Source of the DNA: an uncultured Duodenibacillus sp.
GTDB taxonomy: Bacteria; Pseudomonadota; Gammaproteobacteria; Burkholderiales; Burkholderiaceae_F
Assembly (NCBI GenBank): GCA_944390715.1
Contig: CALXQS010000001.1
Span: 62,001-126,000, forward strand
Direction: 5' to 3'
Length of the DNA stretch: 64,000 nucleotides
The notes beneath the pieces are model-generated. The model searched no databases. It worked only from the letters and a program-made list of their open reading frames with translations, and was not told the origin of the DNA. The position numbers and the translations under genes are program-made. Of this stretch, positions 1 through 64,000 are shown one piece after another. Numbering within the stretch: the stretch's first letter is position 1; every line of letters starts with the position of its first letter.

Positions 1-1
1 T

Positions 2-736
2 TTTGCCATCCCTGATGAAGAGGCCCGCAAAAACACCGTAGACATCGGCATTCCCTGGCTCTTCGGCCTGATGGGCACGCGCAGTCTGTCTCAGGAAATC
101 GAAGGCATCAATCCGCTCGTCGAAAAAGCGCAGGCGCGCATCATCAACGGACAAAGAGCGGTATCTTTGCTTGAGGCCTTGCGCAAAGACAAGGAAAACC
201 GCACATTGCGCCAACAATTTGAGGAGGTCAAGGCCGACCTGGGCTACGGCCTGCTGCTCAAGAAATATACAGCCGACGTCACTCAGGCCACTCCCGAGCA
301 GATCCGTCAGGCCGCCTTGTCGACCGTACCCTCCGTCCTTCCGATGTACTGGACGTTCCGTCTGATGGTCGGCTGCGGTCTGGCCTCAATTCTGGTTTTC
401 CTGCTTGGCGTCTACTACACGCTCAAAGGAACGATTGCCCGCAAGACGAAGACGCTGTGGCTTTTCGTTGCTGCTCTTCCGTTGCCCTGGCTTGCCTGCG
501 AAGCCGGCTGGTTTGTCGCCGAATACGGCCGTCAGCCCTGGACCATTTATGAAGTTCTTCCTGTGGATCTTTCGGTGTCTACGCTTTCGACGGGCGATGT
601 GCTCGGTTCGCTGATCGGCTTTGTCGTGCTCTACACCGCGCTGCTCATTGTCGAGTTCTGGCTGATGGTGCGCTTTGCCAAGCTCGGTCCGAGCTCGCTC
701 GGCACCGGCCGGTACTTCTTTGAACGCAAGGCATAA
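2..736 (+). CDS. cydA: Cytochrome bd ubiquinol oxidase subunit I, C-terminal part
   Basis: Only the last ~244 codons are present; the frame is open from base 2 to TAA at 734-736, so the gene begins before the window. CydA carries the haems of the quinol-oxidising, oxygen-reducing bd oxidase in the inner membrane. The segment GRQPW followed by EVLP is the conserved CydA signature near the C-terminal membrane helices, and the Q-loop-like hydrophilic stretch precedes it. Hydrophobic helices follow at roughly residues 95-115, 130-150 and 175-200 counted from the ATG at 71. cydB starts 24 bases downstream, so this is the first visible gene of a cydABX-ybgE operon. High oxygen affinity of bd oxidases fits a microaerobic organism. 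Identity is secure. Confidence 0.96.
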   Translation, partial: FAIPDEEARKNTVDIGIPWLFGLMGTRSLSQEIEGINPLVEKAQARIINGQRAVSLLEALRKDKENRTLRQQFEEVKADLGYGLLLKKYTADVTQATPEQIRQAALSTVPSVLPMYWTFRLMVGCGLASILVFLLGVYYTLKGTIARKTKTLWLFVAALPLPWLACEAGWFVAEYGRQPWTIYEVLPVDLSVSTLSTGDVLGSLIGFVVLYTALLIVEFWLMVRFAKLGPSSLGTGRYFFERKA

Positions 737-759
737 CCCTTCAGCAGGAGACGCATATC

Positions 760-1899
760 ATGATTGACTATGAAATTCTTCGAGCCATTTGGTGGCTTTT
801 CATCGGCGTCCTGCTCGTTGGCTTTGCCATCATGGACGGCCAAGACATGGGCGTGGGAACACTGCTTCCCTTCCTCGGCAAAGACGACACCGAGCGGCGC
901 TGCATGATCAACTCCGTCGCGCCTCACTGGGACGGCAATCAGGTTTGGCTGCTTACGGGCGGCGGCGCCATCTTCGCTGCCTGGCCCTTGATGTACGCCG
1001 CAGCCTTCTCAGGCTTTTACTGGGCCATGCTCATTGTGCTCATGGCGCTCATCTTCCGCCCCGTCGGCTTTGATTTCCGCGGCAAGCTTGCCTCCACCCG
1101 CTGGCGCAACACTTGGGATTGGCTGCTGTTTGTCGGTTCGGCCGTGCCTCCGATCATTTTCGGCGTTGCTTTCGGCAATCTGCTGCAAGGCGTGCCGTTT
1201 CACTTCGATGAATCGCTGCGCCCGATCTATACAGGGAGCTTCTTTGGACTTCTGAACCCCTTCGGATTGCTGTGCGGCGTCGTCTCTTTGCTGATGATCG
1301 TCTTTCACGGCGCAAACTACCTCGTGCTGCGCACAGAAGGCGAGCTGCAGCGCAGAGCCGTATCCATCGGCACGTTGGCAGGTCTCGGCACGGCCATTCT
1401 CTTTGTTGCCGGCGGTCTGTGGGCCTATTTCGGTCTTGACGGTCTGGTTGTGAGCGCCGGCCTTGATCCTGCCGGTCCCTCCAACCCGCTTTTGAAAACG
1501 GTTGATGTCTATGCCGGTGCCTGGTTCACCAATTTCAGCAACTACCCCGTGCTTTGGCTGGTTCCAGCGCTTGCCGTGATCTGCGCCCTGCTCGGCGTGT
1601 ACTTCGTCAAGCAACTCAAAGGCCTCTACGCCATCATCTGCTCGTCGGTCGTGCTGCTTGGCGTGATTCTCACGCCGCTGTTGGCAATGTTCCCGTTCAT
1701 CATGCCCAGCTCCAGCGATCCTCGCTCGAGCCTCACGATTTGGGACTGCACGAGCTCGCAGCTCACGCTTGAAGTGATGTTCTTCGTCACCCTCATCCTT
1801 CTGCCTCTGGTGCTCGTCTACACCAGCTGGGCCTACAAGACGATGTCGGGCAAGCTCAACGCTGAGTACATCCGCAAGAACGACCATCACCTCTACTGA
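760..1899 (+). CDS. cydB: Cytochrome bd ubiquinol oxidase subunit II
   Basis: A 379-residue integral membrane protein, the usual length for CydB. It pairs with CydA to form the bd oxidase that reduces O2 to water with electrons from quinol. The N-terminus contains the family-typical segment FAIMDGQDMGVGTLLPF followed by APHWDGNQVW, both strongly conserved in CydB. Around nine hydrophobic helices are spread along the protein. The ATG at 760 is preceded by AGCAGGAGAC, a good ribosome binding site about eight bases away. It is 24 bases from the cydA stop and is followed after 74 bases by a small cydX gene. No oddities seen. Confidence 0.97.
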   Translation: MIDYEILRAIWWLFIGVLLVGFAIMDGQDMGVGTLLPFLGKDDTERRCMINSVAPHWDGNQVWLLTGGGAIFAAWPLMYAAAFSGFYWAMLIVLMALIFRPVGFDFRGKLASTRWRNTWDWLLFVGSAVPPIIFGVAFGNLLQGVPFHFDESLRPIYTGSFFGLLNPFGLLCGVVSLLMIVFHGANYLVLRTEGELQRRAVSIGTLAGLGTAILFVAGGLWAYFGLDGLVVSAGLDPAGPSNPLLKTVDVYAGAWFTNFSNYPVLWLVPALAVICALLGVYFVKQLKGLYAIICSSVVLLGVILTPLLAMFPFIMPSSSDPRSSLTIWDCTSSQLTLEVMFFVTLILLPLVLVYTSWAYKTMSGKLNAEYIRKNDHHLY

Positions 1900-1973
1900 C
1901 AAATTTCTGCCCGAACCGGCAAAGCTGCGCTTTGCCTTTCGGGCAGCCTCTACGCATTTTGGAGTGCTACGAG

Positions 1974-2072
1974 ATGATCTACTTTTACTGGCTTACCGGT
2001 CTGGGATTTGCAATTACGCTTTCGGTTGTGATCTCGACCATGCTCGACAACCGTGAAGCAGCCGATGAATAA
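1974..2072 (+). CDS. cydX: CydX-like small subunit of cytochrome bd oxidase
   Basis: A 32-residue single-helix protein beginning MIYFYWLTGLGFAI and ending DNREAADE. CydX/YbgT peptides are 30-40 residues long, begin with an aromatic-rich M-x-YF-x-W segment and insert one helix beside the haem site of CydA, stabilising the oxidase. This sequence has that aromatic start, one hydrophobic helix (about residues 4-22) and a short charged tail. A ribosome binding site (TTGGAGTG, centred about 12 bases upstream) precedes the ATG. Position between cydB and ybgE is the canonical one. The gene is short enough to be missed by automatic calling. Its stop overlaps the probable ybgE start. Confidence 0.88.
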   Translation: MIYFYWLTGLGFAITLSVVISTMLDNREAADE

Positions 2073-2340
2073 CCGCTTCTGGCTGCTGACGGCCCGCGCT
2101 GCAAGCCTTCTTGCAGCCGCGGCCATTGTGGCTGTTTTGGTACTTTATCCCCGGCTTGTTGCTGCGGACTCTGCGAGCGTGCCGCACGGCTTTCTTGCCG
2201 TCATGCTCATGGGCATGAGCGCCGCTTGGGTGCACGGCTTCGGCTTCATACCCGAACATCGTCTGCTGCGCATTGTCTTCTCACCGATCATTGCCTGGCC
2301 TCTGATCGCTTTGGGAGCCTGGGGCGTCTTTTTCCGGTGA
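2065..2340 (+). CDS. ybgE: Cyd operon protein YbgE
   Basis: A 91-residue protein with three hydrophobic helices (roughly residues 8-30, 36-58 with WVHGFGF, and 68-88). YbgE is an accessory inner-membrane protein encoded in cyd operons of proteobacteria; its precise role is not settled. I chose ATG 2065, which overlaps the cydX stop (ATGAATAA) and suggests translational coupling; an in-frame GTG at 2053 would add four residues. The conserved HGFGF-x-P-x-H segment supports the family call. The downstream globin may begin with a GTG at 2337 that overlaps this stop codon, so the operon probably continues. Confidence 0.85.
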   Translation: MNNRFWLLTARAASLLAAAAIVAVLVLYPRLVAADSASVPHGFLAVMLMGMSAAWVHGFGFIPEHRLLRIVFSPIIAWPLIALGAWGVFFR

Positions 2341-2348
2341 ATACGACC

Positions 2349-2729
2349 ATGGGTTCGGCAACGCTGTACGATCGCTTAGGCGGAGAGCAGGCTTTACTGC
2401 GTTTGGTGGAGCGTTATCTTTTTCTTCTGCAGACGCGTGAGGAGTACGCCCCGCTTTGCGCGCACTACACGCGCGGCTTTGAGCACTACAAAAAGCGCAT
2501 GTTCGAATACCTGTCCGGATTTCTGGGCGGCCCCGGGCTTTATATGCAGCGCCACGGCATGCCGTCGCTTCGGGAAAATCACCAGCGCATTGCGATCACG
2601 CCGCAGCTGCGCGATCTTTGGTACGGCTGCATGGCGCAGGCCGTCAATGACGAGTTTTCAGATATTGCGCTGCGCCGCGAACTTGAGTCCGCATTCTGGA
2701 CGATTGCCGACAGCCTGCGCAACGCATAG
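2349..2729 (+). CDS. Group II truncated haemoglobin
   Basis: A 126-residue 2-on-2 globin. The start MGSATLYDRLGG, the central ...FLGGP segment and the proximal histidine H78 in LRENHQRIAI, followed by W-x-x-CM-x-QA, match group II (trHbO/YjbI-like) globins, which bind O2 and NO and are usually linked to nitrosative or oxygen stress. The ATG is nine bases after the ybgE stop; an overlapping GTG at 2337 is an alternative start. Co-directional placement immediately behind cydABX-ybgE suggests a shared transcript, and bd oxidase is itself NO-tolerant, so a joint role in oxygen/NO handling is a reasonable inference. Only seven bases separate its stop from the converging yaeQ gene. Confidence 0.87.
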   Translation: MGSATLYDRLGGEQALLRLVERYLFLLQTREEYAPLCAHYTRGFEHYKKRMFEYLSGFLGGPGLYMQRHGMPSLRENHQRIAITPQLRDLWYGCMAQAVNDEFSDIALRRELESAFWTIADSLRNA

Positions 2730-2736
2730 AGTTCAA

Positions 2737-3300
2737 TCAGAACACTGGCTCGCCTCTTTGCATCAATGTTTTGATTTCGATTTCAAGATTGCGGCTGTCG
2801 TCGGCCAACCAAACCATGCCGTCTTGGATGGTGGCGGCAAGCTTCATGTTGCGCGCAGCCATCTCCGTGATCTTTTCGACCGACTCGTCGCTTACCGCCC
2901 GAACGGTCAGCTTGTCGATCTTTGAAAAATCCCCTTTGTGCGACTGCCACCAAGGCTCATAGCGCGCTTGATCATAAGCAAGCACGACCACGTCTTCACT
3001 TCGGCCCGCAGCGCGCCTGAGCGTTTTCGTATCCGGCACGCCTATTTCAATCCACCTGCCGATGTCTCCTGCGTCATTGATTTCCCACAGCGCAGCCTCG
3101 CCTTCAGTCGAAAGTCCTCGTCCGAATTCAACCCTTTCTCCAGCATAAAGCGCATACGCAAGAATGCGCACCATCATGCGTGATTCCGTCTCCGACGGGT
3201 GCCGTGCAATCGTCAGCGTTCTCGTTCCGTAATACCCTCTATCCAGGTCGCTGACATCAATAACCGCTCGATAAATCGTTGCTCCCAAAGCCATCTTCAA
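2737..3300 (-). CDS. yaeQ: YaeQ family protein
   Basis: A 187-residue cytoplasmic protein. The start MALGATIYRAVIDVSDLDRGYY, the ARHPSETE-x-RMMVR block and the WIEIG-x-P block are the characteristic conserved segments of YaeQ proteins. YaeQ was described as able to suppress loss of RfaH and has a nuclease-like (PD-(D/E)xK-type) fold; the biochemical activity is not established. Length agrees with the family (~180). It lies four bases downstream of the AEC transporter gene on the same strand, so the two are probably co-transcribed, and it converges on the globin gene. No distinct terminator is visible in the seven-base convergent gap. Confidence 0.9.
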   Translation of the reverse strand: MKMALGATIYRAVIDVSDLDRGYYGTRTLTIARHPSETESRMMVRILAYALYAGERVEFGRGLSTEGEAALWEINDAGDIGRWIEIGVPDTKTLRRAAGRSEDVVVLAYDQARYEPWWQSHKGDFSKIDKLTVRAVSDESVEKITEMAARNMKLAATIQDGMVWLADDSRNLEIEIKTLMQRGEPVF

Positions 3301-3304
3301 CCAC

Positions 3305-4246
3305 TCACAAACTCAACAAAGTCATCGTCAAAGGAACAGTGAACGCCGAAATAAACGTTGATATGAAAATTGAGCTGCTTGCCAAGTCCTCTTCGCTTTC
3401 AAACTGCGCGGCCATGATGTAGAGGTTGACCGCCACAGGCAGACTCGACAAGAGCGTTGCCGCCTGCGTCTGGATGTCGCTCAGACCAATTACGCGGCAC
3501 AAAGCATAAACGCACAAAGGCTGCAACGCCACCTTCAAAACGGTCACAGTAAGCGCTTTGGGAAGCGCTGCAGTAATCGAGTGGCCTGCCAATCCCATGC
3601 CCACCGCCATCAACGCACATGGCGTTGTTGCCTGCGAAATCAAGGCCACGCTGTCAGAAATGGTTTTTGGCAACGTCAATCCCGTCAACATCCAAAGCGT
3701 TCCAAGCAAAATGCCCAGCACAATCGGATTTTTGAAGATATTGAGCAGCGCTCGAAGAAACTTTGAAAGATCAATCTTCCCATTGGTGCGGCCAAATTCA
3801 ACGCAAGCCGTTGCCGCCGTCCAAAGCAGGAGCACATTAAACACGATGATGAGCGAAATCGTAGGCATTGCGGCTGCGCCAAGCCCTGTCTGCACGATGG
3901 GCACACCGAGCTGCACATTGTTGCCGAAGATCCCGCCCATCCCGGTGATGACGCGCCCCGTTGAATCCTGTCTGAAAAACTTTGCTCCCAAAAAACTCCC
4001 GATGACGTAGACCACGATGCAGGAGCCGAAGAACGCTATGAGCACGCTCCAGTCGACAGGAGGCATGTCCGCCGTCTTGCTCATCAAGTCAAAGAGCATT
4101 ACGGGCATCAGCAGCTTGAAGACAAACTGCGAAAGAGCCCGCGTCACCTTCTCGTTGAAAAATCCGATTTTAACGAGCGCCCAGCCTAAAAAGACCATGA
4201 GAAAAAGCGGCGTGCAAAGCTCAAGTTGATAAAGAAAAACTTCCAT
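3305..4246 (-). CDS. AEC (auxin efflux carrier) family transporter
   Basis: A 313-residue inner-membrane protein with about ten hydrophobic helices arranged as two five-helix halves, as expected for the AEC family. Recognisable segments are PLFLMVFLGWALVKIGFF near the N-terminus, FGNNVQLGVPIV in the middle (the AEC family N-x-x-x-x-G-x-P crossover motif), ATTPCALMAVG and SSLPVAVNLY near the end. Relatives move malonate, malate or other small anions, but the substrate cannot be read from sequence. It precedes yaeQ in an apparent two-gene unit. No strong ribosome binding site precedes the ATG at 4246. Confidence 0.88.
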   Translation of the reverse strand: MEVFLYQLELCTPLFLMVFLGWALVKIGFFNEKVTRALSQFVFKLLMPVMLFDLMSKTADMPPVDWSVLIAFFGSCIVVYVIGSFLGAKFFRQDSTGRVITGMGGIFGNNVQLGVPIVQTGLGAAAMPTISLIIVFNVLLLWTAATACVEFGRTNGKIDLSKFLRALLNIFKNPIVLGILLGTLWMLTGLTLPKTISDSVALISQATTPCALMAVGMGLAGHSITAALPKALTVTVLKVALQPLCVYALCRVIGLSDIQTQAATLLSSLPVAVNLYIMAAQFESEEDLASSSIFISTFISAFTVPLTMTLLSL

Positions 4247-4309
4247 GACGCATTGAAACGCTTTCTGCTTCAGAGGGGCGAATTATCCGATGTCCTCGCT
4301 CAGAAAAGC

Positions 4310-4346
4310 AAAACTCCCGCACCGAAAAAATCGATCACGGGAGTTT
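4310..4346 (-). terminator. Rho-independent terminator of the FadL-like gene
   Basis: Nine-base arms AAACTCCCG (4311-4319) and CGGGAGTTT (4338-4346) flank an 18-base loop. On the minus strand the hairpin ends in GTTTTGCTTTTC. It lies 54 bases after the stop codon of the outer membrane porin gene and 64 bases before the next minus-strand start, so it most likely ends that transcript. Confidence 0.7.
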
Positions 4347-4399
4347 CTGCTTGGCGCAAGTGCCTGCCTTGCGCCCTGTCCGGCACTAAGCCGTATAAC

Positions 4400-5722
4400 T
4401 TAGAACTTGTAGACCATCTGAACGCCGAAAAGGTAGGCGTCAAGGTTTTCGAAATGGCCGACCTTTTCCGAACTTCCTTGCTCCTTGTAGACGCTTCCTT
4501 CGCCTACGCCATGCAGCATGGCGGCAGCCACGTCAATTTGCATATTGTCGGTAGCCTGGAAGGAAGAACCAATGGCAAACCACCAACGGTCGGCATCAGG
4601 AATAATGGCCGTACGGTAGGAAGGATTGTCGATCGGGGAAGTTTCATAACCAATACCGGCGCGGAACGTCCACCAGTTGGTGAAGCGGAAATCTGCACCA
4701 ACAGAGAAGAGATAGGTGTCCTGCCATTCATTTGTGATTGAATCACCCAAGCCCAACGGTATAACACCATTCATAGTTAGTACTGAAACCGAACCACCGT
4801 CAATGTTGAGCTCTTTAAAGCTTGACCAATCTGTCCAACGGAAAGTTGCGTATAAACTCAAAAGCTCATTGACATCCCAAGCCGCAGTGGCCATAGCCCA
4901 TGCAGGAGTGGAAAGCGAAGCTGAAGCATCGTGCGTCCCCAACACACCAAGCTGACTTAGCATGGTGTCCACCATAGCTACTGATTGTCCTCCAAGTTTC
5001 GCATTGGTCACTTCCAAATCACCGTCAGCATGATGGTTGATCTTTGAACGATAGGACAAACCAAAGCGCAGATTTTCCAGCGGCGACCACATTAAGCCAA
5101 CATTGAAGCCCCAGGCCCAGCTGTCAGCATCAACCTCTCCATCAACAGAGATATTTCCGCCCATATCCATAGCATCGCCAGGGATATCTTTGCGCTTTTT
5201 CAAATCAGCAGCCGCATACTGAATCGACATGCCGGCACCAATGCTGAGCTTCTCCGAAACCTTCCAAGCCACATTCGGATTGAAGTCAAACGTCAGAACT
5301 TCAGCGGAAATGCCGCGGTTGGCGTACTTCCAATTGTCGTCATATTCGGTGCCCATGCCGAAAGGAACGGTCATGGCAAGGCCGATCCACATGCTGTCGT
5401 TGATCTGGTGCGAAATGTAGCCGTGAGGAATTGCCTGCGTGTTGTACTGACCGTTTTCAGAGGTTCCGTCATTGCCCTCAAAAGCAAGATCCAGGCCGAC
5501 AGCCACAAAGCCGGCTTGAATTTGCGTGCCCGGATGCAAAGTCATGGTGGCGGGGTTGTAGTAAACGCCGGAAAGATCGGTACCGTCAACACCGACGCCT
5601 GCGTATGCGCGGCCCAAGGCGCCAGCGGACTGTTCGGTCAGCATAAAGCCGGCAGCAAAGGCCGACGAAGTCGAAACGAGTGCCGCCGCAGCTGCCGCAG
5701 CAATCTTCAAGGAAGTCTTCAC
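4400..5722 (-). CDS. OmpP1/FadL family outer membrane transporter
   Basis: A 440-residue outer-membrane beta-barrel. FadL-family porins let long-chain fatty acids and other hydrophobic compounds cross the outer membrane. The start used is GTG 5722, which has GGAG eight bases upstream and gives a clean signal peptide (VKTSLKIAAAAAAALV, cleavage after AFA near residue 22). The mature protein starts GFMLTEQSAGALGRAYAG, the FadL N-terminal hatch region, followed by NPATMT, and ends in the aromatic beta-signal VYKF. Length is typical (420-460). An upstream in-frame ATG at 5776 would add 18 residues that do not resemble a signal peptide. Transcribed alone, with a terminator at 4310-4346. Confidence 0.92.
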   Translation of the reverse strand: MKTSLKIAAAAAAALVSTSSAFAAGFMLTEQSAGALGRAYAGVGVDGTDLSGVYYNPATMTLHPGTQIQAGFVAVGLDLAFEGNDGTSENGQYNTQAIPHGYISHQINDSMWIGLAMTVPFGMGTEYDDNWKYANRGISAEVLTFDFNPNVAWKVSEKLSIGAGMSIQYAAADLKKRKDIPGDAMDMGGNISVDGEVDADSWAWGFNVGLMWSPLENLRFGLSYRSKINHHADGDLEVTNAKLGGQSVAMVDTMLSQLGVLGTHDASASLSTPAWAMATAAWDVNELLSLYATFRWTDWSSFKELNIDGGSVSVLTMNGVIPLGLGDSITNEWQDTYLFSVGADFRFTNWWTFRAGIGYETSPIDNPSYRTAIIPDADRWWFAIGSSFQATDNMQIDVAAAMLHGVGEGSVYKEQGSSEKVGHFENLDAYLFGVQMVYKF

Positions 5723-6050
5723 AACAAATACTCCAAGGATGTTGTTCGGTCGCCGCAAACATATGCAGCAAGGCAAACCGACAGCGTGCTCTTGTTCTTA
5801 ACGCAGAGCCCGCCAGAAAAACACGAAAAATCCTCAGCACAAAAAGCCGGTTTCTGCACTTCATGCAAAATCGGCAGTCACAGAGCTAAGGACAAAAATG
5901 GTGCGCAATGCACCTGCCTGTATCACAAACACAACGCAGATGCAACGGCTGTGCGCAATTATTAGGGTTTTTCTTGAATTAAGGGCAACTCCCTACACTA
6001 GGGTTGTCCCCTGTCATCCCTGATGCGGCCTAATCCATAGGGGAGCATCA
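5723..6050. other. Gene-free stretch upstream of the FadL-like gene
   Basis: About 330 bases with no convincing coding frame. It holds the leader of the FadL-like gene (GGAG at 5731-5734). A short palindrome GTGCgcaatGCAC lies at 5901-5913 and a related GTGCGCAATTA at 5951-5961; these could be regulator sites but I cannot assign them. The right end is the tail region downstream of the small membrane protein gene; no clear terminator hairpin is visible there. Confidence 0.5.
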
Positions 6051-6479
6051 TCACTGCGGCATCGTCTGCCCGCGGGACAATCTGATCCAGCCGCGCAGAA
6101 TTCGATAGCCGACCCAGATCCCCATCACAACAAAGCCGAAAACCCACACTGCAAACCCCACCAGCAGCCAAGAGAGAACAAATCCGATAAGCGCCACAAT
6201 CAGGGCAAAGAACATGGCGTACCAAAAGGTACGGATCTGCCAGGAGAAGTGGCTCTCGACGTAGGTTCCCCGGGCATCAGAGCGCATGACGTAGTTGAGG
6301 ACAACAGCCGCAATCGACGGCCAGCCGAACAGGAAGGCTCCGATAATGGATGCCCCAGTAGCAATGCCGATCAATATCGACACGCCGTGCAGAATGTAGA
6401 CAACCTTGGCAACCGTCACAATTGATGGTTCCGGCGCTCTGAGTTCAACCACTGAAATGTGCTCGGGAAGGCTGCTCAT
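6051..6479 (-). CDS. DUF4870-like small membrane protein
   Basis: A 142-residue protein with four predicted helices (roughly residues 22-46, 50-64, 84-104 and 106-126). The pattern of VYILHG helix, GWPSIAAVVLNYVMR, then THxSWQIRTFW-like SHFSWQIRTFWYAMFF is characteristic of the DUF4870/Tic20-like membrane protein group, whose function is unknown. It is separated from ppk1 by about 150 bases and a terminator, so it is probably its own unit. A weak ribosome binding site (AAGGAAT) precedes the ATG. Confidence 0.75.
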   Translation of the reverse strand: MSSLPEHISVVELRAPEPSIVTVAKVVYILHGVSILIGIATGASIIGAFLFGWPSIAAVVLNYVMRSDARGTYVESHFSWQIRTFWYAMFFALIVALIGFVLSWLLVGFAVWVFGFVVMGIWVGYRILRGWIRLSRGQTMPQ

Positions 6480-6558
6480 AAAACGAAGATTCCTTAAAGA
6501 TCAGACAGGACCCTTTTTTTGCTGAAAACATCGATCCTCACCAAGCCATTTTATGGGG

Positions 6559-6595
6559 AAAAAGCCGCAGACGCGGTTAAGCATCTGCGGCTTTT
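6559..6595 (-). terminator. Rho-independent terminator of ppk1
   Basis: Eleven-base perfect arms, AAAGCCGCAGA at 6561-6571 and TCTGCGGCTTT at 6584-6594, with a 12-base loop. On the minus strand the hairpin is followed by TTTTTCCCC. It lies 36 bases beyond the ppk1 stop. Confidence 0.85.
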
Positions 6596-6630
6596 GGTGA
6601 GCGTTCGTAACGTCTCCGAACGTTTGACGA

Positions 6631-8991
6631 CTAGCGCTTGAGCAGGTTGAGCTTGCGATGAATTTCGCTTTGCGAATCAATCACTTTCTCACCAGCCTTA
6701 GGCGTGAGCTTTGTGTAGCTGCCGTCGGGGTTGAGCATCCACGCATGGATGTTGTCGGCAAGCTGCAGGGCAACAATCTGATTGAGAATGTTGCTTCTGA
6801 GCGCTTCATCGAGCACCGGCGTGAGCACTTCAATGCGGCCGTTGAGATTTCTCGGCATCAAATCAGCGCTGCCGACATACATCTGAGGCTTGCCGCCGTG
6901 GTTGAAGTAGTAGATGCGGGCGTGCTCGAGCAGCTCGCCCACGATGGAGCGCACGGTAATCGTCTCAGAAACGCCCTTAATGCCGGGGCGCAGCGAGCAG
7001 ATGCCGCGAACGATGCATTCGATCTTCACGCCTGCACGGCTGGCTTCGTAGAGCTCGCGAATGATGTCAGGGTCAACGAGCTGATTGCACTTCAAAATGA
7101 TGTGCCCGTTGCCTTCCTTGCGGTGAATTTCCGTCTCTTCACGGATCAGGCGCGTCACATTTGCCCGCAGATGCTTGGGCGAGACAAAGATTCGACGGTA
7201 GTCGTTGATGACGCCAAAGCCCGTCATGACATTAAAGAGATCCTGAACGTCGTTGCCGATCTCAAAGTTCGACGTAAAGAGGCCCAAATCGGTGTAGATC
7301 TTGGCCGAAGACGCGTTGTAATTGCCCGTGCCGATATGCGCATAGCGGCGCAGACCGGTTTCTTCGCGGCGCACAACAAGGCAGAGCTTGGCGTGGATCT
7401 TGAGTCCGGCAAAGCCATAGACCACATTGACGCCGGCGCGCTCGAGCTCTTCGGCCCAATTGATGTTTTGCTCTTCATCAAAGCGAGCCTTGAGTTCGAC
7501 CACAGCCGTCACCTGCTTGCCGCGGCGACGCGCTTCGAGCAGGCTCTTGACCACAGGCGAGTCGCTGCCGCAGCGATACAGCGTCTGCTTGATGGCAACG
7601 ACCTTGGGATCGACCGCAGCCAAATGCAGGAAGCGCAGCACGCTGTTGAAGCTGTCGTAAGGATGGTAGACCATCAGATCTCGCTGGCGCAGCTCTCCGA
7701 ACAAATCTTCGTCGGGCTCAAACGGGGTAGGGAGCTTCGCCTTGAATGGCGGGTACTTGAGATTCGGCCGATCAATGCCGATCAAGCGGATGAATTCGCT
7801 GAAGGCCAAAGGCATGCGGGACTTGTAGATCTGCGTGGGATGCAGATCCAAGTGCTTAATCAAAAATTCCTGCAGCGCTACAGGCATGCCGCGGCCAAGC
7901 TCCAGGCGCACGACGGAACCGAAGCGGCGCTGTTCGACATAGTCGCGCACGGCTGCAAGCAGATCATCGGCTTCGTCTTCCTCAATTTCCCCATCAGTAT
8001 TGCGCGTCACGCGGAACATGCCGTAGTTCTTGACCTGGTAGCCGGGAAAGAGGGTTTCCATGCGGTGCGCAATCAAATCTTCCATGAGCAGAATGCGTCC
8101 TTCGCCGGAAGTGAGGTTGAGCTGCTCGCCTTCGCGCATGTCTTCAGGCAGGAACAAGAAGCGCGGCACGTTGTTCGGGCTCTTGAGCCGCGCAAAGTGC
8201 GGGCGCTGATCGTCGGCATCCTTGCTTCTCAGCTCGATGACAAAGTTGATGCTGCGGCTCGAAATCATCGGGAAGGGACGGCCTGCATCAACTGCCTGCG
8301 GCGTAAGAACCGGGAAGATTTCGTTTTCAAAATACTTATCGAGAATGGCGCGGTGCTTGGGCGAGAGAGACTCATAGCTCACAAAGCGCACGTTTTTCTT
8401 GTCAAGCGCCGGACGAAGCTCCTTGAGCCAAAGAGTTTCGGCCTGATCAAGCATTTCGCAGACGCGGCGGCGAATTTCGGCAAGCTGCTTGGCCGGCGGC
8501 ATTTTGTCTGCCCCGGTCGGCGCCACGCCGCTGCGGGCCTGCCGCTGCAGGTTCATGACGCGCACCATGTAAAACTCGTCAAGATTGTTGAAGAAGATCG
8601 ACAAGAACTTTACGCGCTCCAGAAGCGGCACATCAACATCCATGGCCGTTTCCAGAACTTTGCGGTCAAATTCAATCCAGCTGATTTCACGATTGGTGTA
8701 CAAGAGTGGCGAATCAAGAGAAACATCTGCGGGAGCTACCACTTCAGATTCAGACTTCTTGGCAGTCGTTCTTCTTCTGCCGGCAGGCTTTTTTGCCTCT
8801 GCCTTGGCGCCAGCCTTTGCCGCGGCGCTTCTCGTCGTCTTAACTGCCGCTTTTGTCGTTCTGGAAGACTTGGTCGAACGCTTGGCTGCCGGCTTTGTGT
8901 CTGCGGCTTTGGCTTGCTTTGTCGCGTCAGCAGCAGACTCCTGTGCAGTCGCTTCTGCAGTCTTCTGGTCAATGGTGGTGGGTTCGGTCAC
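6631..8991 (-). CDS. ppk1: Polyphosphate kinase 1 with Lys/Ala-rich N-terminal tail
   Basis: Makes inorganic polyphosphate from ATP (reversible), a stress and energy polymer. The 786-residue product is about 95 residues longer than most Ppk1. The catalytic part starts near residue 97 with LYTNREISWIEFDRKVLE. The phosphorylated-histidine region is seen as GLKIHAK (H533), then HIGTGNYNASSAKIYTDLGLFT, and IECIVRGICSLRPG with the PLD-like C-terminal domains. Residues 1-95 are extremely rich in Ala, Lys, Thr and Arg, like histone H1/AlgP tails. Start is GTG 8991 with GGAG eight bases upstream. Single-gene unit with a strong terminator. The open frame on the other strand is a compositional shadow. 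Confidence 0.96.
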   Translation of the reverse strand: MTEPTTIDQKTAEATAQESAADATKQAKAADTKPAAKRSTKSSRTTKAAVKTTRSAAAKAGAKAEAKKPAGRRRTTAKKSESEVVAPADVSLDSPLLYTNREISWIEFDRKVLETAMDVDVPLLERVKFLSIFFNNLDEFYMVRVMNLQRQARSGVAPTGADKMPPAKQLAEIRRRVCEMLDQAETLWLKELRPALDKKNVRFVSYESLSPKHRAILDKYFENEIFPVLTPQAVDAGRPFPMISSRSINFVIELRSKDADDQRPHFARLKSPNNVPRFLFLPEDMREGEQLNLTSGEGRILLMEDLIAHRMETLFPGYQVKNYGMFRVTRNTDGEIEEDEADDLLAAVRDYVEQRRFGSVVRLELGRGMPVALQEFLIKHLDLHPTQIYKSRMPLAFSEFIRLIGIDRPNLKYPPFKAKLPTPFEPDEDLFGELRQRDLMVYHPYDSFNSVLRFLHLAAVDPKVVAIKQTLYRCGSDSPVVKSLLEARRRGKQVTAVVELKARFDEEQNINWAEELERAGVNVVYGFAGLKIHAKLCLVVRREETGLRRYAHIGTGNYNASSAKIYTDLGLFTSNFEIGNDVQDLFNVMTGFGVINDYRRIFVSPKHLRANVTRLIREETEIHRKEGNGHIILKCNQLVDPDIIRELYEASRAGVKIECIVRGICSLRPGIKGVSETITVRSIVGELLEHARIYYFNHGGKPQMYVGSADLMPRNLNGRIEVLTPVLDEALRSNILNQIVALQLADNIHAWMLNPDGSYTKLTPKAGEKVIDSQSEIHRKLNLLKR

Positions 8992-9512
8992 AGCTCTATC
9001 TCCAGTTTCAAAAGTTTGAGCACTGATATACGGTTGGATTCAGAACATCCGCTCTGCAGCTCAACGCTTTAGCGGGACATCTTCAGCCCTTATCTCCTGA
9101 GTCTTTCACCGCTTCTGTCGATGGACGTCTCATTGAGCATTTTTTCATCATTTTTGAAGCCTTTTTTCGGACCTCAGCCTTAGACTGTAGCACTCTAGTG
9201 CTTCAAAACCATGACAATCCAAAAAATGCCGTTCCTAAACAACAACAGCCCGCAGTCTCATCCCTTCGCGACGGACGAATTTACGCTCGCCGTGCATCGG
9301 CTCGCGCTCTCTCCTATATGCCGCAAAATTAAATTCAAAGAAGGCCTGGAGGCTCTCATAGAAAGAAGAAAATCTGCTGCCTGAAGAAAGTTTGCACAGG
9401 AACACAGGTATCATTGCCAGAGAATGTATTTGATGCATGTTTTGGAAAGCGTTTTTTCGGCATTCTTCCTATCAGCTCAACATGCATCCTTTTTGTATTT
9501 GCAGACAAAGCC
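8992..9512. other. Gene-free divergent region between ppk1 and the two-component genes
   Basis: About 520 bases between two divergent transcription units. It must hold both promoters. I see A/T-rich runs around 9135-9180 and 9300-9400, GGAG for ppk1 at about 9009-9012, and no coding frame with a ribosome binding site or recognisable product. A 67-codon minus-strand frame at 9235-9438 has no Shine-Dalgarno sequence and no recognisable product, and is not accepted. No Pho-box could be recognised by eye. Confidence 0.45.
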
Positions 9513-10169
9513 ATGCGAATTCTGTTGGTTGAAGACGACCCGATGATCGGCGAGGGCGTCGTTGACGGACTCAATGCCGAGGGATACGCCGTCGACTGGG
9601 TTCAGGACGGCAATTCAGCGCTCATTGCGCTTAGAACCACCCCGTTTTCTCTTGTTATTCTCGATCTTGGCCTGCCGGGCAAAGACGGCATCAGCGTACT
9701 GCGCGAAGTGCGATCTCAAAAAATCCATACGCCGGTGCTGGTTACCACTGCACGCGACACAGTCGCTGATCGTGTTGCTGGCCTTGATGCCGGCGCCGAC
9801 GACTATCTCATCAAGCCTTTTGACCTCGATGAGCTCTCGGCACGCATCCGTGCGCTTTTGCGCCGTTCCGTGGGCAGAAGCGAGCCGACCATTGAGCGCG
9901 GCCGGCTCCTGATCAAACCTGAAACCCGGGAAGTCTTTTACAACGGAGAACCGGTTCTGCTCTCGATCAAGGAATATGCGCTGCTTGTGGCTTTGGCAGA
10001 CCGCCCAGGCATTGTGCTCTCGCGCGGCCAACTCGAAGAAAAGCTCTACAACTGGGACTCTTCGGTGGGATCAAACGCCATTGAAGTGCATATTCACCAC
10101 TTAAGAAAGAAGCTCTCGGACGACGCCATTAAAACGGTTCGCGGCGTAGGCTATCTGCTTGAGACGTAG
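9513..10169 (+). CDS. OmpR-family response regulator (QseB/PmrA-like)
   Basis: A 218-residue DNA-binding response regulator. The receiver domain occupies residues 1-115, with the acidic pocket E7-D8-D9, phospho-acceptor D51 in VILDLGLPG, T79-type VTTARD and the lysine in YLIKPF. The winged-helix domain (about residues 125-215) ends with SNAIEVHIHHLRKKL and RGVGYLL, the OmpR/PhoB signature. I used ATG 9513 because MRILLVEDD is the standard receiver start; an upstream frame adds only non-homologous residues. The sensor kinase gene follows after 32 bases, so they form one pair. Closest style is QseB/PmrA, but the target genes are unknown. Confidence 0.93.
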   Translation: MRILLVEDDPMIGEGVVDGLNAEGYAVDWVQDGNSALIALRTTPFSLVILDLGLPGKDGISVLREVRSQKIHTPVLVTTARDTVADRVAGLDAGADDYLIKPFDLDELSARIRALLRRSVGRSEPTIERGRLLIKPETREVFYNGEPVLLSIKEYALLVALADRPGIVLSRGQLEEKLYNWDSSVGSNAIEVHIHHLRKKLSDDAIKTVRGVGYLLET

Positions 10170-10201
10170 TCTTTGCCTTGTGCGCCAGCAGGACAAGCCC
10201 A

Positions 10202-11560
10202 ATGGCAAGCATCCGCAGCAAAATCGTCTTTACCCTCGTCTCGGCGCTTGTCGTTGCCGGGCTCGTGGCTTCGTGGGCTACATATTATTCGACGCGTTCG
10301 GAGTTCTCCGCCATTTTCGACAGCCAGCTCAAGCACACGGCCATGGAAATCGTCGAGTCTGGCGCCATCGACATCAGCCGCATTACCCTTGTCGGCCAGT
10401 CGCCTCAGCTCAATCTCTTCGTTCAGATTTACGATGCGCATGAAAACCGCATCTACATGTCTCAGCATCGCACTCCGTTGCCCGTAGCCGAAGTCGTTGG
10501 CTTCTCGGACGTCAAGCTCGAGTCAGGCGAAGAGTGGCGCCAATACGCAAGCACCGTCGGCACGCGCATCATTCAGGTCGCGCAGCCCATGGACGTGCGC
10601 GACAAACTCGCCGTTTCAGCAGCCATGCGCATCGTGCAGCCCATGCTGGTTTTGATTCCGTTTCTGGCCATTGCCATTTGGTTTGTGATCGTGCAGTCTC
10701 TGCAGCCACTAAACCGAACAGCACGCGCCGTCTCCATGCGCTCGCCCTCGTCTCTTGAGCCTATCGAGATAAAAAATCTTCCCTATGAACTCAAGAGTCT
10801 GGTGGGCGCCATCAACAATCTTTTGCGACGCTTATCCGAAAGTCTCAACGCGCAGCAGCGCTTTGCTTCCGATGCAGCGCACGAATTAAGAACTCCTCTG
10901 GCGGCCATCAAGCTGCAGGCTCAGCTTCTGTCGCGCTGCAAACCCGAAGACAAGGCAAAATACGCTGCTCGCCTGCAGCAAGGCGTAGCCCGCGCAACGC
11001 GCCTTGTCGAGCAGCTGCTGACCATTGCTCGGCTCGATCCGGAAAATGCCGACAAGCCCATGAGCGAAGTTGACCTTGCCGCTGTTGCCTCAAGCGCTGT
11101 TGAGGAGCTCTCCCAAAGTGCCCGCGACAAGGCCATTACGCTCACGGCCCGAGCAGAACCGCTCACAATGATGGGTATGCCCGATGCCATCCACCTGATG
11201 GTGGTCAACCTCGCAGACAACGCCATTCGCTACACGCCGGAAAACGGACGCATCGAAATCGGCGTCAAGCAAAAAGGAAACGATGCCGTCATTACCGTCA
11301 CCGACGACGGACCCGGCATTGCTCCCGAAGAACGAGAGCGCGTCTTTGAACGCTTTTACCGCGCACTCGGCACAAAAGTCTCAGGAACAGGCTTGGGACT
11401 GGCTATTGTCAGTCGCATCGTTGCCATGCACAATGGAACAATCCGGATTACCGATGGTTTTGCTCGCCTCGCACACGACGGTTCTGGCGAGGGGTTTGGG
11501 ACTCAATTTGTGGTAACGCTTCCTCTAACGCCAAACCGTGGATTGCCGCGGCTTTCATGA
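10202..11560 (+). CDS. Sensor histidine kinase (QseC/PmrB-like)
   Basis: A 452-residue membrane kinase that should phosphorylate the regulator just upstream. A first helix (about residues 9-31) and a second (about 146-167) bracket a ~110-residue periplasmic sensor region. The HisKA domain has H227 in SDAAHELRTPLAAIKLQ; the ATPase domain shows the N-box NLADNAIRYTPENG, the G1 box DDGPGIAPEER and GTGLGLAIV. ATG 10202 is preferred: AGGAC lies about eight bases upstream, and the upstream TTG at 10178 has no such signal. The stop codon overlaps the start of the peptidase gene (ATGA), implying coupled translation. Confidence 0.92.
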   Translation: MASIRSKIVFTLVSALVVAGLVASWATYYSTRSEFSAIFDSQLKHTAMEIVESGAIDISRITLVGQSPQLNLFVQIYDAHENRIYMSQHRTPLPVAEVVGFSDVKLESGEEWRQYASTVGTRIIQVAQPMDVRDKLAVSAAMRIVQPMLVLIPFLAIAIWFVIVQSLQPLNRTARAVSMRSPSSLEPIEIKNLPYELKSLVGAINNLLRRLSESLNAQQRFASDAAHELRTPLAAIKLQAQLLSRCKPEDKAKYAARLQQGVARATRLVEQLLTIARLDPENADKPMSEVDLAAVASSAVEELSQSARDKAITLTARAEPLTMMGMPDAIHLMVVNLADNAIRYTPENGRIEIGVKQKGNDAVITVTDDGPGIAPEERERVFERFYRALGTKVSGTGLGLAIVSRIVAMHNGTIRITDGFARLAHDGSGEGFGTQFVVTLPLTPNRGLPRLS

Positions 11561-12705
11561 ATTTCTTCAATCTCTTTGCAGGCCCTCACAATATGCTCGA
11601 ACAATTTCTCAAAGATCTCGCCGAACTCGTCAACCTTGACTGCGGCACGCACAACACTGAAGGCGTCACAAAGGCTGCGCACATCATGCAGCGCCACTTC
11701 GAAGCCCTTGGCTGGAGGGCCGAGCTTGTTGATCTGGGCCCTGAAGTCGGCAAAGGGCTTTTTGCCACCAACAAGCCTGAAGCAGAAAAATTCGATCTTC
11801 TGATGAATGCGCATCTCGATACCGTCTTTGCCGACGGCACCGCCGCAGCCAGACCTTTTGCCGTCAACGGCAATATCGCCACGGGGCCAGGCTGCTCGGA
11901 CTGCAAAGCCGGCGTAGTTTCCATCCTTTACGCACTGAAGGCCGCCGACCCCAAAGATCTTGATCGTCTGGCTATTGCCGTGTGCATGGATCCAGACGAA
12001 GAAACGGGTTCAAAGAATTCAGCCGCATGGATGCGTTCAATCGCCTCTCGCACCAAGCAAGGACTTGTCTTTGAAGCCGCCCGCCCCAACGGAGCTCTGG
12101 TGCGCTCGCGCAAAGGAGCCTATCAGCTTCGCGTGCACGTCAAGGGAATTGCCGCGCATTCAGGCAACAACCCCAAGGCTGGCCGTTCAGCCATTTTAGA
12201 AGCCGCCCGCATGATCAACGAGATTGCCGAGCTCTCGGACTTTGACGGCACGGGCGTAACGGTCAACACGGGCATGATTTCCGGTGGCTCGGCCATCAAC
12301 GTCATTGCCCCGGAGTGCACCTTCGGAGTTGATATCCGCGCCTGGACAGACAAGGACATGGATGAAGCGCTTGCCAAGATTCGCGACCGCGCAGCACATC
12401 CATCGATCGACGGCGTGACGATCAGCATTGATCTTTTTGGCATTACGCCGGCCATGCCGCGCAGCGAAGCGGGCAGCGAACTTGTTGCAAAAATCAACAA
12501 GGCCGCTCAACTCGCTGGCCTCAGCATCGACTGGGTTGATGCTGGCGGCGCTTCCGATGCAAACCACATGGCGCCTTCGGGCTTTGCTGTTGCCGACGGT
12601 CTGGGCCCCATCGGAAACCATGCGCACAGCGAAAAAGAGTGCCTCTGCATTGATTCCATTGAGCCGCGCATCAACATGGTCGTCAAGCTGCTGTCGCTTC
12701 TTTGA
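11557..12705 (+). CDS. M20 family metallopeptidase (glutamate carboxypeptidase-like)
   Basis: A 382-residue zinc-dependent exopeptidase of the M20/M28 clan, closest in style to carboxypeptidase G2-type enzymes that release C-terminal glutamate. Metal ligands are visible: the histidine in NAHLDTVFADG, the aspartate in GPGCSDCKAG, the glutamate pair in DPDEETGS, and the late histidine in GNHAHSEKEC. The dimerisation domain lies at about residues 175-290. There is no signal peptide, so it is probably cytoplasmic. ATG 11557 overlaps the kinase stop; ATG 11593 (MLEQFLKDL) is an alternative that matches the usual family start better. Co-translation with a two-component system is unusual for this family. 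Confidence 0.87.
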   Translation: MNFFNLFAGPHNMLEQFLKDLAELVNLDCGTHNTEGVTKAAHIMQRHFEALGWRAELVDLGPEVGKGLFATNKPEAEKFDLLMNAHLDTVFADGTAAARPFAVNGNIATGPGCSDCKAGVVSILYALKAADPKDLDRLAIAVCMDPDEETGSKNSAAWMRSIASRTKQGLVFEAARPNGALVRSRKGAYQLRVHVKGIAAHSGNNPKAGRSAILEAARMINEIAELSDFDGTGVTVNTGMISGGSAINVIAPECTFGVDIRAWTDKDMDEALAKIRDRAAHPSIDGVTISIDLFGITPAMPRSEAGSELVAKINKAAQLAGLSIDWVDAGGASDANHMAPSGFAVADGLGPIGNHAHSEKECLCIDSIEPRINMVVKLLSLL

Positions 12706-12843
12706 TTGTCCGCTGCTCTTTTTCAAGGCCGCCGAACGTTGCGCCTTTGCTTTGGCGGCCTTTGTTACAAATTTAACGCTCGAGCCACAGATCCCAACGC
12801 TTAAATTCATGTTTTTGGTTTATCGTGCTCGCTATCGATTAAT

Positions 12844-12895
12844 GGCCGGCAAATGAAACAGTTTGCCCGCAGCAAATTTTGAGCTGCTGCCGGCC
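12844..12895 (+). promoter_or_regulatory. Nested hairpin in the htrA leader
   Basis: Outer arms GGCCGGCA (12844-12851) and TGCCGGCC (12888-12895) enclose inner arms GCAGC (12869-12873) and GCTGC (12883-12887). The structure ends 12 bases before the htrA ribosome binding site (CAGGAG at 12908-12913) and is followed by TTCATCCTTTTT. It could be a terminator for the peptidase operon or an attenuator/stability element of the htrA leader; sequence alone does not decide. Confidence 0.5.
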
Positions 12896-12921
12896 TTCAT
12901 CCTTTTTCAGGAGTTCTGACT

Positions 12922-14364
12922 TTGATTCTCAACAACGCTTTCAAGCCGGTCGCGGCTGTCGTTGCCGCCGCCGTTGTGATGACCGGCTCCATGTTTGCCG
13001 TAGGCGCCGCCGGCGCTCAGGAAATTGCCCCCATGACGGCTGCCCAAACGCAGCAGCTGCCCGACTTCGTTCAACTCGTCGAGAAGTACGGCAAGGGCGT
13101 GGTTAACATTTCTACCCTGCGTGAAGCGCGCGTGATCGAAGGCGTCAACCCCTTTGAAGGACTTGACGAACGCCACGCTGAAATCTTCCGCCGCTTCGGC
13201 TTTCCGATGCTCCCCTTTATGGGACCGCGCGAAGAACCTGAAAAGCGCGGTACGGGTTCGGGTTTCATCATCAGCGCCGACGGCTTGATTCTTACCAATC
13301 ATCACGTCGTTGACGGCGCCGACGAAATCACGGTTCGCCTCACCGACAACCGCGAATTCAAAGGAAAGGTTCTCGGCAGCGACGCCAAAACCGATATTGC
13401 CGTCGTCAAAATTGAAGCCAAGGATCTGCCCGTGCTGAAAATGGGCAACAGCGATGATCTCAAAGTCGGCGAATGGGTGGCTGCCATCGGCAGTCCCTTC
13501 GGTCTGGACAACACGGTCACCGCAGGCATTGTCTCGGCTAAGAGCCGCAAGCTTCCGAGCGATCAGTATGTCCCCTTCATCCAGACCGACGTGGCCGTCA
13601 ACCCCGGAAACTCGGGCGGTCCGCTCTTTAACATGAAAGGCGAAGTCGTCGGCATCAACTCGCAGATCTTTTCGACCTCGGGCGGCTTCATGGGATTGTC
13701 TTTTGCCATCCCGAGCAATCTCGCCATGCAGATTAAGGATCAGCTCGTTGAAAAAGGCAAGGTCACGCGCGGACGCATCGGCGTCGTCATTCAGACCGTA
13801 ACGCAAGACCTGGCCGAAAGCTTCGGCATGAAGACGCCCAAGGGCGCCATCGTCAGTCAGATTGACAAGGAAGGCCCCGCTGCCAAGAGCGATCTGCGTG
13901 TGGGCGATGTGATCGTTGCCGTCAACGGCAAGACGATTGACGACAGTGTTGACATGCCCCTGATGATCGGCAACATGACTCCGGGCTCAACAGCCAAGCT
14001 CGACATCATTCGCGACGGCAAGAAGATGACCATCAACGTCAAGGTCGAAGAAGCTGACTCCTCTGCTCCGGCACAAGGAAAAGCCGCGGCCTCAAACGCC
14101 TCCAAGCTGGGCGTAACCGTGCGAGCGCTGTCCGCTGAAGAGCAAAGCAAGGTCGGCACCGAAGGCCTTCTCGTTGTGAAGAGTCAAGGAGCTGCCCGCA
14201 AGGCCGGCATTGCTGAAGGCGACATCATCGTCAATGTCAACGGCACCGCAATCAAGACCGTCAATGATCTCGGCAAGGTCATTGAGAAGAACGCAGGCAA
14301 AACGCTTCGTGTTTTGGTACAGCGCCGCGACGGCCGCATCTTCATCCCGGTGAAGATCAAATAG
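12922..14364 (+). CDS. degP: DegP/HtrA-family periplasmic serine protease
   Basis: A 480-residue Do-type protease that degrades or refolds misfolded envelope proteins. The start is TTG 12922, with CAGGAG eight bases upstream; the signal peptide runs to about residue 33 (cleavage after GAAGA). The trypsin-like domain shows the catalytic triad H128 in TNHHVV, D158 in AKTDIAVV and S231 in NPGNSGGP. Two PDZ domains follow at about residues 295-385 and 395-478. It contains the DegQ/DegS-like loop with EEPEKRGTGSGFI. Transcribed alone between a leader hairpin and a strong terminator. The specific paralogue name (degP, degQ or mucD) is not certain. Confidence 0.95.
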   Translation: MILNNAFKPVAAVVAAAVVMTGSMFAVGAAGAQEIAPMTAAQTQQLPDFVQLVEKYGKGVVNISTLREARVIEGVNPFEGLDERHAEIFRRFGFPMLPFMGPREEPEKRGTGSGFIISADGLILTNHHVVDGADEITVRLTDNREFKGKVLGSDAKTDIAVVKIEAKDLPVLKMGNSDDLKVGEWVAAIGSPFGLDNTVTAGIVSAKSRKLPSDQYVPFIQTDVAVNPGNSGGPLFNMKGEVVGINSQIFSTSGGFMGLSFAIPSNLAMQIKDQLVEKGKVTRGRIGVVIQTVTQDLAESFGMKTPKGAIVSQIDKEGPAAKSDLRVGDVIVAVNGKTIDDSVDMPLMIGNMTPGSTAKLDIIRDGKKMTINVKVEEADSSAPAQGKAAASNASKLGVTVRALSAEEQSKVGTEGLLVVKSQGAARKAGIAEGDIIVNVNGTAIKTVNDLGKVIEKNAGKTLRVLVQRRDGRIFIPVKIK

Positions 14365-14384
14365 TCTTTTCTTCTGCTTTCTGG

Positions 14385-14424
14385 AAAACCGTCCGACTGC
14401 TTCAAAACAGCGGACGGTTTTTTG
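14385..14424 (+). terminator. Rho-independent terminator of the degP-like gene
   Basis: Perfect ten-base arms AAAACCGTCC (14385-14394) and GGACGGTTTT (14412-14421) with a 17-base loop, followed by further Ts. It begins 20 bases after the protease stop codon. Confidence 0.9.
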
Positions 14425-14502
14425 CACAAGCCTGTCTTTTCCTCTCGGCAGCGTACGGGCACGCGCGGCTGCGAGTTTTGATTCAGACTGCCTTCTTAGA
14501 AG

Positions 14503-14539
14503 AAAACAGCCGACATGCACGCGCAGGCCGGCTGTTTTT
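14503..14539 (-). terminator. Terminator of the RND efflux operon (possibly bidirectional)
   Basis: Ten-base arms AAAACAGCCG (14503-14512) and CGGCTGTTTT (14529-14538). It lies 34 bases beyond the tetR stop codon on the minus strand, where the hairpin ends in CTGTTTTCT; the plus strand ends in TTTTT too, so it can act both ways between two converging units. Confidence 0.75.
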
Positions 14540-14572
14540 CATTGCTTTGCGAATTTTGCAAAATCTAGAGAA

Positions 14573-15178
14573 TCAGGATCTCGTCTGATCAAATTTTCTG
14601 TCTGTTTCCCATTGATTGAGCACCTGGATGGCTATTTCGTTGGCGAGCTTTTCGCGGTCGATTTTCTGAGCCACGGCACGAATAGCCAAGCCGTCCATCA
14701 CGGCCATGTCAACCGTGATGCGCACCTCGAGCCACTTATCATCGGCGTCGCCGTAGCTGCGGTACATCTGTGCAAGCAGCTCGCGAATCTTGTCGTCAGA
14801 TCGAACAATGATCTGCCGAAGCTGATCGTTGTGCACGGCCTCGGCAAATATCTCAAGCGTCACACGGGCGCGCTTCATGTCCATGCTGGCGAGTGCGATG
14901 TCACGAAGATGCTGCAGCCGCTCCTGTCGCGTCGGCTTGGAGTACTTAAGCCGCGCAACCTGATCGGCAAGTTTTTTCACCTCTCTTTCGGCCAAGCACT
15001 CAACAATGGCTGCTTTGCCGTGAAAATAGTTGTAGAGGTTGCCTACGCTCATGCCGGTGCGGCGAGCCACTTCCACCATGGTCGTGGCATTGAACCCTTT
15101 TTCCGCAAAGCACTCTCGAGCAACGTCAAGAATTTCCTCCCGACGCTGCTCGTAGAGATTAAAGTCAAGAACGGTCAT
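14573..15178 (-). CDS. TetR/AcrR-family repressor of the efflux operon
   Basis: A 201-residue regulator. The N-terminal helix-turn-helix is ATTMVEVARRTGMSVGNLYNYFHGK (residues about 28-53), typical of TetR proteins, and the remainder is an all-helical ligand-binding domain. ATG 15178 has a perfect GGAGG (15185-15189) six bases upstream; a longer frame to 15235 lies inside the outer membrane channel gene and is not needed. The gene overlaps the end of that channel gene by 14 bases and is therefore the last gene of the pump operon, not divergent from it as AcrR or TtgR are. Palindromes upstream of the operon are its likely operators, giving autoregulation. Confidence 0.9.
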   Translation of the reverse strand: MTVLDFNLYEQRREEILDVARECFAEKGFNATTMVEVARRTGMSVGNLYNYFHGKAAIVECLAEREVKKLADQVARLKYSKPTRQERLQHLRDIALASMDMKRARVTLEIFAEAVHNDQLRQIIVRSDDKIRELLAQMYRSYGDADDKWLEVRITVDMAVMDGLAIRAVAQKIDREKLANEIAIQVLNQWETDRKFDQTRS

Positions 15179-16640
15179 TCGCAGCCTCCGGGACGACCTC
15201 AGAGGCCTGATGCTGTTCTTGTTGCTGGGGCTCAAGCTGCGAGCCGCCGCCCAATGCCTTGTAGAGCATCACGTAGCTTGTCGCACGCGAGAGTTTCGTG
15301 CTGATCAGCGTCTGCTGCGCCGTAAAGTTTGAGCGTTGACTGTCGAGCACCGTGAGATAGCTGTCGGCGCCGTTTTTATAACGCTCCTCAGACAATCTCA
15401 GGCTTTCAGCCGTGGCATCGGCAAGCTTTTGCTGAGCCTCGAGCTCTTTACCCACGGTGCCTTCCATGGCAAGCGCATCTGCCACCTCTTGGAAAGCCTT
15501 CTGGATGGTCGATTCGTAGTCGGCCACCGCAGCCTTCTGCGCAGCCTGCGCCGCCTCAAGGTTGGCTATATTGCGGCCGCCCGAGAAAATGGGAAGACTG
15601 ATCTGAGGTGCAAAATTCCAAAATCCGGTGCCGTTGCTAAACAGGTCGTCAAGCTCGCCGGAAGTCGTGCCGAAGGCGCCTGTGAGCGAAATGCTCGGGA
15701 AAAATGCCGCACGGGCAACACCGATATTGGCATTGGCGGCAATTAACGCCGCTTCAGCCGCAGCAATGTCAGGCCGCTGCAGAAGCACTTCACTGGGGAC
15801 ATTGGAAATGGCCGAAACAGCCTTTGTTGCGCCGTCGACCAGTCCGTCGGGCTCCATGCTTGCATCAACAGGGCTGCCAACGAGCACATTGAGCGCATTG
15901 CGGTACTGCGACACGGAGCGCTGAGCCTGAGCCCGTGCAGCCATGGCCGAAGCCACAGTCGTCATGGCCTGCTGCACCTCGAGCTGGCTCGAAGCACCGA
16001 GCTCATAACTCTTTTCGATGAGCTCCAGGCTTTTGAGCTGGCTTTGATATGTCTGCTCAGCAAGCTTCAGAAGATCCTTCGATGCGCCAAGCGACAGCCA
16101 GGTCTGCGCGATTTCGGTAATCACCGTCATCTGCGTCGTGCGCTGCGCTGCCTCTGTCTGCATGTAGGCCTGCAAAGCCTGCTCATTCAAGTTGCGCACG
16201 CGCCCGAACAGGTCAAGCTCGTAGGTCGTCATGCCCAGCGAAGCCGTATAGACATGCGACGTAGACTCCTGTCCCGTGGCGCTTACCGAAGCCGGAGTGC
16301 GGCTGGCTGCCTCATCGGCTGAGGCCGCAATCGTCGGAAACAGATCAGCGCGGCTGACGCGATACTGCGCACGCGCCTGCTCGACGGCATACACCGCCGA
16401 GCGCAGGTCGCGGTTGTTGATGAGTCCCAAACGAATCAACTCGCGCAGGCGCGCGTCAGTAAAAAAGTCGCCCCAAAGCGCAAGCCCTTCGGTGAGCAGC
16501 TCTGCGCTTTGCGTAGCTTCATCCTGAGGCCATGCCGCAGGAACGGGAGCCGCCGGGCGCTCGTACTCAGGAGCCAGATTTACGCACCCCGACAACAGCA
16601 AGGCGGCCGCCAGCGGCAAAAGACAAAAACTCTTACGCAT
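15165..16640 (-). CDS. RND efflux outer membrane lipoprotein (NodT/OprM family)
   Basis: A 491-residue outer membrane channel of the TolC-like OEP family, which completes the tripartite pump. ATG 16640 is used: it gives a lipoprotein signal MRKSFCLLPLAAALLLSGC with lipobox LLSGC (Cys 19). It overlaps the pump gene stop (AATGCGTAA), suggesting coupled translation, and has GAGG about 11 bases upstream. Two OEP repeats follow; LQRPDIAAAEAALIAANANIG and PQISLPIF mark the second repeat. An upstream ATG at 16673 would add 11 residues inside the pump gene. The C-terminal tail is rich in Gln (QQQEQHQ). Substrates are unknown. Confidence 0.93.
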   Translation of the reverse strand: MRKSFCLLPLAAALLLSGCVNLAPEYERPAAPVPAAWPQDEATQSAELLTEGLALWGDFFTDARLRELIRLGLINNRDLRSAVYAVEQARAQYRVSRADLFPTIAASADEAASRTPASVSATGQESTSHVYTASLGMTTYELDLFGRVRNLNEQALQAYMQTEAAQRTTQMTVITEIAQTWLSLGASKDLLKLAEQTYQSQLKSLELIEKSYELGASSQLEVQQAMTTVASAMAARAQAQRSVSQYRNALNVLVGSPVDASMEPDGLVDGATKAVSAISNVPSEVLLQRPDIAAAEAALIAANANIGVARAAFFPSISLTGAFGTTSGELDDLFSNGTGFWNFAPQISLPIFSGGRNIANLEAAQAAQKAAVADYESTIQKAFQEVADALAMEGTVGKELEAQQKLADATAESLRLSEERYKNGADSYLTVLDSQRSNFTAQQTLISTKLSRATSYVMLYKALGGGSQLEPQQQEQHQASEVVPEAANDRS

Positions 16641-19600
16641 TTTCTGATTTAACCTCTTCGCTGTCATGAGCATGTGCAGGATTCTTCTTGCTGCCGAAAA
16701 TTCTCACAATAAGAACATAGAAGACGGGCACGAAGAACACGCAAAGGAACGTGCCGGCGAGCATGCCTCCGAGCACTGCCACGCCGATTGCCGACTGAGC
16801 GCCGGCACCAGCCCCGGTCGCCGTTGCCAGCGGCAGCACGCCGAGACCGAAGGCCAGAGACGTCATCAAAATCGGGCGCAGACGCAGACGCACGGCCTCA
16901 ACCACAGCCTTGAGAACTTCCATGCCGCTGTCAGCAAGATCTCGGGCAAATTCCACAATCAAGATAGCATTTTTAGCCACCAGGCCGACCGTCGTCAACA
17001 AGCCGACCTGGAAGTACACGTCGTTCTCCTTGCCCGTAACCCAGGTCAGCCCCAGTGCGCCCAGAACGCCCAGCGGAACAACCAAAATCACGGCCACGGG
17101 AATCGACCAAGACTCATACAGTGCGGCCAACGCCAGGAACACGACCAAAATCGACAATGCATAAAGCGGAGCCGCATTGCTGCCTGCCACGCGCTCCTGA
17201 TAAGAAACGCCATTCCACTCAATGGAGTATCCCGGCGGCATCTCGGCCAAGATGTCTTCAATGATCTTCATGGCTTCGCCAGAAGAAACTCCCTGGGCAG
17301 GGCTGCCTTGAATGTTGACGGCATCAAGTGCATTGAAGCGCTCCAGACGCGGAGAACCATAAGCCCATTTGGTCGTGGTAAACGACGAGAAAGGCACCAT
17401 CGTTCCGCTTGAGCTTCGGGCATACCATTTGCTCAAGTCTTCCACCTGCCCGCGAGAATCAGCATTGCCCTGCACGTATACCTGCTTGAGGCGCCCCTGA
17501 TCCATGAAGTCGTTGACATAGGTCGAGCCAAAGGCCGCATTGAGCGTCACATTGATCTGCGATTCAGACACGCCAAGCGCGCGCGCCTTGTCGTAGTCGA
17601 CATTGACTTCGAGCATCGGCGCATCAGCCATGCCGTTGTGGCGGACTTGAACCAAGCGCGGATCAGCATTGGCCTTGGCCAGGAACATGCCCATGACCTC
17701 CATCAGACGATCATGCCCCTGTCCGGAACGATCCTGCAGGTAGAAGTCAAAGCCTTCGGCCACGCCCAATTCCGGCACGGCCGGCAGCGGGAACACAAAG
17801 CTCTGCGCATCCTTGAATTCAGGCGACATGAGTTTTGCCATCGTGCGCATCATGACGGCATCGACCGTCTGATGCGGCTCGGTACGCTCCTCCCAGTCCT
17901 TGAACTTCAAAAAGCCCATGGAGTTGTTCTGACCAGTACCGGCAAAAGAAAAGCCTCGTACCGTAAAGATCGACTGAACCGTATCTTTTTCAGCCTCGCG
18001 AACGACCTTCTGGAAGCGATCGAGCACTGCATCGGTGCGTTCGGCCGTGGCGCCCGCCGGGGTCTGGGCCATCATCAGCAGCGTACCCTGATCTTCCGGC
18101 GGCATGAATGCGCTCGGGATCTTCATAAAGCCCAACACCACGAAGCCGCACAAAATGGCGTAGATGATCATCAATCGGAAAATGCGCTTCACAAGCCCCT
18201 GCACCGAACTGCAGACGCCGCGATTGAGAGCGTCAAAGCCGGTGTTGAACCACCCAAAAAAGCCTTTTGTAGCCTTTTCATGCGTAGCATCGACCTGCTT
18301 GAGCATGGCCGCACACAGAGCCGGCGTCAAGGTCAACGCCACAATCACCGAAAGCACCATGGCCGAAACAATCGTCACGGAGAACTGCCGGTAAATAATG
18401 CCCGTAGAGCCGCCGAAGAACGCCATCGGTACAAACACAGCCGAAAGCACCATGGCAATGCCGATCAGCGCCCCGGTAATCTGGTTCATGGACTTGATGG
18501 TTGCCGTTCGCGGATCGCATTTCTCTTCGGTCATCACGCGCTCGACGTTCTCCACCACGACAATGGCGTCGTCGACCAACAAGCCGATGGCCAGCACCAT
18601 GGCAAACATCGTGAGCACGTTGATGGAAAAGCCCAAAATTTCGAGAATGGCAAATGTTCCCAGCAGCACCACCGGCACGGCAATCGTCGGAATGATCGTC
18701 GCTCGCCAGTTCTGCAAGAAGAGATACATCACGCAGATCACGAGGATAATGGCCTCAACGAGCGTCTTGACCACTTCGTGGATAGCCGCGCGAACAAAGG
18801 GCGTCGTATCAAACGGAATCACCGTCTCAACGCCTTCGGGGAAGAATGGACGAAGCTCTTCGATCTTGGCCTGCACGCGCTTGGCCGTATCCAGAGCGTT
18901 GGCTCCGGCACTGAGGTAAATGGCAATGCCAGAAGACGGCTGTCCGTCAAAGCGGCCCTGGAAGGTATAGGTCTGCTGGCCCAGCTCCACCGTGCCGATG
19001 TCCTTGATGCGAACCGTTGAACCGTCCATCGGGCTCTTGAGCACAATGTTTTCGAACTGCTCGGGCGTATTGAGCATTGAGCTTGCGCGAATCGTTGCCG
19101 TGATGACGCGCTTGCCGTTGGTCGGCTGACCGGCAATGTCGCCTGCCGCCACCTGCACGTTCTGCGTTTCAATGGCTGCGATTACGTCGGAGGGCTCAAG
19201 CCCATACTTCATCAGCAGCCCCGGATCCATCCAGATGCGCATGGCATAGGACGCACCGAACACCGTTGATTCACCGACGCCCTCCAAACGCGCAATCGGC
19301 TCTTCGACGTTGTTTGTAAGGAAGTCGCCCAAGTCTCCTGATCCAAGACGCCCGGTTTTGTCGATAAAGCCCACCACCATCAAAAAGGAGGCCGAGCTCT
19401 TGTCGACAGTTACGCCGAGCTGACGCACCGTTTCAGGCAGATTGGGTTCTGCCGCCGAGAGCTTGTTCTGAACCTGAACCTGGGCAATATCGGGATTGGT
19501 GCCGGCCACGAAGGTCAGCGTGATGGCCATGCGGCCGGTTGAGTCCGAATAGGAGCTCATGTACATGAGCCCGTCGAGACCCGTCATGTTTTGCTCAATA

Positions 19601-19794
19601 ATCTGCGTGACGGTTCTCGACATGGTTTCGGCATTAGCACCCGGGTAGGTCGCATTGATGCGCACCTGCGGAGGGGCAATATTGGGGTACTGCGAAACCG
19701 GAAGGTTGAAAATCGACAGCGCCCCCGCCAGCATGATGACGATGGCGATCACCCAGGCAAAAATCGGGCGATCGACAAAGAAACGACTCAGCAT
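16633..19794 (-). CDS. RND multidrug efflux pump, inner membrane subunit (AcrB/MexB type)
   Basis: A 1053-residue HAE1-family proton-driven pump, the normal length of AcrB. It starts MLSRFFVDRPIFAWVIAIVIML, the standard N-terminus. The proton relay is present as the double aspartate in GLLVDDAIVVVENVER (TM4), and the repeat GLVAKNAILIVEFA (TM10) and LMTSLAFGLGVLPL are clear. Twelve helices and two large periplasmic loops (about residues 30-335 and 560-870) are evident. It is 15 bases from the adaptor stop and overlaps the channel start, so adaptor-pump-channel-regulator form one operon. Expected to expel amphiphilic drugs, bile salts or similar compounds; specificity cannot be read here. Confidence 0.97.
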   Translation of the reverse strand: MLSRFFVDRPIFAWVIAIVIMLAGALSIFNLPVSQYPNIAPPQVRINATYPGANAETMSRTVTQIIEQNMTGLDGLMYMSSYSDSTGRMAITLTFVAGTNPDIAQVQVQNKLSAAEPNLPETVRQLGVTVDKSSASFLMVVGFIDKTGRLGSGDLGDFLTNNVEEPIARLEGVGESTVFGASYAMRIWMDPGLLMKYGLEPSDVIAAIETQNVQVAAGDIAGQPTNGKRVITATIRASSMLNTPEQFENIVLKSPMDGSTVRIKDIGTVELGQQTYTFQGRFDGQPSSGIAIYLSAGANALDTAKRVQAKIEELRPFFPEGVETVIPFDTTPFVRAAIHEVVKTLVEAIILVICVMYLFLQNWRATIIPTIAVPVVLLGTFAILEILGFSINVLTMFAMVLAIGLLVDDAIVVVENVERVMTEEKCDPRTATIKSMNQITGALIGIAMVLSAVFVPMAFFGGSTGIIYRQFSVTIVSAMVLSVIVALTLTPALCAAMLKQVDATHEKATKGFFGWFNTGFDALNRGVCSSVQGLVKRIFRLMIIYAILCGFVVLGFMKIPSAFMPPEDQGTLLMMAQTPAGATAERTDAVLDRFQKVVREAEKDTVQSIFTVRGFSFAGTGQNNSMGFLKFKDWEERTEPHQTVDAVMMRTMAKLMSPEFKDAQSFVFPLPAVPELGVAEGFDFYLQDRSGQGHDRLMEVMGMFLAKANADPRLVQVRHNGMADAPMLEVNVDYDKARALGVSESQINVTLNAAFGSTYVNDFMDQGRLKQVYVQGNADSRGQVEDLSKWYARSSSGTMVPFSSFTTTKWAYGSPRLERFNALDAVNIQGSPAQGVSSGEAMKIIEDILAEMPPGYSIEWNGVSYQERVAGSNAAPLYALSILVVFLALAALYESWSIPVAVILVVPLGVLGALGLTWVTGKENDVYFQVGLLTTVGLVAKNAILIVEFARDLADSGMEVLKAVVEAVRLRLRPILMTSLAFGLGVLPLATATGAGAGAQSAIGVAVLGGMLAGTFLCVFFVPVFYVLIVRIFGSKKNPAHAHDSEEVKSENA

Positions 19795-19809
19795 AGTTGA
19801 CGTCTCCGC

Positions 19810-21018
19810 TTACTTGGCCGCAGCAGCCGTTGATTGAGCAGCAGGAGCCTGCTGAGCGGCTGCGCCTGGCGCTCCGTAGCTCACCAAAGAGCCAGGGCGC
19901 ACGTGCTGGATTCCTTCGACAATGACCTTGTCGCCCTCGGACAGACCGGAATCAAGCACCCAGTAGGCGCCGTCGGCTCCAGCAATCACCACGTCGCGGC
20001 TTTCCACCTTGTTGTCCTTGTTGACGATGTAGACATACGGTTCGCCCGTATTGCGGCGCATTGTGGCACGCTGATCGAGCTTCACAGCCTTTTCGCGCAC
20101 GCCGTCAACGAGCCGAGCACGCACGTACATGCCGGGCATCAGCTCTCGATCAGGATTGGGAAAAACTGCGCGAATGCGGACAGTTCCCGTCGATTCATCA
20201 ACCAGCGCATCCTGGAAGGTAAGCTTGCCCAAAGCGTTGTAGACGCGCCCGTTTTCAAGCACGAGCTGCACATCGGTGCTGCCTTCCGTACCAAGCTTGA
20301 TGATGCCTTCCTTAGCCTGCTGGCGAAGATTGGCAATCACATCGTAGGACTGCGTAACGTCGACATAAATCGGATCGAGCTGCTGCACGACGGTCAAGCG
20401 CGCGGCCTGATTGGCCGTAACAAGAGCGCCAGGAGTGACCTCAGACAGGGAAACCTTCCCCGAAATCGGGCTTGTCACTTTCGTGTAGCGCAAATCAATG
20501 CGGGCAGCCTCTAGCGCCGCCTTGGCTGCCGCCACATTCGCCACGGCAACCTTGTAGTTGGCCTGCGCCGTATCGTTGGCCGAGCGGCTTACTGCATTGA
20601 CCTTGACGAGTTCAGCCGAACGCTTGGCGTCGGCCTTGGCTGACACCAATGTGGCCTCTGCCTGCAGCAGCGCTGCACGAGCCGAAGCAACATTGGCTTC
20701 GTACACGGCCGGATCAATCTGATAGAGCGACTGACCGAGCTTAACTTCGCTGCCCTCTTCAAAAAGACGCTTCTGAATAATGCCAGAAACCTGCGGACGC
20801 ACCTCGGCAACACGATAAGCCGATGTGCGGCCAGACAGTTCTGTGCGCATGATCGCGTCCTGCAGATGGATTTCCTGAATCGTTACCTGCACGGCGCGCT
20901 GCGCGGCCGCCTGCTGCGGCGCAGCATCCTGCTTTTTACCATTGCAGCCCGTCAAGGCCACAGCTGCAGAGGCTGCCAACGCTATAACCGCAAGTCGCGG
21001 CATATTTTTCAACATCAT
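19810..21018 (-). CDS. RND efflux periplasmic adaptor (AcrA/MexA type)
   Basis: A 402-residue membrane fusion protein anchored as a lipoprotein: the signal sequence ends in AVALTGCNG (Cys about 25). It links the inner-membrane pump to the outer-membrane channel. The beta-barrel and lipoyl halves are seen as VRPQVSGIIQKRLFEEGSEVK, the coiled-coil as a long Ala/Lys/Glu region at about residues 95-165, and the closing lipoyl segment as YTKVTSPISGKVSLSEVTPGALV. First gene of the operon; the 5' region holds paired palindromes. The C-terminus is Ala/Gln-rich (AAAQQAPAAQ). The start may be either of two adjacent ATGs (21018 or 21015). Confidence 0.95.
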   Translation of the reverse strand: MMLKNMPRLAVIALAASAAVALTGCNGKKQDAAPQQAAAQRAVQVTIQEIHLQDAIMRTELSGRTSAYRVAEVRPQVSGIIQKRLFEEGSEVKLGQSLYQIDPAVYEANVASARAALLQAEATLVSAKADAKRSAELVKVNAVSRSANDTAQANYKVAVANVAAAKAALEAARIDLRYTKVTSPISGKVSLSEVTPGALVTANQAARLTVVQQLDPIYVDVTQSYDVIANLRQQAKEGIIKLGTEGSTDVQLVLENGRVYNALGKLTFQDALVDESTGTVRIRAVFPNPDRELMPGMYVRARLVDGVREKAVKLDQRATMRRNTGEPYVYIVNKDNKVESRDVVIAGADGAYWVLDSGLSEGDKVIVEGIQHVRPGSLVSYGAPGAAAQQAPAAQSTAAAAK

Positions 21019-21133
21019 TTACGAGAACTCCGAAACAAATTATTTCCGGTTATTGAGGCTTTATCCGCCCTAGAAATTCAGTCCAGAAGCACCAAAAAGG
21101 AGAAAAAGCGCACAACCCCCTTTCCCCAAAAAC

Positions 21134-21168
21134 TGAACAATCATTCACTTCTGAACGAGCGTTCAGAA
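21134..21168. promoter_or_regulatory. Tandem palindromes, probable TetR operator of the efflux operon
   Basis: The main element at 21149-21168 has perfect nine-base arms TTCTGAACG and CGTTCAGAA around a two-base centre. Immediately beside it, TGAACAATCATTCA (21134-21147) is a second, imperfect TGAA...TTCA palindrome. They lie 116-150 bases upstream of the adaptor start. A 20-base palindrome of this kind is the usual form of TetR-family operators, and the operon encodes a TetR protein. Assignment is inference from position and symmetry. Confidence 0.7.
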
Positions 21169-21257
21169 TTTTACGTACATTTACGCTCTCTGTCTTATTC
21201 CCCAAAAGGATGAATGCCCAAAAAAAAATAGATTTTTATGCTTTAAATCAAAGATTT

Positions 21258-22181
21258 TTATTCTTGATGGCTTTTTTCGAATGCCGCTTTGCGCCCAAAA
21301 ATTCTTTCTGCCGCCTGCGCGCAGAAAAGACCAGCAACCACCAGCATCATGCCTGCGGCAACCGACACGGTGAAAGGCTCGTGGAGCACGACAATGGCAG
21401 TTGCCACCGTAACCACAGGAATAAGGTAGATGTAGACGGTGCTCAGCACAGCACCGAGCACCTTGACCGACAAGCTCCAAAAAACAAAGCAAAGTCCGGA
21501 AGCAAGCAGTCCCAAAAAGAGCAGGTTGCCGCCGACCACAGGATCAAGAAGTTCATCGACATCGACCGAAAACTCCCCGAGACAAGCCGCCGGAATCATG
21601 CACAAGATGCCGTAGAAAAAAATGCGGCGCGTCACGGGCAGCGCAGCAAATCCATAGACCGTAATGCGCTTGATCAAAAGCGAATAAACCGCCCACACAA
21701 AGCCGGCCGCCGCTGCAAGCAAATCCCCCGAGGCATTGAATTGCACTGCTTCTTCACCACTCCAGCAAATAAGCCCCACACCGGCAAGCGCCAGCATCAG
21801 ACCAGCAAAAAACCAAGCAGTCAAACGCTCATTGGCACCAAAAAGCCGCCCCAGCAAGGCAGTAAAAAAAGGCGACAGACAGACAATGACGCCGACGTTG
21901 GAAGCTCTGGTATAGACAAGCGCGATATTCTCCACAAGATAGTAAAGGCATATTCCAGTAAGTCCGGCGAGAAAAAAGCACCACTCCTGAGTACGCGTTG
22001 TTTTCCCCAATCTCCTCGGCCAAAGAATCCATAAGAAGACGTAGCCCAGAATAAAGCGAATGACGAGAATCTCCACAGGTGCAAGCACTTCAAGCAGCAC
22101 CTTCGTGGAAACAAACGTCACGCCCCAGACGCCCACCGTGAAAAGTGCAAGCAAGTGTCCGACAAGCACATCTTTTTGCAT
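21258..22181 (-). CDS. DMT superfamily transporter (EamA domain)
   Basis: A 307-residue inner-membrane protein with ten helices in two EamA repeats (about residues 8-140 and 155-290). Conserved segments include FTVGVWGVTFVSTKVLLE at the start and GAVLSTVYIYLIPVVTVATAI-type residues near the end, typical of RhaT/YdcZ-like drug-metabolite exporters. The substrate is unknown. It stands alone between the efflux operon promoter region and the glmS terminator. It has no clear ribosome binding site other than a weak AGGTTCA before ATG 22181. Confidence 0.88.
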   Translation of the reverse strand: MQKDVLVGHLLALFTVGVWGVTFVSTKVLLEVLAPVEILVIRFILGYVFLWILWPRRLGKTTRTQEWCFFLAGLTGICLYYLVENIALVYTRASNVGVIVCLSPFFTALLGRLFGANERLTAWFFAGLMLALAGVGLICWSGEEAVQFNASGDLLAAAAGFVWAVYSLLIKRITVYGFAALPVTRRIFFYGILCMIPAACLGEFSVDVDELLDPVVGGNLLFLGLLASGLCFVFWSLSVKVLGAVLSTVYIYLIPVVTVATAIVVLHEPFTVSVAAGMMLVVAGLFCAQAAERIFGRKAAFEKSHQE

Positions 22182-22199
22182 GATGAACCTATGGGAAAT

Positions 22200-22237
22200 T
22201 AAAAAACAAGCGGCAAAGAAAAACCGCCGCTTGTTTC
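22200..22237 (-). terminator. Rho-independent terminator of glmUS
   Basis: Perfect 11-base arms AAACAAGCGGC (22204-22214) and GCCGCTTGTTT (22226-22236). On the minus strand the hairpin is followed by a run of Ts. It lies 24 bases after the glmS stop codon. Confidence 0.9.
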
Positions 22238-22259
22238 TGAAAATGGAAAATTCCTTTTT

Positions 22260-24089
22260 TTACTCTACCGTTACGCTCTTGGCCAGATTGCGAGGCTTGT
22301 CGACGTCGGTTCCGCGCGCAAGCGCCGTATGATAAGCCAGCAGCTGCAGCGGCACGACATGCAGAATCGGCGACAAATCCCCATAGTTTTCCGGCAGCCT
22401 GATGACGTGCATGTCTTCTGTGCTGTCAATCACGCTGTCGCCGTCGGCAAAGACGTAGAGCTTGCCGCCGCGAGCGCGAACTTCCTGCATGTTGCTCTTT
22501 AGTTTTTCCAGAAGTTCGTCGTTGGGCGCAATCGTCACCACCGGCATATTGGCGTCAACTAGCGCCAGCGGACCATGCTTGAGTTCCCCTGCCGGGTAGG
22601 CTTCGGCATGGATGTAGCTGATTTCCTTGAGCTTAAGCGCGCCTTCGAGCGCGATCGGGTAGTGCACGCCGCGCCCCAAAAACAGCGCATCATCCTTGGA
22701 TGCAAAACGCTCGGCCCACGCGATGATCTGCGGCTCGAGCGCAAGCACGCTCGTCAATGCTGCGGGAACATGCCGCAGCCTCGACAGCGCCTGAGCCTCG
22801 CCCTTCTCATCGAGTCTTCCTCTGAGCTTGGCAAGCGTCAGCGTCAGCAAATACAAAGCGGCAAGCTGCGTCGTAAAGGCCTTTGTGCTGGCAACTCCGA
22901 TTTCCACGCCCGCTCGCGTGATGTACGACAGTCTGCTTTCCCTTACCAACGCACTTTGAGCAACATTGCAAACGGCCAGCGTCTTCGTCATGCCCAGCGA
23001 AACCGCGTGCTTGAGCGCAGCGATCGTATCGGCTGTCTCTCCGGACTGAGAGATCGTTACGACCAACGTTTCGGGATCAGCAATAGAGACGCGGTAGCGG
23101 TATTCGCTGGCAATCTCTACATCGCAAGCGATCCCGGCAACAGCCTCCAGCCAATACTTGGCGGTCAAAGCCGCGTAGTAGCTCGTTCCGCATGCAAGCA
23201 TCAGAATGCGCCGCACGCCCTGAAAAACTTCCTGCGCATCCGCTCCGAACAGCGTGGGCGAGATGCCCGCCACGCCTTCGAGCGTATCGCCGATTGCCCG
23301 CGGCTGCTCAAAGATTTCTTTTTGCATGTAGTGACGGTACGGTCCGAGATCCGCGGCACCAGAATAAGCCTGCACGCAGACCGGCTTGCGCTCGATCGGC
23401 GCATACCCTCCTTGCGCGCTGCGAGCATAGATCTGCACGGCTGCTTCCGTCAGATCCACCACGTCGCCTTCCTCAAGATAAATGAAGTTGTCGGTTACTC
23501 CGGCCAGCGCCATCGCATCGCTTGCAATGAAGTTCTCGTGCTGACCAACTCCAACGACCATGGGCGAGCCCTGTCTTGCTCCCACAATGCGTCCTGGCTC
23601 CTGGCACGAAAATACGGCAATGGCATAAGCTCCTGTGACGCGCGCCAGCGCCTGCTTGACAGCCTTCAGGAGATCTCCCTCGTAGTAGCGGTTGACCAGA
23701 TGCGCGAGCACTTCGGTATCCGTCTGACTGGTCATTTCCACGCCCTCGGCAACAAGCTCGGCCTTAAGTTCGGCGTAGTTTTCAATAATGCCGTTGTGCA
23801 CCAAGGCGATCCGCCCTCCCGCAATATGCGGATGCGCATTCATTACGGCCGGCCCGCCGTGCGTGGCCCAGCGCGTATGCGCAATGCCCGTCGTGCCCTG
23901 CATGCCGTCTTCAACGACCTGCTCGGTCAAATCCTTGACGCGCGCCACGCTGCGCGCGCGCTCAATTTTTCCATTTCGAACAACGGCAACTCCGCAGCTG
24001 TCGTAGCCTCGATATTCAAGACGACGCAAGCCTTCGAGCATGACAGGAACAATATCTCTGCGGCTCACGCCGGCAACGATTCCACACAT
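22260..24089 (-). CDS. glmS: Glutamine-fructose-6-phosphate aminotransferase (isomerizing)
   Basis: Makes glucosamine-6-phosphate from fructose-6-phosphate and glutamine, the entry to UDP-GlcNAc for peptidoglycan and LPS. At 609 residues it matches the family. The N-terminal Ntn glutaminase begins with the catalytic Cys2 (MCGIVAGV) and has the [16 protein letters not shown] and TDTEV segments. The two SIS sugar-isomerase domains contain SQSGETADT and the C-terminal [11 protein letters not shown], the exact family ending. It follows glmU by 56 bases on the same strand, the usual proteobacterial order. No leader riboswitch is visible in the short gap. Confidence 0.98.
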
Positions 24090-24145
24090 GATTCAAATTC
24101 CTTGAAAAAACTCAATGCGTTTTTCGTCTGACGCAAAACCGCCGC

Positions 24146-25510
24146 TTACTGCTTCTTGCTCGGGCGCTGCCAGCCGTCAATCGTGCGCTGCGGTGCGCGG
24201 CTCAGCGTGAGCTTGCCCTGCGGCGCATCCTTGGTGAGCGTGGTGCCGGCGCCGAGCGTTGCTCCCTCTCCCACAGTCACCGGAGCCACCAACTGCGTGT
24301 CGGATCCAATGAAAGCGTTGTCGCCGATGGTCGTTCTGAACTTGTTGACGCCGTCGTAGTTGCAGGTAATGGTACCGGCCCCGATATTGACGCCGCTGCC
24401 CATATCGGTGTCGCCGATGTATGAGAGATGGTTGATTTTGGATCCCTTGCCGATATTGGACTTCTTTATTTCCACAAAGTTGCCCACATGCACGTCGTCG
24501 CAAAGCGCCGCCTGGGGGCGCAGACGAGCATAGGGACCTACCAGAGCGTGCGAACCGACTTCGGCCTGATCAATATGGCAGAAAGCCTCAATGCGCGTGC
24601 CGGCTCCGATTTTTGCATTTCGAATGACGCAGTACGGGCCGACGTAGACCCCGTCGGAGAGCTCTACATTGCCTTCGAACACGCACCCCACATCAATAGT
24701 GACGTCGCGTCCGCAGACGAGATTGCCGCGAATGTCCAGACGCGACGGATCAATGACGGTGACGCCGGCTTCGGTTAAAAGCTCAGCCTGATGGTCCTGC
24801 CAAATGCCTTCGAGCCGCGCAAGCTGCGTCTTGGAATTGACCCCTTCCACCTCAAAGCTTCTTCTCGGCCGGGCTGAATTGATGCGCACGCCGTCGCGCA
24901 CGGCAAGCCCGATGACGTCGGTGAGATAGTACTCGCCCTGCGCATTGCTTGCCTTGAGCTCGGAGAGCCACCCCGCAAGACGCGCAGTCGGCAGCAGCAT
25001 GATGCCGGTGTTGACCTCGCGGATCTGCTTTTGTCCTTCCGTCGCATCCTTTTGCTCAACAATGGCCACAATGCGTCCTCTTTGCCGCAGAATGCGCCCG
25101 TATCCCGTAGGATTGCGCAAAACAGTGGTCAGAATCGCCATGCCGTCGCCTGCGACTGCTCTCAGACGATCAATGGTCTCGGGCTGCACGAGCGGCACGT
25201 CGCCCAATAAAACAAGCGTGTTGTCAGCTTCCGGATCCAATGCCGGCAAAGCACACTGCAGTGCATGCCCGGTTCCCATCTGCGGCTCCTGCAGCACGAA
25301 TTCCAAACCTTCACGATTTTCAAGTGCCTGCTTGACGACTTCGGCGCGATGCCCCACAACAACCACTGTGCGGCTTACATCTGCAATCTTTTGCACAGTA
25401 TCGAGAACGCACTCGATCATCGGCTTTCCTGCCAAAGGCTGAAGCACTTTGGGAAGATCGGAGTGCATGCGCTTGCCTTGGCCGGCGGCCAGAATCACAA
25501 CATTCATCAT
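24146..25510 (-). CDS. glmU: Bifunctional GlcNAc-1-P uridyltransferase / GlcN-1-P acetyltransferase
   Basis: Converts glucosamine-1-phosphate to UDP-GlcNAc. With ATG 25510 the product is 454 residues, as in other GlmU. The nucleotidyltransferase domain starts [23 protein letters not shown] and holds the G-x-G-x-x-R loop; the C-terminal half is a left-handed beta-helix with hexapeptide repeats ([23 protein letters not shown]) ending in a basic tail. AGGA about ten bases upstream supports this start; a longer frame extending to 25711 has no support. glmS follows after 56 bases. A 540-base upstream gap should hold the operon promoter. Confidence 0.97.
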
Positions 25511-26053
25511 GGTGTTTGCTTCCTGAGTTTTCGCCCTTTGTATTTGCAAAAAATTTCGGGCGGGGTTGATGCTTAAACAAGCGTATTTTGCCATTGCGTG
25601 CAGCTTGGCTGCACAGGTCGAAAGCATTGATTCTCGCAGCAGTGCATCAAAAAAATTCCTCCTTCGCCAAAACCGCACGCAGAAAGCTTTTGGAAAAATC
25701 GAGCTGTTCAATTTTTCAACGTTTTAAATTCATCTCTTTTCTGCGGCGAATCAAGCCAATTAGGCACTTTCGGCAGTTACGATTTGTAAAAAACTACCTA
25801 AAATCCAGTCGTTGCGAGTGTGTCGATCTTTTCTGCACATGATGTTTATTCCAGTGAATTGTTCTGCAGTTCCGTATAAACAACAAAAGCTGATTTCCTC
25901 CCTCGAAGCCGGCTACCAAAACTGAGCAGATTCCTACGCAATCGCATTGACCAGCCTTGTCAGGCATCAGCTTGACGAAACTGATCCGGCGGACAGAACG
26001 GTGCAATGCCGTATCTGCACTTCCGGCCCCTGCGGCCCCAACTGGAGCTTTTT
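25511..26053. other. Gene-free divergent region between glmU and the YjiH-like gene
   Basis: About 540 bases separating two divergent units. AT-rich blocks at about 25690-25800 could be promoters for glmUS (leftward). The right end holds GGAG (26044-26047), the ribosome binding site of the YjiH-like gene. I find no coding frame with a plausible start signal, no tRNA and no strong hairpin. The role of the unusual length is unknown. Confidence 0.4.
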
Positions 26054-26740
26054 ATGACGACTGAAAATCCTGCGGAAAAGACCCCGCAAAACCTTCCTCA
26101 AATGCAAAAAGAGAAGGTAGGCGTGGGAGCATATGTTTCGCTCTTTCTGGCCATCAGCCTCTTTTCCGGCGTGTTCTATAAGATGCCCGAAGGATGGACC
26201 TGGCTGAGCGCCTTTGACTTCACCACACTGATCGGCAAATTCGGTACAGTGTTCGAATCAATAAACTTTGTGGGCAAAGGCGGCGTGAGCGCACGTCAGG
26301 CTTTTGCCTTTGCTCTTTCGCTCGTTCCGGGCGTAATGCTTGCCTTAGGCCTCTTGGAGGTGCTTTCTCACTACGGTGCTCTGCGTGCAGCCCAACAGCT
26401 CATGACCCCGCTGCTTCGCCCGATTCTCGGCGTGCCGGGCAACACGGGTCTGGCGCTCATCACTGACTTGCAAAGTACAGACGCCGGCGCCGCCCTGACC
26501 AAAGGACTTGCCGATACAGGCCTCATCACCAAGCAGAATCTCGTTGTGATGTGTGCTTGGCAGTATGCCGGCGCTGGTCTCATAAACAACTATTTTTCGA
26601 TCGCTTCGGCTCTGTTTGCCGCTTTCCTTGTACCGGTGTGGCTGCCGCTGGTGATCATGTTTGCCTTGAAGTTTGTCGGCGGTGCCCTTACCCGCTTTGT
26701 CCTCATGACTGTTTACAAGAAGGATTTCGAAAATGAGTAA
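26054..26740 (+). CDS. yjiH: YjiH-like nucleoside recognition (Gate) domain membrane protein
   Basis: A 228-residue inner-membrane protein. ATG 26054 has GGAG six bases upstream, so it is preferred to an upstream in-frame start at 26006. After a hydrophilic N-terminus there are about five helices with GVPGNTGLALITDLQSTDAGAA, a Gate/nucleoside-recognition domain signature, and WQYAGAGLINNYFSI. In E. coli YjiH pairs with YjiG near a peptidase gene; transport of a small molecule is suspected but unproven. Here it overlaps the next gene by eight bases, so the two are translated together and likely form a complex. Confidence 0.82.
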   Translation: MTTENPAEKTPQNLPQMQKEKVGVGAYVSLFLAISLFSGVFYKMPEGWTWLSAFDFTTLIGKFGTVFESINFVGKGGVSARQAFAFALSLVPGVMLALGLLEVLSHYGALRAAQQLMTPLLRPILGVPGNTGLALITDLQSTDAGAALTKGLADTGLITKQNLVVMCAWQYAGAGLINNYFSIASALFAAFLVPVWLPLVIMFALKFVGGALTRFVLMTVYKKDFENE

Positions 26741-27203
26741 TGCTGCCGCCACCACCTCCAAGAACCCTTTTGACATCTTCATTGCTGGTCTCAGAAAGGG
26801 CTTTGGCGTTGCCATCAACAATCTGATGCCCAACGTGATCATGGCTTTCGTTCTTGCCTACATCCTTCAGCTCTGGGGCGTACTGCAGTTCCTGGGTGAT
26901 CACTTAGGATGGCTGATGGGCATTTGGGATCTTCCGGGAGAAGCGCTGACCGTGCTGTGCGCAACATGGCTGAGCTGCGGCGCCGGCGTCGGCGTGGCCG
27001 CCTCACTGCTTGCTTCCGGGCACCTCACGCCGCACGACATTACCATCCTGTCTCCGGCCCTCTTGCTGATGGCTTCTCAGCTTCAGTACATGGGGCGCCT
27101 GCTCGGCGTAGCCGACTGCCCCAAAAAATACTGGCCATGGCTGATGGTCAACTCCCTGCTCATGGCAGGCATCGGCATGATGATCATGCGCTTTCTTGTG
27201 TGA
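26733..27203 (+). CDS. yjiG: YjiG-like membrane protein (SpmB-related)
   Basis: A 156-residue membrane protein with four to five helices. NPFDIFIAGLRKGFGVAINNLMPNVIMAFVL and the central ATWLSCGAGVGVAASLLASGHL segment identify the YjiG/SpmB half of the split nucleoside-recognition pair. It starts inside the end of the yjiH-like gene (eight-base overlap). Together they resemble a two-subunit carrier with the Gate domain in each subunit. Substrate and role are unknown. A strong terminator follows 27 bases after the stop. Confidence 0.82.
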   Translation: MSNAAATTSKNPFDIFIAGLRKGFGVAINNLMPNVIMAFVLAYILQLWGVLQFLGDHLGWLMGIWDLPGEALTVLCATWLSCGAGVGVAASLLASGHLTPHDITILSPALLLMASQLQYMGRLLGVADCPKKYWPWLMVNSLLMAGIGMMIMRFLV

Positions 27204-27229
27204 CGTCTAAGGTTTTTTGAATCCTTCTA

Positions 27230-27275
27230 AAAAAACCGCCGCACTGCAGGATGCCTTCTGCAGCGGCGGTTTTTT
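27230..27275 (+). terminator. Rho-independent terminator of the yjiHG-like pair
   Basis: A long hairpin with arms AAAAAACCGCCG...CTGCAG (27230-27248) and CTGCAG...CGGCGGTTTTTT (27258-27275), one small asymmetry and an eight-to-nine-base loop. The T run on the plus strand ends it. Confidence 0.92.
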
Positions 27276-27448
27276 GCTGCGAGCAGCACTTTCAAATGCA
27301 AACTAGGCAAGAGACTGTTCTTTGGGCAGGTGCCTGTTGCCTTCATATTTTTTCTTGAAACAGCCCATGCTGAGCGGCCGCCCTTGTCAGAAAACGGCGT
27401 CTCGCGCAAAATTCCAAGATCTGCCCCGCCCTGCAAGGTACTCAACCC

Positions 27449-28435
27449 ATGTCCAAAACCGACGATCTATCCGCCTGGCGCTGTTTCATCGTCTTTGCCA
27501 AAACAGGATCACTCACCGTTGCCGCAAAGGTGCTGCAACTAGAACCTTCGAGCGTCTCGCGCGCCATCGCAGGACTAGAAAAAGCTCTCGGCTGCAAACT
27601 CATACGCCACAATGCACGGCCGCTTCAATTAACAGAGGCCGGACAAGCGGCATTTAAGAGCATGCAGGCAATCCTGCGGGCACACGACTCCTTCATCGAA
27701 TCTGTTGCGAGCGAAGCCCGCTCCTTATCCGGCAGCATTCGCTTGTCGTCAGCGCCCGGCTTTGCTTCCCGGCGTTTGACGCCTATTTTGCAGAGCTTTC
27801 ACGAACTGCATCCTGAAATCAACATTGAAATGCTGACGGGATGCAAAGAAGCCGATGTACAGAAAGGACTGTGTGAAGTGGCCACGCTCACCGGCGAGCC
27901 TTCCTTGCCTGGGCTTATGTACATGAGCCGCGGGCGCAACGTCTACCTGCCTGTTGCAAGTCCCGACTATATCCTCAAACACGGCATGCCGCTGACGCCT
28001 TCAAGCCTGCGCACTCACACGGGCTACATCTACAACGGCCCTGTTCGAGGAGAAACCAAAGTTTTGCATCGAGGTCAAAGATCCGAAACTGTGAGCTTTG
28101 CCACAAACATTCGCTCCACAGACATTCTGGCGATACGCTCAGCAGTGCTCAGCGGCATGGGCGTAGCCGTCGACATGCCGCTCGTGCACATCTACGAAGA
28201 CCTTCTGCAAGAGCGCCTCATTCCGATTCTGCCCGGATGGTTTTTACCGCCTGTCGAGTGCTACATCGTCACAAGCCGCACGGCGTGGCACATGCGGCGC
28301 GTGCGCATTTTCCTTGAATGGTTTGCGCATTCCCTGCAGCGGCTTTTTGCCTCCTATGAGGCTCAAGTCTCAGCAATCGTAGGTCTGCCCAGAGACGATC
28401 ATCACCCGGCACGAGACAAAATCTTTCGCACTTAA
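27449..28435 (+). CDS. LysR-family transcriptional regulator
   Basis: A 328-residue regulator. The N-terminal winged helix-turn-helix is WRCFIVFAKTGSLTVAAKVLQ followed by SSVSRAIAGLEKALGCKL (residues about 8-45), and the rest forms the LysR substrate-binding domain with LSGSIRLSSAPGF at its start. Length is slightly above average (300). ATG 27449 has AAGG about 11 bases upstream. It points away from the yjiHG-like pair and converges on the symporter gene, so its target cannot be inferred from a divergent partner; the neighbouring symporter or the yjiHG pair are the candidates. The effector is unknown. Confidence 0.9.
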   Translation: MSKTDDLSAWRCFIVFAKTGSLTVAAKVLQLEPSSVSRAIAGLEKALGCKLIRHNARPLQLTEAGQAAFKSMQAILRAHDSFIESVASEARSLSGSIRLSSAPGFASRRLTPILQSFHELHPEINIEMLTGCKEADVQKGLCEVATLTGEPSLPGLMYMSRGRNVYLPVASPDYILKHGMPLTPSSLRTHTGYIYNGPVRGETKVLHRGQRSETVSFATNIRSTDILAIRSAVLSGMGVAVDMPLVHIYEDLLQERLIPILPGWFLPPVECYIVTSRTAWHMRRVRIFLEWFAHSLQRLFASYEAQVSAIVGLPRDDHHPARDKIFRT

Positions 28436-28483
28436 CCTTTGCGGCCCTTTCGGACGAATATGCTTTGCTCGCCGCACGCAAGG

Positions 28484-28517
28484 AAAAAAGGCGGCCCTTG
28501 CATAACAAGGAGCCGCC
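28484..28517 (-). terminator. Rho-independent terminator of the symporter gene
   Basis: On the minus strand the hairpin is GGCGGC-t-CCTTG, loop, CAAGG-g-CCGCC followed by six Ts (complement of 28484-28489). Arms occupy 28490-28500 and 28506-28517. It lies 24 bases after the symporter stop. Confidence 0.9.
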
Positions 28518-28541
28518 CCTTCATGGTTGCTCAGGCAATGA

Positions 28542-29996
28542 TCAGGACGCAGCCGTCTGCAGCTTGAGAGCCTGCCAGCGATGGTAGCGGGCGTTGCTCG
28601 TCGTCGGCAGCAGACTTCCAACAACCATGCTGCAGCCTGCCGCAATGAATCCGCCCAGCACAGAGGGAAATACTTCGCCGGCACTCGTGCAGGTGAGCAG
28701 CAGCCAGACCGAGCCGCCGACAAAAATTGACAGCCACGCGCCCTGGGTAGTTGAACGCTTCCAGTAAAGTCCCATCACGAGCGGCCAGAAGGCTCCCACG
28801 ACCGGGAATTGATAAGCCATGGCAACCATGTCGTAAATTGCCGTACCTTCAAACCAAAGGCTGTAGGACAAAACTGCCACGGCAAAACCTACCAGCGTCA
28901 TGCGCATGTAGCCAAGCTCTTTGCCTTCAATATTGACGAAGTTCTTGAGCACGTTTTCCACAAAAGTGGTCGCAGGCGCGAGCATCGTTGCCGAAGCCGT
29001 CGACATCACGGCACTGAGAACCGCACCGAAAAAGAGCACGCGCAGCCACCACGGCATGTAGTCGCGAATCAGCGTCGGCAACAAGCGCTGCGGATCGGTA
29101 CTGAGAAGCGCCTCTCCCACACCAGGCATGGCGAGCACCGCAGCGCACACGATGAACATCGGCACGAAGGCAAAAAAGATGTAGAAGAGCCCTCCGAGAA
29201 TCGGCCCGCGCACCGCCGTCTTTTCATCCTTGGCGCTCATCACGCGCTGAAAGACGTCCTGCTGCGGAATGGAGCCGATCATCATCGTGATCGCAGCCGA
29301 AACCCAGAAAAGCCAGCCATTGAGCGACATTTCAGGCCAGGGGTTGAAGAGATCCCGCGAGCTGGCGAAAGCCATCACATCGCCAAAGCTTCCAGCCATA
29401 TCGGTCGCGCATACAGCCACGGCAATAAGCCCTGCCACAATGATGATCATCTGGAAGAAGTCAGTCACTGCCACGGACCACATGCCGCCATAGACGGTGT
29501 AAAAGAGCACGACAAAAGTACCGATGGTCATGCCCAGAGACACGCTCACGGCACCTTCGGTAATCAGATTGAGCACAAGGCCCAGTGCGGCAATCTGCGC
29601 ACCCACCCAGCCCAAATAGGACAAGATGATGAAAAAGGCGCAGGCAAGTTCAATCTTCTTGCCATAGCGCTTGCGGTAAAAGTCGCCAATGGTCAGAAGA
29701 TCCATCTTGTAGAGCTTGCGGGCAAAAAACATGCCCACCAAAACGAGCGCCATTCCAGAGCCAAACGGTTCCTCAATGACTCCAGCAATGCCGCCCTCAA
29801 TAAAGCGGCCCGGAAGTCCGAGCACGGTTTCGCTGCCAAACCAAGTGGCAAACGTAGCCGTTATAACCATTGCCAGCGGAAGGGATCGCCCTGCCAAAGC
29901 GTAATCGGCGGTATTGCGTACGCGGCGAGCCGCCCACAACCCGATTCCGATCGAAACCAGCATGTACATGCAGACCAGTACGATCAGCGGCGTCAT
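28542..29996 (-). CDS. Sodium:solute symporter (SSS) family protein
   Basis: A 484-residue membrane protein with about 13 helices. ATG 29996 with AGGAGAGG just upstream is chosen over a longer frame to 30053. Diagnostic SSS segments are RNTADYALAGRSLPL near residue 30, FATWFGSETVLGLPGRFIEGG, FYRKRYGKK and the SSS motif region AVMSTASATMLAPATTF. Members import proline, pantothenate, solutes or short-chain acids with Na+; the exact substrate is not readable. It is transcribed alone from a long 5' region containing several hairpins and possibly an FNR-like half-conserved site at 30179-30192. Confidence 0.9.
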   Translation of the reverse strand: MTPLIVLVCMYMLVSIGIGLWAARRVRNTADYALAGRSLPLAMVITATFATWFGSETVLGLPGRFIEGGIAGVIEEPFGSGMALVLVGMFFARKLYKMDLLTIGDFYRKRYGKKIELACAFFIILSYLGWVGAQIAALGLVLNLITEGAVSVSLGMTIGTFVVLFYTVYGGMWSVAVTDFFQMIIIVAGLIAVAVCATDMAGSFGDVMAFASSRDLFNPWPEMSLNGWLFWVSAAITMMIGSIPQQDVFQRVMSAKDEKTAVRGPILGGLFYIFFAFVPMFIVCAAVLAMPGVGEALLSTDPQRLLPTLIRDYMPWWLRVLFFGAVLSAVMSTASATMLAPATTFVENVLKNFVNIEGKELGYMRMTLVGFAVAVLSYSLWFEGTAIYDMVAMAYQFPVVGAFWPLVMGLYWKRSTTQGAWLSIFVGGSVWLLLTCTSAGEVFPSVLGGFIAAGCSMVVGSLLPTTSNARYHRWQALKLQTAAS

Positions 29997-30299
29997 CGCA
30001 CCTCTCCTTAAAAAAAAGCGTAACGACGAAGGGATTTGTAGGAAGTCCTGCAACCTTCCGCGGCTTTTGTTTTTTGCGTTTCCGGCCGCTTCGTTTTTTG
30101 CAGTGCGCGCAGTATATGGATCTGTGAGAAAAAATGTGCCCGCTGGAGAAAATTTTTTTCCTGAAAATCGGCCAAACTTTCATCGATATCAAAAGTTGCC
30201 GTTTTTTTGGCCCTCCACCTAATCAAAAACTCCCAACCGAACCCAAAAAAGTGTTGTAAAAAGTTCCCCCTCCAGTCATCGAAGAAAACCTTGCAACTC
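29997..30299. other. Long leader region of the symporter gene, no gene
   Basis: About 300 bases (gene-free in total from 29997 to 30556) with strongly A/T-skewed homopolymer runs. It includes the AGGAGAGG ribosome binding site of the symporter (30001-30008). A partly FNR-like sequence TTCAT-cgat-ATCAA lies at 30179-30192, one mismatch from TTGAT-N4-ATCAA. No coding frame is convincing. Confidence 0.4.
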
Positions 30300-30438
30300 C
30301 TTCAATTAATTGAAGAAAATTGACTTTTTGATAGCGTCAATTTTTCGTCTTTTCTGCTTGGGCAGAAAAAGCCCTTCTCAGGCTTATCGTTTGATCTCTT
30401 GTGGGGCGTGATGCATGTTTGGACGCCTTGTGTCCAAA
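30300..30438. repeat. Row of five short inverted repeats
   Basis: Five different hairpins follow one another: CTTCAATT/AATTGAAG (30300-30315, perfect palindrome), AAAATTGAC/GTCAATTTT (30316-30324 and 30336-30344), TTTCTGC/GCAGAAA (30351-30357 and 30362-30368), AAGCC/GGCTT (30369-30373 and 30381-30385), and TTTGGAC/GTCCAAA (30418-30424 and 30432-30438). Their arms differ, so this is not a repeated unit such as REP. It lies between the Tim44-like gene's terminator and the symporter start. The role is unknown: a structured leader RNA, a small RNA, or a cluster of protein sites are possible. Confidence 0.55.
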
Positions 30439-30469
30439 AAATCCATGCCACTTCAAAAGCCGGCGGACA

Positions 30470-30532
30470 AAAAAAGACCGCGCTGCCGGCGGAAAGCACT
30501 CTTTCCGACAACAACGCGGCTTTTTAGCTTTA
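30470..30532 (-). terminator. Branched terminator of the Tim44-like gene
   Basis: On the minus strand an outer stem CCGCG/CGCGG (near 30526-30517 and 30482-30478) encloses an inner hairpin GGAAAG-AGTG-CTTTCC, and the structure ends in a run of seven Ts (complement of 30469-30475). It lies 25 bases beyond the stop codon. Confidence 0.65.
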
Positions 30533-30556
30533 GGTACGAAAGCCTAAAAAAGGGCC

Positions 30557-31561
30557 TTAGCTCTGCTGTTCGATCTGCTCAATTCCCGCAAGCAGCCAGC
30601 CTGTCGACTCATCAGTCTTCCTGACCAGCACCCAGCGTTCGTGCACTTCTTCAAACTCGCCGGCAATCTTCATGGCACCGTCAAACTCTACGACGGCCAC
30701 ATTTTCATTGCCTTCCTGCAGGATGCCCAGCAGATTAGCCGAAAGATTGATCACTTCCGAGCTCTGAGGCTCGCTGCCGCGTTCACGCAGCTTGTGGGTA
30801 ACGGCAATAAAGAAGTCGTCCGTTGTAAAGTCGCTGATTTCGACAACGTTGCCCGTATCCCATGCCTTTTGCAGCTTGACGAAATTTTCCTTGGCAACTG
30901 CCTCAAAGCCCGCTTTGTCAAATCCATCAGGAATAGCAGGGCCACTGGCTTCAGTCTGTCCAGCAGACGCTCCGCGGGAAAAAACATCCATGACGCTGCC
31001 GGGCGCCGCACCCACAGATCCCATCACCTGACCGGCGCTGCCGGCAGGCTGGGCAGCAGCAGGCTGCTGTGCTTCAAACCGAGGATTGCGCTCTTCATAC
31101 CGAGGCTCTTCACGAGACGGCGCTCCGTATCCGGCGGCTGCCGGAGCGGCTCTTTTTCCAGCAAAACGCGAAAGCACCAGGCGTGCAACAAAGAAAAGCG
31201 CCAAAACCAAGAGAGCCATCATGATGAACTGCCCGACTTCGGCGGAAATGCCCAATGCGCTCAAAAGCGCCGTAATGCCCAACGCCGCTGCCGCGCCCAT
31301 CAGCAAGCCGCGCCAGGGACTGGGCTTGGCGGCAGCTGCAGCACCTGCAGCGGGATTATTCGCAGCCGGACGCTGTGCTTGCTGCTGCTGGCGCTGGCCG
31401 GTTAAAGCCGGCGCCTGCTGCGGCGGCGTCGCCTGACGCAGCGCAGGAGCCGAACGTCCGAAAGACGCACCGCCCCCAAAACGGCGTGCAGCGTCTGCAT
31501 CCATCGCCGTTGTTATTAAAACAAGACCCACAGCAAAAATAGCCAGAAGGTTTTTCATCAT
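30557..31561 (-). CDS. Tim44-like domain protein, membrane anchored
   Basis: A 334-residue exported or membrane-bound protein. A signal sequence (residues 1-24, MKNLLAIFAVGLVLI...) is followed by a Gly/Gln/Ala/Pro-rich linker (25-80), two adjacent hydrophobic helices (about 85-130), another low-complexity linker, and a C-terminal Tim44 domain (about 205-331, FDKAGFEAVAKENFVKLQKAWDTGN). In mitochondria Tim44 tethers the import motor; the bacterial role is not known. DUF971-ubiE-Tim44 in this order is common in betaproteobacteria. It is 141 bases from ubiE, with an FNR-like palindrome in the gap, so it probably also has its own promoter. Confidence 0.85.
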   Translation of the reverse strand: MMKNLLAIFAVGLVLITTAMDADAARRFGGGASFGRSAPALRQATPPQQAPALTGQRQQQQAQRPAANNPAAGAAAAAKPSPWRGLLMGAAAALGITALLSALGISAEVGQFIMMALLVLALFFVARLVLSRFAGKRAAPAAAGYGAPSREEPRYEERNPRFEAQQPAAAQPAGSAGQVMGSVGAAPGSVMDVFSRGASAGQTEASGPAIPDGFDKAGFEAVAKENFVKLQKAWDTGNVVEISDFTTDDFFIAVTHKLRERGSEPQSSEVINLSANLLGILQEGNENVAVVEFDGAMKIAGEFEEVHERWVLVRKTDESTGWLLAGIEQIEQQS

Positions 31562-31644
31562 CTTTTAAAAGGTATCCAACCAGTCAAAAATTGTGTTTTT
31601 CCACGCACGCGCGGGAGTGTCTCCGCATTCTACGGGACAACGCC

Positions 31645-31670
31645 TTGTTTTTGATGTTCATCAAAAACAA
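31645..31670. promoter_or_regulatory. FNR/CRP-type palindrome upstream of the Tim44-like gene
   Basis: Perfect 12-base arms TTGTTTTTGATG and CATCAAAAACAA around TT. The core reads TTGAT-GTTC-ATCAA (31651-31664), an exact match to the FNR/Anr consensus TTGAT-N4-ATCAA. It lies 87 bases upstream of the Tim44-like start and 32 bases after the ubiE stop. A terminator role is less likely because no T run follows on either strand and the loop would be very small. Confidence 0.6.
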
Positions 31671-31701
31671 CTTTGTGTAAAAGTTTTTCTTTTAGATCAA
31701 A

Positions 31702-32466
31702 TCAAGCTTTTATGCCGATATGCAGAGCGCAGATGCCGAAAGTGAGATTAATCCATCTCACCTGATCCAGACCTGCCTCGCGCATCATCCCTGCAAGCGT
31801 CGGCTGATCAGGATGCATGCGGATTGATTCGGCAAGATACCTGTAGCTGTCAGCGTCGCCCGCCACCTTAGATCCCAACCAAGGCATGAAGACAAAGGAA
31901 TAAAAATCATACATAGGCTTGAGCCAGCGCTGACACCGGCTGAATTCAAGCACAACGACGCGTCCGCCCGAGCGCACCACGCGCGTCATTTCACGCAGCG
32001 CCCGCTCCTTGTGCGTCATGTTGCGCAAGCCGAAAGAGACAACAGCCGCATCAAAATAATTATCGGCAAAGGGCAGCGCCTCGCAGTCGCACTGCGCGAC
32101 ATGCGCTCTTGTTCCTGTAGCGTGCAGGCGCTTGAGCCCTTCGCCCAGCATTGAGCGATTGATGTCCGTTGCCCACACCTCGCCCTGCTCGCCGACGATC
32201 CTACCGAAACGAATGGCCAAATCGCAGGTTCCTGAAGCAATATCCAGAACGCGGCTGCCTCTTGTCAGGCCGACCTCCCGCACGCAGACACTCTTCCAAA
32301 ATCGATGCAGCCCCAGACTCAGCAAGTCGTTCATCAAATCGTAGCGGCGCGCAACAGAGTCAAAAACATGGCGCACATCTTCTTCTTTTTCGCTTTCGGG
32401 AACTTCTTTAAATCCGAAATGCGTTTGAGGATCTTTTCTATCCTGCTTATTGTTTTCTTCAGTCAT
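31702..32466 (-). CDS. ubiE: Ubiquinone/menaquinone biosynthesis C-methyltransferase
   Basis: A 254-residue SAM-dependent methyltransferase that methylates demethylmenaquinone and the C-2 position of the ubiquinone precursor. Family blocks are seen in order: FGFKEVPESEKEEDVRHVFDSVA at the N-terminus, YDLMNDLLSLGLHRFWK, SAM motif I VLDIASGTCDLAIRFG, and SFGLRNMTHKERALREM with EFSRC. It ends with the aromatic INLTFGICALHIGIKA typical of UbiE. It lies 29 bases after the DUF971 gene. This quinone supports both bd oxidase and anaerobic respiration. Identity is secure. Confidence 0.97.
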   Translation of the reverse strand: MTEENNKQDRKDPQTHFGFKEVPESEKEEDVRHVFDSVARRYDLMNDLLSLGLHRFWKSVCVREVGLTRGSRVLDIASGTCDLAIRFGRIVGEQGEVWATDINRSMLGEGLKRLHATGTRAHVAQCDCEALPFADNYFDAAVVSFGLRNMTHKERALREMTRVVRSGGRVVVLEFSRCQRWLKPMYDFYSFVFMPWLGSKVAGDADSYRYLAESIRMHPDQPTLAGMMREAGLDQVRWINLTFGICALHIGIKA

Positions 32467-32495
32467 GGAAATTCAAACTTGATTGCGACTCGATC

Positions 32496-32912
32496 TCACC
32501 GCTGATGTGATGGACAGGCAGCCTTGGGTTTTTCAGCAAAAGGCGCATTCGCAGGATCGTCTGGGTCGCGGCTTGCACCATGATCGGCAAGCTCCTTTAA
32601 GTACACCTCCCAGAGCTGATCCTTGTTTTGACCAAGTTCTGCCAAATAATCCCAGCTGTAGATGCCCGAATCGTGTCCGTCGGAAAAAATAAAACGCAAA
32701 GCATAGGTGCCGACGGGTTCAATGCCCTTGATGACGACATCTCGCTTGCCGACCTGAAGCTTTGCTTGATCGGGCGTATGTCCCTGCACTTCAGCCGAAG
32801 GTGAAAACACCCGCAGAAACTCAAAAGAAAACTCAAAGCTGCGGCCGTCCTCGAACGTAATGTCAAAACGGCGGCTCTTGTTGTGCAGACTCATGTCCAC
32901 GGGAACAAGCAT
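32496..32912 (-). CDS. DUF971 (gamma-butyrobetaine hydroxylase N-terminal-like) protein
   Basis: A 138-residue protein with the segments LHNKSRRFDITFEDG, FEFLRVFSPSAEVQGH and the C-terminal GIYSWDYLAELG, diagnostic for the DUF971 fold also found at the N-terminus of gamma-butyrobetaine hydroxylase. Bacterial stand-alone versions commonly precede ubiE and may bind iron-sulphur or zinc through histidines and cysteines; function is not established. Start 32912 has GAGG seven bases upstream; ATG 32894 (MSLHNKSRR) is an alternative. It is the first gene of a DUF971-ubiE(-Tim44) unit. Confidence 0.87.
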   Translation of the reverse strand: MLVPVDMSLHNKSRRFDITFEDGRSFEFSFEFLRVFSPSAEVQGHTPDQAKLQVGKRDVVIKGIEPVGTYALRFIFSDGHDSGIYSWDYLAELGQNKDQLWEVYLKELADHGASRDPDDPANAPFAEKPKAACPSHQR

Positions 32913-33075
32913 GACAAAACCTCAATACAAACGTTTATCTGCGCGGCAGCAAAAGGCAGACGCTGGAAAACGGCAACGGCCGCCTCGCGATGTTGCTGCA
33001 AAACAAAAAGCAAAACAGATGCTGTCTCTGTTTGCCTGCCGCGAAGGCGAAATTTTACCTGCCCGCGTCAGATCA

Positions 33076-33108
33076 TAAAAAATCCCCGCAAATCAAAGAC
33101 CTGCAGGG
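33076..33108 (-). terminator. Terminator after tRNA-Arg
   Basis: On the minus strand CCCTGCA (complement of 33102-33108) pairs with TGCGGGG (33084-33090) with one G-T pair, followed by ATTTTTT. It lies 11 bases beyond the 3' CCA of the tRNA. Confidence 0.75.
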
Positions 33109-33118
33109 AAGGGCATCT

Positions 33119-33194
33119 TGGTGCCGCCGGCGGGACTCGAACCCACATCACAGCCTTCGGAGGGCCATATTCTATCCAGTTGAACTACGGCGAC
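33119..33194 (-). tRNA. tRNA-Arg (CCG anticodon)
   Basis: A complete 76-base cloverleaf on the minus strand. The acceptor stem is GTCGCCG/CGGCGGC with one T-G pair, the D arm GTTC...GAAT, the anticodon stem TGGCC/GGCTG around the loop CTCCGAA (U33, anticodon CCG reading CGG arginine codons), a four-base variable region, and the T arm GTGGG-TTCGAGT-CCCGC. The discriminator is A and the CCA end is encoded. A terminator follows closely. It sits between priA and the DUF971 gene. Confidence 0.96.
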
Positions 33195-33251
33195 TAGAGG
33201 GCGACATTATACAGGCCGCAAGAAACAAATACCTGATCGAAGAAAGCGATG

Positions 33252-35264
33252 CTACACGTCCGTTGGATCGACCTCAATGGCCCAGCCCACCGAAGAATAC
33301 CCATCAAAGCCTGCTCGCAGCACCTCATCGAGAGCCTTAAGAAACTTTTGCCGCTGAGGGCGGCGCAGCGATTCGATCAAAAGCTGTCCGCGTTCGGCGT
33401 CTTTAAGCCGCATCAGCGTCATCGGCACGGGATCATAAACAACAACGCCTTCAATATTGAGAGCGAGCGCCGCCTGCTTGGCTCGACGCAGAAAACCCAA
33501 TGTTCGCTCCAGCGACGAGGATTGCGCGGTTAAAAGCGCCTGGTAGCTGTAGGGCGGGGCAAAAGCCTCCTTGCGGTCCCGCAGCAGCCGCGCCGCAAAT
33601 CCCTCATAGTTCTGTGCCTGCATGTCGGCATAAATGGGATGTGACGGAAAACGCGTCTGTATCATCACGCGTCCTGCCACCTTGTCGCGCCCGGCACGCC
33701 CCGACACCTGCAGAAGCGTTGCAAAAAGGTGTTCCTCGGCACGCACGCTCGGACTGAGAAGCTGCGCGTCGGCATTGAGCACCACCACCAGGCCGACGCG
33801 CTTGAAGTCATGCCCCTTGGCAATCATCTGCGTTCCGACAATGATGTCAACATCGCCGGCATGCACGCTCTCAAAAGCTGTCTCTGCAGCATTCTTTGTA
33901 CGCACGCTGTCGCGGTCAATGCGCAGCACTCGTGCCTGCGGCCACAGCGCTTCGATTCCCTCTTCAATGCGCTGCGTGCCTGTACCAACTGCCACAATCT
34001 CCGGATTGCCGCAGCTCGGACAACGTTCGGGCACGGGATACACGCTCCCGCAATGGTGACAGACAAGAGTTTGATCAACCTTATGAAAAACCGTAAATCC
34101 GGAGCAATGCCGGCAGCGGCTTACCCAGCCGCAGCTCGTGCAGGTAATGACGGGAGCATAGCCTCTGCGGTTGATGAACACCAGCACTTGTTCTGATCGC
34201 CCGAGCGCCTCATCAATTGCCTGCTTGATTTCAGGCGCAAACACGCGCGGCTTTCGATGGCTGACATCGACAAGCTCCATTGCCGGAAGCGCTGCCGAGC
34301 TCACCGCCCGATGCGTGAGGCGCAGCAGCTTGTAGGCCCCGGACTGTGCCTTGGCCCACGTCTCGAGCGACGGTGTTGCTGAGCCCAACACGCAGGGCAC
34401 AGCATTGTCAAGCGCGCGCTTGACGGCAAGATCCCGAGCCGAAAACCGCAATCCTTCGCCAGCCTTGTAGCTGAGATCATGCTCCTCATCGACAATGACA
34501 AGCTTCAGGTTCTTGAAACTCGTCATCACCGACATGCGCGTACCGACAAGAACTCGTGCCCGGCCCTCGTGTACGGCAAGCCAACTTTTGGCCCGCTCAT
34601 TGGGCGTGAGTCCCGAGTGCATCGTCACGACAAGTTCATCAACAAACCTGCCTCTGACCCGTGCCTCAAGCTGAGGCGTGAGATTGATTTCAGGCACCAG
34701 CAGCAGCACCTGCCCCTGAGGAAATTTTTTGAGCGTCTGTTCGATGATGTGCAAATACACTTCTGTTTTGCCCGATCCCGTGACGCCAAACAGCAAAAAA
34801 CATGCATAGCCCTCAGTGGAAATGACAGCGTCGACTGCTGCCTGCTGCTCTTCATTTAGGCGGACGCGTTCCACAGGGTTGCCCGGCTTGGCATGCTGCG
34901 TGCGCAGCCTTTCAAGACTTTTTTCGTAAAGCTTTTTGGGTGTGGAACGAAAAAAAAGCGGCAGCGCCGGAACAGCCGCTTCCCCCCAGGGCTTGACGTA
35001 GTAGTCGGCTGCAAAGCGGGTAAACGACAGCCATTCGCTGCTCAATGGATCGACATCGTGAAAAACCTTGACTGCCTGACGCAGCTTGTTCTCGGGCACC
35101 GCCGTTTCATCCTTGACCCGAACAATGATTCCAACGTCTTTTCTTCTGGCTCCCAGAGGCACTACGACGCGCTCGCCGACGCTTGCCGACTCCGCCTCCG
35201 GCAAGGCATAGTCCAAAGGAGGCAGCGGCACATCCAGCAAAACTTCAATGTAGCGACAATTCAT
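33252..35264 (-). CDS. priA: Primosomal protein N' (replication restart helicase)
   Basis: A 670-residue superfamily 2 helicase that reloads the replisome at collapsed forks. The N-terminal 3'-DNA-binding domain begins MNCRYIEVLLDVPLPPLDYALPE. Walker A is LLFGVTGSGKTEVYL, Walker B LVIVDEEHDLSYK, and the two zinc sites are the cysteine clusters CTSCGWVSRCRHCSG and CHHCGSVYPVPERCPSCG. Helicase motifs V-VI appear as VGTQMIAKGHDF and QVSGRAGRD. Slightly shorter than the E. coli enzyme (732) but complete. In related genomes priA neighbours hemE; here about 5.5 kb separates them. Confidence 0.97.
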   Translation of the reverse strand: MNCRYIEVLLDVPLPPLDYALPEAESASVGERVVVPLGARRKDVGIIVRVKDETAVPENKLRQAVKVFHDVDPLSSEWLSFTRFAADYYVKPWGEAAVPALPLFFRSTPKKLYEKSLERLRTQHAKPGNPVERVRLNEEQQAAVDAVISTEGYACFLLFGVTGSGKTEVYLHIIEQTLKKFPQGQVLLLVPEINLTPQLEARVRGRFVDELVVTMHSGLTPNERAKSWLAVHEGRARVLVGTRMSVMTSFKNLKLVIVDEEHDLSYKAGEGLRFSARDLAVKRALDNAVPCVLGSATPSLETWAKAQSGAYKLLRLTHRAVSSAALPAMELVDVSHRKPRVFAPEIKQAIDEALGRSEQVLVFINRRGYAPVITCTSCGWVSRCRHCSGFTVFHKVDQTLVCHHCGSVYPVPERCPSCGNPEIVAVGTGTQRIEEGIEALWPQARVLRIDRDSVRTKNAAETAFESVHAGDVDIIVGTQMIAKGHDFKRVGLVVVLNADAQLLSPSVRAEEHLFATLLQVSGRAGRDKVAGRVMIQTRFPSHPIYADMQAQNYEGFAARLLRDRKEAFAPPYSYQALLTAQSSSLERTLGFLRRAKQAALALNIEGVVVYDPVPMTLMRLKDAERGQLLIESLRRPQRQKFLKALDEVLRAGFDGYSSVGWAIEVDPTDV

Positions 35265-35417
35265 GGAAATCTCACCGACTCACGGCGATATCGAAAAAAT
35301 CTCAGCACCGAGAGCTTACCAAAACGCGCAGTCAAGCTCAGAGTCTGCTTGCGCCTGTCTCCAAATCAAAGCCAAAACTGTTATCTCAGTGAACCGCAAA
35401 AAAGTTCTTCACAATGT

Positions 35418-35426
35418 TGTGAATAA
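35418..35426 (-). promoter_or_regulatory. DnaA-box-like site TTATTCACA
   Basis: The minus strand reads TTATTCACA, matching the DnaA consensus TTATNCACA exactly. It is 154 bases upstream of priA, within TGTTGTGAATAACTTTGGGG. Confidence 0.6.
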
Positions 35427-35606
35427 CTTTGGGGAAAACTTCCTCGTGCCTTGTTCTACGCCCCTTTGCGAGCAATGCCGCTTTTATTTGCAGAATTTCG
35501 AAGCTAAAGAATAATTTCTTTATAAATCAATGTGTTACAAGCTCGTTTGCTGAACTTTTTCCTCCATCTCTCTATCCGCACAATGCGAATGTTGGCTGTG
35601 ACGGCT

Positions 35607-35615
35607 TGTGGATAA
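35607..35615 (-). promoter_or_regulatory. DnaA-box TTATCCACA
   Basis: The minus strand reads TTATCCACA, the strongest E. coli DnaA box. The surrounding TTGTGGATAACTTTGATG resembles the site at 35418-35426, which suggests a repeated element rather than chance. Confidence 0.65.
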
Positions 35616-36031
35616 CTTTGATGACAACTTTTATCGCCTGTCCCTTCTAATCCGGCGGCTCCAACCTCTGCTGTCTGCAGCGCATCGACCAACCAGTTTC
35701 AGAGGTTGTGCTCAAATAGAGCTGAGAGCCTATTGCACGCGTCGCACAATCAAAGAAACATTCTCCTTGCTCAGATCCTCGATCCAGTTTTCGTCCTCAC
35801 CCGTGGTCATATCCGTCAGTCAGCATTTTGAAGCAGTCTCCCCAGTTGATTTTTCTTCATGGGCATCAGCCGTCACGACCCAATACACATGACGCTTTGC
35901 TTCTGTCCGCTGCGATGCGCTCGATCCGCGGCCTGAGCAAAGCATTGAGCTTGCAGGACAAATCGATGAACTGCCCCGACAAACCTAGCATTCAGTGGCG
36001 CAAAACAGATGTCGCCGTTAGACTTTGACGG

Positions 36032-37876
36032 ATGAGAAACTCGACTGCTTTTTTCTCGATCCCCGCACGAAAATTCTTTGCCGTGAGTTTGTGCACGTGG
36101 CTGCTGTTCTTCTCGGCATCCTGCGTACAGGCTCAGGCCCCTTTGCGCGTGGGCATCAGCGAATTTGCCGATTTCAGCATCAATGAACCTATTATTGGGG
36201 CTACCATCCAGGCACTTGAAAAAGAACTGGGGGCAGAAAACGTTTCTTCGGCTGTCTACAGCGTGGAAATGCTGCAGACCCTTGCCAAGGAAGGAGAACT
36301 TGATCTCATCTTGTCCTCAGCCGGCACGTACCGGCGTCTTGCCATTGAAGGCGCCGGCGTACGTGACATTGCCACCGTGGCATCTGAACGAGCTCCCAAT
36401 CCCAACTATGCCGACGGATCAATTTTTTTTACTCTCGCATCTCGTCAGGACATCCTCACGGTCGAAGACTTGCAGGGCAAACGCATTTCGGCAAATCACA
36501 CCTACGCCTTTTCCGGGTGGCAGACAGCCGTTCGTGAATTGATGCTGCGCGGCATTGACGACTATGAATCGTTTTTCGGTTCGGTTCTTTTTCAAGGTCA
36601 CGACATGACCAAGGTTGTGCACGCGGTGCGTGCCGGCATCGCCGATGCGGGCATTGTGCGTGCATGCTTTCTCGAAGACATGGGCATGGATCTGTCGGAA
36701 TTTCGAATTTTGGGAGCCAAAACCAGCGACGGCAAGATCGCCTGCGAGCACTCAACAGATCTTTACCCAAACTGGACGCTTTCGACTCTGCCGTCTACGC
36801 CGCCCGAGATCAGTCGCCGCATTGCTTCGGCCGTGTTCTCCATGCCCGCACTTGAGCATGACCTGCGCTGGGGCATTGCAACCGATTTCCGAGCAATCGA
36901 TGAGCTTTTTTTAAATCTCAAAATCGGACCGTATGAATACCTGCGGGAATTCAGCCTCAGACGTTTTATTGATCAATATTCCGGCGTCTTGCTTGTGTTT
37001 GCCACGCTTGTCGTGATGCTGATTTTCCATGCAGTCCGCACTCAAATTCTGGTGCGGCGCCGCACGCAGCAGCTTGTTGAGGCCAACGCACGCGAACGTG
37101 CACTTGAAGCAGAAGCCGTACAGGCATCAGAAAGACTTGCCGTTGTGGAACGCGCAGGCATCATCGGTCAAATGTCCTCGATCATTGCTCATGAACTGCG
37201 TCAGCCACTGGCCAGCGTGCAGCTCATGGTTTTCGGGCTGCTCAGACGATTTGAAAACGGCATCGACAATAAAGACGTCACCATCAAAACACTGGAAAAA
37301 ATCGCGCATCAAAATGAACGAGCCTCGGAAATCGTCAATCAGGTGCGATCCTACGCCAAAGGCAATCGCGCACGCAGCGCTCAAGACATCTGCCCGGTCG
37401 TATTGGCAGCCGTAGCAGAGGTCAAAAAAACGATGCGCGGCTCGCGCGCACAGATTGACTGCAAAATTGATTACGCCGGCCCCATAGTGTTGGAAGTCAA
37501 TGCCCTTGAAATCGAACTGATTGTCATCAACTTGGTGCGCAACGCAATATCCGCCAATAAGGACCGGGAGAACACGCGCATACTTGTCGAGGTAAGCGAA
37601 GACGAACTTGGCCCGTTCATCCGAATCTCTGACAACGGAGCCCTTATCTCGGATGAAGACTGGCAGCAGATTTTGAGCAGCACCCGCTACAGCGCACATA
37701 GACAAGGCCTGGGGCTTGGTCTTTTGATCGTACGCTCCATCACTGAGGACATGGGCGGACGTGTTGTCTTCTCCCGCCCAAACAGCGGAGGGCTCTGCGT
37801 GCTGGTGCGTCTGATTGCACCGGAAAACAACAGCGAGATTTCTGAGGGCACATTCTCCACCTCCAGCCCCCGTTAA
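36032..37876 (+). CDS. Sensor histidine kinase with periplasmic PhnD-like domain (TtrS-like)
   Basis: A 614-residue membrane kinase. Residues 1-34 form a signal/anchor ending AQA; residues about 37-300 are a phosphonate-binding-type (PhnD/SBP) periplasmic domain, with LRVGISEF at its start, LQGKRISANHTYAFSGWQ and a Cys-containing C-terminal lobe. A helix at about 314-336 is followed by a coiled coil and a HisKA domain with H387 in SSIIAHELRQPLASVQ. The ATPase domain shows NLVRNAISAN, a poor G1 box (ISDNGALIS) and GLGLGLLIV. This architecture is that of TtrS, the tetrathionate sensor, and similar sensors of alternative electron acceptors. Its partner regulator follows after 27 bases. Confidence 0.88.
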   Translation: MRNSTAFFSIPARKFFAVSLCTWLLFFSASCVQAQAPLRVGISEFADFSINEPIIGATIQALEKELGAENVSSAVYSVEMLQTLAKEGELDLILSSAGTYRRLAIEGAGVRDIATVASERAPNPNYADGSIFFTLASRQDILTVEDLQGKRISANHTYAFSGWQTAVRELMLRGIDDYESFFGSVLFQGHDMTKVVHAVRAGIADAGIVRACFLEDMGMDLSEFRILGAKTSDGKIACEHSTDLYPNWTLSTLPSTPPEISRRIASAVFSMPALEHDLRWGIATDFRAIDELFLNLKIGPYEYLREFSLRRFIDQYSGVLLVFATLVVMLIFHAVRTQILVRRRTQQLVEANARERALEAEAVQASERLAVVERAGIIGQMSSIIAHELRQPLASVQLMVFGLLRRFENGIDNKDVTIKTLEKIAHQNERASEIVNQVRSYAKGNRARSAQDICPVVLAAVAEVKKTMRGSRAQIDCKIDYAGPIVLEVNALEIELIVINLVRNAISANKDRENTRILVEVSEDELGPFIRISDNGALISDEDWQQILSSTRYSAHRQGLGLGLLIVRSITEDMGGRVVFSRPNSGGLCVLVRLIAPENNSEISEGTFSTSSPR

Positions 37877-37903
37877 AACGTCTTCCTTTAGGAAAATGCA
37901 CCC

Positions 37904-38527
37904 ATGACTCTGCAAACCGTTGTACGCATTGTTGACGATGATCCTGCCGTACGGGAAGGTCTTGCCTTTGTGCTCGAAAGCGAAGGCTGGCTTGTTGCCT
38001 GCTATGACAGTGCTGAAGCTTTTTTGCGCGATGACCGACCCTCTGCTCCGGGTTGCTTGATTCTTGACATAAACATGCCGTCCATGACCGGGATTGAGCT
38101 GCAGCACGTCATGCGCGACCGCGGCTACAACCTACCGATCATTTTCCTCACTGGGCACGGAGACATTGATATGGCGGTCTCCGCAATCAAATACGGAGCT
38201 GTTGAATTTCTGCAAAAAACTGGCGACAACACGCGTTTGATCAACGCTGTCCGCAAAGCCGTAGCATATTCACGCGCAGGCTTTGCAGAGCTCGAAGTTG
38301 AGCCCTTTGAAGCCATCAACCGCTGCACCTCTCTGACCGAACGCGAGCGCCGCATCGCAGACATGATCGCCTCGGGGCTCCTAAATCGGCAAATTGCCGA
38401 ACGACTGGGCATTTCGGTACGCACAGTGGAAACGCACCGAGGCTCTATCTTTCGCAAATTAGGCATTAAAACCCCTGCAGAACTCTCGCGCATGTTGTCA
38501 ATGGCCGATGAAAAAGAGCAGAACTGA
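37904..38527 (+). CDS. FixJ/TtrR-type response regulator with LuxR HTH
   Basis: A 207-residue regulator. Receiver residues are the acidic triplet D11-D12-D13, phospho-acceptor D55 in LILDINMPS, a T/G switch in FLTGHG and the lysine in FLQKTGD. The LuxR helix-turn-helix is near residues 145-205, with SLTERERRIADMIASGLLNRQIAERLGISVRTVETHRG interrupted only by normal variation. FixJ/TtrR regulators usually activate a divergent or adjacent respiratory operon. A terminator follows directly, so the reductase gene beyond it has its own promoter and is the likely target. Confidence 0.9.
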   Translation: MTLQTVVRIVDDDPAVREGLAFVLESEGWLVACYDSAEAFLRDDRPSAPGCLILDINMPSMTGIELQHVMRDRGYNLPIIFLTGHGDIDMAVSAIKYGAVEFLQKTGDNTRLINAVRKAVAYSRAGFAELEVEPFEAINRCTSLTERERRIADMIASGLLNRQIAERLGISVRTVETHRGSIFRKLGIKTPAELSRMLSMADEKEQN

Positions 38528-38554
38528 AAAACTATTCGACTAAATCATCTTCGC

Positions 38555-38589
38555 AACGCCGTGCACGTTCCATCGTGCCGGCGTTTTTT
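38555..38589 (+). terminator. Terminator of the sensor/regulator pair
   Basis: Arms AACGCCG (38555-38561) plus GCACG (38563-38567) pair with CGTGC (38574-38578) plus CGGCGTT (38579-38585), with one bulged base and a six-base loop, ending in TTTTTT. It begins 27 bases after the regulator stop. Confidence 0.88.
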
Positions 38590-38626
38590 CGTTGGAAATT
38601 CTGCGGCCTTTTGAGTCCGCGCAAAT

Positions 38627-38636
38627 TACGTACGTA
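38627..38636. promoter_or_regulatory. Palindrome TACGTACGTA, candidate response regulator site
   Basis: A perfect ten-base palindrome 127 bases upstream of the reductase start and 38 bases after the terminator. FixJ-type regulators commonly bind short palindromic TAC/GTA sites. Assignment rests on symmetry and position only. Confidence 0.4.
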
Positions 38637-38762
38637 GTGCTCTGGACGAAGATGCGTCAGGACAACGAAAAAAGGGTTGCGGCTTTCCTAGAAGAACCGC
38701 ACTTGGCGAATTTTTTTGCCACTGCAAGCCTTTTTGCTTTCAATACTAGAGGAGTACTGAAG

Positions 38763-40352
38763 ATGACCAACATCTCCAAGCGTAATTTCCTGAAAGGCGC
38801 AGCCGTCGCCGCCACGCTGCCTGTCGTCGGCGCAGCCCACGCCAAAAAAGCTGATCTGCCTGCCAAGTGGGACATCGAAACTGATGTTGCCATTCTCGGC
38901 TATGGTGGTGCCGGTGCATCTGCGGCCATTACGGCTCACGATGCCGGCGCCAAAGTCATGATTTTTGAAAAGCTCGCAGAGGGCGGCGGCAACACTGCCG
39001 TGAGTTCCGGCGGCATGATGATCCCCAACAACGAGGAACGTGCCTACACCTATCTGGAAAAGACCTACTCCTTTGCCAACAGCGAAATCGACCGCAATCA
39101 ACTGCGCACCTTCGTCAAGGAAGCCATGAAGTCCAAGGAATTCCTCCTGTCTCTGGCTCCCGATCAGAAGATCTACATTTACGGTTATGCCGGCTTTGCC
39201 AGCATCCCCGAATCCGATGCCATCGAAAAGTGGCGCTTCCGCACCCCGAAGGGACTCAAGCTGCGCGGCGGCGACATGCTCTTTAAGAACTATCGCTACG
39301 CGGTTGAAACCACGCGCAAGATTCCCGTGGTCTACAACGCTCGCGCCCTCGAACTCATCCGCGAAAACGATGAAGTTCTCGGCGTCTGGGTTGAAATCGA
39401 CGGCAAGAAGCAGGCCGTCAAGGCTCGCCGCGGCGTCGTGCTGTGCACCGGCGGCTTTGAGTGGGACGACGAACTGCTGCAGAATCACACCATGGGACAA
39501 ATGTTCCACCGCCTCGGCTGCCCGGGCAACACCGGCGACGGCATCCGCATTGCTCAGGCTGCGGGCGCTGGTCTCTGGCACATGAATGCTCTGTCCTGCC
39601 CGCTCGGCATGCAGGTTCCTGGTCTCAAAACTGCTCTGCAGATCAACATGCTTTCGGCCAGCTACTTCTACGTCGATCAGGACGGCAAGCGCTTCTGCAA
39701 TGAAAAGATGGACAACCACACCTGCATCTACGCAGTGAACTATCTGGACGCCATCAAGCACCGGTATCCGCGCATCCCCTGCTATGTCGTCTTCGACGAA
39801 AAGGCTCGCAAGCGCGGCCCGATCGTCGGCGGTGCTACCTCGGGCTGGGCCATCAACCGTGAAAACTACAAGTGGAGCCGCGACAACAGCGCCGAAATCG
39901 AAAAGGGCGTCATCGTCTCTGCTCCCACGATCAAGGCTCTGGCCGAGAAGATCGGCGTGCCGGCTGAAAATCTTGAAAAGACCTTCCGTACCTGGAACGA
40001 GAACATCAAGGCCGGTGCCGACAAGGAATTCGGCCGCCCGCTCAAGAAGAAGGGCAAGATTGCCTTCGAAGGCCGCGAAGCTCCGATCATCTCCGAACCC
40101 TTCGATGAAAAGGGCCCGTACTACGCAGCCAAGCTCTACCCGACGCTGCTCAATACGCAGGGCGGCCCGCGCCGCAACGAAAAGGGACAGGTGCTCACCG
40201 CTCTCAAAAAGCCCATCCCGCGCCTTTACAGCGCCGGCGAACTCGGCTCGATGTGGGGTCACATCTATCAGGGTGCGACGAACAACTCGGAAGCTTGCGT
40301 TTTCGGTCGCATCGCCGGCCGCTGCGTTGCTGCTGAAAAGCCCTGGTGCTAA
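38763..40352 (+). CDS. Tat-exported FAD-dependent reductase (fumarate reductase/urocanate reductase-like flavoprotein)
   Basis: A 529-residue flavoprotein of the FrdA/fumarate-reductase family. ATG 38763 has GGAG eight bases upstream and gives the Tat signal SKRNFLKGAAVAA (a KR version of the twin-arginine motif) with cleavage after AHA (residue 27); a longer frame to 38592 spans the terminator region and is rejected. The FAD site GYGGAGASAA is at residues 46-55, followed by EKLAEGGGNTAVSSGG. The C-terminal GELGSMWGHIYQGATNNSEACVFGRIAG is typical of Fcc3/urocanate reductase flavin domains. There is no FMN-binding or haem domain and no adjacent cytochrome gene, so its electron donor is unknown. 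It probably reduces an unsaturated organic acid or similar acceptor in the periplasm. Confidence 0.88.
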   Translation: MTNISKRNFLKGAAVAATLPVVGAAHAKKADLPAKWDIETDVAILGYGGAGASAAITAHDAGAKVMIFEKLAEGGGNTAVSSGGMMIPNNEERAYTYLEKTYSFANSEIDRNQLRTFVKEAMKSKEFLLSLAPDQKIYIYGYAGFASIPESDAIEKWRFRTPKGLKLRGGDMLFKNYRYAVETTRKIPVVYNARALELIRENDEVLGVWVEIDGKKQAVKARRGVVLCTGGFEWDDELLQNHTMGQMFHRLGCPGNTGDGIRIAQAAGAGLWHMNALSCPLGMQVPGLKTALQINMLSASYFYVDQDGKRFCNEKMDNHTCIYAVNYLDAIKHRYPRIPCYVVFDEKARKRGPIVGGATSGWAINRENYKWSRDNSAEIEKGVIVSAPTIKALAEKIGVPAENLEKTFRTWNENIKAGADKEFGRPLKKKGKIAFEGREAPIISEPFDEKGPYYAAKLYPTLLNTQGGPRRNEKGQVLTALKKPIPRLYSAGELGSMWGHIYQGATNNSEACVFGRIAGRCVAAEKPWC

Positions 40353-40463
40353 TCAGCATTGAATCCGCCGCCACGCGCCATCGGGGCGGCGGACAACAAG
40401 GCGAATCCGTTTCAGAACCTTAACTCGTCTCCTCTGGCGCGTGTTCTTTGAACACGCTTTTGC

Positions 40464-40512
40464 ACAGGCAGCCCGCATTCAGACAAAAGAGTGCGGGCTG
40501 CCTGTCTTTTTG
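40464..40512 (+). terminator. Strong terminator of the flavin reductase gene
   Basis: Perfect 14-base arms ACAGGCAGCCCGCA (40464-40477) and TGCGGGCTGCCTGT (40492-40505), then CTTTTTG. It lies 111 bases after the stop codon. Confidence 0.93.
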
Positions 40513-40695
40513 ACAAGAGGCTCTGCATCAAGCCTGCGGCAAGTCCAGGCAGGCCGCAGCCGCAACAACCGGCAGGCCTCGTTCGTCAACGATCAAATTG
40601 CCGATGCACAAAAAAAGACATCCAGACAAGAAAAGCCGGCTACGCTTTTTTTCAGGCTGGTGCGGACAAAGGAGAAAAAGATCTGCACGCAGCCG

Positions 40696-40738
40696 TGTTG
40701 ATAATTTTGTTGAAAAGTTGGCGACTGTCTGTTGATAA
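40696..40738 (-). promoter_or_regulatory. Pair of DnaA-box-like sites (TTATCAACA)
   Basis: The minus strand reads TTATCAACA at 40696-40704 and again at 40730-40738, each one base from the DnaA consensus TTATCCACA. They lie 20-60 bases beyond the hemE stop. The sites mirror the ones at 35418 and 35607 on the priA side of the cassette. Confidence 0.45.
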
Positions 40739-40758
40739 GTTATAAAAACCCAGGGAAA

Positions 40759-41835
40759 TCAGTCGTCTAAGCGATGTTTTGCTCGAGAGTAGCTGTGCAC
40801 TTCGTCGACCAATATTGCAACTGCTTCAGGATCGGTATATTGGCTGATGCCGTGGCCAAGATTAAAAACATGGCCGCCTGCCTTCACCATTCCAAAAGAG
40901 TCAATCACGCGGCGGGCCTCGCGTCGAATTGCTTCTTCACCGGCAAAAAGCACCATGGGATCCAGGTTGCCCTGCAGGCTCACCGAATCCTTGGTTCTTT
41001 CTCGGGCTCTGCCAAGATTGACGGTCCAGTCCAAACCCACGCAGTCGCAGCCGCATTGAGCCATCGCCTCAAGCCACATGCCTCCGCCTTTGGTAAAGCA
41101 AATGACCGGCACCTTCTGGCCATCATTTTCACGAATCAATCCGTCGATGATCTGACGCATATACTTCAGGGAGAATTCCTCAAAACATCCGTCAGCAAGG
41201 GCCCCTCCCCAAGTATCAAAAATCTGCACAGCCTGTGCGCCGGCCTTGATCTGTGCATTGAGATACTCCGTCACGGCGCGCGCGTTGACGTCCAGAATGC
41301 GCGCAAGCAGATCCGGCCGTGCGTACATCATTTTCTTAATGGTGGAAAAGTCTTTTGAGCTTCCGCCTTCGACCATATAGCAGGCAAGCGTAAAAGGAGA
41401 GCCGGAAAAGCCGATCAGCGGAACTCTGTTGTTGAGCTCTCGGCGGATTGTGCGCACGGCATCAGTGACGTATCTCAACTTTTCTTCAGGGTCTGGCACA
41501 TAGAGTGCATCGACAGCTTCTTCGCTTTGCACGGGATGGGCAAACTGCGGTCCTACACCCGGCTTGAAGCTCAGCCCGAGTCCCATGGCGTCCGGCACGG
41601 TCAAAATGTCGGAAAACAAAATGGCTGCATCAAGTCCAAAGCGATTCACCGGCTGCAGCGTAACCTCACAGGCGGCCTCCGGATCCTGCGCCAGCGCCAT
41701 GAAGCTGCCGAGCCTCGTGCGCGTTGCATTGTATTCGGGCAGATAGCGGCCAGCCTGACGCATCAGCCACATCGGGGTATAGTCGGTATGTTCGCGCTTG
41801 AGCGCACGCAGAAAAGTATCGTTGGTCGGCTTCAT
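40759..41835 (-). CDS. hemE: Uroporphyrinogen decarboxylase
   Basis: A 358-residue enzyme that removes four carboxyl groups from uroporphyrinogen III to give coproporphyrinogen III in haem synthesis. Family signatures: [31 protein letters not shown], then [30 protein letters not shown] and [14 protein letters not shown] near the end. The start at 41835 matches other HemE; it lies head to head with the yggU start, with the two ATG codons overlapping on the same CATG. A longer frame to 41886 gives an implausible hydrophobic tail. No obvious Shine-Dalgarno sequence precedes it. Confidence 0.97.
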
Positions 41836-42181
41836 GAATAAAGACAGAAAAGAAACAAAAAAAGACACCGATGCGAATTCTCGCACGGAGGCGCTTCCCG
41901 TTTGGCTGCATCAGACAGAAAACGGCGTCATTGTCTGCATACACGTGCAGCCCGGAGCCAAACGAGATGCTGTTGTCGGACTTTACGACGGCAAGCTTAA
42001 GATTGCCCTCACGGCACCGCCTGTGGATGGAAAAGCCAACGCTGCGCTGCAGGCATTTCTCTCAAAAAAGTCAAAAACGGCCAAGTCCGACATAGAAATC
42101 ATTGCTGGACAGACAAGCAGAAGCAAGCGGCTGCTGATTAAAAATGCGGCAGCTCAAAAAATAGCTGCCGCACTTTCATAA
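41834..42181 (+). CDS. yggU: DUF167 (YggU) family protein
   Basis: A 115-residue protein with the DUF167 core [39 protein letters not shown] and the [19 protein letters not shown] block (about residues 35-115). The function of this conserved small family is unknown. The first 23 residues are charged and not part of the family core. ATG 41834 overlaps the hemE start on the opposite strand; an upstream TTG at 41798 is possible. No ribosome binding site is visible for either. The last codons form a hairpin that seems to terminate the stress-protein gene coming from the other side. Confidence 0.85.
42138..42172 (-). terminator. Terminator of the stress-protein gene inside yggU
   Basis: Ten-base arms TGCGGCAGCT (42145-42154) and AGCTGCCGCA (42163-42172) form a hairpin; on the minus strand it is followed by TTTTTAAT (complement of 42137-42144). 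It lies within the last 45 bases of yggU coding sequence and 28 bases past the stress-protein stop. Confidence 0.7.
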
Positions 42182-42199
42182 ACAGTCCTAAAGACGCTT

Positions 42200-42619
42200 T
42201 TAGCGGATCACCAAGACAGGACGATCGGCCGCGGCCAAAACCTTCTGAGTTTCTGAGCCAAGAATCAGGCTTCCCAAAGATCCGAGACCACGGCTGGCCA
42301 TCACGATGAAGCGAGCGTCATAGCGCTGCGCCACGGCGAGAATTCCCTGCCACGGAGCCGCACAGTGCTCAGCAATCAGCTCGCAGGGCACGCCGGCCGC
42401 TTGTGCAGCATCGCTGATGTATTTCAGACGCGCCTGCGTCTTTGGGTCTTCGCTTTCAAGTCCGGTTCCAACCGAAGAACCGGAAACTGCCGTCATTCCC
42501 AGCAGCGGCAGATTGAGGCTTTTGGCCAGTTCAACCGCCGTATCCACACCTTTTTCCGACAATTGACTGCCGTCGGTGCAGACTTGTACTACATCGGTCA
42601 ACTGTTTTACGCCATCCAT
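42200..42619 (-). CDS. Universal stress protein (UspA family)
   Basis: A 139-residue UspA-type protein, a stress-responsive cytoplasmic nucleotide-binding family. The segment IVMASRGLGSLGSLILGSETQKVLAAADRPVLVIR at the C-terminus contains the G-2x-G-9x-G(S) ATP-binding pattern, and VQVCTDGSQLSEKGVDTAVELAKSL is the family N-terminus. ATG 42619 has AGGAG upstream; an in-frame start at 42688 has none. Transcribed alone from between the ATP synthase terminator and yggU. Confidence 0.92.
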   Translation of the reverse strand: MDGVKQLTDVVQVCTDGSQLSEKGVDTAVELAKSLNLPLLGMTAVSGSSVGTGLESEDPKTQARLKYISDAAQAAGVPCELIAEHCAAPWQGILAVAQRYDARFIVMASRGLGSLGSLILGSETQKVLAAADRPVLVIR

Positions 42620-42743
42620 GGCTCGCTCCTTTGAATAAATACTAACGACCTCATTGAGAGGATGCGTCCACCGGGACGCGCATGTCATTGAATGCTAGCG
42701 CATGTTTTCTTCCGGCGAAACGCTTCAAGCCTAAAAAGCAATA

Positions 42744-42817
42744 AAAAAACGACGCCTCCATCCGCAACTTTCGTCCCATTTGAAGGAACCGAAAGCCGCT
42801 CAACGAGACGTCGTTTT
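42744..42817 (-). terminator. Terminator of the ATP synthase operon
   Basis: On the minus strand AAAACGACGTCTC pairs with GAGGCGTCGTTTT (one wobble pair), enclosing an inner hairpin CTTTCG/CGAAAG, and the structure is followed by TTTTATT. It begins 25 bases after the atpC stop. Confidence 0.82.
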
Positions 42818-42841
42818 CGAACCGAATGCGCGTCAACGCAA

Positions 42842-43252
42842 TCAGTGACGCAGGCGACGGATGTAAGCCAGCTGCGCAGCCAAAGCCGCCATCGTAGCTT
42901 CGAGCTTGGCGATTTCGCGGTTGCTCTGCGCCTTGGCGCGGCTGAGCTTGGCTTCTTCAAGAGCCTGCTTGGCCTTGGCTTCGTCGAGATCCTTGCTACG
43001 GATTGCCGTATCGGCAAGTACCGTCACGCGATCAGGCTGAACCTCGAGAATGCCGCCGGCAACAAAAACGTTCTCCTCCGTTCCCTGCTCGGTCTTGATG
43101 CGCACAGCACCAGGACGGATGCGGGTCAGCAAAGGCACGTGGCCGGGCAGAATGCCGAGTTCACCCTCCTGACCGGGCAGTGCAACGAATGATGCATTCC
43201 CCGAGAAGATGGCCTCTTCTGCGCTGACGACGTCAACAAAAATCATAGCCAT
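42842..43252 (-). CDS. atpC: ATP synthase F1 subunit epsilon
   Basis: A 136-residue protein. It couples the rotor to F1 and inhibits ATP hydrolysis. The N-terminal beta-sandwich includes [40 protein letters not shown], an exact family signature, and the C-terminal helical hairpin (about residues 85-136) is Ala/Lys/Glu-rich. Last gene of the atp operon, 86 bases after atpD. Confidence 0.96.
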
Positions 43253-43338
43253 AAGTTGCTCCGTTAAATCGGTACTTCGCTCTTGAGAGAACTTGTCCTG
43301 CGAAAAACACCGGACAAGTTCTTTCGGAAGGAGGAAGA

Positions 43339-44757
<1,419 letters not shown>

Positions 44758-44767
44758 TCAAATCCAT

Positions 44768-45652
44768 TTAAGACACGGCGGCGGCACCACCGACGATTTC
44801 GGTGATTTCCTTCGTAATGCCGGCCTGACGGGTCTTGTTGTAGACAAGCTGCAGCTCATCGATGAGCTTCTTGGCATTGTCCGAAGCGGCCTTCATGGCC
44901 ACCATACGGGCAGACTGTTCAGAAGCCATATTCTCTGCAACCGCCGAATAAATCAAAGCCTCGACATAGCGCTTGAGCAGTTCATCGAGCACGGTCTGCG
45001 CGTCGGGTTCGTAGATGTAATCCCACGAGTATGCGCGCGGCTTCTCTCCGAGCGGTGCGAGCTTTTCGTCAGTGAGCGGCAGAATCTGCTCAATCACCGG
45101 TTCCTGCTTCATTGCGTTGATGAAACGCGAGTAAGCGAGATAGACGCGGTCAACCTTGCCCTGTGCGTATGCATCCAACTGCACACGGATCGCACCTAAA
45201 AGGCGATCAAGCTGAGGGCGGTCGCCGAGCTGCACCACCTGGCTGATGACGTCAAGACCAGCATGTCCGCAGAAAGCCACCGCTTTGTTGCCGATGGCTG
45301 TAACCTGCAGATCCACGCCGCTTGCACGGAGATCACCAACCTTGTGGAGAACGAGACGCTGAATATTTGTATTCAGCGCACCGGCCAGACCCTTATCGGT
45401 AGTCACCAGAATCATGGCTTCCTTACCGGTCTGGGTCGGGTGCTTGACGAGGAACGGATGGTTGTAGTCAACGCGAGCCTCGGACAAGTGCGCAATGATA
45501 TTGCGAATCTTGTCTGCATAGGGGCGGGCCTCACGCATCCGGTCCTGAGCCTTGCGCATCTTCGAGGCCGCAACCATCTGCATCGCCTTGGTGATCTTGC
45601 GCGTATTTTGTACGCTCTTGATCTTTCCGCGAATTTCCTTTGTACTAGGCAT
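44768..45652 (-). CDS. atpG: ATP synthase F1 subunit gamma
   Basis: A 294-residue central stalk. The N-terminal coiled-coil motif [36 protein letters not shown] and the C-terminal [27 protein letters not shown] with IVGGAAAVS close the sequence; these ends wind into the shaft. Central residues form the Rossmann-like part. Immediate neighbours atpA (29 bases upstream) and atpD fit the operon. Confidence 0.98.
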
Positions 45653-45681
45653 TTGGTCCTCTCAGAATATGATGTGCGCTG

Positions 45682-47223
45682 TTACCAAGCACCGTTCTTC
45701 TTGAACTCTTCAACAGCGGCCTTAAGAGCGGCATTGTCTTCCTTAGACAATTCCTTTTTCTCTTCAATGCGGTCGACGAGCTCCGTGTAGTGCTGCTTGA
45801 GATATTCGCGCATGGCACGTTCGCACTTGAGGGCATCCTTGACGGAAACGTCGTCAAAAGCACCCTGTTCAATGGCAAACAGCGTAATGGCCTCTTCCCA
45901 CACCTGCAACGGCTGATACTGAGGCTGCTTCATGAGTTCGGTCACAATGCGGCCGCGCTCGAGCTGCTTGCGAGTTGCTTCGTCCAAATCGCTGGCAAAC
46001 TGCGCAAATGCAGCCAGTTCACGATACTGAGCGAGAGCCAAACGCACGCCGCCGCCCAGCTTCTTGATAACCTTGGTCTGAGCGGCGCCGCCCACGCGAG
46101 ACACCGAGATGCCGGGGTTGATAGCAGGACGAATACCAGCGTTAAAGAGGTCGGTTTCAAGGAAGATCTGGCCGTCAGTAATAGAAATCACGTTCGTCGG
46201 AACGAAGGCCGTGACGTCGCCAGCCTGGGTCTCAATGATCGGCAGAGCGGTCATGGAACCAGTCTTGCCCTTTACCGCACCCTTGGTAAAGCGTTCGACA
46301 TAGTGCGGGTTGACGCGGGCAGCACGTTCAAGCAGACGGCTGTGCAGGTAGAACACGTCGCCAGGATAGGCTTCACGTCCCGGCGGACGACGCAGCAGCA
46401 GAGAAATTTGGCGATACGCCCAAGCCTGCTTGGTCAGATCGTCATAAACGATCAGGCTGTCCATGCCGCGGTCACGGAAGTATTCACCCATCGTCGCACC
46501 GGCGTACGGAGCGATGTACTGCAAGGCAGCAGATTCAGAAGCCGTAGCAGCCACAACGATCGTGTACTCCATGGCCCCATGCTCTTCGAGCTGACGAACC
46601 ACGTTGGCGATCGTAGATGCCTTCTGACCGATAGCGACATACACGCAAGTCAGGTTCTTGCCCTTCTGGTTGATGATGGTATCGATTGCAATGGCAGTCT
46701 TACCGCACTGACGGTCGCCAATGATCAGCTCACGCTGTCCACGACCAATCGGGATCATTGCATCAATAGACTTCAGACCAGTCTGAACGGGCTGGCTCAC
46801 GGACTGACGATCAATCACGCCGGGAGCGACCTTTTCAACAACGTCGAATTCCTCGGTTTGGATCGGGCCCTTGCCGTCAATAGGCTGACCAAGAGCATTA
46901 ACCACGCGGCCGATCAGTGCCGGACCAACGGGAACTGACAGAATGCGGCCCGTCGTCTTGACGGTATCGCCTTCTGAGATGTGTTCGTAGTTACCGAGAA
47001 TAACTGCGCCGACGGAATCGCGTTCAAGGTTCAGCGCGAGGCCATAGGTGTTGCCGGGGAATTCCAGCATTTCACCCTGCATCACGTCGTGAAGACCATG
47101 CACACGGCAAATACCGTCGGTCACCGAAACCACGGTGCCCTGAGTGCGGAGATCAGCGGAAATGCCAAGGCCTTCAATGCGCTGCTTGAGCAGTTCGCTG
47201 ATTTCACTAGGATTAAGTTGCAT
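45682..47223 (-). CDS. atpA: ATP synthase F1 subunit alpha
   Basis: A 513-residue subunit. The nucleotide site contains [16 protein letters not shown], where most species have GDRQTGKT: the T is replaced by C just before the GKT, a conservative oddity. The downstream [43 protein letters not shown] and [17 protein letters not shown] blocks are complete. Starts [19 protein letters not shown]. It lies 15 bases after atpH. Confidence 0.98.
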
Positions 47224-47238
47224 TCTTGTCTCCGAAAT

Positions 47239-47787
47239 TTATGCGGTGAGCGCCTGCTGCATCTGCGCAAGACGTGCACGAACAGAACCGTCGAGAACCT
47301 GGTCACCCACACGGACGCAGACGCCCCCGATCAGATCCTTGTTGACGGTCACGATCGGATTGAGCTTCTTGCCGGGGAATTTCTTTTCCAGGCACGCGAG
47401 CAGCTGCTCGACTTCTTTCTTGTTGAGCGCGTAGGCGGACTCGATGTAGGCGTCAGCGACACCTTCGGATTCATTTTTAAGCGCACGGAACTGCGCGGCT
47501 ATCTCGGGCAAAGCGCAGAGACGACCGTTTTCGATGACTGTATGCAGCAGACCGGACAGTTCGGCAGGAACATCTTTGCCAAGCACGCCGGCGAGCAGCT
47601 CAAACATCTGATCATCGGTAACCTTCGGGTCGTTGAAAAGCGCAGCGACCTGAGGCTCACGCGTCACTTTGCTGAGGACCTCGAGCGCCTCCTGCAGCTG
47701 AGCAGCCTGCGCAGTTTCCTTACTGTCCTGAACAGCCTTCCACAGGCCTTGGGCATAAGGACGTGCAATCGTCGAAAGTTCAGCCAT
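47239..47787 (-). CDS. atpH: ATP synthase F1 subunit delta
   Basis: A 182-residue protein joining F1 to the peripheral stalk. Begins MAELSTIARPYAQGLWKAVQD, typical for betaproteobacterial AtpH, with the C-terminal PIVTVNKDLIGGVCVRVGDQVLDGSVRARLAQMQQ region as the strongest family signature. The start lies two bases after the atpF stop, implying coupled translation. Confidence 0.96.
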   Translation of the reverse strand: MAELSTIARPYAQGLWKAVQDSKETAQAAQLQEALEVLSKVTREPQVAALFNDPKVTDDQMFELLAGVLGKDVPAELSGLLHTVIENGRLCALPEIAAQFRALKNESEGVADAYIESAYALNKKEVEQLLACLEKKFPGKKLNPIVTVNKDLIGGVCVRVGDQVLDGSVRARLAQMQQALTA

Positions 47788-47789
47788 GG

Positions 47790-48260
47790 TTAGAGCTTCG
47801 CCTTAAGTTGTTCGAGCAGCTGAGTGTGAACATTCTTGTCCACCTCGCGAGCCAAAATCTGCTGGGCACCAGCAACAGCCAAAGCAGCGACTTCGTCGCG
47901 CAACTGTTCGCGGGCACGAGCCATTTCCTGTGCTGCCTCGGCCTTGGCATTAGCAATAATGCGGTCAGCCTCGATTTGAGCCTGTTGCTTGGCGTTTTCA
48001 ACGATCATCGCCCCGCGCTTTTCGCCGTCGGAAACAATTGTCGTAGCACGCGCACGAGCCTCGGCTTCGATTTCCTTGCCCTTGGCCTGAGTTTCAGCCA
48101 AGACCTCAGCACTCTTGTCGGCGGCGGCAAGACCTTCGGCGATCTTGTTTTGGCGCTCTTCGATCGCTTTGATCAAAGGCGGCCAGATGTACTTCATCGT
48201 GATCCAGCATCCGATGAAGAACACCACCATCTGTACAAACAGTGAGGCATTAATGTTCAT
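47790..48260 (-). CDS. atpF: ATP synthase Fo subunit b
   Basis: A 156-residue peripheral stalk protein. One N-terminal helix (about residues 5-24, with [22 protein letters not shown]) anchors it in the membrane; the rest is a long charged helix ([30 protein letters not shown]) that dimerises as a coiled coil. It follows atpE by 108 bases. Length equals E. coli b (156). Confidence 0.97.
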
Positions 48261-48368
48261 TGTTAACCCCGTTTATGTCGACGTCAGTTGTTGCTGAGCG
48301 CAACATCACCCGACGCCGACGACGCCATTAAAGAAAAGACGATTTTTGACGCTAATCCAATTTTGGAA

Positions 48369-49513
<1,145 letters not shown>

Positions 49514-49527
49514 AACTAATCCTTCGG

Positions 49528-49884
49528 TTAGTGTTTATTAAAGATCAGGCCAAACTGACCGAATACTGCAACGATGATCCCTGCGAGCATTGCCGGCCAA
49601 TTCAACCCTGAAAAGAACTTCGCCACAGCTGCAAACAAGCAGCATATAACGATCATTTTGAGGAACTCTCCGACGATGACACCAGAAGGTCTCATCGGTT
49701 TTCTTGTCATCTGACTGATGATCAGATTGAGCGCGAAAATGGAGTTGGGAACAGCGACGCACAATCCGCCTGCCATCGCAGAAAGGCCGGCGTTCACCCC
49801 CCAACCGAGCCAAACGACTGCCGCTGCCACGAAGACAAACACAAACTGCCAAACAACGATACGGATCAATTCCTCACGATTCAT
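49528..49884 (-). CDS. atpI: ATP synthase accessory protein AtpI
   Basis: A 118-residue four-helix membrane protein that assists c-ring assembly. First gene of the atp operon. The N-terminal helix (WQFVFVFVAAAVVWLGWG), a loop with a Gly-rich segment and C-terminal FSGLNWPAMLAGIIVAVFGQFGLIF are typical of the family. ATG 49884 is used; an in-frame GTG at 49893 lies closer to AGGGG and is an alternative start. The 5' region is AT-rich and should hold the operon promoter. Confidence 0.87.
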   Translation of the reverse strand: MNREELIRIVVWQFVFVFVAAAVVWLGWGVNAGLSAMAGGLCVAVPNSIFALNLIISQMTRKPMRPSGVIVGEFLKMIVICCLFAAVAKFFSGLNWPAMLAGIIVAVFGQFGLIFNKH

Positions 49885-50017
49885 ACCGTGCACTGCCCCT
49901 AAAGCGGTGTAATTCTACGGATTAACATACTTTTTAACAAGTATCTAATCGTCTTAATATACATATTCCTTTATAGGTATTAACCCGCTAGAAAAGCTAC
50001 CTCTATCTATTCTCCAT

Positions 50018-50938
50018 CTATTCTCTATCTTCTTGTTTGACGCCGGGCGCCAGACGTTCGATCAAAGAATCCAGATCATCAAAATTTGCAAAATCAATCA
50101 CCAGTCTTCCCTTGCCGCGACGCCCATAGACAACGTGCACAGGAGCTCCTATCGATTCGGAAAGACGCTCTTCAAGGATCTGATCATCGCGGTTGACTTT
50201 TGCCGCTTTCTTCACTTGCTTTGCCCGAGGTTTTGCACTGAGTTCCTTCACAAGCTTCTCAGCCTCGCGAACTGAGAGTTCCTTGGCGACAATTTCATTG
50301 GCCGCTTGAATTTGTTCGGCTCCTGACAGGGTCAACAGCGCTCGAGCATGCCCCATATCCAACTTGCCGTCGACGAGCATCTGCTGAACGGGATCCGTCA
50401 AATTGAGCAAGCGAAGCAAATTTGTTGTTCCTGACCGGCTTCTCCCGATAGCGTCTGCGGCCTGCTCGTGCGTGTAGCCGAATTCATCTATCAGCCTCTT
50501 GACGCCTTGAGCCTCTTCCATTGCATTGAGATCCTCTCGCTGCATGTTCTCAATCAGAGCCATGGCGAGAGCATCCTTATCATCTACCGAGCGAACAATG
50601 GCTGGAATTGTTTTCTTGCCAGCAAGCTTAGAAGCACGAAAACGTCTTTCCCCAGCAATAATCTCATAGCGGCCATTGCCGCTTCGGCGCACAATGATCG
50701 GGCTGATGACTCCCTGCTGCTTGATAGAATCAGCAAGTTCGCTCAGTTTCTCCTGCTCAATCAGCGTCCGCGGCTGGTACTTGCCGGCTTTAAGCACATT
50801 GAGCTCGAGCTCTACAATACCGCTCTCGTTTTTTTCCGGAGAGGCCGCAACAGGCTGCGAGGCATCTTTCGCAACATCATCGCCAAGCAAAGTGCTCAAT
50901 CCGCGTCCCAGTCCGCGAGGTCTTTTCGTTGCAGCCAT
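50018..50938 (-). CDS. parB: Chromosome partitioning protein ParB
   Basis: A 306-residue CTPase that loads at parS and spreads, working with ParA to move the origin. The N-terminal CTP-binding region carries YEIIAGERRFRASKLAG (residues about 80-100) and the HTH (TNLLRLLNL preceded by HEQAADAIGRSRSG) binds parS. The C-terminal dimerisation part (about 225-306) has LVIDFANFDDLDSLIERL. The start MAATKRPRGLGRGLSTLL is the standard ParB/Spo0J opening. It begins two bases after the parA stop. Cognate parS palindromes lie 3.5 to 5.5 kb away, near mnmG and mnmE. Confidence 0.96.
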   Translation of the reverse strand: MAATKRPRGLGRGLSTLLGDDVAKDASQPVAASPEKNESGIVELELNVLKAGKYQPRTLIEQEKLSELADSIKQQGVISPIIVRRSGNGRYEIIAGERRFRASKLAGKKTIPAIVRSVDDKDALAMALIENMQREDLNAMEEAQGVKRLIDEFGYTHEQAADAIGRSRSGTTNLLRLLNLTDPVQQMLVDGKLDMGHARALLTLSGAEQIQAANEIVAKELSVREAEKLVKELSAKPRAKQVKKAAKVNRDDQILEERLSESIGAPVHVVYGRRGKGRLVIDFANFDDLDSLIERLAPGVKQEDRE

Positions 50939-50940
50939 GG

Positions 50941-51738
50941 TTATTTCTCCTCTTGTTCATGGTTGTTTTTGTAATCGTTCATGCGCCGGATTAATTCGCG
51001 CCCAAACGCAAGATATGCCTTAGCTCCTCTGCTTGCCTTGTCATACACAATGCCTGGTTCGCCATAAGAGGGGGCTTCAGCTAGACGGACATTTCTAGGG
51101 ATAACAGTATCGAACACTCGTTCCCCAAACGTTTCCTTCAGCTGCTCGCTGACTTCTTTCTGAAGAGTCATGCGTGCATCGAACATCACTCGAAGCAGAC
51201 CAATCACCTGAAGTTTTGGATTTTTATTCTGCCGCACGCGGCGCACCGTATTGACCAAATCACTCAAGCCCTCCAGAGCAAAATATTCGCACTGCATAGG
51301 AATAATGACCCCCATTGCACAGCAAAGGGCATTTACGGTGATCATCGACAGGGAAGGCGGGCAGTCAATCAAAATAAAATCATAACGATCCGAAACTTTA
51401 TCAATCACGCCTTTCAGACGTTTGTCCGGATTCTTAAGCTGCATCAAATCAATTTCCGCTGCAGACAGCTCACGATTGGCAGGAATCAAATCGTATCCGC
51501 CGCTGGCACTTTTACAGACGACTTCATCGAATGAAGCTTCGCCGATCAACAGCTGATAGACGGTCAATGCACAATCGTTCTTCTCAATGCCCGAGCCCAT
51601 AGTGGCATTGCCCTGTGCATCCAGATCGACCAGCAGCACTTTTTGCTTGCGTCTTGCCAAAGCTGCAGCCGTATTTACGGCGGTTGTTGTCTTGCCAACG
51701 CCGCCTTTTTGATTGGCTATGCAAAAAATGTATGCCAT
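50941..51738 (-). CDS. parA: Chromosome partitioning ATPase ParA
   Basis: A 265-residue Walker-type ATPase. The deviant Walker A NQKGGVGKTT (signature lysine K11 and K16) and the downstream VLLVDLDAQGNATMGSG and DFILIDCPPSLSM (Walker B-like) blocks are clear. It forms DNA-bound gradients that segregate ParB-parS. With parB it makes a two-gene unit in the usual betaproteobacterial order rsmG-parA-parB; 180 bases separate it from rsmG. Confidence 0.96.
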   Translation of the reverse strand: MAYIFCIANQKGGVGKTTTAVNTAAALARRKQKVLLVDLDAQGNATMGSGIEKNDCALTVYQLLIGEASFDEVVCKSASGGYDLIPANRELSAAEIDLMQLKNPDKRLKGVIDKVSDRYDFILIDCPPSLSMITVNALCCAMGVIIPMQCEYFALEGLSDLVNTVRRVRQNKNPKLQVIGLLRVMFDARMTLQKEVSEQLKETFGERVFDTVIPRNVRLAEAPSYGEPGIVYDKASRGAKAYLAFGRELIRRMNDYKNNHEQEEK

Positions 51739-51918
51739 GATTCAATTCTCTAAAATGTTTGATTTATCAAATTATTCTTTTTGAAGACAAGCCTTTCGAT
51801 GCAGAAATGGCAAAAAGTTCATTTTTTCTCAAAAAAGAACGAGAAATACTAGCAAATGATTGATTTTAAAAGAAATTTTTTCTTTTTCACCAAAGCTTCG
51901 ATTTAAATCCACTCAAAA

Positions 51919-52575
51919 TCAACATACTTTACTCTCATTCATCTTGAGGATAATTAAATGCCTCTGCATTTTTTCTTCAACAGCTGACACCTTGATTAAA
52001 TCTACCAATTCTATGTCTTTAGGAAGGTCTGAAATTTCTTCTGTTGGCATTCTCCCCTTCATTGCAATCCACACGCCATTGTCCTTCAAAAGGTGTCGAC
52101 TCAATACAATCATTTCTTTCAGAGATGAGAAGGCACGACAAGTAATCACATCAAAATTCTTGTCCTTCATCTTCTCGATTCTTCCATGTACTGCCATTGC
52201 ATTGTTAATCTTGCACATTGCAATCGCTTGACGCTGAAAAATTGTCTTCTTTTGAACTGCGTCAATTAATGTGACATCTAAGCTTGGTTTGACAATTGCC
52301 AACGGAATGCCCGGAAGGCCACCTCCGCTTCCAATATCCAGAACCTCTTTTTCTCCCTCCAACCACTTAGCAGCAAACTTTACAAGAGACAGAGAATCAA
52401 TCAAATGCAAGTCAATGACATCATTGGGATTTTCAATGCTCGTTAAATTGTATGTTGCATTCCATTTGAGAAGCAATTCTGCATATGTGGCCAGTTTTTG
52501 ACTCTCATCCAGCGAAACTTCAAAATCTAAAATTTCCTGAACTCTTTCTTTAATGTCAATAGGATCGAACAACAT
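51919..52575 (-). CDS. rsmG: 16S rRNA (guanine527-N7)-methyltransferase
   Basis: A 218-residue SAM-dependent methyltransferase that methylates G527 of 16S rRNA. The SAM motif VLDIGSGGGLPGIPLAIV and the N-terminal YNLTSIENPNDVIDLHLIDSL match RsmG/GidB. It begins one base after the mnmG stop. This gene and its neighbours are visibly more A/T-rich than the rest of the window. The sequence before parA (51739-51918) is A/T-rich, with no other gene. Confidence 0.95.
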   Translation of the reverse strand: MLFDPIDIKERVQEILDFEVSLDESQKLATYAELLLKWNATYNLTSIENPNDVIDLHLIDSLSLVKFAAKWLEGEKEVLDIGSGGGLPGIPLAIVKPSLDVTLIDAVQKKTIFQRQAIAMCKINNAMAVHGRIEKMKDKNFDVITCRAFSSLKEMIVLSRHLLKDNGVWIAMKGRMPTEEISDLPKDIELVDLIKVSAVEEKMQRHLIILKMNESKVC

Positions 52576-52576
52576 C

Positions 52577-54475
52577 CTAACTCCACTTTAAGCGCTTTAA
52601 ATGTATTAAAAGCAATGATACGGCTGCAGGCGTAACTCCAGAAATTCGACTCGCTTGACCAAGCGTTTCTGGTCTTCCCGCCTTGAGCTTCTGCCGAACC
52701 TCGAAAGACAACCCAACTACTTTGTCATAATCCATATTTTCAGGAATTAACATTGATTCATGCGCAAGTGTTTTCTGAACCTCTTCTTTTTGTCGTTCTA
52801 TATATCCTTTGTATTTAAGTGCAATTTCAACCTGTTCGATTTGAGCTTCGTCAGTCAAAAAGGTTGCACTAACTAGTTCTCCAGTTCTCTTTTTAAGTGT
52901 CATGAGCTGCTTATATGACACATTAGGTCTTGAAAGCAGAGAGGACAAGTTGTACTCACGTTCGATGGATGTACCCAATACACGTTCATCTTCATGAACG
53001 GCCAAAATCTCAGGATTAATCCAAACAGATTTCATTCTTTCCAATTCGCGATCTACAGCCTCTTTTTTTCTCGCGAATCTAGCCCATTTTTCTTCAGGCA
53101 ATGCTCCCAGCTTGTGAGCCAACTCTGCCAAGCGAACATCTGCGTTATCCTCGCGCAAACTCAAACGATATTCAGCTCGACTTGTAAACATTCGGTATGG
53201 TTCTGTCACGCCTTTGGTTGTTAAATCATCCACCATTACCCCAATATATGCCTCATCACGTCGCGGGCACCATTCTTCCTTACCGAGAGCTCTTGCTGCT
53301 GCATTTATGCCAGCCAACAACCCCTGAGCTGCAGCCTCCTCGTAGCCAGTCGTACCATTAATTTGACCCGCAAAGTATAAATTTTCAATATTTTTAGTTT
53401 CAAAAGTCCTCTTAAGCTCACGAGGATCATAGAAATCATATTCAATAGCGTAACCTGGTCTCAGCAAATGAGCATTTTCCAATCCAGGTATGCAGTGAAT
53501 CATTTCCCATTGCACATCAAAGGGCAATGATGTTGAAATGCCGTTTGGGTAAAAGACATTTGTGTCCAATCCCTCAGGCTCTAAAAACACCTGATGACTT
53601 TTTTTATCTCTAAATCTTTGTACCTTGTCTTCTATAGAAGGGCAATATCTTGGCCCAATCCCTTCGATAATCCCCGAGTACATCGGAGATCTGTCAAGGT
53701 TTGCACGAATAATATCGTGCATCTTTTCGTTCGTATGAGTTATCCAGCACGGAACCTGGCGCGGATGATCGATTCCAGGCTCCATTAATGAGAATGATGG
53801 TATTGGATCCAGATCCCCTGGTTGCTCTTTGCATTTCGAAAAATTAATTGATCTGCCGTCAATTCTCGCTGGTGTACCTGTCTTTAACCTGCCTTTTGGC
53901 AGACCTAATTCAATCAAACGGCGCGCCAAACTAATTGATGGTGGATCGCCAGCTCTACCTGCTGAGTAATGTTCAAGCCCAATATGTACCAGACCATTCA
54001 AGAACGTCCCCGAGCAAACAACAACTGTTTTTGCTTTAAAACGTATTCCTGTTTGCGTTACGACTCCACAAACAGTTTTGCCATTAACAACAACATCATC
54101 AACAGCTTGTTGAAACACCCATAAATTTCTCTGCATTTCAATGCAACGGCGCATTTCAACTCGGTAAAGATTTCTGTCAATTTGCGCGCGAGTCGCACGA
54201 ACTGCCGGCCCCTTTGAACTATTCAACACACGAAACTGAATGCCAGACCGGTCGGTTACAACTCCCATTACTCCGCCCATAGCATCCACTTCTTTCACCA
54301 AGTGACCCTTACCAATACCGCCTATCGAAGGGTTGCACGAAAGCTGGCCGATTGTTTCAATATTATGTGTGACGAGTAATGTTTTTGCACCCATGCGAGC
54401 TGCAACAAGGCACGCCTCAGCTCCAGCATGACCACAGCCTACAACAATGACATCAAAGATTTCTGGATAATTCAT
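52577..54475 (-). CDS. mnmG: tRNA uridine 5-carboxymethylaminomethyl modification enzyme subunit
   Basis: A 632-residue FAD enzyme working with MnmE to modify U34 of tRNAs. The FAD motif [21 protein letters not shown] at the N-terminus and [23 protein letters not shown] are diagnostic, as is [14 protein letters not shown]. Length matches (about 630). Its partner mnmE is only 2 kb away but is separated by parS sites and the transposase-like gene, whereas in many relatives mnmE and mnmG are adjacent. Confidence 0.97.
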
Positions 54476-54484
54476 TTTTCCGAA

Positions 54485-54500
54485 TGTTCCACGTGGAACA
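54485..54500. promoter_or_regulatory. parS: parS site 1 (TGTTCCACGTGGAACA)
   Basis: A perfect 16-base palindrome in the parS family (consensus TGTTNCACGTGNAACA) bound by ParB. It lies 9 bases upstream of the mnmG start. Its origin-proximal position and the nearby parAB genes support the assignment. Confidence 0.92.
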
Positions 54501-54541
54501 CCGCTAATTTAAATAAATTTCTATCTTATCTACCAATCTAA

Positions 54542-54557
54542 TGTTTCACGTGAAACA
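54542..54557. promoter_or_regulatory. parS: parS site 2 (TGTTTCACGTGAAACA)
   Basis: A perfect 16-base palindrome identical to the classic proteobacterial parS core. It lies in the mnmG upstream gap, 42 bases from site 1. Confidence 0.95.
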
Positions 54558-54591
54558 TTGGCCATCGATAAGACCTTGTCTTAAATCTTTT

Positions 54592-54607
54592 TGTTCCACG
54601 TGAAACA
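54592..54607. promoter_or_regulatory. parS: parS site 3 (TGTTCCACGTGAAACA)
   Basis: Matches the Bacillus subtilis parS sequence at every position of the 16-base core; palindromic apart from one position pair. It lies 35 bases from site 2. Confidence 0.95.
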
Positions 54608-54668
54608 TTAAAATTTTTGCTGCTGAAGTATATCAATTTAGAAGCATTCTGATCATTAAAGTCCATGA

Positions 54669-54684
54669 TGTTCCACGTGGAACA
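54669..54684. promoter_or_regulatory. parS: parS site 4 (TGTTCCACGTGGAACA)
   Basis: Second copy of the site 1 sequence, 61 bases beyond site 3 and only 67 bases before the start of the transposase-like gene, whose promoter begins right next to it. Confidence 0.92.
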
Positions 54685-54692
54685 TTTGCTTG

Positions 54693-54722
54693 TTTTTGTA
54701 TAGTGTCTATAGTGTCTATAAT
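54693..54722 (+). promoter_or_regulatory. Promoter of the transposase-like gene with 9-bp direct repeat
   Basis: A perfect -10 box TATAAT is at 54717-54722, 29 bases before the ATG, with a weak -35 (TTTTTG at 54693-54698, 18-base spacing). Between them the sequence TATAGTGTC is repeated twice in direct tandem (54699-54707 and 54708-54716). The repeat is a possible operator. Confidence 0.5.
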
Positions 54723-54751
54723 AAATTACTTACAACAAAACAAGAAAAATC

Positions 54752-56416
54752 ATGACTTATCGAATAAAGATAACCAAGACAAGAGGCAAGGAATATGCTT
54801 CTATTGTTAAAAACATCTACGATAAACGTCTTCGCGGCTCCACATCTCGCACAGTTCAAAGCTACGGCGATTTGGTTAAGCTCCGGCGTCTCAACCCTAA
54901 CATCGATAATGAACTTCACGAAAAAGTTCTCCGCCTAAACAACAATGAGAAGATCGTTTCGGCCGTTGATGGCTGTAATCAAAACACAGAGCTAACTTTC
55001 GTCAACTCAATAAAGCAGGTCAACTTCGGCATCACGTTCTACCGGAAGGTTTGGGATAGGCTCGAATTGTCGAGTTTGATGGATCAGATACGCCGCAATT
55101 GCAATTTGCGCTTTGACCTGGATCTCGTTTGCTTTCTACTTGCAGCGCAACGTATTTTGAGGCCCCAATCTGTTCTGGATACTTTTCAGAATCGCGACAA
55201 TCTCATATTCGACTTTTCAAAGATGACTTTAGAAAACTTGTACAGATGCATTGATGTACTGTCCATGCACAAACAAGTAGTCATTGACCATCTTGATAAG
55301 TTTTCCAGAAAAATAGTTCCAGAAACTCGCAGCGCAATTTTGTTCGATACAGAAAATTTGAGCTTCCAGCCGACAGTCAGAAATAGGGGAGTCGAAAGCG
55401 CCAACAATCTTCATGCTGATCTGACTGCACTTGGGCTTTGTGTTGATAAAAACGGCATTGCTCTCGATTACAAACCAATGTTCATCACTCCAGATGAGGA
55501 CTTTACGATTTGCAGGGCACTTGATCATTTTTCTAGACCAGACAGCCATCCAGCAGCTGTCAGCGCAATTCTTTTTAGATTGTGGACTGAAAAGTCTGCA
55601 GAAGTCTGCGCTATGCGTAGCGACGGACACGCCGCATATCTTAAAAAACTGCTGTCTGACCCATATTCCTGTGATGAAGTCTTCATCTACGACGATTTCA
55701 CCGGGCGCCTCAGTTCTAAATCAGTGCTACCAGAGAACATTTCAGAATTTAGGCGTCCATTTGTTGTCTTCTGGTCTTCGCGACAACAATGCAATGATTT
55801 AAAGATTCTTAATCGCATCCTTCAAAGAGACATCAAAAGGAATTCTTTAACAAAAAAATCATGCGACGCACTGTCGATCCATCAGCCTTCTGATTTATTC
55901 AACTCATATTTTTATAAACAAGACGTGATGCATGCCGGCTTTTGCCTGATCTTTCATCCGGAATCATTCAATGCTGCTTTAGAACTTTACAAAAAATATC
56001 TACACTGGCAGCAGTTCCGAGTAAAGATTGAGGAGCTTGATTCTGATGATTTCGTTGATTCCTCACATCGAGATCAAAGACAACTCAAAGGAAACCTTTT
56101 AATTTCTCAATTGGCGATGGTTTTAGAGAGCATAGGAAGCTATTTAGTCCATCTCTCAAACCTCGATCTGCCAAACCAACAAATCATCGATTTGCTGAGC
56201 AATGCCTCGTTGTGGATTGTGCAACAAAGAGAACCACGAAAAACTTTCTACATGAGGCAGGAGATTTCTGCTGATAAAAGAAAAAACGAGCAATACAAAA
56301 AGCTTACTGACGGCTTGCTTTCAGCCGTCGACATCAAGCCGCTCAATCGCATTGAAGATGCATCGGGACTTGAACTAAAGACAAACTTGAAGAAACGCAT
56401 CAAGTTTTCAACTTAA
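54752..56416 (+). CDS. IS1634-like DDE transposase family protein, possibly not catalytic
   Basis: A 554-residue protein resembling IS1634/IS4-type transposases. The N-terminus has the family-like RGKEYASIVKNIYDKRLRGSTSRTVQSYGDLVKLRRLNP pattern; the first DDE aspartate may be in AILFDTENLSF, followed by DKNGIALDYKPMFITPDED, and the second in CAMRSDGHAAYLKKL. The region usually holding the catalytic glutamate (Y-2-R-3-E-6-K) reads YLHWQQFRVKIEELDSD, with Q where E is expected. No terminal inverted repeats or target duplication can be found around the gene, and it has its own promoter and terminator. It lies in the parS cluster opposite to all neighbours. Either a decayed or a domesticated transposase; I cannot decide. 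Confidence 0.7.
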   Translation: MTYRIKITKTRGKEYASIVKNIYDKRLRGSTSRTVQSYGDLVKLRRLNPNIDNELHEKVLRLNNNEKIVSAVDGCNQNTELTFVNSIKQVNFGITFYRKVWDRLELSSLMDQIRRNCNLRFDLDLVCFLLAAQRILRPQSVLDTFQNRDNLIFDFSKMTLENLYRCIDVLSMHKQVVIDHLDKFSRKIVPETRSAILFDTENLSFQPTVRNRGVESANNLHADLTALGLCVDKNGIALDYKPMFITPDEDFTICRALDHFSRPDSHPAAVSAILFRLWTEKSAEVCAMRSDGHAAYLKKLLSDPYSCDEVFIYDDFTGRLSSKSVLPENISEFRRPFVVFWSSRQQCNDLKILNRILQRDIKRNSLTKKSCDALSIHQPSDLFNSYFYKQDVMHAGFCLIFHPESFNAALELYKKYLHWQQFRVKIEELDSDDFVDSSHRDQRQLKGNLLISQLAMVLESIGSYLVHLSNLDLPNQQIIDLLSNASLWIVQQREPRKTFYMRQEISADKRKNEQYKKLTDGLLSAVDIKPLNRIEDASGLELKTNLKKRIKFST

Positions 56417-56427
56417 GCCCTTAAAGC

Positions 56428-56468
56428 AAAGCCGGCAAGCAACAAGAATGCATGCCGGCTTTGTTTTT
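56428..56468 (+). terminator. Terminator of the transposase-like gene
   Basis: Ten-base arms AAAGCCGGCA (56428-56437) and TGCCGGCTTT (56453-56462) with a 15-base loop, then GTTTTTAT. It begins 12 bases after the stop codon. Confidence 0.87.
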
Positions 56469-56474
56469 ATAGAT

Positions 56475-56490
56475 GTTTCACGTGAAACAG
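56475..56490. promoter_or_regulatory. parS: parS site 5 (TGTTTCACGTGAAACA)
   Basis: Perfect 16-base palindrome, identical to site 2. It lies between the transposase-like gene terminator and the mnmE stop codon (minus), about 1.8 kb from sites 1-4. Confidence 0.95.
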
Positions 56491-56496
56491 CAGAAC

Positions 56497-57867
56497 CTAT
56501 TTACCAATACAGAACTTAGAGAAGATCATACCCAGCAGATCATCAGCAAGTGTTTGTCCAACAATCTCACCAAGCACCTGTCCAGCTAACCGCAATTCCT
56601 CTGCTGCAATATCAAGTCCAATACTCCTGCCGACCGCTCCACCGCGAATTTGATTAATGTGTTCAAGGGCACGAGCAATGCAGTCCAAATGCCTCGATCT
56701 CGCTAGAAACTCTCCTTGAACTCCATCAGTCATGCCTGAAATTTCTTTGAGTTTTTCAATAAACGAATTCATCCCCTGGCCAGTCAGAGCTGACACAGAA
56801 ATTACCTCATCCTGTGGAATCTCTTTAACCAAATCGATTTTGTTTTTTACCTTTAGAAAAACGACCCCTTCTCGAAGCCTGGGCCGAATCAATTTCATTG
56901 CCTCACGCTCAGCATCCTGATTAGCCTGGTCCGCACTCGTCAAATGAACGACGACGTCGGCATCTTCAACTGACTTTAAGGTGCGCTCTATGCCGATTTG
57001 CTCTACTTTATCGTTAGTACTTCTTATTCCAGCCGTATCAATCAGGTTGACGGTAAACCCATCAAGGTTGACTGTATGCACAATCCGATCCCTAGTCGTG
57101 CCTGCAATATCCGTCACGATAGCGACTTCCTCTCCTGCAACAGCATTCATAAGAGAACTTTTGCCTACATTTGGGGACCCGACCAAAATAACTGTCAGAC
57201 CATCACGTAGTACCTTTCCTCTCATTGCTGTTTGAGAAAGTTCCTCCAAATCTCCGGCAATTTCTTCGACCTTATCGTTGACGTGCCCGTCCTCAATAAA
57301 GTCTATTTCTTCTTCCGGAAAATCAATTGTTGCTTCAATATACGCACGCAGTTCGATCAACTTTTCATTGATAGCGCTAATCTTTTGCGAAAAAACTCCC
57401 TGCATAGAACGAGCTGCCGCTCGTGCCGCCGCTTGATTAGATGCCTCAATAAGATCTGCCACTCCTTCTGCCTGTGCGAGGTCCATTCGGCCATTCAAAA
57501 ATGCTCTTTGCGAAAATTCTCCAGGCTGCGCTTGTCTTAAACCTATTGATCGACCTATCTCCAAACATCGATCAATAATCATCTGGAGTACTGCTGGTCC
57601 GCCATGAGCCTGTATTTCTAGTACGTCCTCGCCCGTATAAGAAGAAGGGCCGCGATAATAGATGACAATAGCCTGATCAATTAAATTTCCTGAGGCATCA
57701 TTGACTGCAAGCAGATGCGCGTGTCGAGGCTTAAGTGTTTTATTTGGGAAAAGCCCTGCAACAACTTGTTCCATCGACATCCTTGAACCTGATAATCTGA
57801 CGATGCCGATGCCGCCGCATCCTGCAGCACTAGCTCTGGCAATAATAGGGTCTTTATCGCTGTTCAT
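56497..57867 (-). CDS. mnmE: tRNA uridine modification GTPase MnmE
   Basis: A 456-residue GTPase partner of MnmG. G1 is VGSPNVGKSSLMNA, followed by the switch segment IVTDIAGTTRD and the DTAGIR Walker B-like motif; NKIDLV is the G4 box. The protein ends in FCIGK with the functional C-terminal cysteine. Length (about 455) and the N-terminal SGSRMSMEQVV region agree with MnmE. It converges on the transposase-like gene. Confidence 0.97.
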   Translation of the reverse strand: MNSDKDPIIARASAAGCGGIGIVRLSGSRMSMEQVVAGLFPNKTLKPRHAHLLAVNDASGNLIDQAIVIYYRGPSSYTGEDVLEIQAHGGPAVLQMIIDRCLEIGRSIGLRQAQPGEFSQRAFLNGRMDLAQAEGVADLIEASNQAAARAAARSMQGVFSQKISAINEKLIELRAYIEATIDFPEEEIDFIEDGHVNDKVEEIAGDLEELSQTAMRGKVLRDGLTVILVGSPNVGKSSLMNAVAGEEVAIVTDIAGTTRDRIVHTVNLDGFTVNLIDTAGIRSTNDKVEQIGIERTLKSVEDADVVVHLTSADQANQDAEREAMKLIRPRLREGVVFLKVKNKIDLVKEIPQDEVISVSALTGQGMNSFIEKLKEISGMTDGVQGEFLARSRHLDCIARALEHINQIRGGAVGRSIGLDIAAEELRLAGQVLGEIVGQTLADDLLGMIFSKFCIGK

Positions 57868-57972
57868 TTAAAACACCATTAATTGTTTGAATACTCTAAC
57901 TTTTTTTGCTGGTTGGCTTTTTGGCGGTTCTATGTATCATTCAGCTTAGCTTCAACACCTTTGTTCATCACA

Positions 57973-58278
57973 ATGAGTCTTAAGTCAAACAGGAACTCTT
58001 TTTTTAGCTCATCGCTTGTCGGAGCTTGTCTTGCCGTTATTGCCTCTATTCCTATTGCGGCATGGACGGCTGCATTTTTTGGCGACAGCTACAACTCACG
58101 CGTACTTATTTACACGCTCCTTCTTTTATGGTCTGTGATTGGTGCCGTCTGCATTTTTGTACTCACAAAAAATACACAAGAAGCCAACTTAACCTTTGGA
58201 CGAATCTTTAAGTGGTTCGTCAGCGCTTGGATTTGGCCAATTTTGCTTGCGGCAAGACTGTATTCGCGCAAGCTCTAA
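57973..58278 (+). CDS. Small two-helix membrane protein of unknown function
   Basis: A 101-residue protein with hydrophobic helices at about residues 12-35 and 44-65, and a C-terminal hydrophobic segment IFKWFVSAWIWPILLAARLY. ATG 57973 (MSLKSNRNSFF) is chosen; a longer frame starting at 57883 adds hydrophobic residues and lacks a clear ribosome binding site. I do not recognise the family. It runs opposite to mnmE and yidC, between them, and is divergent from mnmE (105 bases apart). A real small membrane protein is plausible, but the evidence is limited to length and composition. Confidence 0.5.
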   Translation: MSLKSNRNSFFSSSLVGACLAVIASIPIAAWTAAFFGDSYNSRVLIYTLLLLWSVIGAVCIFVLTKNTQEANLTFGRIFKWFVSAWIWPILLAARLYSRKL

Positions 58279-58282
58279 AGCG

Positions 58283-58321
58283 AAAAAAAAAAGAGAGCCT
58301 GTTGCAAGAACCAGCTCTCTT
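58283..58321 (-). terminator. Terminator of yidC
   Basis: Arms AAGAGAGC (58291-58298) and GCTCTCTT (58314-58321); on the minus strand a run of Ts follows (complement of 58283-58290). It lies 59 bases after the yidC stop and just beyond the stop of the converging small membrane protein gene. Confidence 0.85.
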
Positions 58322-58380
58322 AATCTTATTCTTTCTGCGGACAACTTCGTACTCTCAGCTGTCCGCTCTGAAAGTCTTTT

Positions 58381-60120
58381 TTATCTATTTGCCGCACTCA
58401 ACCTTCTTGCTCGATCTTCGGCAATTTTCTTATTCACGTACCACTGCTGAAGAATCGAGAGCACGTTATTGGTCAGCCAATACAGCACGAGACCAGATGC
58501 AAAGAAGAAGAACATGACGCCGAATACGAGCGGCATGATGATCATCATGCGTGCCTGCATAGGATCAGTCGGAGTGGGGTTGAGCTTAATCTGCAGGAAC
58601 ATAGTTGCCATCATGATGGCAGGCAGAACAAACCACGGATCAGGCATAGCCAAGTCTGTCACCCAGCCAAGCCATTCGGAACCACGCAATTCAACGCTTG
58701 CAAGCAACACCCAATACAGTGCCAGAAATACCGGAATCTGCAGTGCGATCGGCAAGCAACCACCAACAGGATTAATTTTTTCTTTCCGGTAGAGTTCCAT
58801 CATCGCCTGCTGGTAACGCTGTTTGTCGTCACCATACTGCTGCTGCAGAGCCTTCAGACGAGGAGTCACTTCTTTCATGCGGGCCATTGACTTGTAGCCA
58901 GCCGCAGAAATCGGGTACAGAATCGCCTTGACCAAACACGTCAGCAGAACAATCGACCAGCCCCAATTGCCAACGAGACCGTAAAGGAAATACAGCACGG
59001 AGTAGATAGGTTTGGCAAGGAACGTCAGCCAGCCGTAGTCAACAACGAGCTCGAGCCCGTCAGCCAAATACGCCAAACGTTGCTGATCCTGGGGACCAAC
59101 ATAGAGCATGGCAGAGGTCGTCGTACTCGACTTCGGCTCAATCGTGCCTAAACGCAAAATAGAACCCACAGCAAACAAATTTTTGTCGAGCTTGGTCGTA
59201 TAAAACTCGCGCTCATGAGCCTTCGTCTCGCCCTTGACATCAGTCCAAGCCGATACGAAATAATGCTGAATCATTGCTACCCAGCCGTTGTTGGACTTGG
59301 TCAAATGATCAGGCTGCTCGCCAATGTCGTCAAAGGCAATTTTCTGAAACTTATCTTCATCGGTGTAAATTGCCGGCCCTGTATAGGTGTAATAAAAGGA
59401 GCTTTCGCCCTCGGGCTTGGCATCGTCACGCGTCAACTGGTAGTAAATCGAAGGCTTGATTGCTACCTCGCCATTGTTGATGACCTCATCACGTACCGTA
59501 ATGCCGTAACGGCCGTCGACGAGCTCATAACTCTTGCGCAACGTAACGCTTCCCTGCGTGCTTTCGAAAGTAGCAGTGGTGAAGTTGACCGTCTTGTTCT
59601 GTTCCGCATCAAGCTTTTTCTCAACTTTTGTGCCAACGTACTTGAAGGGCGATTTGTGATTGGGAAAATCGCCGCCAATCAAGCCGCTTTGCGCAACATA
59701 CACATGCTTGGGCGTCACATCAAACATAACGATGTTGTTGAGCTTAGGCGCCTCGTTGCCCAAAATTTTTCCCGCCAAGCCGACTTCCGTCCACTCGGCC
59801 TGTTGCTGTTCTTTGAGCAATTCTGCACGCGTAACGACAGCACCTTGCTCATCAATATTGAGCTTGAGCAAATCGCTCTTGACTTCAATCGGATCCGATG
59901 CTTGGATCATGCCTTTGGCAACAGCAGAAGCACCGCTGCCGACAGCATCTGGAACAGACTCAACGCCGGCTTGCGCCTCCTGCTGCGTGGCCTGGACTGT
60001 TTCTGTTGAGCCTGAAAAAAAGGAGGGGCGTCCGTTGTACACCTGCCAATTATCCCAAAGCATGAAGCAGGCGGCGACCAGGATCACCCACATGAGGGTT
60101 CGCTGAAAATCACTTCCCAT
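58381..60120 (-). CDS. yidC: Membrane protein insertase YidC
   Basis: A 579-residue insertase working alone or with SecYEG. It has the N-terminal helix MGSDFQRTLMWVILVAACFMLW, a large periplasmic domain (about residues 40-350), and the conserved five-helix core (about 365-570) with GWSIVLLTCLVKAILYPIS and the coiled-coil loop MKEVTPRLKALQQQYGDDKQRYQQAMM. Length is close to the E. coli protein (548). It follows yidD by 38 bases in the rpmH-rnpA-yidD-yidC cluster. Confidence 0.97.
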   Translation of the reverse strand: MGSDFQRTLMWVILVAACFMLWDNWQVYNGRPSFFSGSTETVQATQQEAQAGVESVPDAVGSGASAVAKGMIQASDPIEVKSDLLKLNIDEQGAVVTRAELLKEQQQAEWTEVGLAGKILGNEAPKLNNIVMFDVTPKHVYVAQSGLIGGDFPNHKSPFKYVGTKVEKKLDAEQNKTVNFTTATFESTQGSVTLRKSYELVDGRYGITVRDEVINNGEVAIKPSIYYQLTRDDAKPEGESSFYYTYTGPAIYTDEDKFQKIAFDDIGEQPDHLTKSNNGWVAMIQHYFVSAWTDVKGETKAHEREFYTTKLDKNLFAVGSILRLGTIEPKSSTTTSAMLYVGPQDQQRLAYLADGLELVVDYGWLTFLAKPIYSVLYFLYGLVGNWGWSIVLLTCLVKAILYPISAAGYKSMARMKEVTPRLKALQQQYGDDKQRYQQAMMELYRKEKINPVGGCLPIALQIPVFLALYWVLLASVELRGSEWLGWVTDLAMPDPWFVLPAIMMATMFLQIKLNPTPTDPMQARMMIIMPLVFGVMFFFFASGLVLYWLTNNVLSILQQWYVNKKIAEDRARRLSAANR

Positions 60121-60158
60121 ATCAGGTCCTGACTAATCAAATAAAAATCAAAAAGCGA

Positions 60159-60422
60159 TCAGAGATGATTTCCGACGTCTTTGTCATGACGCCAGCATTT
60201 CCATCGAAAAGTATCTGGAACAGGATCATAACCGCTGCCGCCAAAAGGATGGCACCGCAGCAGCCTTGTCACCGTCATCCACAATCCTTTGAGCGCACCA
60301 TGCTTTTCGAACGCTTCAATCGCATAATTCGAACAGCTTGGCACAAAGCGGCATTGCCAGCCAACCCAGCCTGACAGCGTAAGCTGATAAAACCGGATGA
60401 GCAAGATGAAAAACCTGGACAA
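60159..60422 (-). CDS. yidD: Membrane protein insertion efficiency factor YidD
   Basis: An 87-residue YidD. The segments IRFYQLTLSGWVGWQCRFVPSCSNYAIEAFEKHG and RLLRCHPFGGSGYDPVP are diagnostic. I chose TTG 60422 because it leaves the usual length (about 85) and has AGAGG about ten bases upstream; a longer frame to TTG 60461 would overlap rnpA by 32 bases and has a non-conserved tail. With this start rnpA and yidD are separated by seven bases, with the yidD ribosome binding site inside the rnpA end. Confidence 0.9.
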   Translation of the reverse strand: MSRFFILLIRFYQLTLSGWVGWQCRFVPSCSNYAIEAFEKHGALKGLWMTVTRLLRCHPFGGSGYDPVPDTFRWKCWRHDKDVGNHL

Positions 60423-60429
60423 GCTCGCT

Positions 60430-60891
60430 TCACCTCTCGGTTTGGTACACCGCTTGAGCAACTGACTTCAATCTCTTGCAAAGAGCCTGCAGACACAATT
60501 GCGCAGAACGTCGCACCGATCTCTTGGCAGCAGAAAGCGTTACCTGACCTCCGGTTGTTCTCAAAGACGAGCGATACCGCAAGCTGATGTCTATGCCAAT
60601 GTCGAGGTTTCGACATTGCATTTGAATATCAGGCAACGAATATCTTGCAACTTCTCTCATGACTCTCTTGACCAAAGCTCGATCTACAGAGAGTGGAACA
60701 TTGCGTTTGCCAACCGTAAAACCAAAACGGACGCGACCCGTTTGTCGATGTGCTAAGGCACACACTGAAACAGAATCACGTCCGAGTCGGATTACTCCCG
60801 GTTGCTCAGATCGCAAAACCCTCCCGAAGTCGTCCGAACTTACGATTCGAACCGACTTTGGAAAGCCGTGCCTGAGTCGGTTTTGAGTCAC
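60430..60891 (-). CDS. rnpA: Ribonuclease P protein component
   Basis: A 153-residue protein subunit of RNase P, which trims tRNA 5' ends. Features are RRRIVSSDDFGRVLRS-type basic N-terminus (RIVSSDDFGRVLRS), FGFTVGKRNVP with V-x-R-A-LVKRVMREVAR, corresponding to the RNR box but with the usual ERNRVKR changed to DRALVKR. It is longer than E. coli RnpA (119), mainly by a C-terminal tail. The start is GTG 60891, with only a weak ribosome binding site. Its stop is seven bases from the yidD start. Confidence 0.92.
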   Translation of the reverse strand: MTQNRLRHGFPKSVRIVSSDDFGRVLRSEQPGVIRLGRDSVSVCALAHRQTGRVRFGFTVGKRNVPLSVDRALVKRVMREVARYSLPDIQMQCRNLDIGIDISLRYRSSLRTTGGQVTLSAAKRSVRRSAQLCLQALCKRLKSVAQAVYQTER

Positions 60892-60934
60892 AACTGCTCA
60901 AGAGACGTCTTTCTACAGGAAGAAGACGCTTCTC

Positions 60935-61075
60935 TTAGAGAGCAAGAGTGTGACGTCCCTTGCGGCGGCGACGAGCCAGAACAGCGCGACCGCCCTTGGT
61001 GCGGGAACGGACCAGAAAGCCGTGCGTGCGGACACGCTTGATCTTGGAGGGTTGATACGTACGCTTGGTAGCCAT
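60935..61075 (-). CDS. rpmH: Ribosomal protein L34
   Basis: A 46-residue basic protein missed by length-based calling. The sequence [21 protein letters not shown] is the L34 signature with a two-residue extension (usual MKRTYQPS) and the conserved [14 protein letters not shown] follows. A good AAGGAA ribosome binding site precedes ATG 61075. It is 43 bases upstream of rnpA. It marks the edge of the leftward cluster next to the probable origin. Confidence 0.96.
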
Positions 61076-61685
61076 GATAATTCCTTACCTTACAAGAAAA
61101 GGCAAAAACAACGAAGCCAGAATCCAGACATCTGAGCCTTAGAGTCCAGCCTCGAGTAATAAACAAACCGTTAGGCTGCAGACAACTTCAACTCACGAAG
61201 TTCTGCAGTTCATGAAGACTCTTTTTACAAGACGCATTGACGAGCACGCCCGGCGAACATTGATCTTCTCAGTCCGCACAAGCGCATCTTCACTGACCAG
61301 CAAAAAGGATGCAAAGACAATCTGCGTCTGTGAAAAGCCTGATATTAAACCCTATTTCATATCTGTCTGTCAAATTTTTCCCTGAAAAATCAGCACTCAG
61401 ATCCAGATCAATCTTTTTGCATTTTTTCTTTTCCACAGAATCTAGGGGTCCAACCCACCAGCAACACAATCAGTCGTGCAAATATTGAAAAAGTGTCGCT
61501 AAAACGACCTGATTTTCAGCCTAAGAGGCTCGCTGGTCGGTAGATAAGTTTGCTCTGGGAAGGTAAAATCGGCGCCGCTTTTTCCTCAAAAAACAACCTC
61601 GCTAGCTGCGCAACCACCCGATTTAGAGTTGTAAGGCCTGTCGCCGAAGACATTGGCCTTGCGGGGGTTCTATACCTAAAAAATT
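61076..61685. other. Probable replication origin region between rpmH and dnaA
   Basis: A 610-base gene-free gap with divergent rpmH and dnaA, the usual location of oriC in this group. It contains long A/T-rich stretches (about 61360-61440). Only one sequence matching the DnaA consensus is visible (TTTTCCACA at 61429-61437); a few weaker ones could not be confirmed by eye. No coding frame is supported. All core genes to the left run left and dnaA/dnaN run right, which is the layout expected around an origin. Cumulative GC skew would test this. Confidence 0.6.
61429..61437 (+). promoter_or_regulatory. DnaA box TTTTCCACA upstream of dnaA
   Basis: Matches TT(A/T)TNCACA. It is the only strong match in the rpmH-dnaA gap, 249 bases before dnaA. 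Confidence 0.5.
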
Positions 61686-63050
61686 ATGACTGATTTCTGG
61701 ACTCAATGCCTTGAAGCTTTGCGGGAGAGCACTCCTGCTCAGATTTACCAAAACTGGTATGCCGATCTCACTGCAGAAGTTGAAATGGAAGCAGGGTCGG
61801 TTACGATTTTTGTGTCTTCCGGCTTCAAAATGAATAAAGTTCGAGAGGCTTACGGGCAGACCATCCAGCAAATCGTCAACCGCGTTGCGGGCAAGGAAAT
61901 GGAAATCGTCTGGCAAATTAAAGACGATGAAGCCTCTGCTGCCCCTTTGCTTAATGCCGAGGAAGACTCGCCCGTCCAGTCGCCAAGCGAAACCGACATC
62001 AGCAAGACAGGACTTTTGCCGTACCTAACCTTTGAGAATATGGTTGAAGGTCAGGCCAATCAGATGGCATATGCCTCTGGTCTGCAGGTAGCTTCGAGTC
62101 CGAAATCCATCTACAACCCTCTTTTCATTTATGGAGGAGTAGGTCTAGGCAAGACTCACCTGATGCACGCCATCGGCAATCGTTTTCTGGCCAATAACCC
62201 AAAAGCAAAAATTCTCTGCATATCTGCTCAGCAGTACGTGCAGGAATTTATGGATGTCATGCGCCTGCGCAACCTCAACAACGAAAGATTTTCTGAAGCA
62301 ATGCGGCAGTTTGAGGCTCGTTACCGAGGGCTGGATCTTTTGTTGATTGATGATATCCAAAGCTTTGGCGGTCGTGACGGCACGCAAACCAACTTCTTTC
62401 TAGCCTTTGAGAACATGGTGCCGCATGGCAAGCAGATCGTGCTCACCAGCGATACTTATCCAAGAAATCTGAAAGAGTTCCAGGAACGCCTCCTGAGCCG
62501 CTTAACTCAGGGATTGATTGTGACGGTTGAGCCGCCGGAATTCGACATGCGCGTTCAGATTCTCTTGCAGAAAGCCGAACGTTCTGGTTTAGACATGCCT
62601 CGCGAAGTAGCTGAAATCATTGCCAAGAAGCTCAAAAGCAACGTCAGAGAACTTGAAGGTGCTGTTCAGCAAGTTCTGGCCTACACGCGATTTCATCAAG
62701 TCGATGTCACCATTGACACTGTCAAGCTTGCTTTAAGAGACATCTTCAAAGCAAGCAGCGTTCCCGTGACGATAGAGGCAATTCAGCAAACTGTTGCCCA
62801 GCACTACGGTTTTAAAGTAGCTGAACTCAGTTCAAAATCCAGAAAAGCAAAGCTGGTGAGGGCGCGACAGGTTGCCATCTACCTTGCGCGTGAACTGACC
62901 AAAAAAAGCCTCCCTGAACTTGGTGAGCTCTTTGGCGGACGTGATCATGCCACGGTTATCTACGCGTGCAAAAAAATAGCATCTGAACGAAACACGGATG
63001 AAGAGCTCAAATACGATCTGCATCTGTTGGAGCAGAAGATCAAAAGCTAG
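61686..63050 (+). CDS. dnaA: Chromosomal replication initiator DnaA
   Basis: A 454-residue initiator. Domain I (residues 1-85) starts MTDFWTQCLEALRESTPAQIYQNW. The AAA+ domain has Walker A YGGVGLGKTHLMHAIGN and Walker B LLIDDIQSFGGRDGTQTNFF; GLIVTVEPPEFDMR precedes the lid. Domain IV, with KAKLVRARQVAIYLARELTKKSLPELGELFGGRDHATVIYACKK, binds DnaA boxes. The ATG 61686 is confirmed by the normal start. dnaN follows after 121 bases. Confidence 0.98.
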   Translation: MTDFWTQCLEALRESTPAQIYQNWYADLTAEVEMEAGSVTIFVSSGFKMNKVREAYGQTIQQIVNRVAGKEMEIVWQIKDDEASAAPLLNAEEDSPVQSPSETDISKTGLLPYLTFENMVEGQANQMAYASGLQVASSPKSIYNPLFIYGGVGLGKTHLMHAIGNRFLANNPKAKILCISAQQYVQEFMDVMRLRNLNNERFSEAMRQFEARYRGLDLLLIDDIQSFGGRDGTQTNFFLAFENMVPHGKQIVLTSDTYPRNLKEFQERLLSRLTQGLIVTVEPPEFDMRVQILLQKAERSGLDMPREVAEIIAKKLKSNVRELEGAVQQVLAYTRFHQVDVTIDTVKLALRDIFKASSVPVTIEAIQQTVAQHYGFKVAELSSKSRKAKLVRARQVAIYLARELTKKSLPELGELFGGRDHATVIYACKKIASERNTDEELKYDLHLLEQKIKS

Positions 63051-63119
63051 AAAAATCAACGGCATCCAAGTACTTTTTAGAACTACAGAAGCCGTCATTT
63101 TCCATTAAAATCCACAGAC

Positions 63120-63142
63120 GGGCCGAAATTGAGCTTCGGCCC
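63120..63142 (+). terminator. Hairpin between dnaA and dnaN
   Basis: Arms GGGCCGAA (63120-63127) and TTCGGCCC (63135-63142) with a seven-base loop, followed by ATATTTTG. It lies 69 bases after the dnaA stop and 29 bases before dnaN, and may attenuate read-through into dnaN. The T run is weak, so the function is unsure. Confidence 0.5.
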
Positions 63143-63171
63143 ATATTTTGATTACGAAAAAGGTTGATTTC

Positions 63172-64000
63172 ATGCAGTTCATCAAATGCACGCGCGAGGC
63201 GCTCCTCAAGCCCCTGCAGATCGTTGGAGGCATCGTTGAAGGCCGCCAGACGCTTCCCATCCTGTCCAATATCCTCATTAATGCAAACGGCAGCGAAGTC
63301 AACTTCACAACAACCGACCTAGAAATTCAAATCCGCACCAGCGGTCAGGTCGGCATTGGTTCGGAAACTGTTTCCGCGACTGTTCCTGCGGCCAAGCTTA
63401 TTGCCCTGTTGACGGCATTGCCAAATGCCAATACGGAAGTGACGATGCTCACGGAAGGCAAGAAGGTCGTCCTGCGAGCCAACAACTCGCGCTACACGCT
63501 CTCTCAGATGGCAGCTGAAGAGTACCCTGTACTGCCTATGGCAGAAGTTGAGCATACTTTCACGCTGCCTGCGAATACCTTCAAGCACCTCATGCAGATG
63601 GTGCATTTTTCGATGGCTCAGCAAGACATCCGCTATTACTTGAACGGCATGCTCCTTTCCATTGACAACGGAATGGTTAGGACCGTTGCTACCGACGGCC
63701 ATCGACTGGCTTGCTGCGACGCATCCATTGAACTCAATCTTGAACTCGATAAGCCTATAGAAGCCATCCTTCCGCGTAAAACAGTGCATCAGCTCATCAA
63801 ATTGCTGCCCGATACTGATGAGCCTGTGCAAGTAGAGCTATGCAAAACTCAAGCTCGCTTTACCTTTGGAGCAATTGAGTTTTTGAGCAAGCTCGTCGAT
63901 GGCAAATATCCTGACTACAACAGAGTCATTCCGCAGGGCAACGATAAGATTTTCGTGACCAACCGTGAACAACTGATCGGCGCTCTCAAGCGTGCGGCCA
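63172..64000 (+). CDS. dnaN: DNA polymerase III beta sliding clamp, N-terminal part
   Basis: The first 276 residues of the clamp; the gene runs beyond the window, so it has no stop codon here. It starts MQFIKCTREALLKPLQIVGGIVEGRQTLPILSNILI, the normal DnaN opening, and the first two clamp domains are visible (VNFTTTDLEIQI near residue 42, LACCDASIELNLELDKPIEAILPRKTVHQLIKLLP near 195). ATG 63172 is preceded by AAGGTTGATTTC, a weak ribosome binding site. Partner of dnaA in the classic dnaA-dnaN pair. Confidence 0.96.
   Translation, partial: MQFIKCTREALLKPLQIVGGIVEGRQTLPILSNILINANGSEVNFTTTDLEIQIRTSGQVGIGSETVSATVPAAKLIALLTALPNANTEVTMLTEGKKVVLRANNSRYTLSQMAAEEYPVLPMAEVEHTFTLPANTFKHLMQMVHFSMAQQDIRYYLNGMLLSIDNGMVRTVATDGHRLACCDASIELNLELDKPIEAILPRKTVHQLIKLLPDTDEPVQVELCKTQARFTFGAIEFLSKLVDGKYPDYNRVIPQGNDKIFVTNREQLIGALKRAA

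What the first reader, a model, noticed from the sequence alone, without database searches (positions are those of the whole stretch)
54752..56416. Transposase-family protein that may have lost its catalytic glutamate
Seen: the expected Y-2-R-3-E-6-K block reads YLHWQQFRVKIEELDSD, with Q where family members have E. No terminal inverted repeats or target duplication are visible around it, yet the reading frame is intact with a clean promoter and terminator. Known: domesticated transposases keep an intact frame but lose catalytic residues and ends. Inference: retained for a host role near the origin.
Basis: partly seen in the sequence, partly recalled or inferred. Interest (0 to 1): 0.6.

Follow-up and report, generated by a model that had tools for sequence, protein, structure and literature searches.

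The report
Dead transposase gene inside bacterial centromere
A gut bacterium (Duodenibacillus) keeps, in the middle of the DNA cluster that its chromosome-segregation machinery holds on to, a gene that came from a jumping gene, has lost its DNA-cutting residues, and is still under selection as a protein, which suggests that it was recruited for a host job, probably binding DNA at that spot.

Summary
ORF 54752-56416 (554 aa) is a remote IS1634-family transposase. Two of three catalytic residues are gone: the VADRGLN block (second D) and the LWxIE block (E); the first D (D199) remains. No IS1634-type ends flank it and it has no close copy in the genome. A sister species has the same gene at the same place (41% identical, intact frame). 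Codon-position identities (56/68/41%) and simulation exclude neutral survival: the protein is constrained, though it evolves about ten times faster than its neighbours. A third species has another dead IS1634-like ORF in the same slot; trees reject a single origin (AU p about 0.0015, long-branch caveat). A tandem TAGTGTCTA repeat between the gene's -35- and -10-like hexamers occurs once in each of the two genomes with the gene and in no other genus member; a similar one precedes a broken relative in another genus. Best reading: a catalytically dead, self-regulating DNA-binding protein recruited at the chromosomal centromere; its molecular role is inferred.

The parts
54752..56416 (+). IS1634-derived, catalytically dead transposase-like protein, 554 aa
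   Evidence: ORF; NF033559 transpos_IS1634 E=9.6e-15, 54.6 bits against a curated cut-off of 100; no Pfam match, whereas the genome's genuine IS1634 matches DDE_Tnp_1
54752..54931 (+). codons 1-60: strongly conserved segment, also kept at 53-59% in the G010 relic; presumed DNA-binding N-terminus (inference)
   Evidence: alignment; for the relic
55346..55348 (+). codon D199, first catalytic Asp, retained (LFDTENL against LYDVTTY)
55559..55570 (+). codons 270-273 (VSAI): position where family members have VVADRGLN with the second catalytic Asp; absent here
55997..56047 (+). codons 416-432 YLHWQQFRVKIEELDSD: position of the catalytic Glu block (LWKIEESFR in family members), Glu absent
54485..54500 (.). 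parS-like site TGTTCCACGTGGAACA
54542..54557 (.). parS site TGTTTCACGTGAAACA (consensus)
54592..54607 (.). parS-like site TGTTCCACGTGAAACA
54669..54684 (.). parS-like site TGTTCCACGTGGAACA
56474..56489 (.). parS site TGTTTCACGTGAAACA (consensus), downstream of the gene
54696..54722 (+). promoter-like TTGTAT-15-TATAAT
   Evidence: sequence; not found by the strict scan
54701..54718 (+). tandem repeat TAGTGTCTA-TAGTGTCTA between the two hexamers; putative operator of the protein
56423..56467 (+). intrinsic terminator
   Evidence: fold -27.4 kcal/mol, z -6.45; stem largely conserved in G005
52577..54475 (-). mnmG, left neighbour
56497..57867 (-). mnmE, right neighbour
50018..51738 (-). parB (50018-50938) and parA (50941-51738)
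   Evidence: ORF translations, identified by eye

Best explanation
The gene is a domesticated IS1634-family transposase. SHOWN: it lost two of the three catalytic residues and its mobile ends; it is kept as an intact protein under purifying selection in two species; and it sits inside the sole parS cluster (chromosomal centromere) of the chromosome. INFERRED: the protein uses its conserved N-terminal part to bind the tandem TAGTGTCTA repeat in its own promoter, next to the parS sites, thereby repressing itself, and acts as an architectural or regulatory DNA-binding protein of the ParB-parS / origin-proximal region (for example by shaping ParB spreading, SMC loading or local transcription). The RNase-H-like core is kept only as a scaffold.
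For: Dead catalytic site. Tn5-like overall fold in the model (1muh, VIA Z=10, 277 residues aligned; mean pLDDT only 55.9). No ends, no close copies. Synteny with G005 (uncultured Duodenibacillus sp., CALXKM010000010) between mnmG and mnmE. Selection: position 1/2/3 identity 0.56/0.68/0.41; dN 0.53-0.61 against dS 1.8-2.3 (saturated); mnmE dN 0.055 in the same pair; 0 of 500 neutral simulations at 25% or 45% divergence keep the frame. N-terminal third conserved (57%), C-terminal stretch 43%, D1-D2 region relaxed (19%). All five parS of the genome within 2 kb around the gene. The tandem repeat lies between the promoter hexamers, occurs once per genome, only in the two species that have the gene, and a similar one precedes the relic in another genus. 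Second dead IS1634-like ORF in the same slot in G008.
Against: No direct evidence that the protein binds DNA or parS, or affects segregation. Six genus members have no such ORF at the parS cluster (G001, G002, G004, G006, G007, G009) and the cluster evidently works without it, so it is not a core segregation part. Only two clear orthologs are known. dS is saturated. The N-terminal fold prediction was not stable: beta-rich in the full model, helical and poor alone.
Confidence: 0.5

Rival explanations
1. Domesticated, but the job is local transcription control (of itself and of the divergent mnmG or convergent mnmE), and the parS neighbourhood is only where the ancestral insertion happened to be tolerated.
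For: The operator-like repeat is in the gene's own promoter, and a neighbouring block that looks like the mnmG promoter (GCTGAAGTATATCAATTT) is conserved. The parS interval is an expandable non-coding gap in this genus.
Against: A second, apparently separate IS1634-derived ORF took the same slot in G008, which chance tolerance alone does not predict; mnmG and mnmE have no such regulator beside them elsewhere in the family.
Confidence: 0.25
2. A trans-dominant inhibitor of resident IS1634 elements (like Tn5 Inh): a dead transposase kept because it poisons transposition.
For: The genomes with the gene also carry genuine IS1634 copies; a dead transposase could form mixed multimers.
Against: The resident IS1634 are only about 24-30% identical over the aligned N-terminal part, and IS1634 ends (CCYGWSTTT) do not resemble the TAGTGTCTA repeat. 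IS1634-rich relatives (G034, G077, G007) lack the gene.
Confidence: 0.1
3. A decaying IS1634 remnant whose frame is open by chance.
For: It evolves fast (41% identity where mnmE is 91%), and a related copy in G010 is broken after about 62 codons.
Against: Codon-position signal, in-frame indels, and 0 of 500 neutral simulations keeping the frame.
Confidence: 0.04
4. On origin: the G008 ORF and the window gene are one ancient ortholog rather than two separate captures (this concerns history and is compatible with the best explanation).
For: Same interval, orientation and flanking parS arrangement; both have very long branches, so the tree can mislead.
Against: The G008 protein groups with G007-type IS1634 at 96-100% support; one clade is rejected, AU p=0.0015 (full length) and 0.0016 (N-terminus).
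Confidence: 0.3

Closest known systems
IS1634 family transposases (NF033559; family defined in PMC2266710)
   Same: N-terminal region, helical region and RNase-H-like core order; best family hit; D1 retained
   Different: no D2, no E, no ends, single copy, fixed syntenic location, under host-type selection
TnpA-REP (RAYT), called the first prokaryotic domesticated transposase (PMC8266576)
   Same: chromosomally fixed transposase relative kept as a host gene
   Different: associated with REP palindromes and catalytically different (own knowledge: HUH/Y1 enzyme), not a DDE enzyme with a dead active site at parS
TldR (TnpB-derived RNA-guided regulators; mechanism from own knowledge, mentioned in PMC13418256)
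   Same: transposon-encoded protein that lost nuclease function and became a DNA-binding regulator
   Different: RNA-guided RuvC-fold protein; unrelated in sequence, no link with parS known
CENP-B (pogo transposase-derived centromere protein of mammals; from own knowledge)
   Same: transposase-derived protein at a centromere
   Different: eukaryotic, another DDE lineage; here centromere binding has not been shown
Tn5 transposase inhibitor Inh (from own knowledge)
   Same: inactive form of an IS4-superfamily transposase
   Different: encoded within the mobile element itself and blocks it in trans

Membership tests
IS1634 family (as mobile element) | match to the family profile above the curated cut-off | tested here: not met
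   54.6 bits against a cut-off of 100: homology is clear, equivalog assignment is not
IS1634 family (as mobile element) | DDE triad, perfectly conserved in the family (PMC2266710) | tested here: not met
   D1 kept, D2 and E absent in the window and in G005
IS1634 family (as mobile element) | terminal inverted repeats | tested here: not met
   ends of family members derived; no such pair in the flanks
IS1634 family (as mobile element) | 5-6 bp target duplication | not tested
   without recognisable ends the insertion boundary cannot be placed
IS1634 family (as mobile element) | IS4-superfamily RNase-H transposase fold | tested here: inconclusive
   Tn5 1muh is the top VIA match, Z=10, 277 aligned, but model pLDDT is 55.9
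domesticated transposase | derived from a transposase, immobile, single copy, syntenic in relatives | tested here: met
   (one syntenic ortholog)
domesticated transposase | purifying selection on the protein | tested here: met
   (two species; dS saturated)
domesticated transposase | demonstrated host function | not testable with these tools
   needs genetics
parS/ParB centromere component | located in the parS cluster | tested here: met
   all 5 parS of the genome flank the gene
parS/ParB centromere component | binds centromere DNA or ParB | not testable with these tools
   needs ChIP or EMSA

The most novel reading that the evidence does not exclude
Bacterial chromosomal centromeres in Duodenibacillus have repeatedly recruited dead IS1634 transposases (at least two separate captures into the same parS slot) as centromere-resident DNA-binding proteins that help or tune the ParB-parS complex: a bacterial parallel of CENP-B.
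Probability: 0.2. Interest if true: 0.85.

Novelty: new variant of a known kind. Interest (0 to 1): 0.6.

Why it matters
Bacterial domesticated DDE transposases are rarely documented; in the passages found of a review of mobile-element recruitment in prokaryotes (PMC8987985), resolvases and ParA are named for segregation but no DDE transposase. A dead transposase fixed in the middle of the only parS cluster, with a genome-unique putative operator beside parS and a second dead transposase in the same slot in another species, gives a concrete and testable case of transposon-to-centromere recruitment in bacteria. It also warns annotators, because such genes are easily filed as ordinary IS transposases.

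Tried and rejected
Relics of the gene in the 1.7-1.9 kb ORF-less parS intervals of G004, G006 and G009: six-frame profile searches gave nothing above shuffled controls. Plasmid collection: no match. PDB by sequence: none. Pfam: none; PHROGs: only chance. A genome-contig scan with the single protein found nothing; with the alignment it found only the G005 record. Other members in 399 Burkholderiales genomes: only G000 and G005 at full length. N-terminal domain folded alone: poor model (mean pLDDT 61.0, helical) that contradicts the full-length model, so not used. Foldseek gave no hit at E<=0.001. Rfam: no RNA in the intervals. Biopython's YN00 failed for the gene and its ML value for mnmG looks unreliable, so NG86 and codon-position identities are quoted. 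Literature on transposase plus parS plus centromere plus ParB: nothing relevant among the 20 papers listed. IS1634 relatives in viral contigs were found only as distant rows for the structure alignment.

Full report
What it is. The ORF at 54752-56416 encodes 554 aa. Its only family match is IS1634 transposase, NF033559, E = 9.6e-15, well below the curated cut-off; Pfam finds nothing, whereas the genuine IS1634 of the same genome scores 358 bits and has the DDE_Tnp_1 domain. The host is a Duodenibacillus-like member of Sutterellaceae: the same-genus genome G005 is the record CALXKM010000010, 'uncultured Duodenibacillus sp.'.

Catalytic residues. Aligned with genuine IS1634 proteins from the same bacterial family, the first Asp is kept (LFD-TENL against LYD-VTTY). 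The second Asp (VVADRGLN) and the Glu (LWKIEESFR) are both absent; at the Glu the protein reads HWQ---QFR, a three-residue deletion. The ortholog in G005 has the same losses. The AlphaFold model is of low confidence (pLDDT 55.9), but Tn5 transposase 1muh stands clear at the top of the structural second look (Z = 10, 277 residues), consistent with a transposase-derived fold.

Not mobile. No close copy exists in the genome. Active IS1634 copies in relatives end in CCYGWSTTT-type inverted repeats; no such pair flanks this gene.

Retained. In G005 a 557-aa homolog (41% identity) lies at the same place, between mnmG and mnmE and in the same orientation. Codon positions 1/2/3 are 56/68/41% identical; dN is about 0.53-0.61 and dS about 1.8-2.3, saturated. 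The same pair has dN 0.055 for mnmE and 0.049 for mnmG. The gene therefore evolves about ten times faster in amino acids than its neighbours but is still constrained. Conservation is highest in the first 180 codons (57%) and lowest around and after D1 (19%), as expected if the active site is no longer used. Neutral simulation to 25% or 45% divergence never kept the frame (0 of 500 each).

Where it sits. The genome has exactly five matches to TGTTYCACGTGRAACA, all in the 2-kb mnmG-mnmE interval, four upstream and one downstream of the gene (control pattern zero). parA and parB are at 50018-51738 and dnaA at 61686. The gene thus lies inside the chromosomal centromere. Where mnmG and mnmE are neighbours in other genera of the family, the interval is 4-213 bp in all but one genome, with zero to four parS sites; in the genus it is 150-225 bp in two species and has grown in others: 0.87 kb (G007), about 1.75 kb without an ORF (G004, G006), and more than 2 kb with an ORF (G000, G005, G008). 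In G009 mnmE has moved away and an ORF-less parS stretch of similar size lies between mnmG and thiC. G003 could not be judged, as its contig ends beside mnmG.

A second case. In G008 the same slot holds a 514-aa ORF in the same orientation, after five parS sites and before one; it is a remote IS1634 relative (E = 6e-5) that has lost all three catalytic positions in the alignment. It groups with G007-type IS1634 rather than with the window pair; a single clade is rejected with AU p = 0.0015 for the whole protein and 0.0016 for the N-terminal part. Branches are long, so two captures are favoured, not proven. That the G008 ORF is itself under selection rests only on its open frame at great divergence; no second species has it.

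A putative operator. Between the gene's promoter-like hexamers (TTGTAT at 54696, TATAAT at 54717) lies TAGTGTCTATAGTGTCTA, a tandem 9-bp repeat. It is conserved in G005 in an otherwise poorly conserved stretch, occurs once in each of these two genomes and in none of the other eight genomes of the genus. A similar double repeat (AAGTGTCTAATTAGCGTCTA) precedes the broken relative in G010 of another genus, whose first 60 codons are 53-59% identical to the window pair and group with it at 100/99 support. The position of the repeat suggests that the protein represses itself; this is inference.

Mechanism. Shown: dead catalytic site, immobility, selection, position in the parS cluster. Inferred: N-terminal binding to the tandem repeat, self-repression, and an effect on the parS/ParB region. 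The role cannot be essential for parS function, since relatives with parS clusters lack the gene. Rivals are a purely local transcription regulator and an inhibitor of resident IS1634.

Novelty. Domesticated transposases are a known kind. A dead DDE transposase fixed in a bacterial parS cluster, possibly recruited twice, was not found in the literature that could be searched, which is not a full search. I rate it a new variant of a known kind.

Noticed in passing
L049 4533-6285, L051 5838-7574, L148 5082-6925: Three genus members (G004, G006, G009) have about 1.7-1.9 kb of AT-rich DNA with five parS or near-parS sites spread through it and no ORF of 100 aa; no relic of the transposase could be detected. 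Why the gap keeps this size is unexplained.
   Followed up: partly
L037 5852-6285: In G010 (another genus) a broken relative of the gene (first ~60 codons, then stops) lies just downstream of gyrB, next to an IS3-type element, with a similar double repeat upstream.
   Followed up: partly
L048 4589-6133: G008 carries a different dead IS1634-like ORF in the same parS slot.
   Followed up: yes
L148 5082-6925: In G009 mnmE has moved away and the parS cluster lies between mnmG and thiC instead.
   Followed up: no
L031 1402-3147: The window's own genome has one intact IS1634 element (581-aa ORF, DDE intact) on contig C21 and degenerate or more distant family members on C3 and C20.
   Followed up: partly
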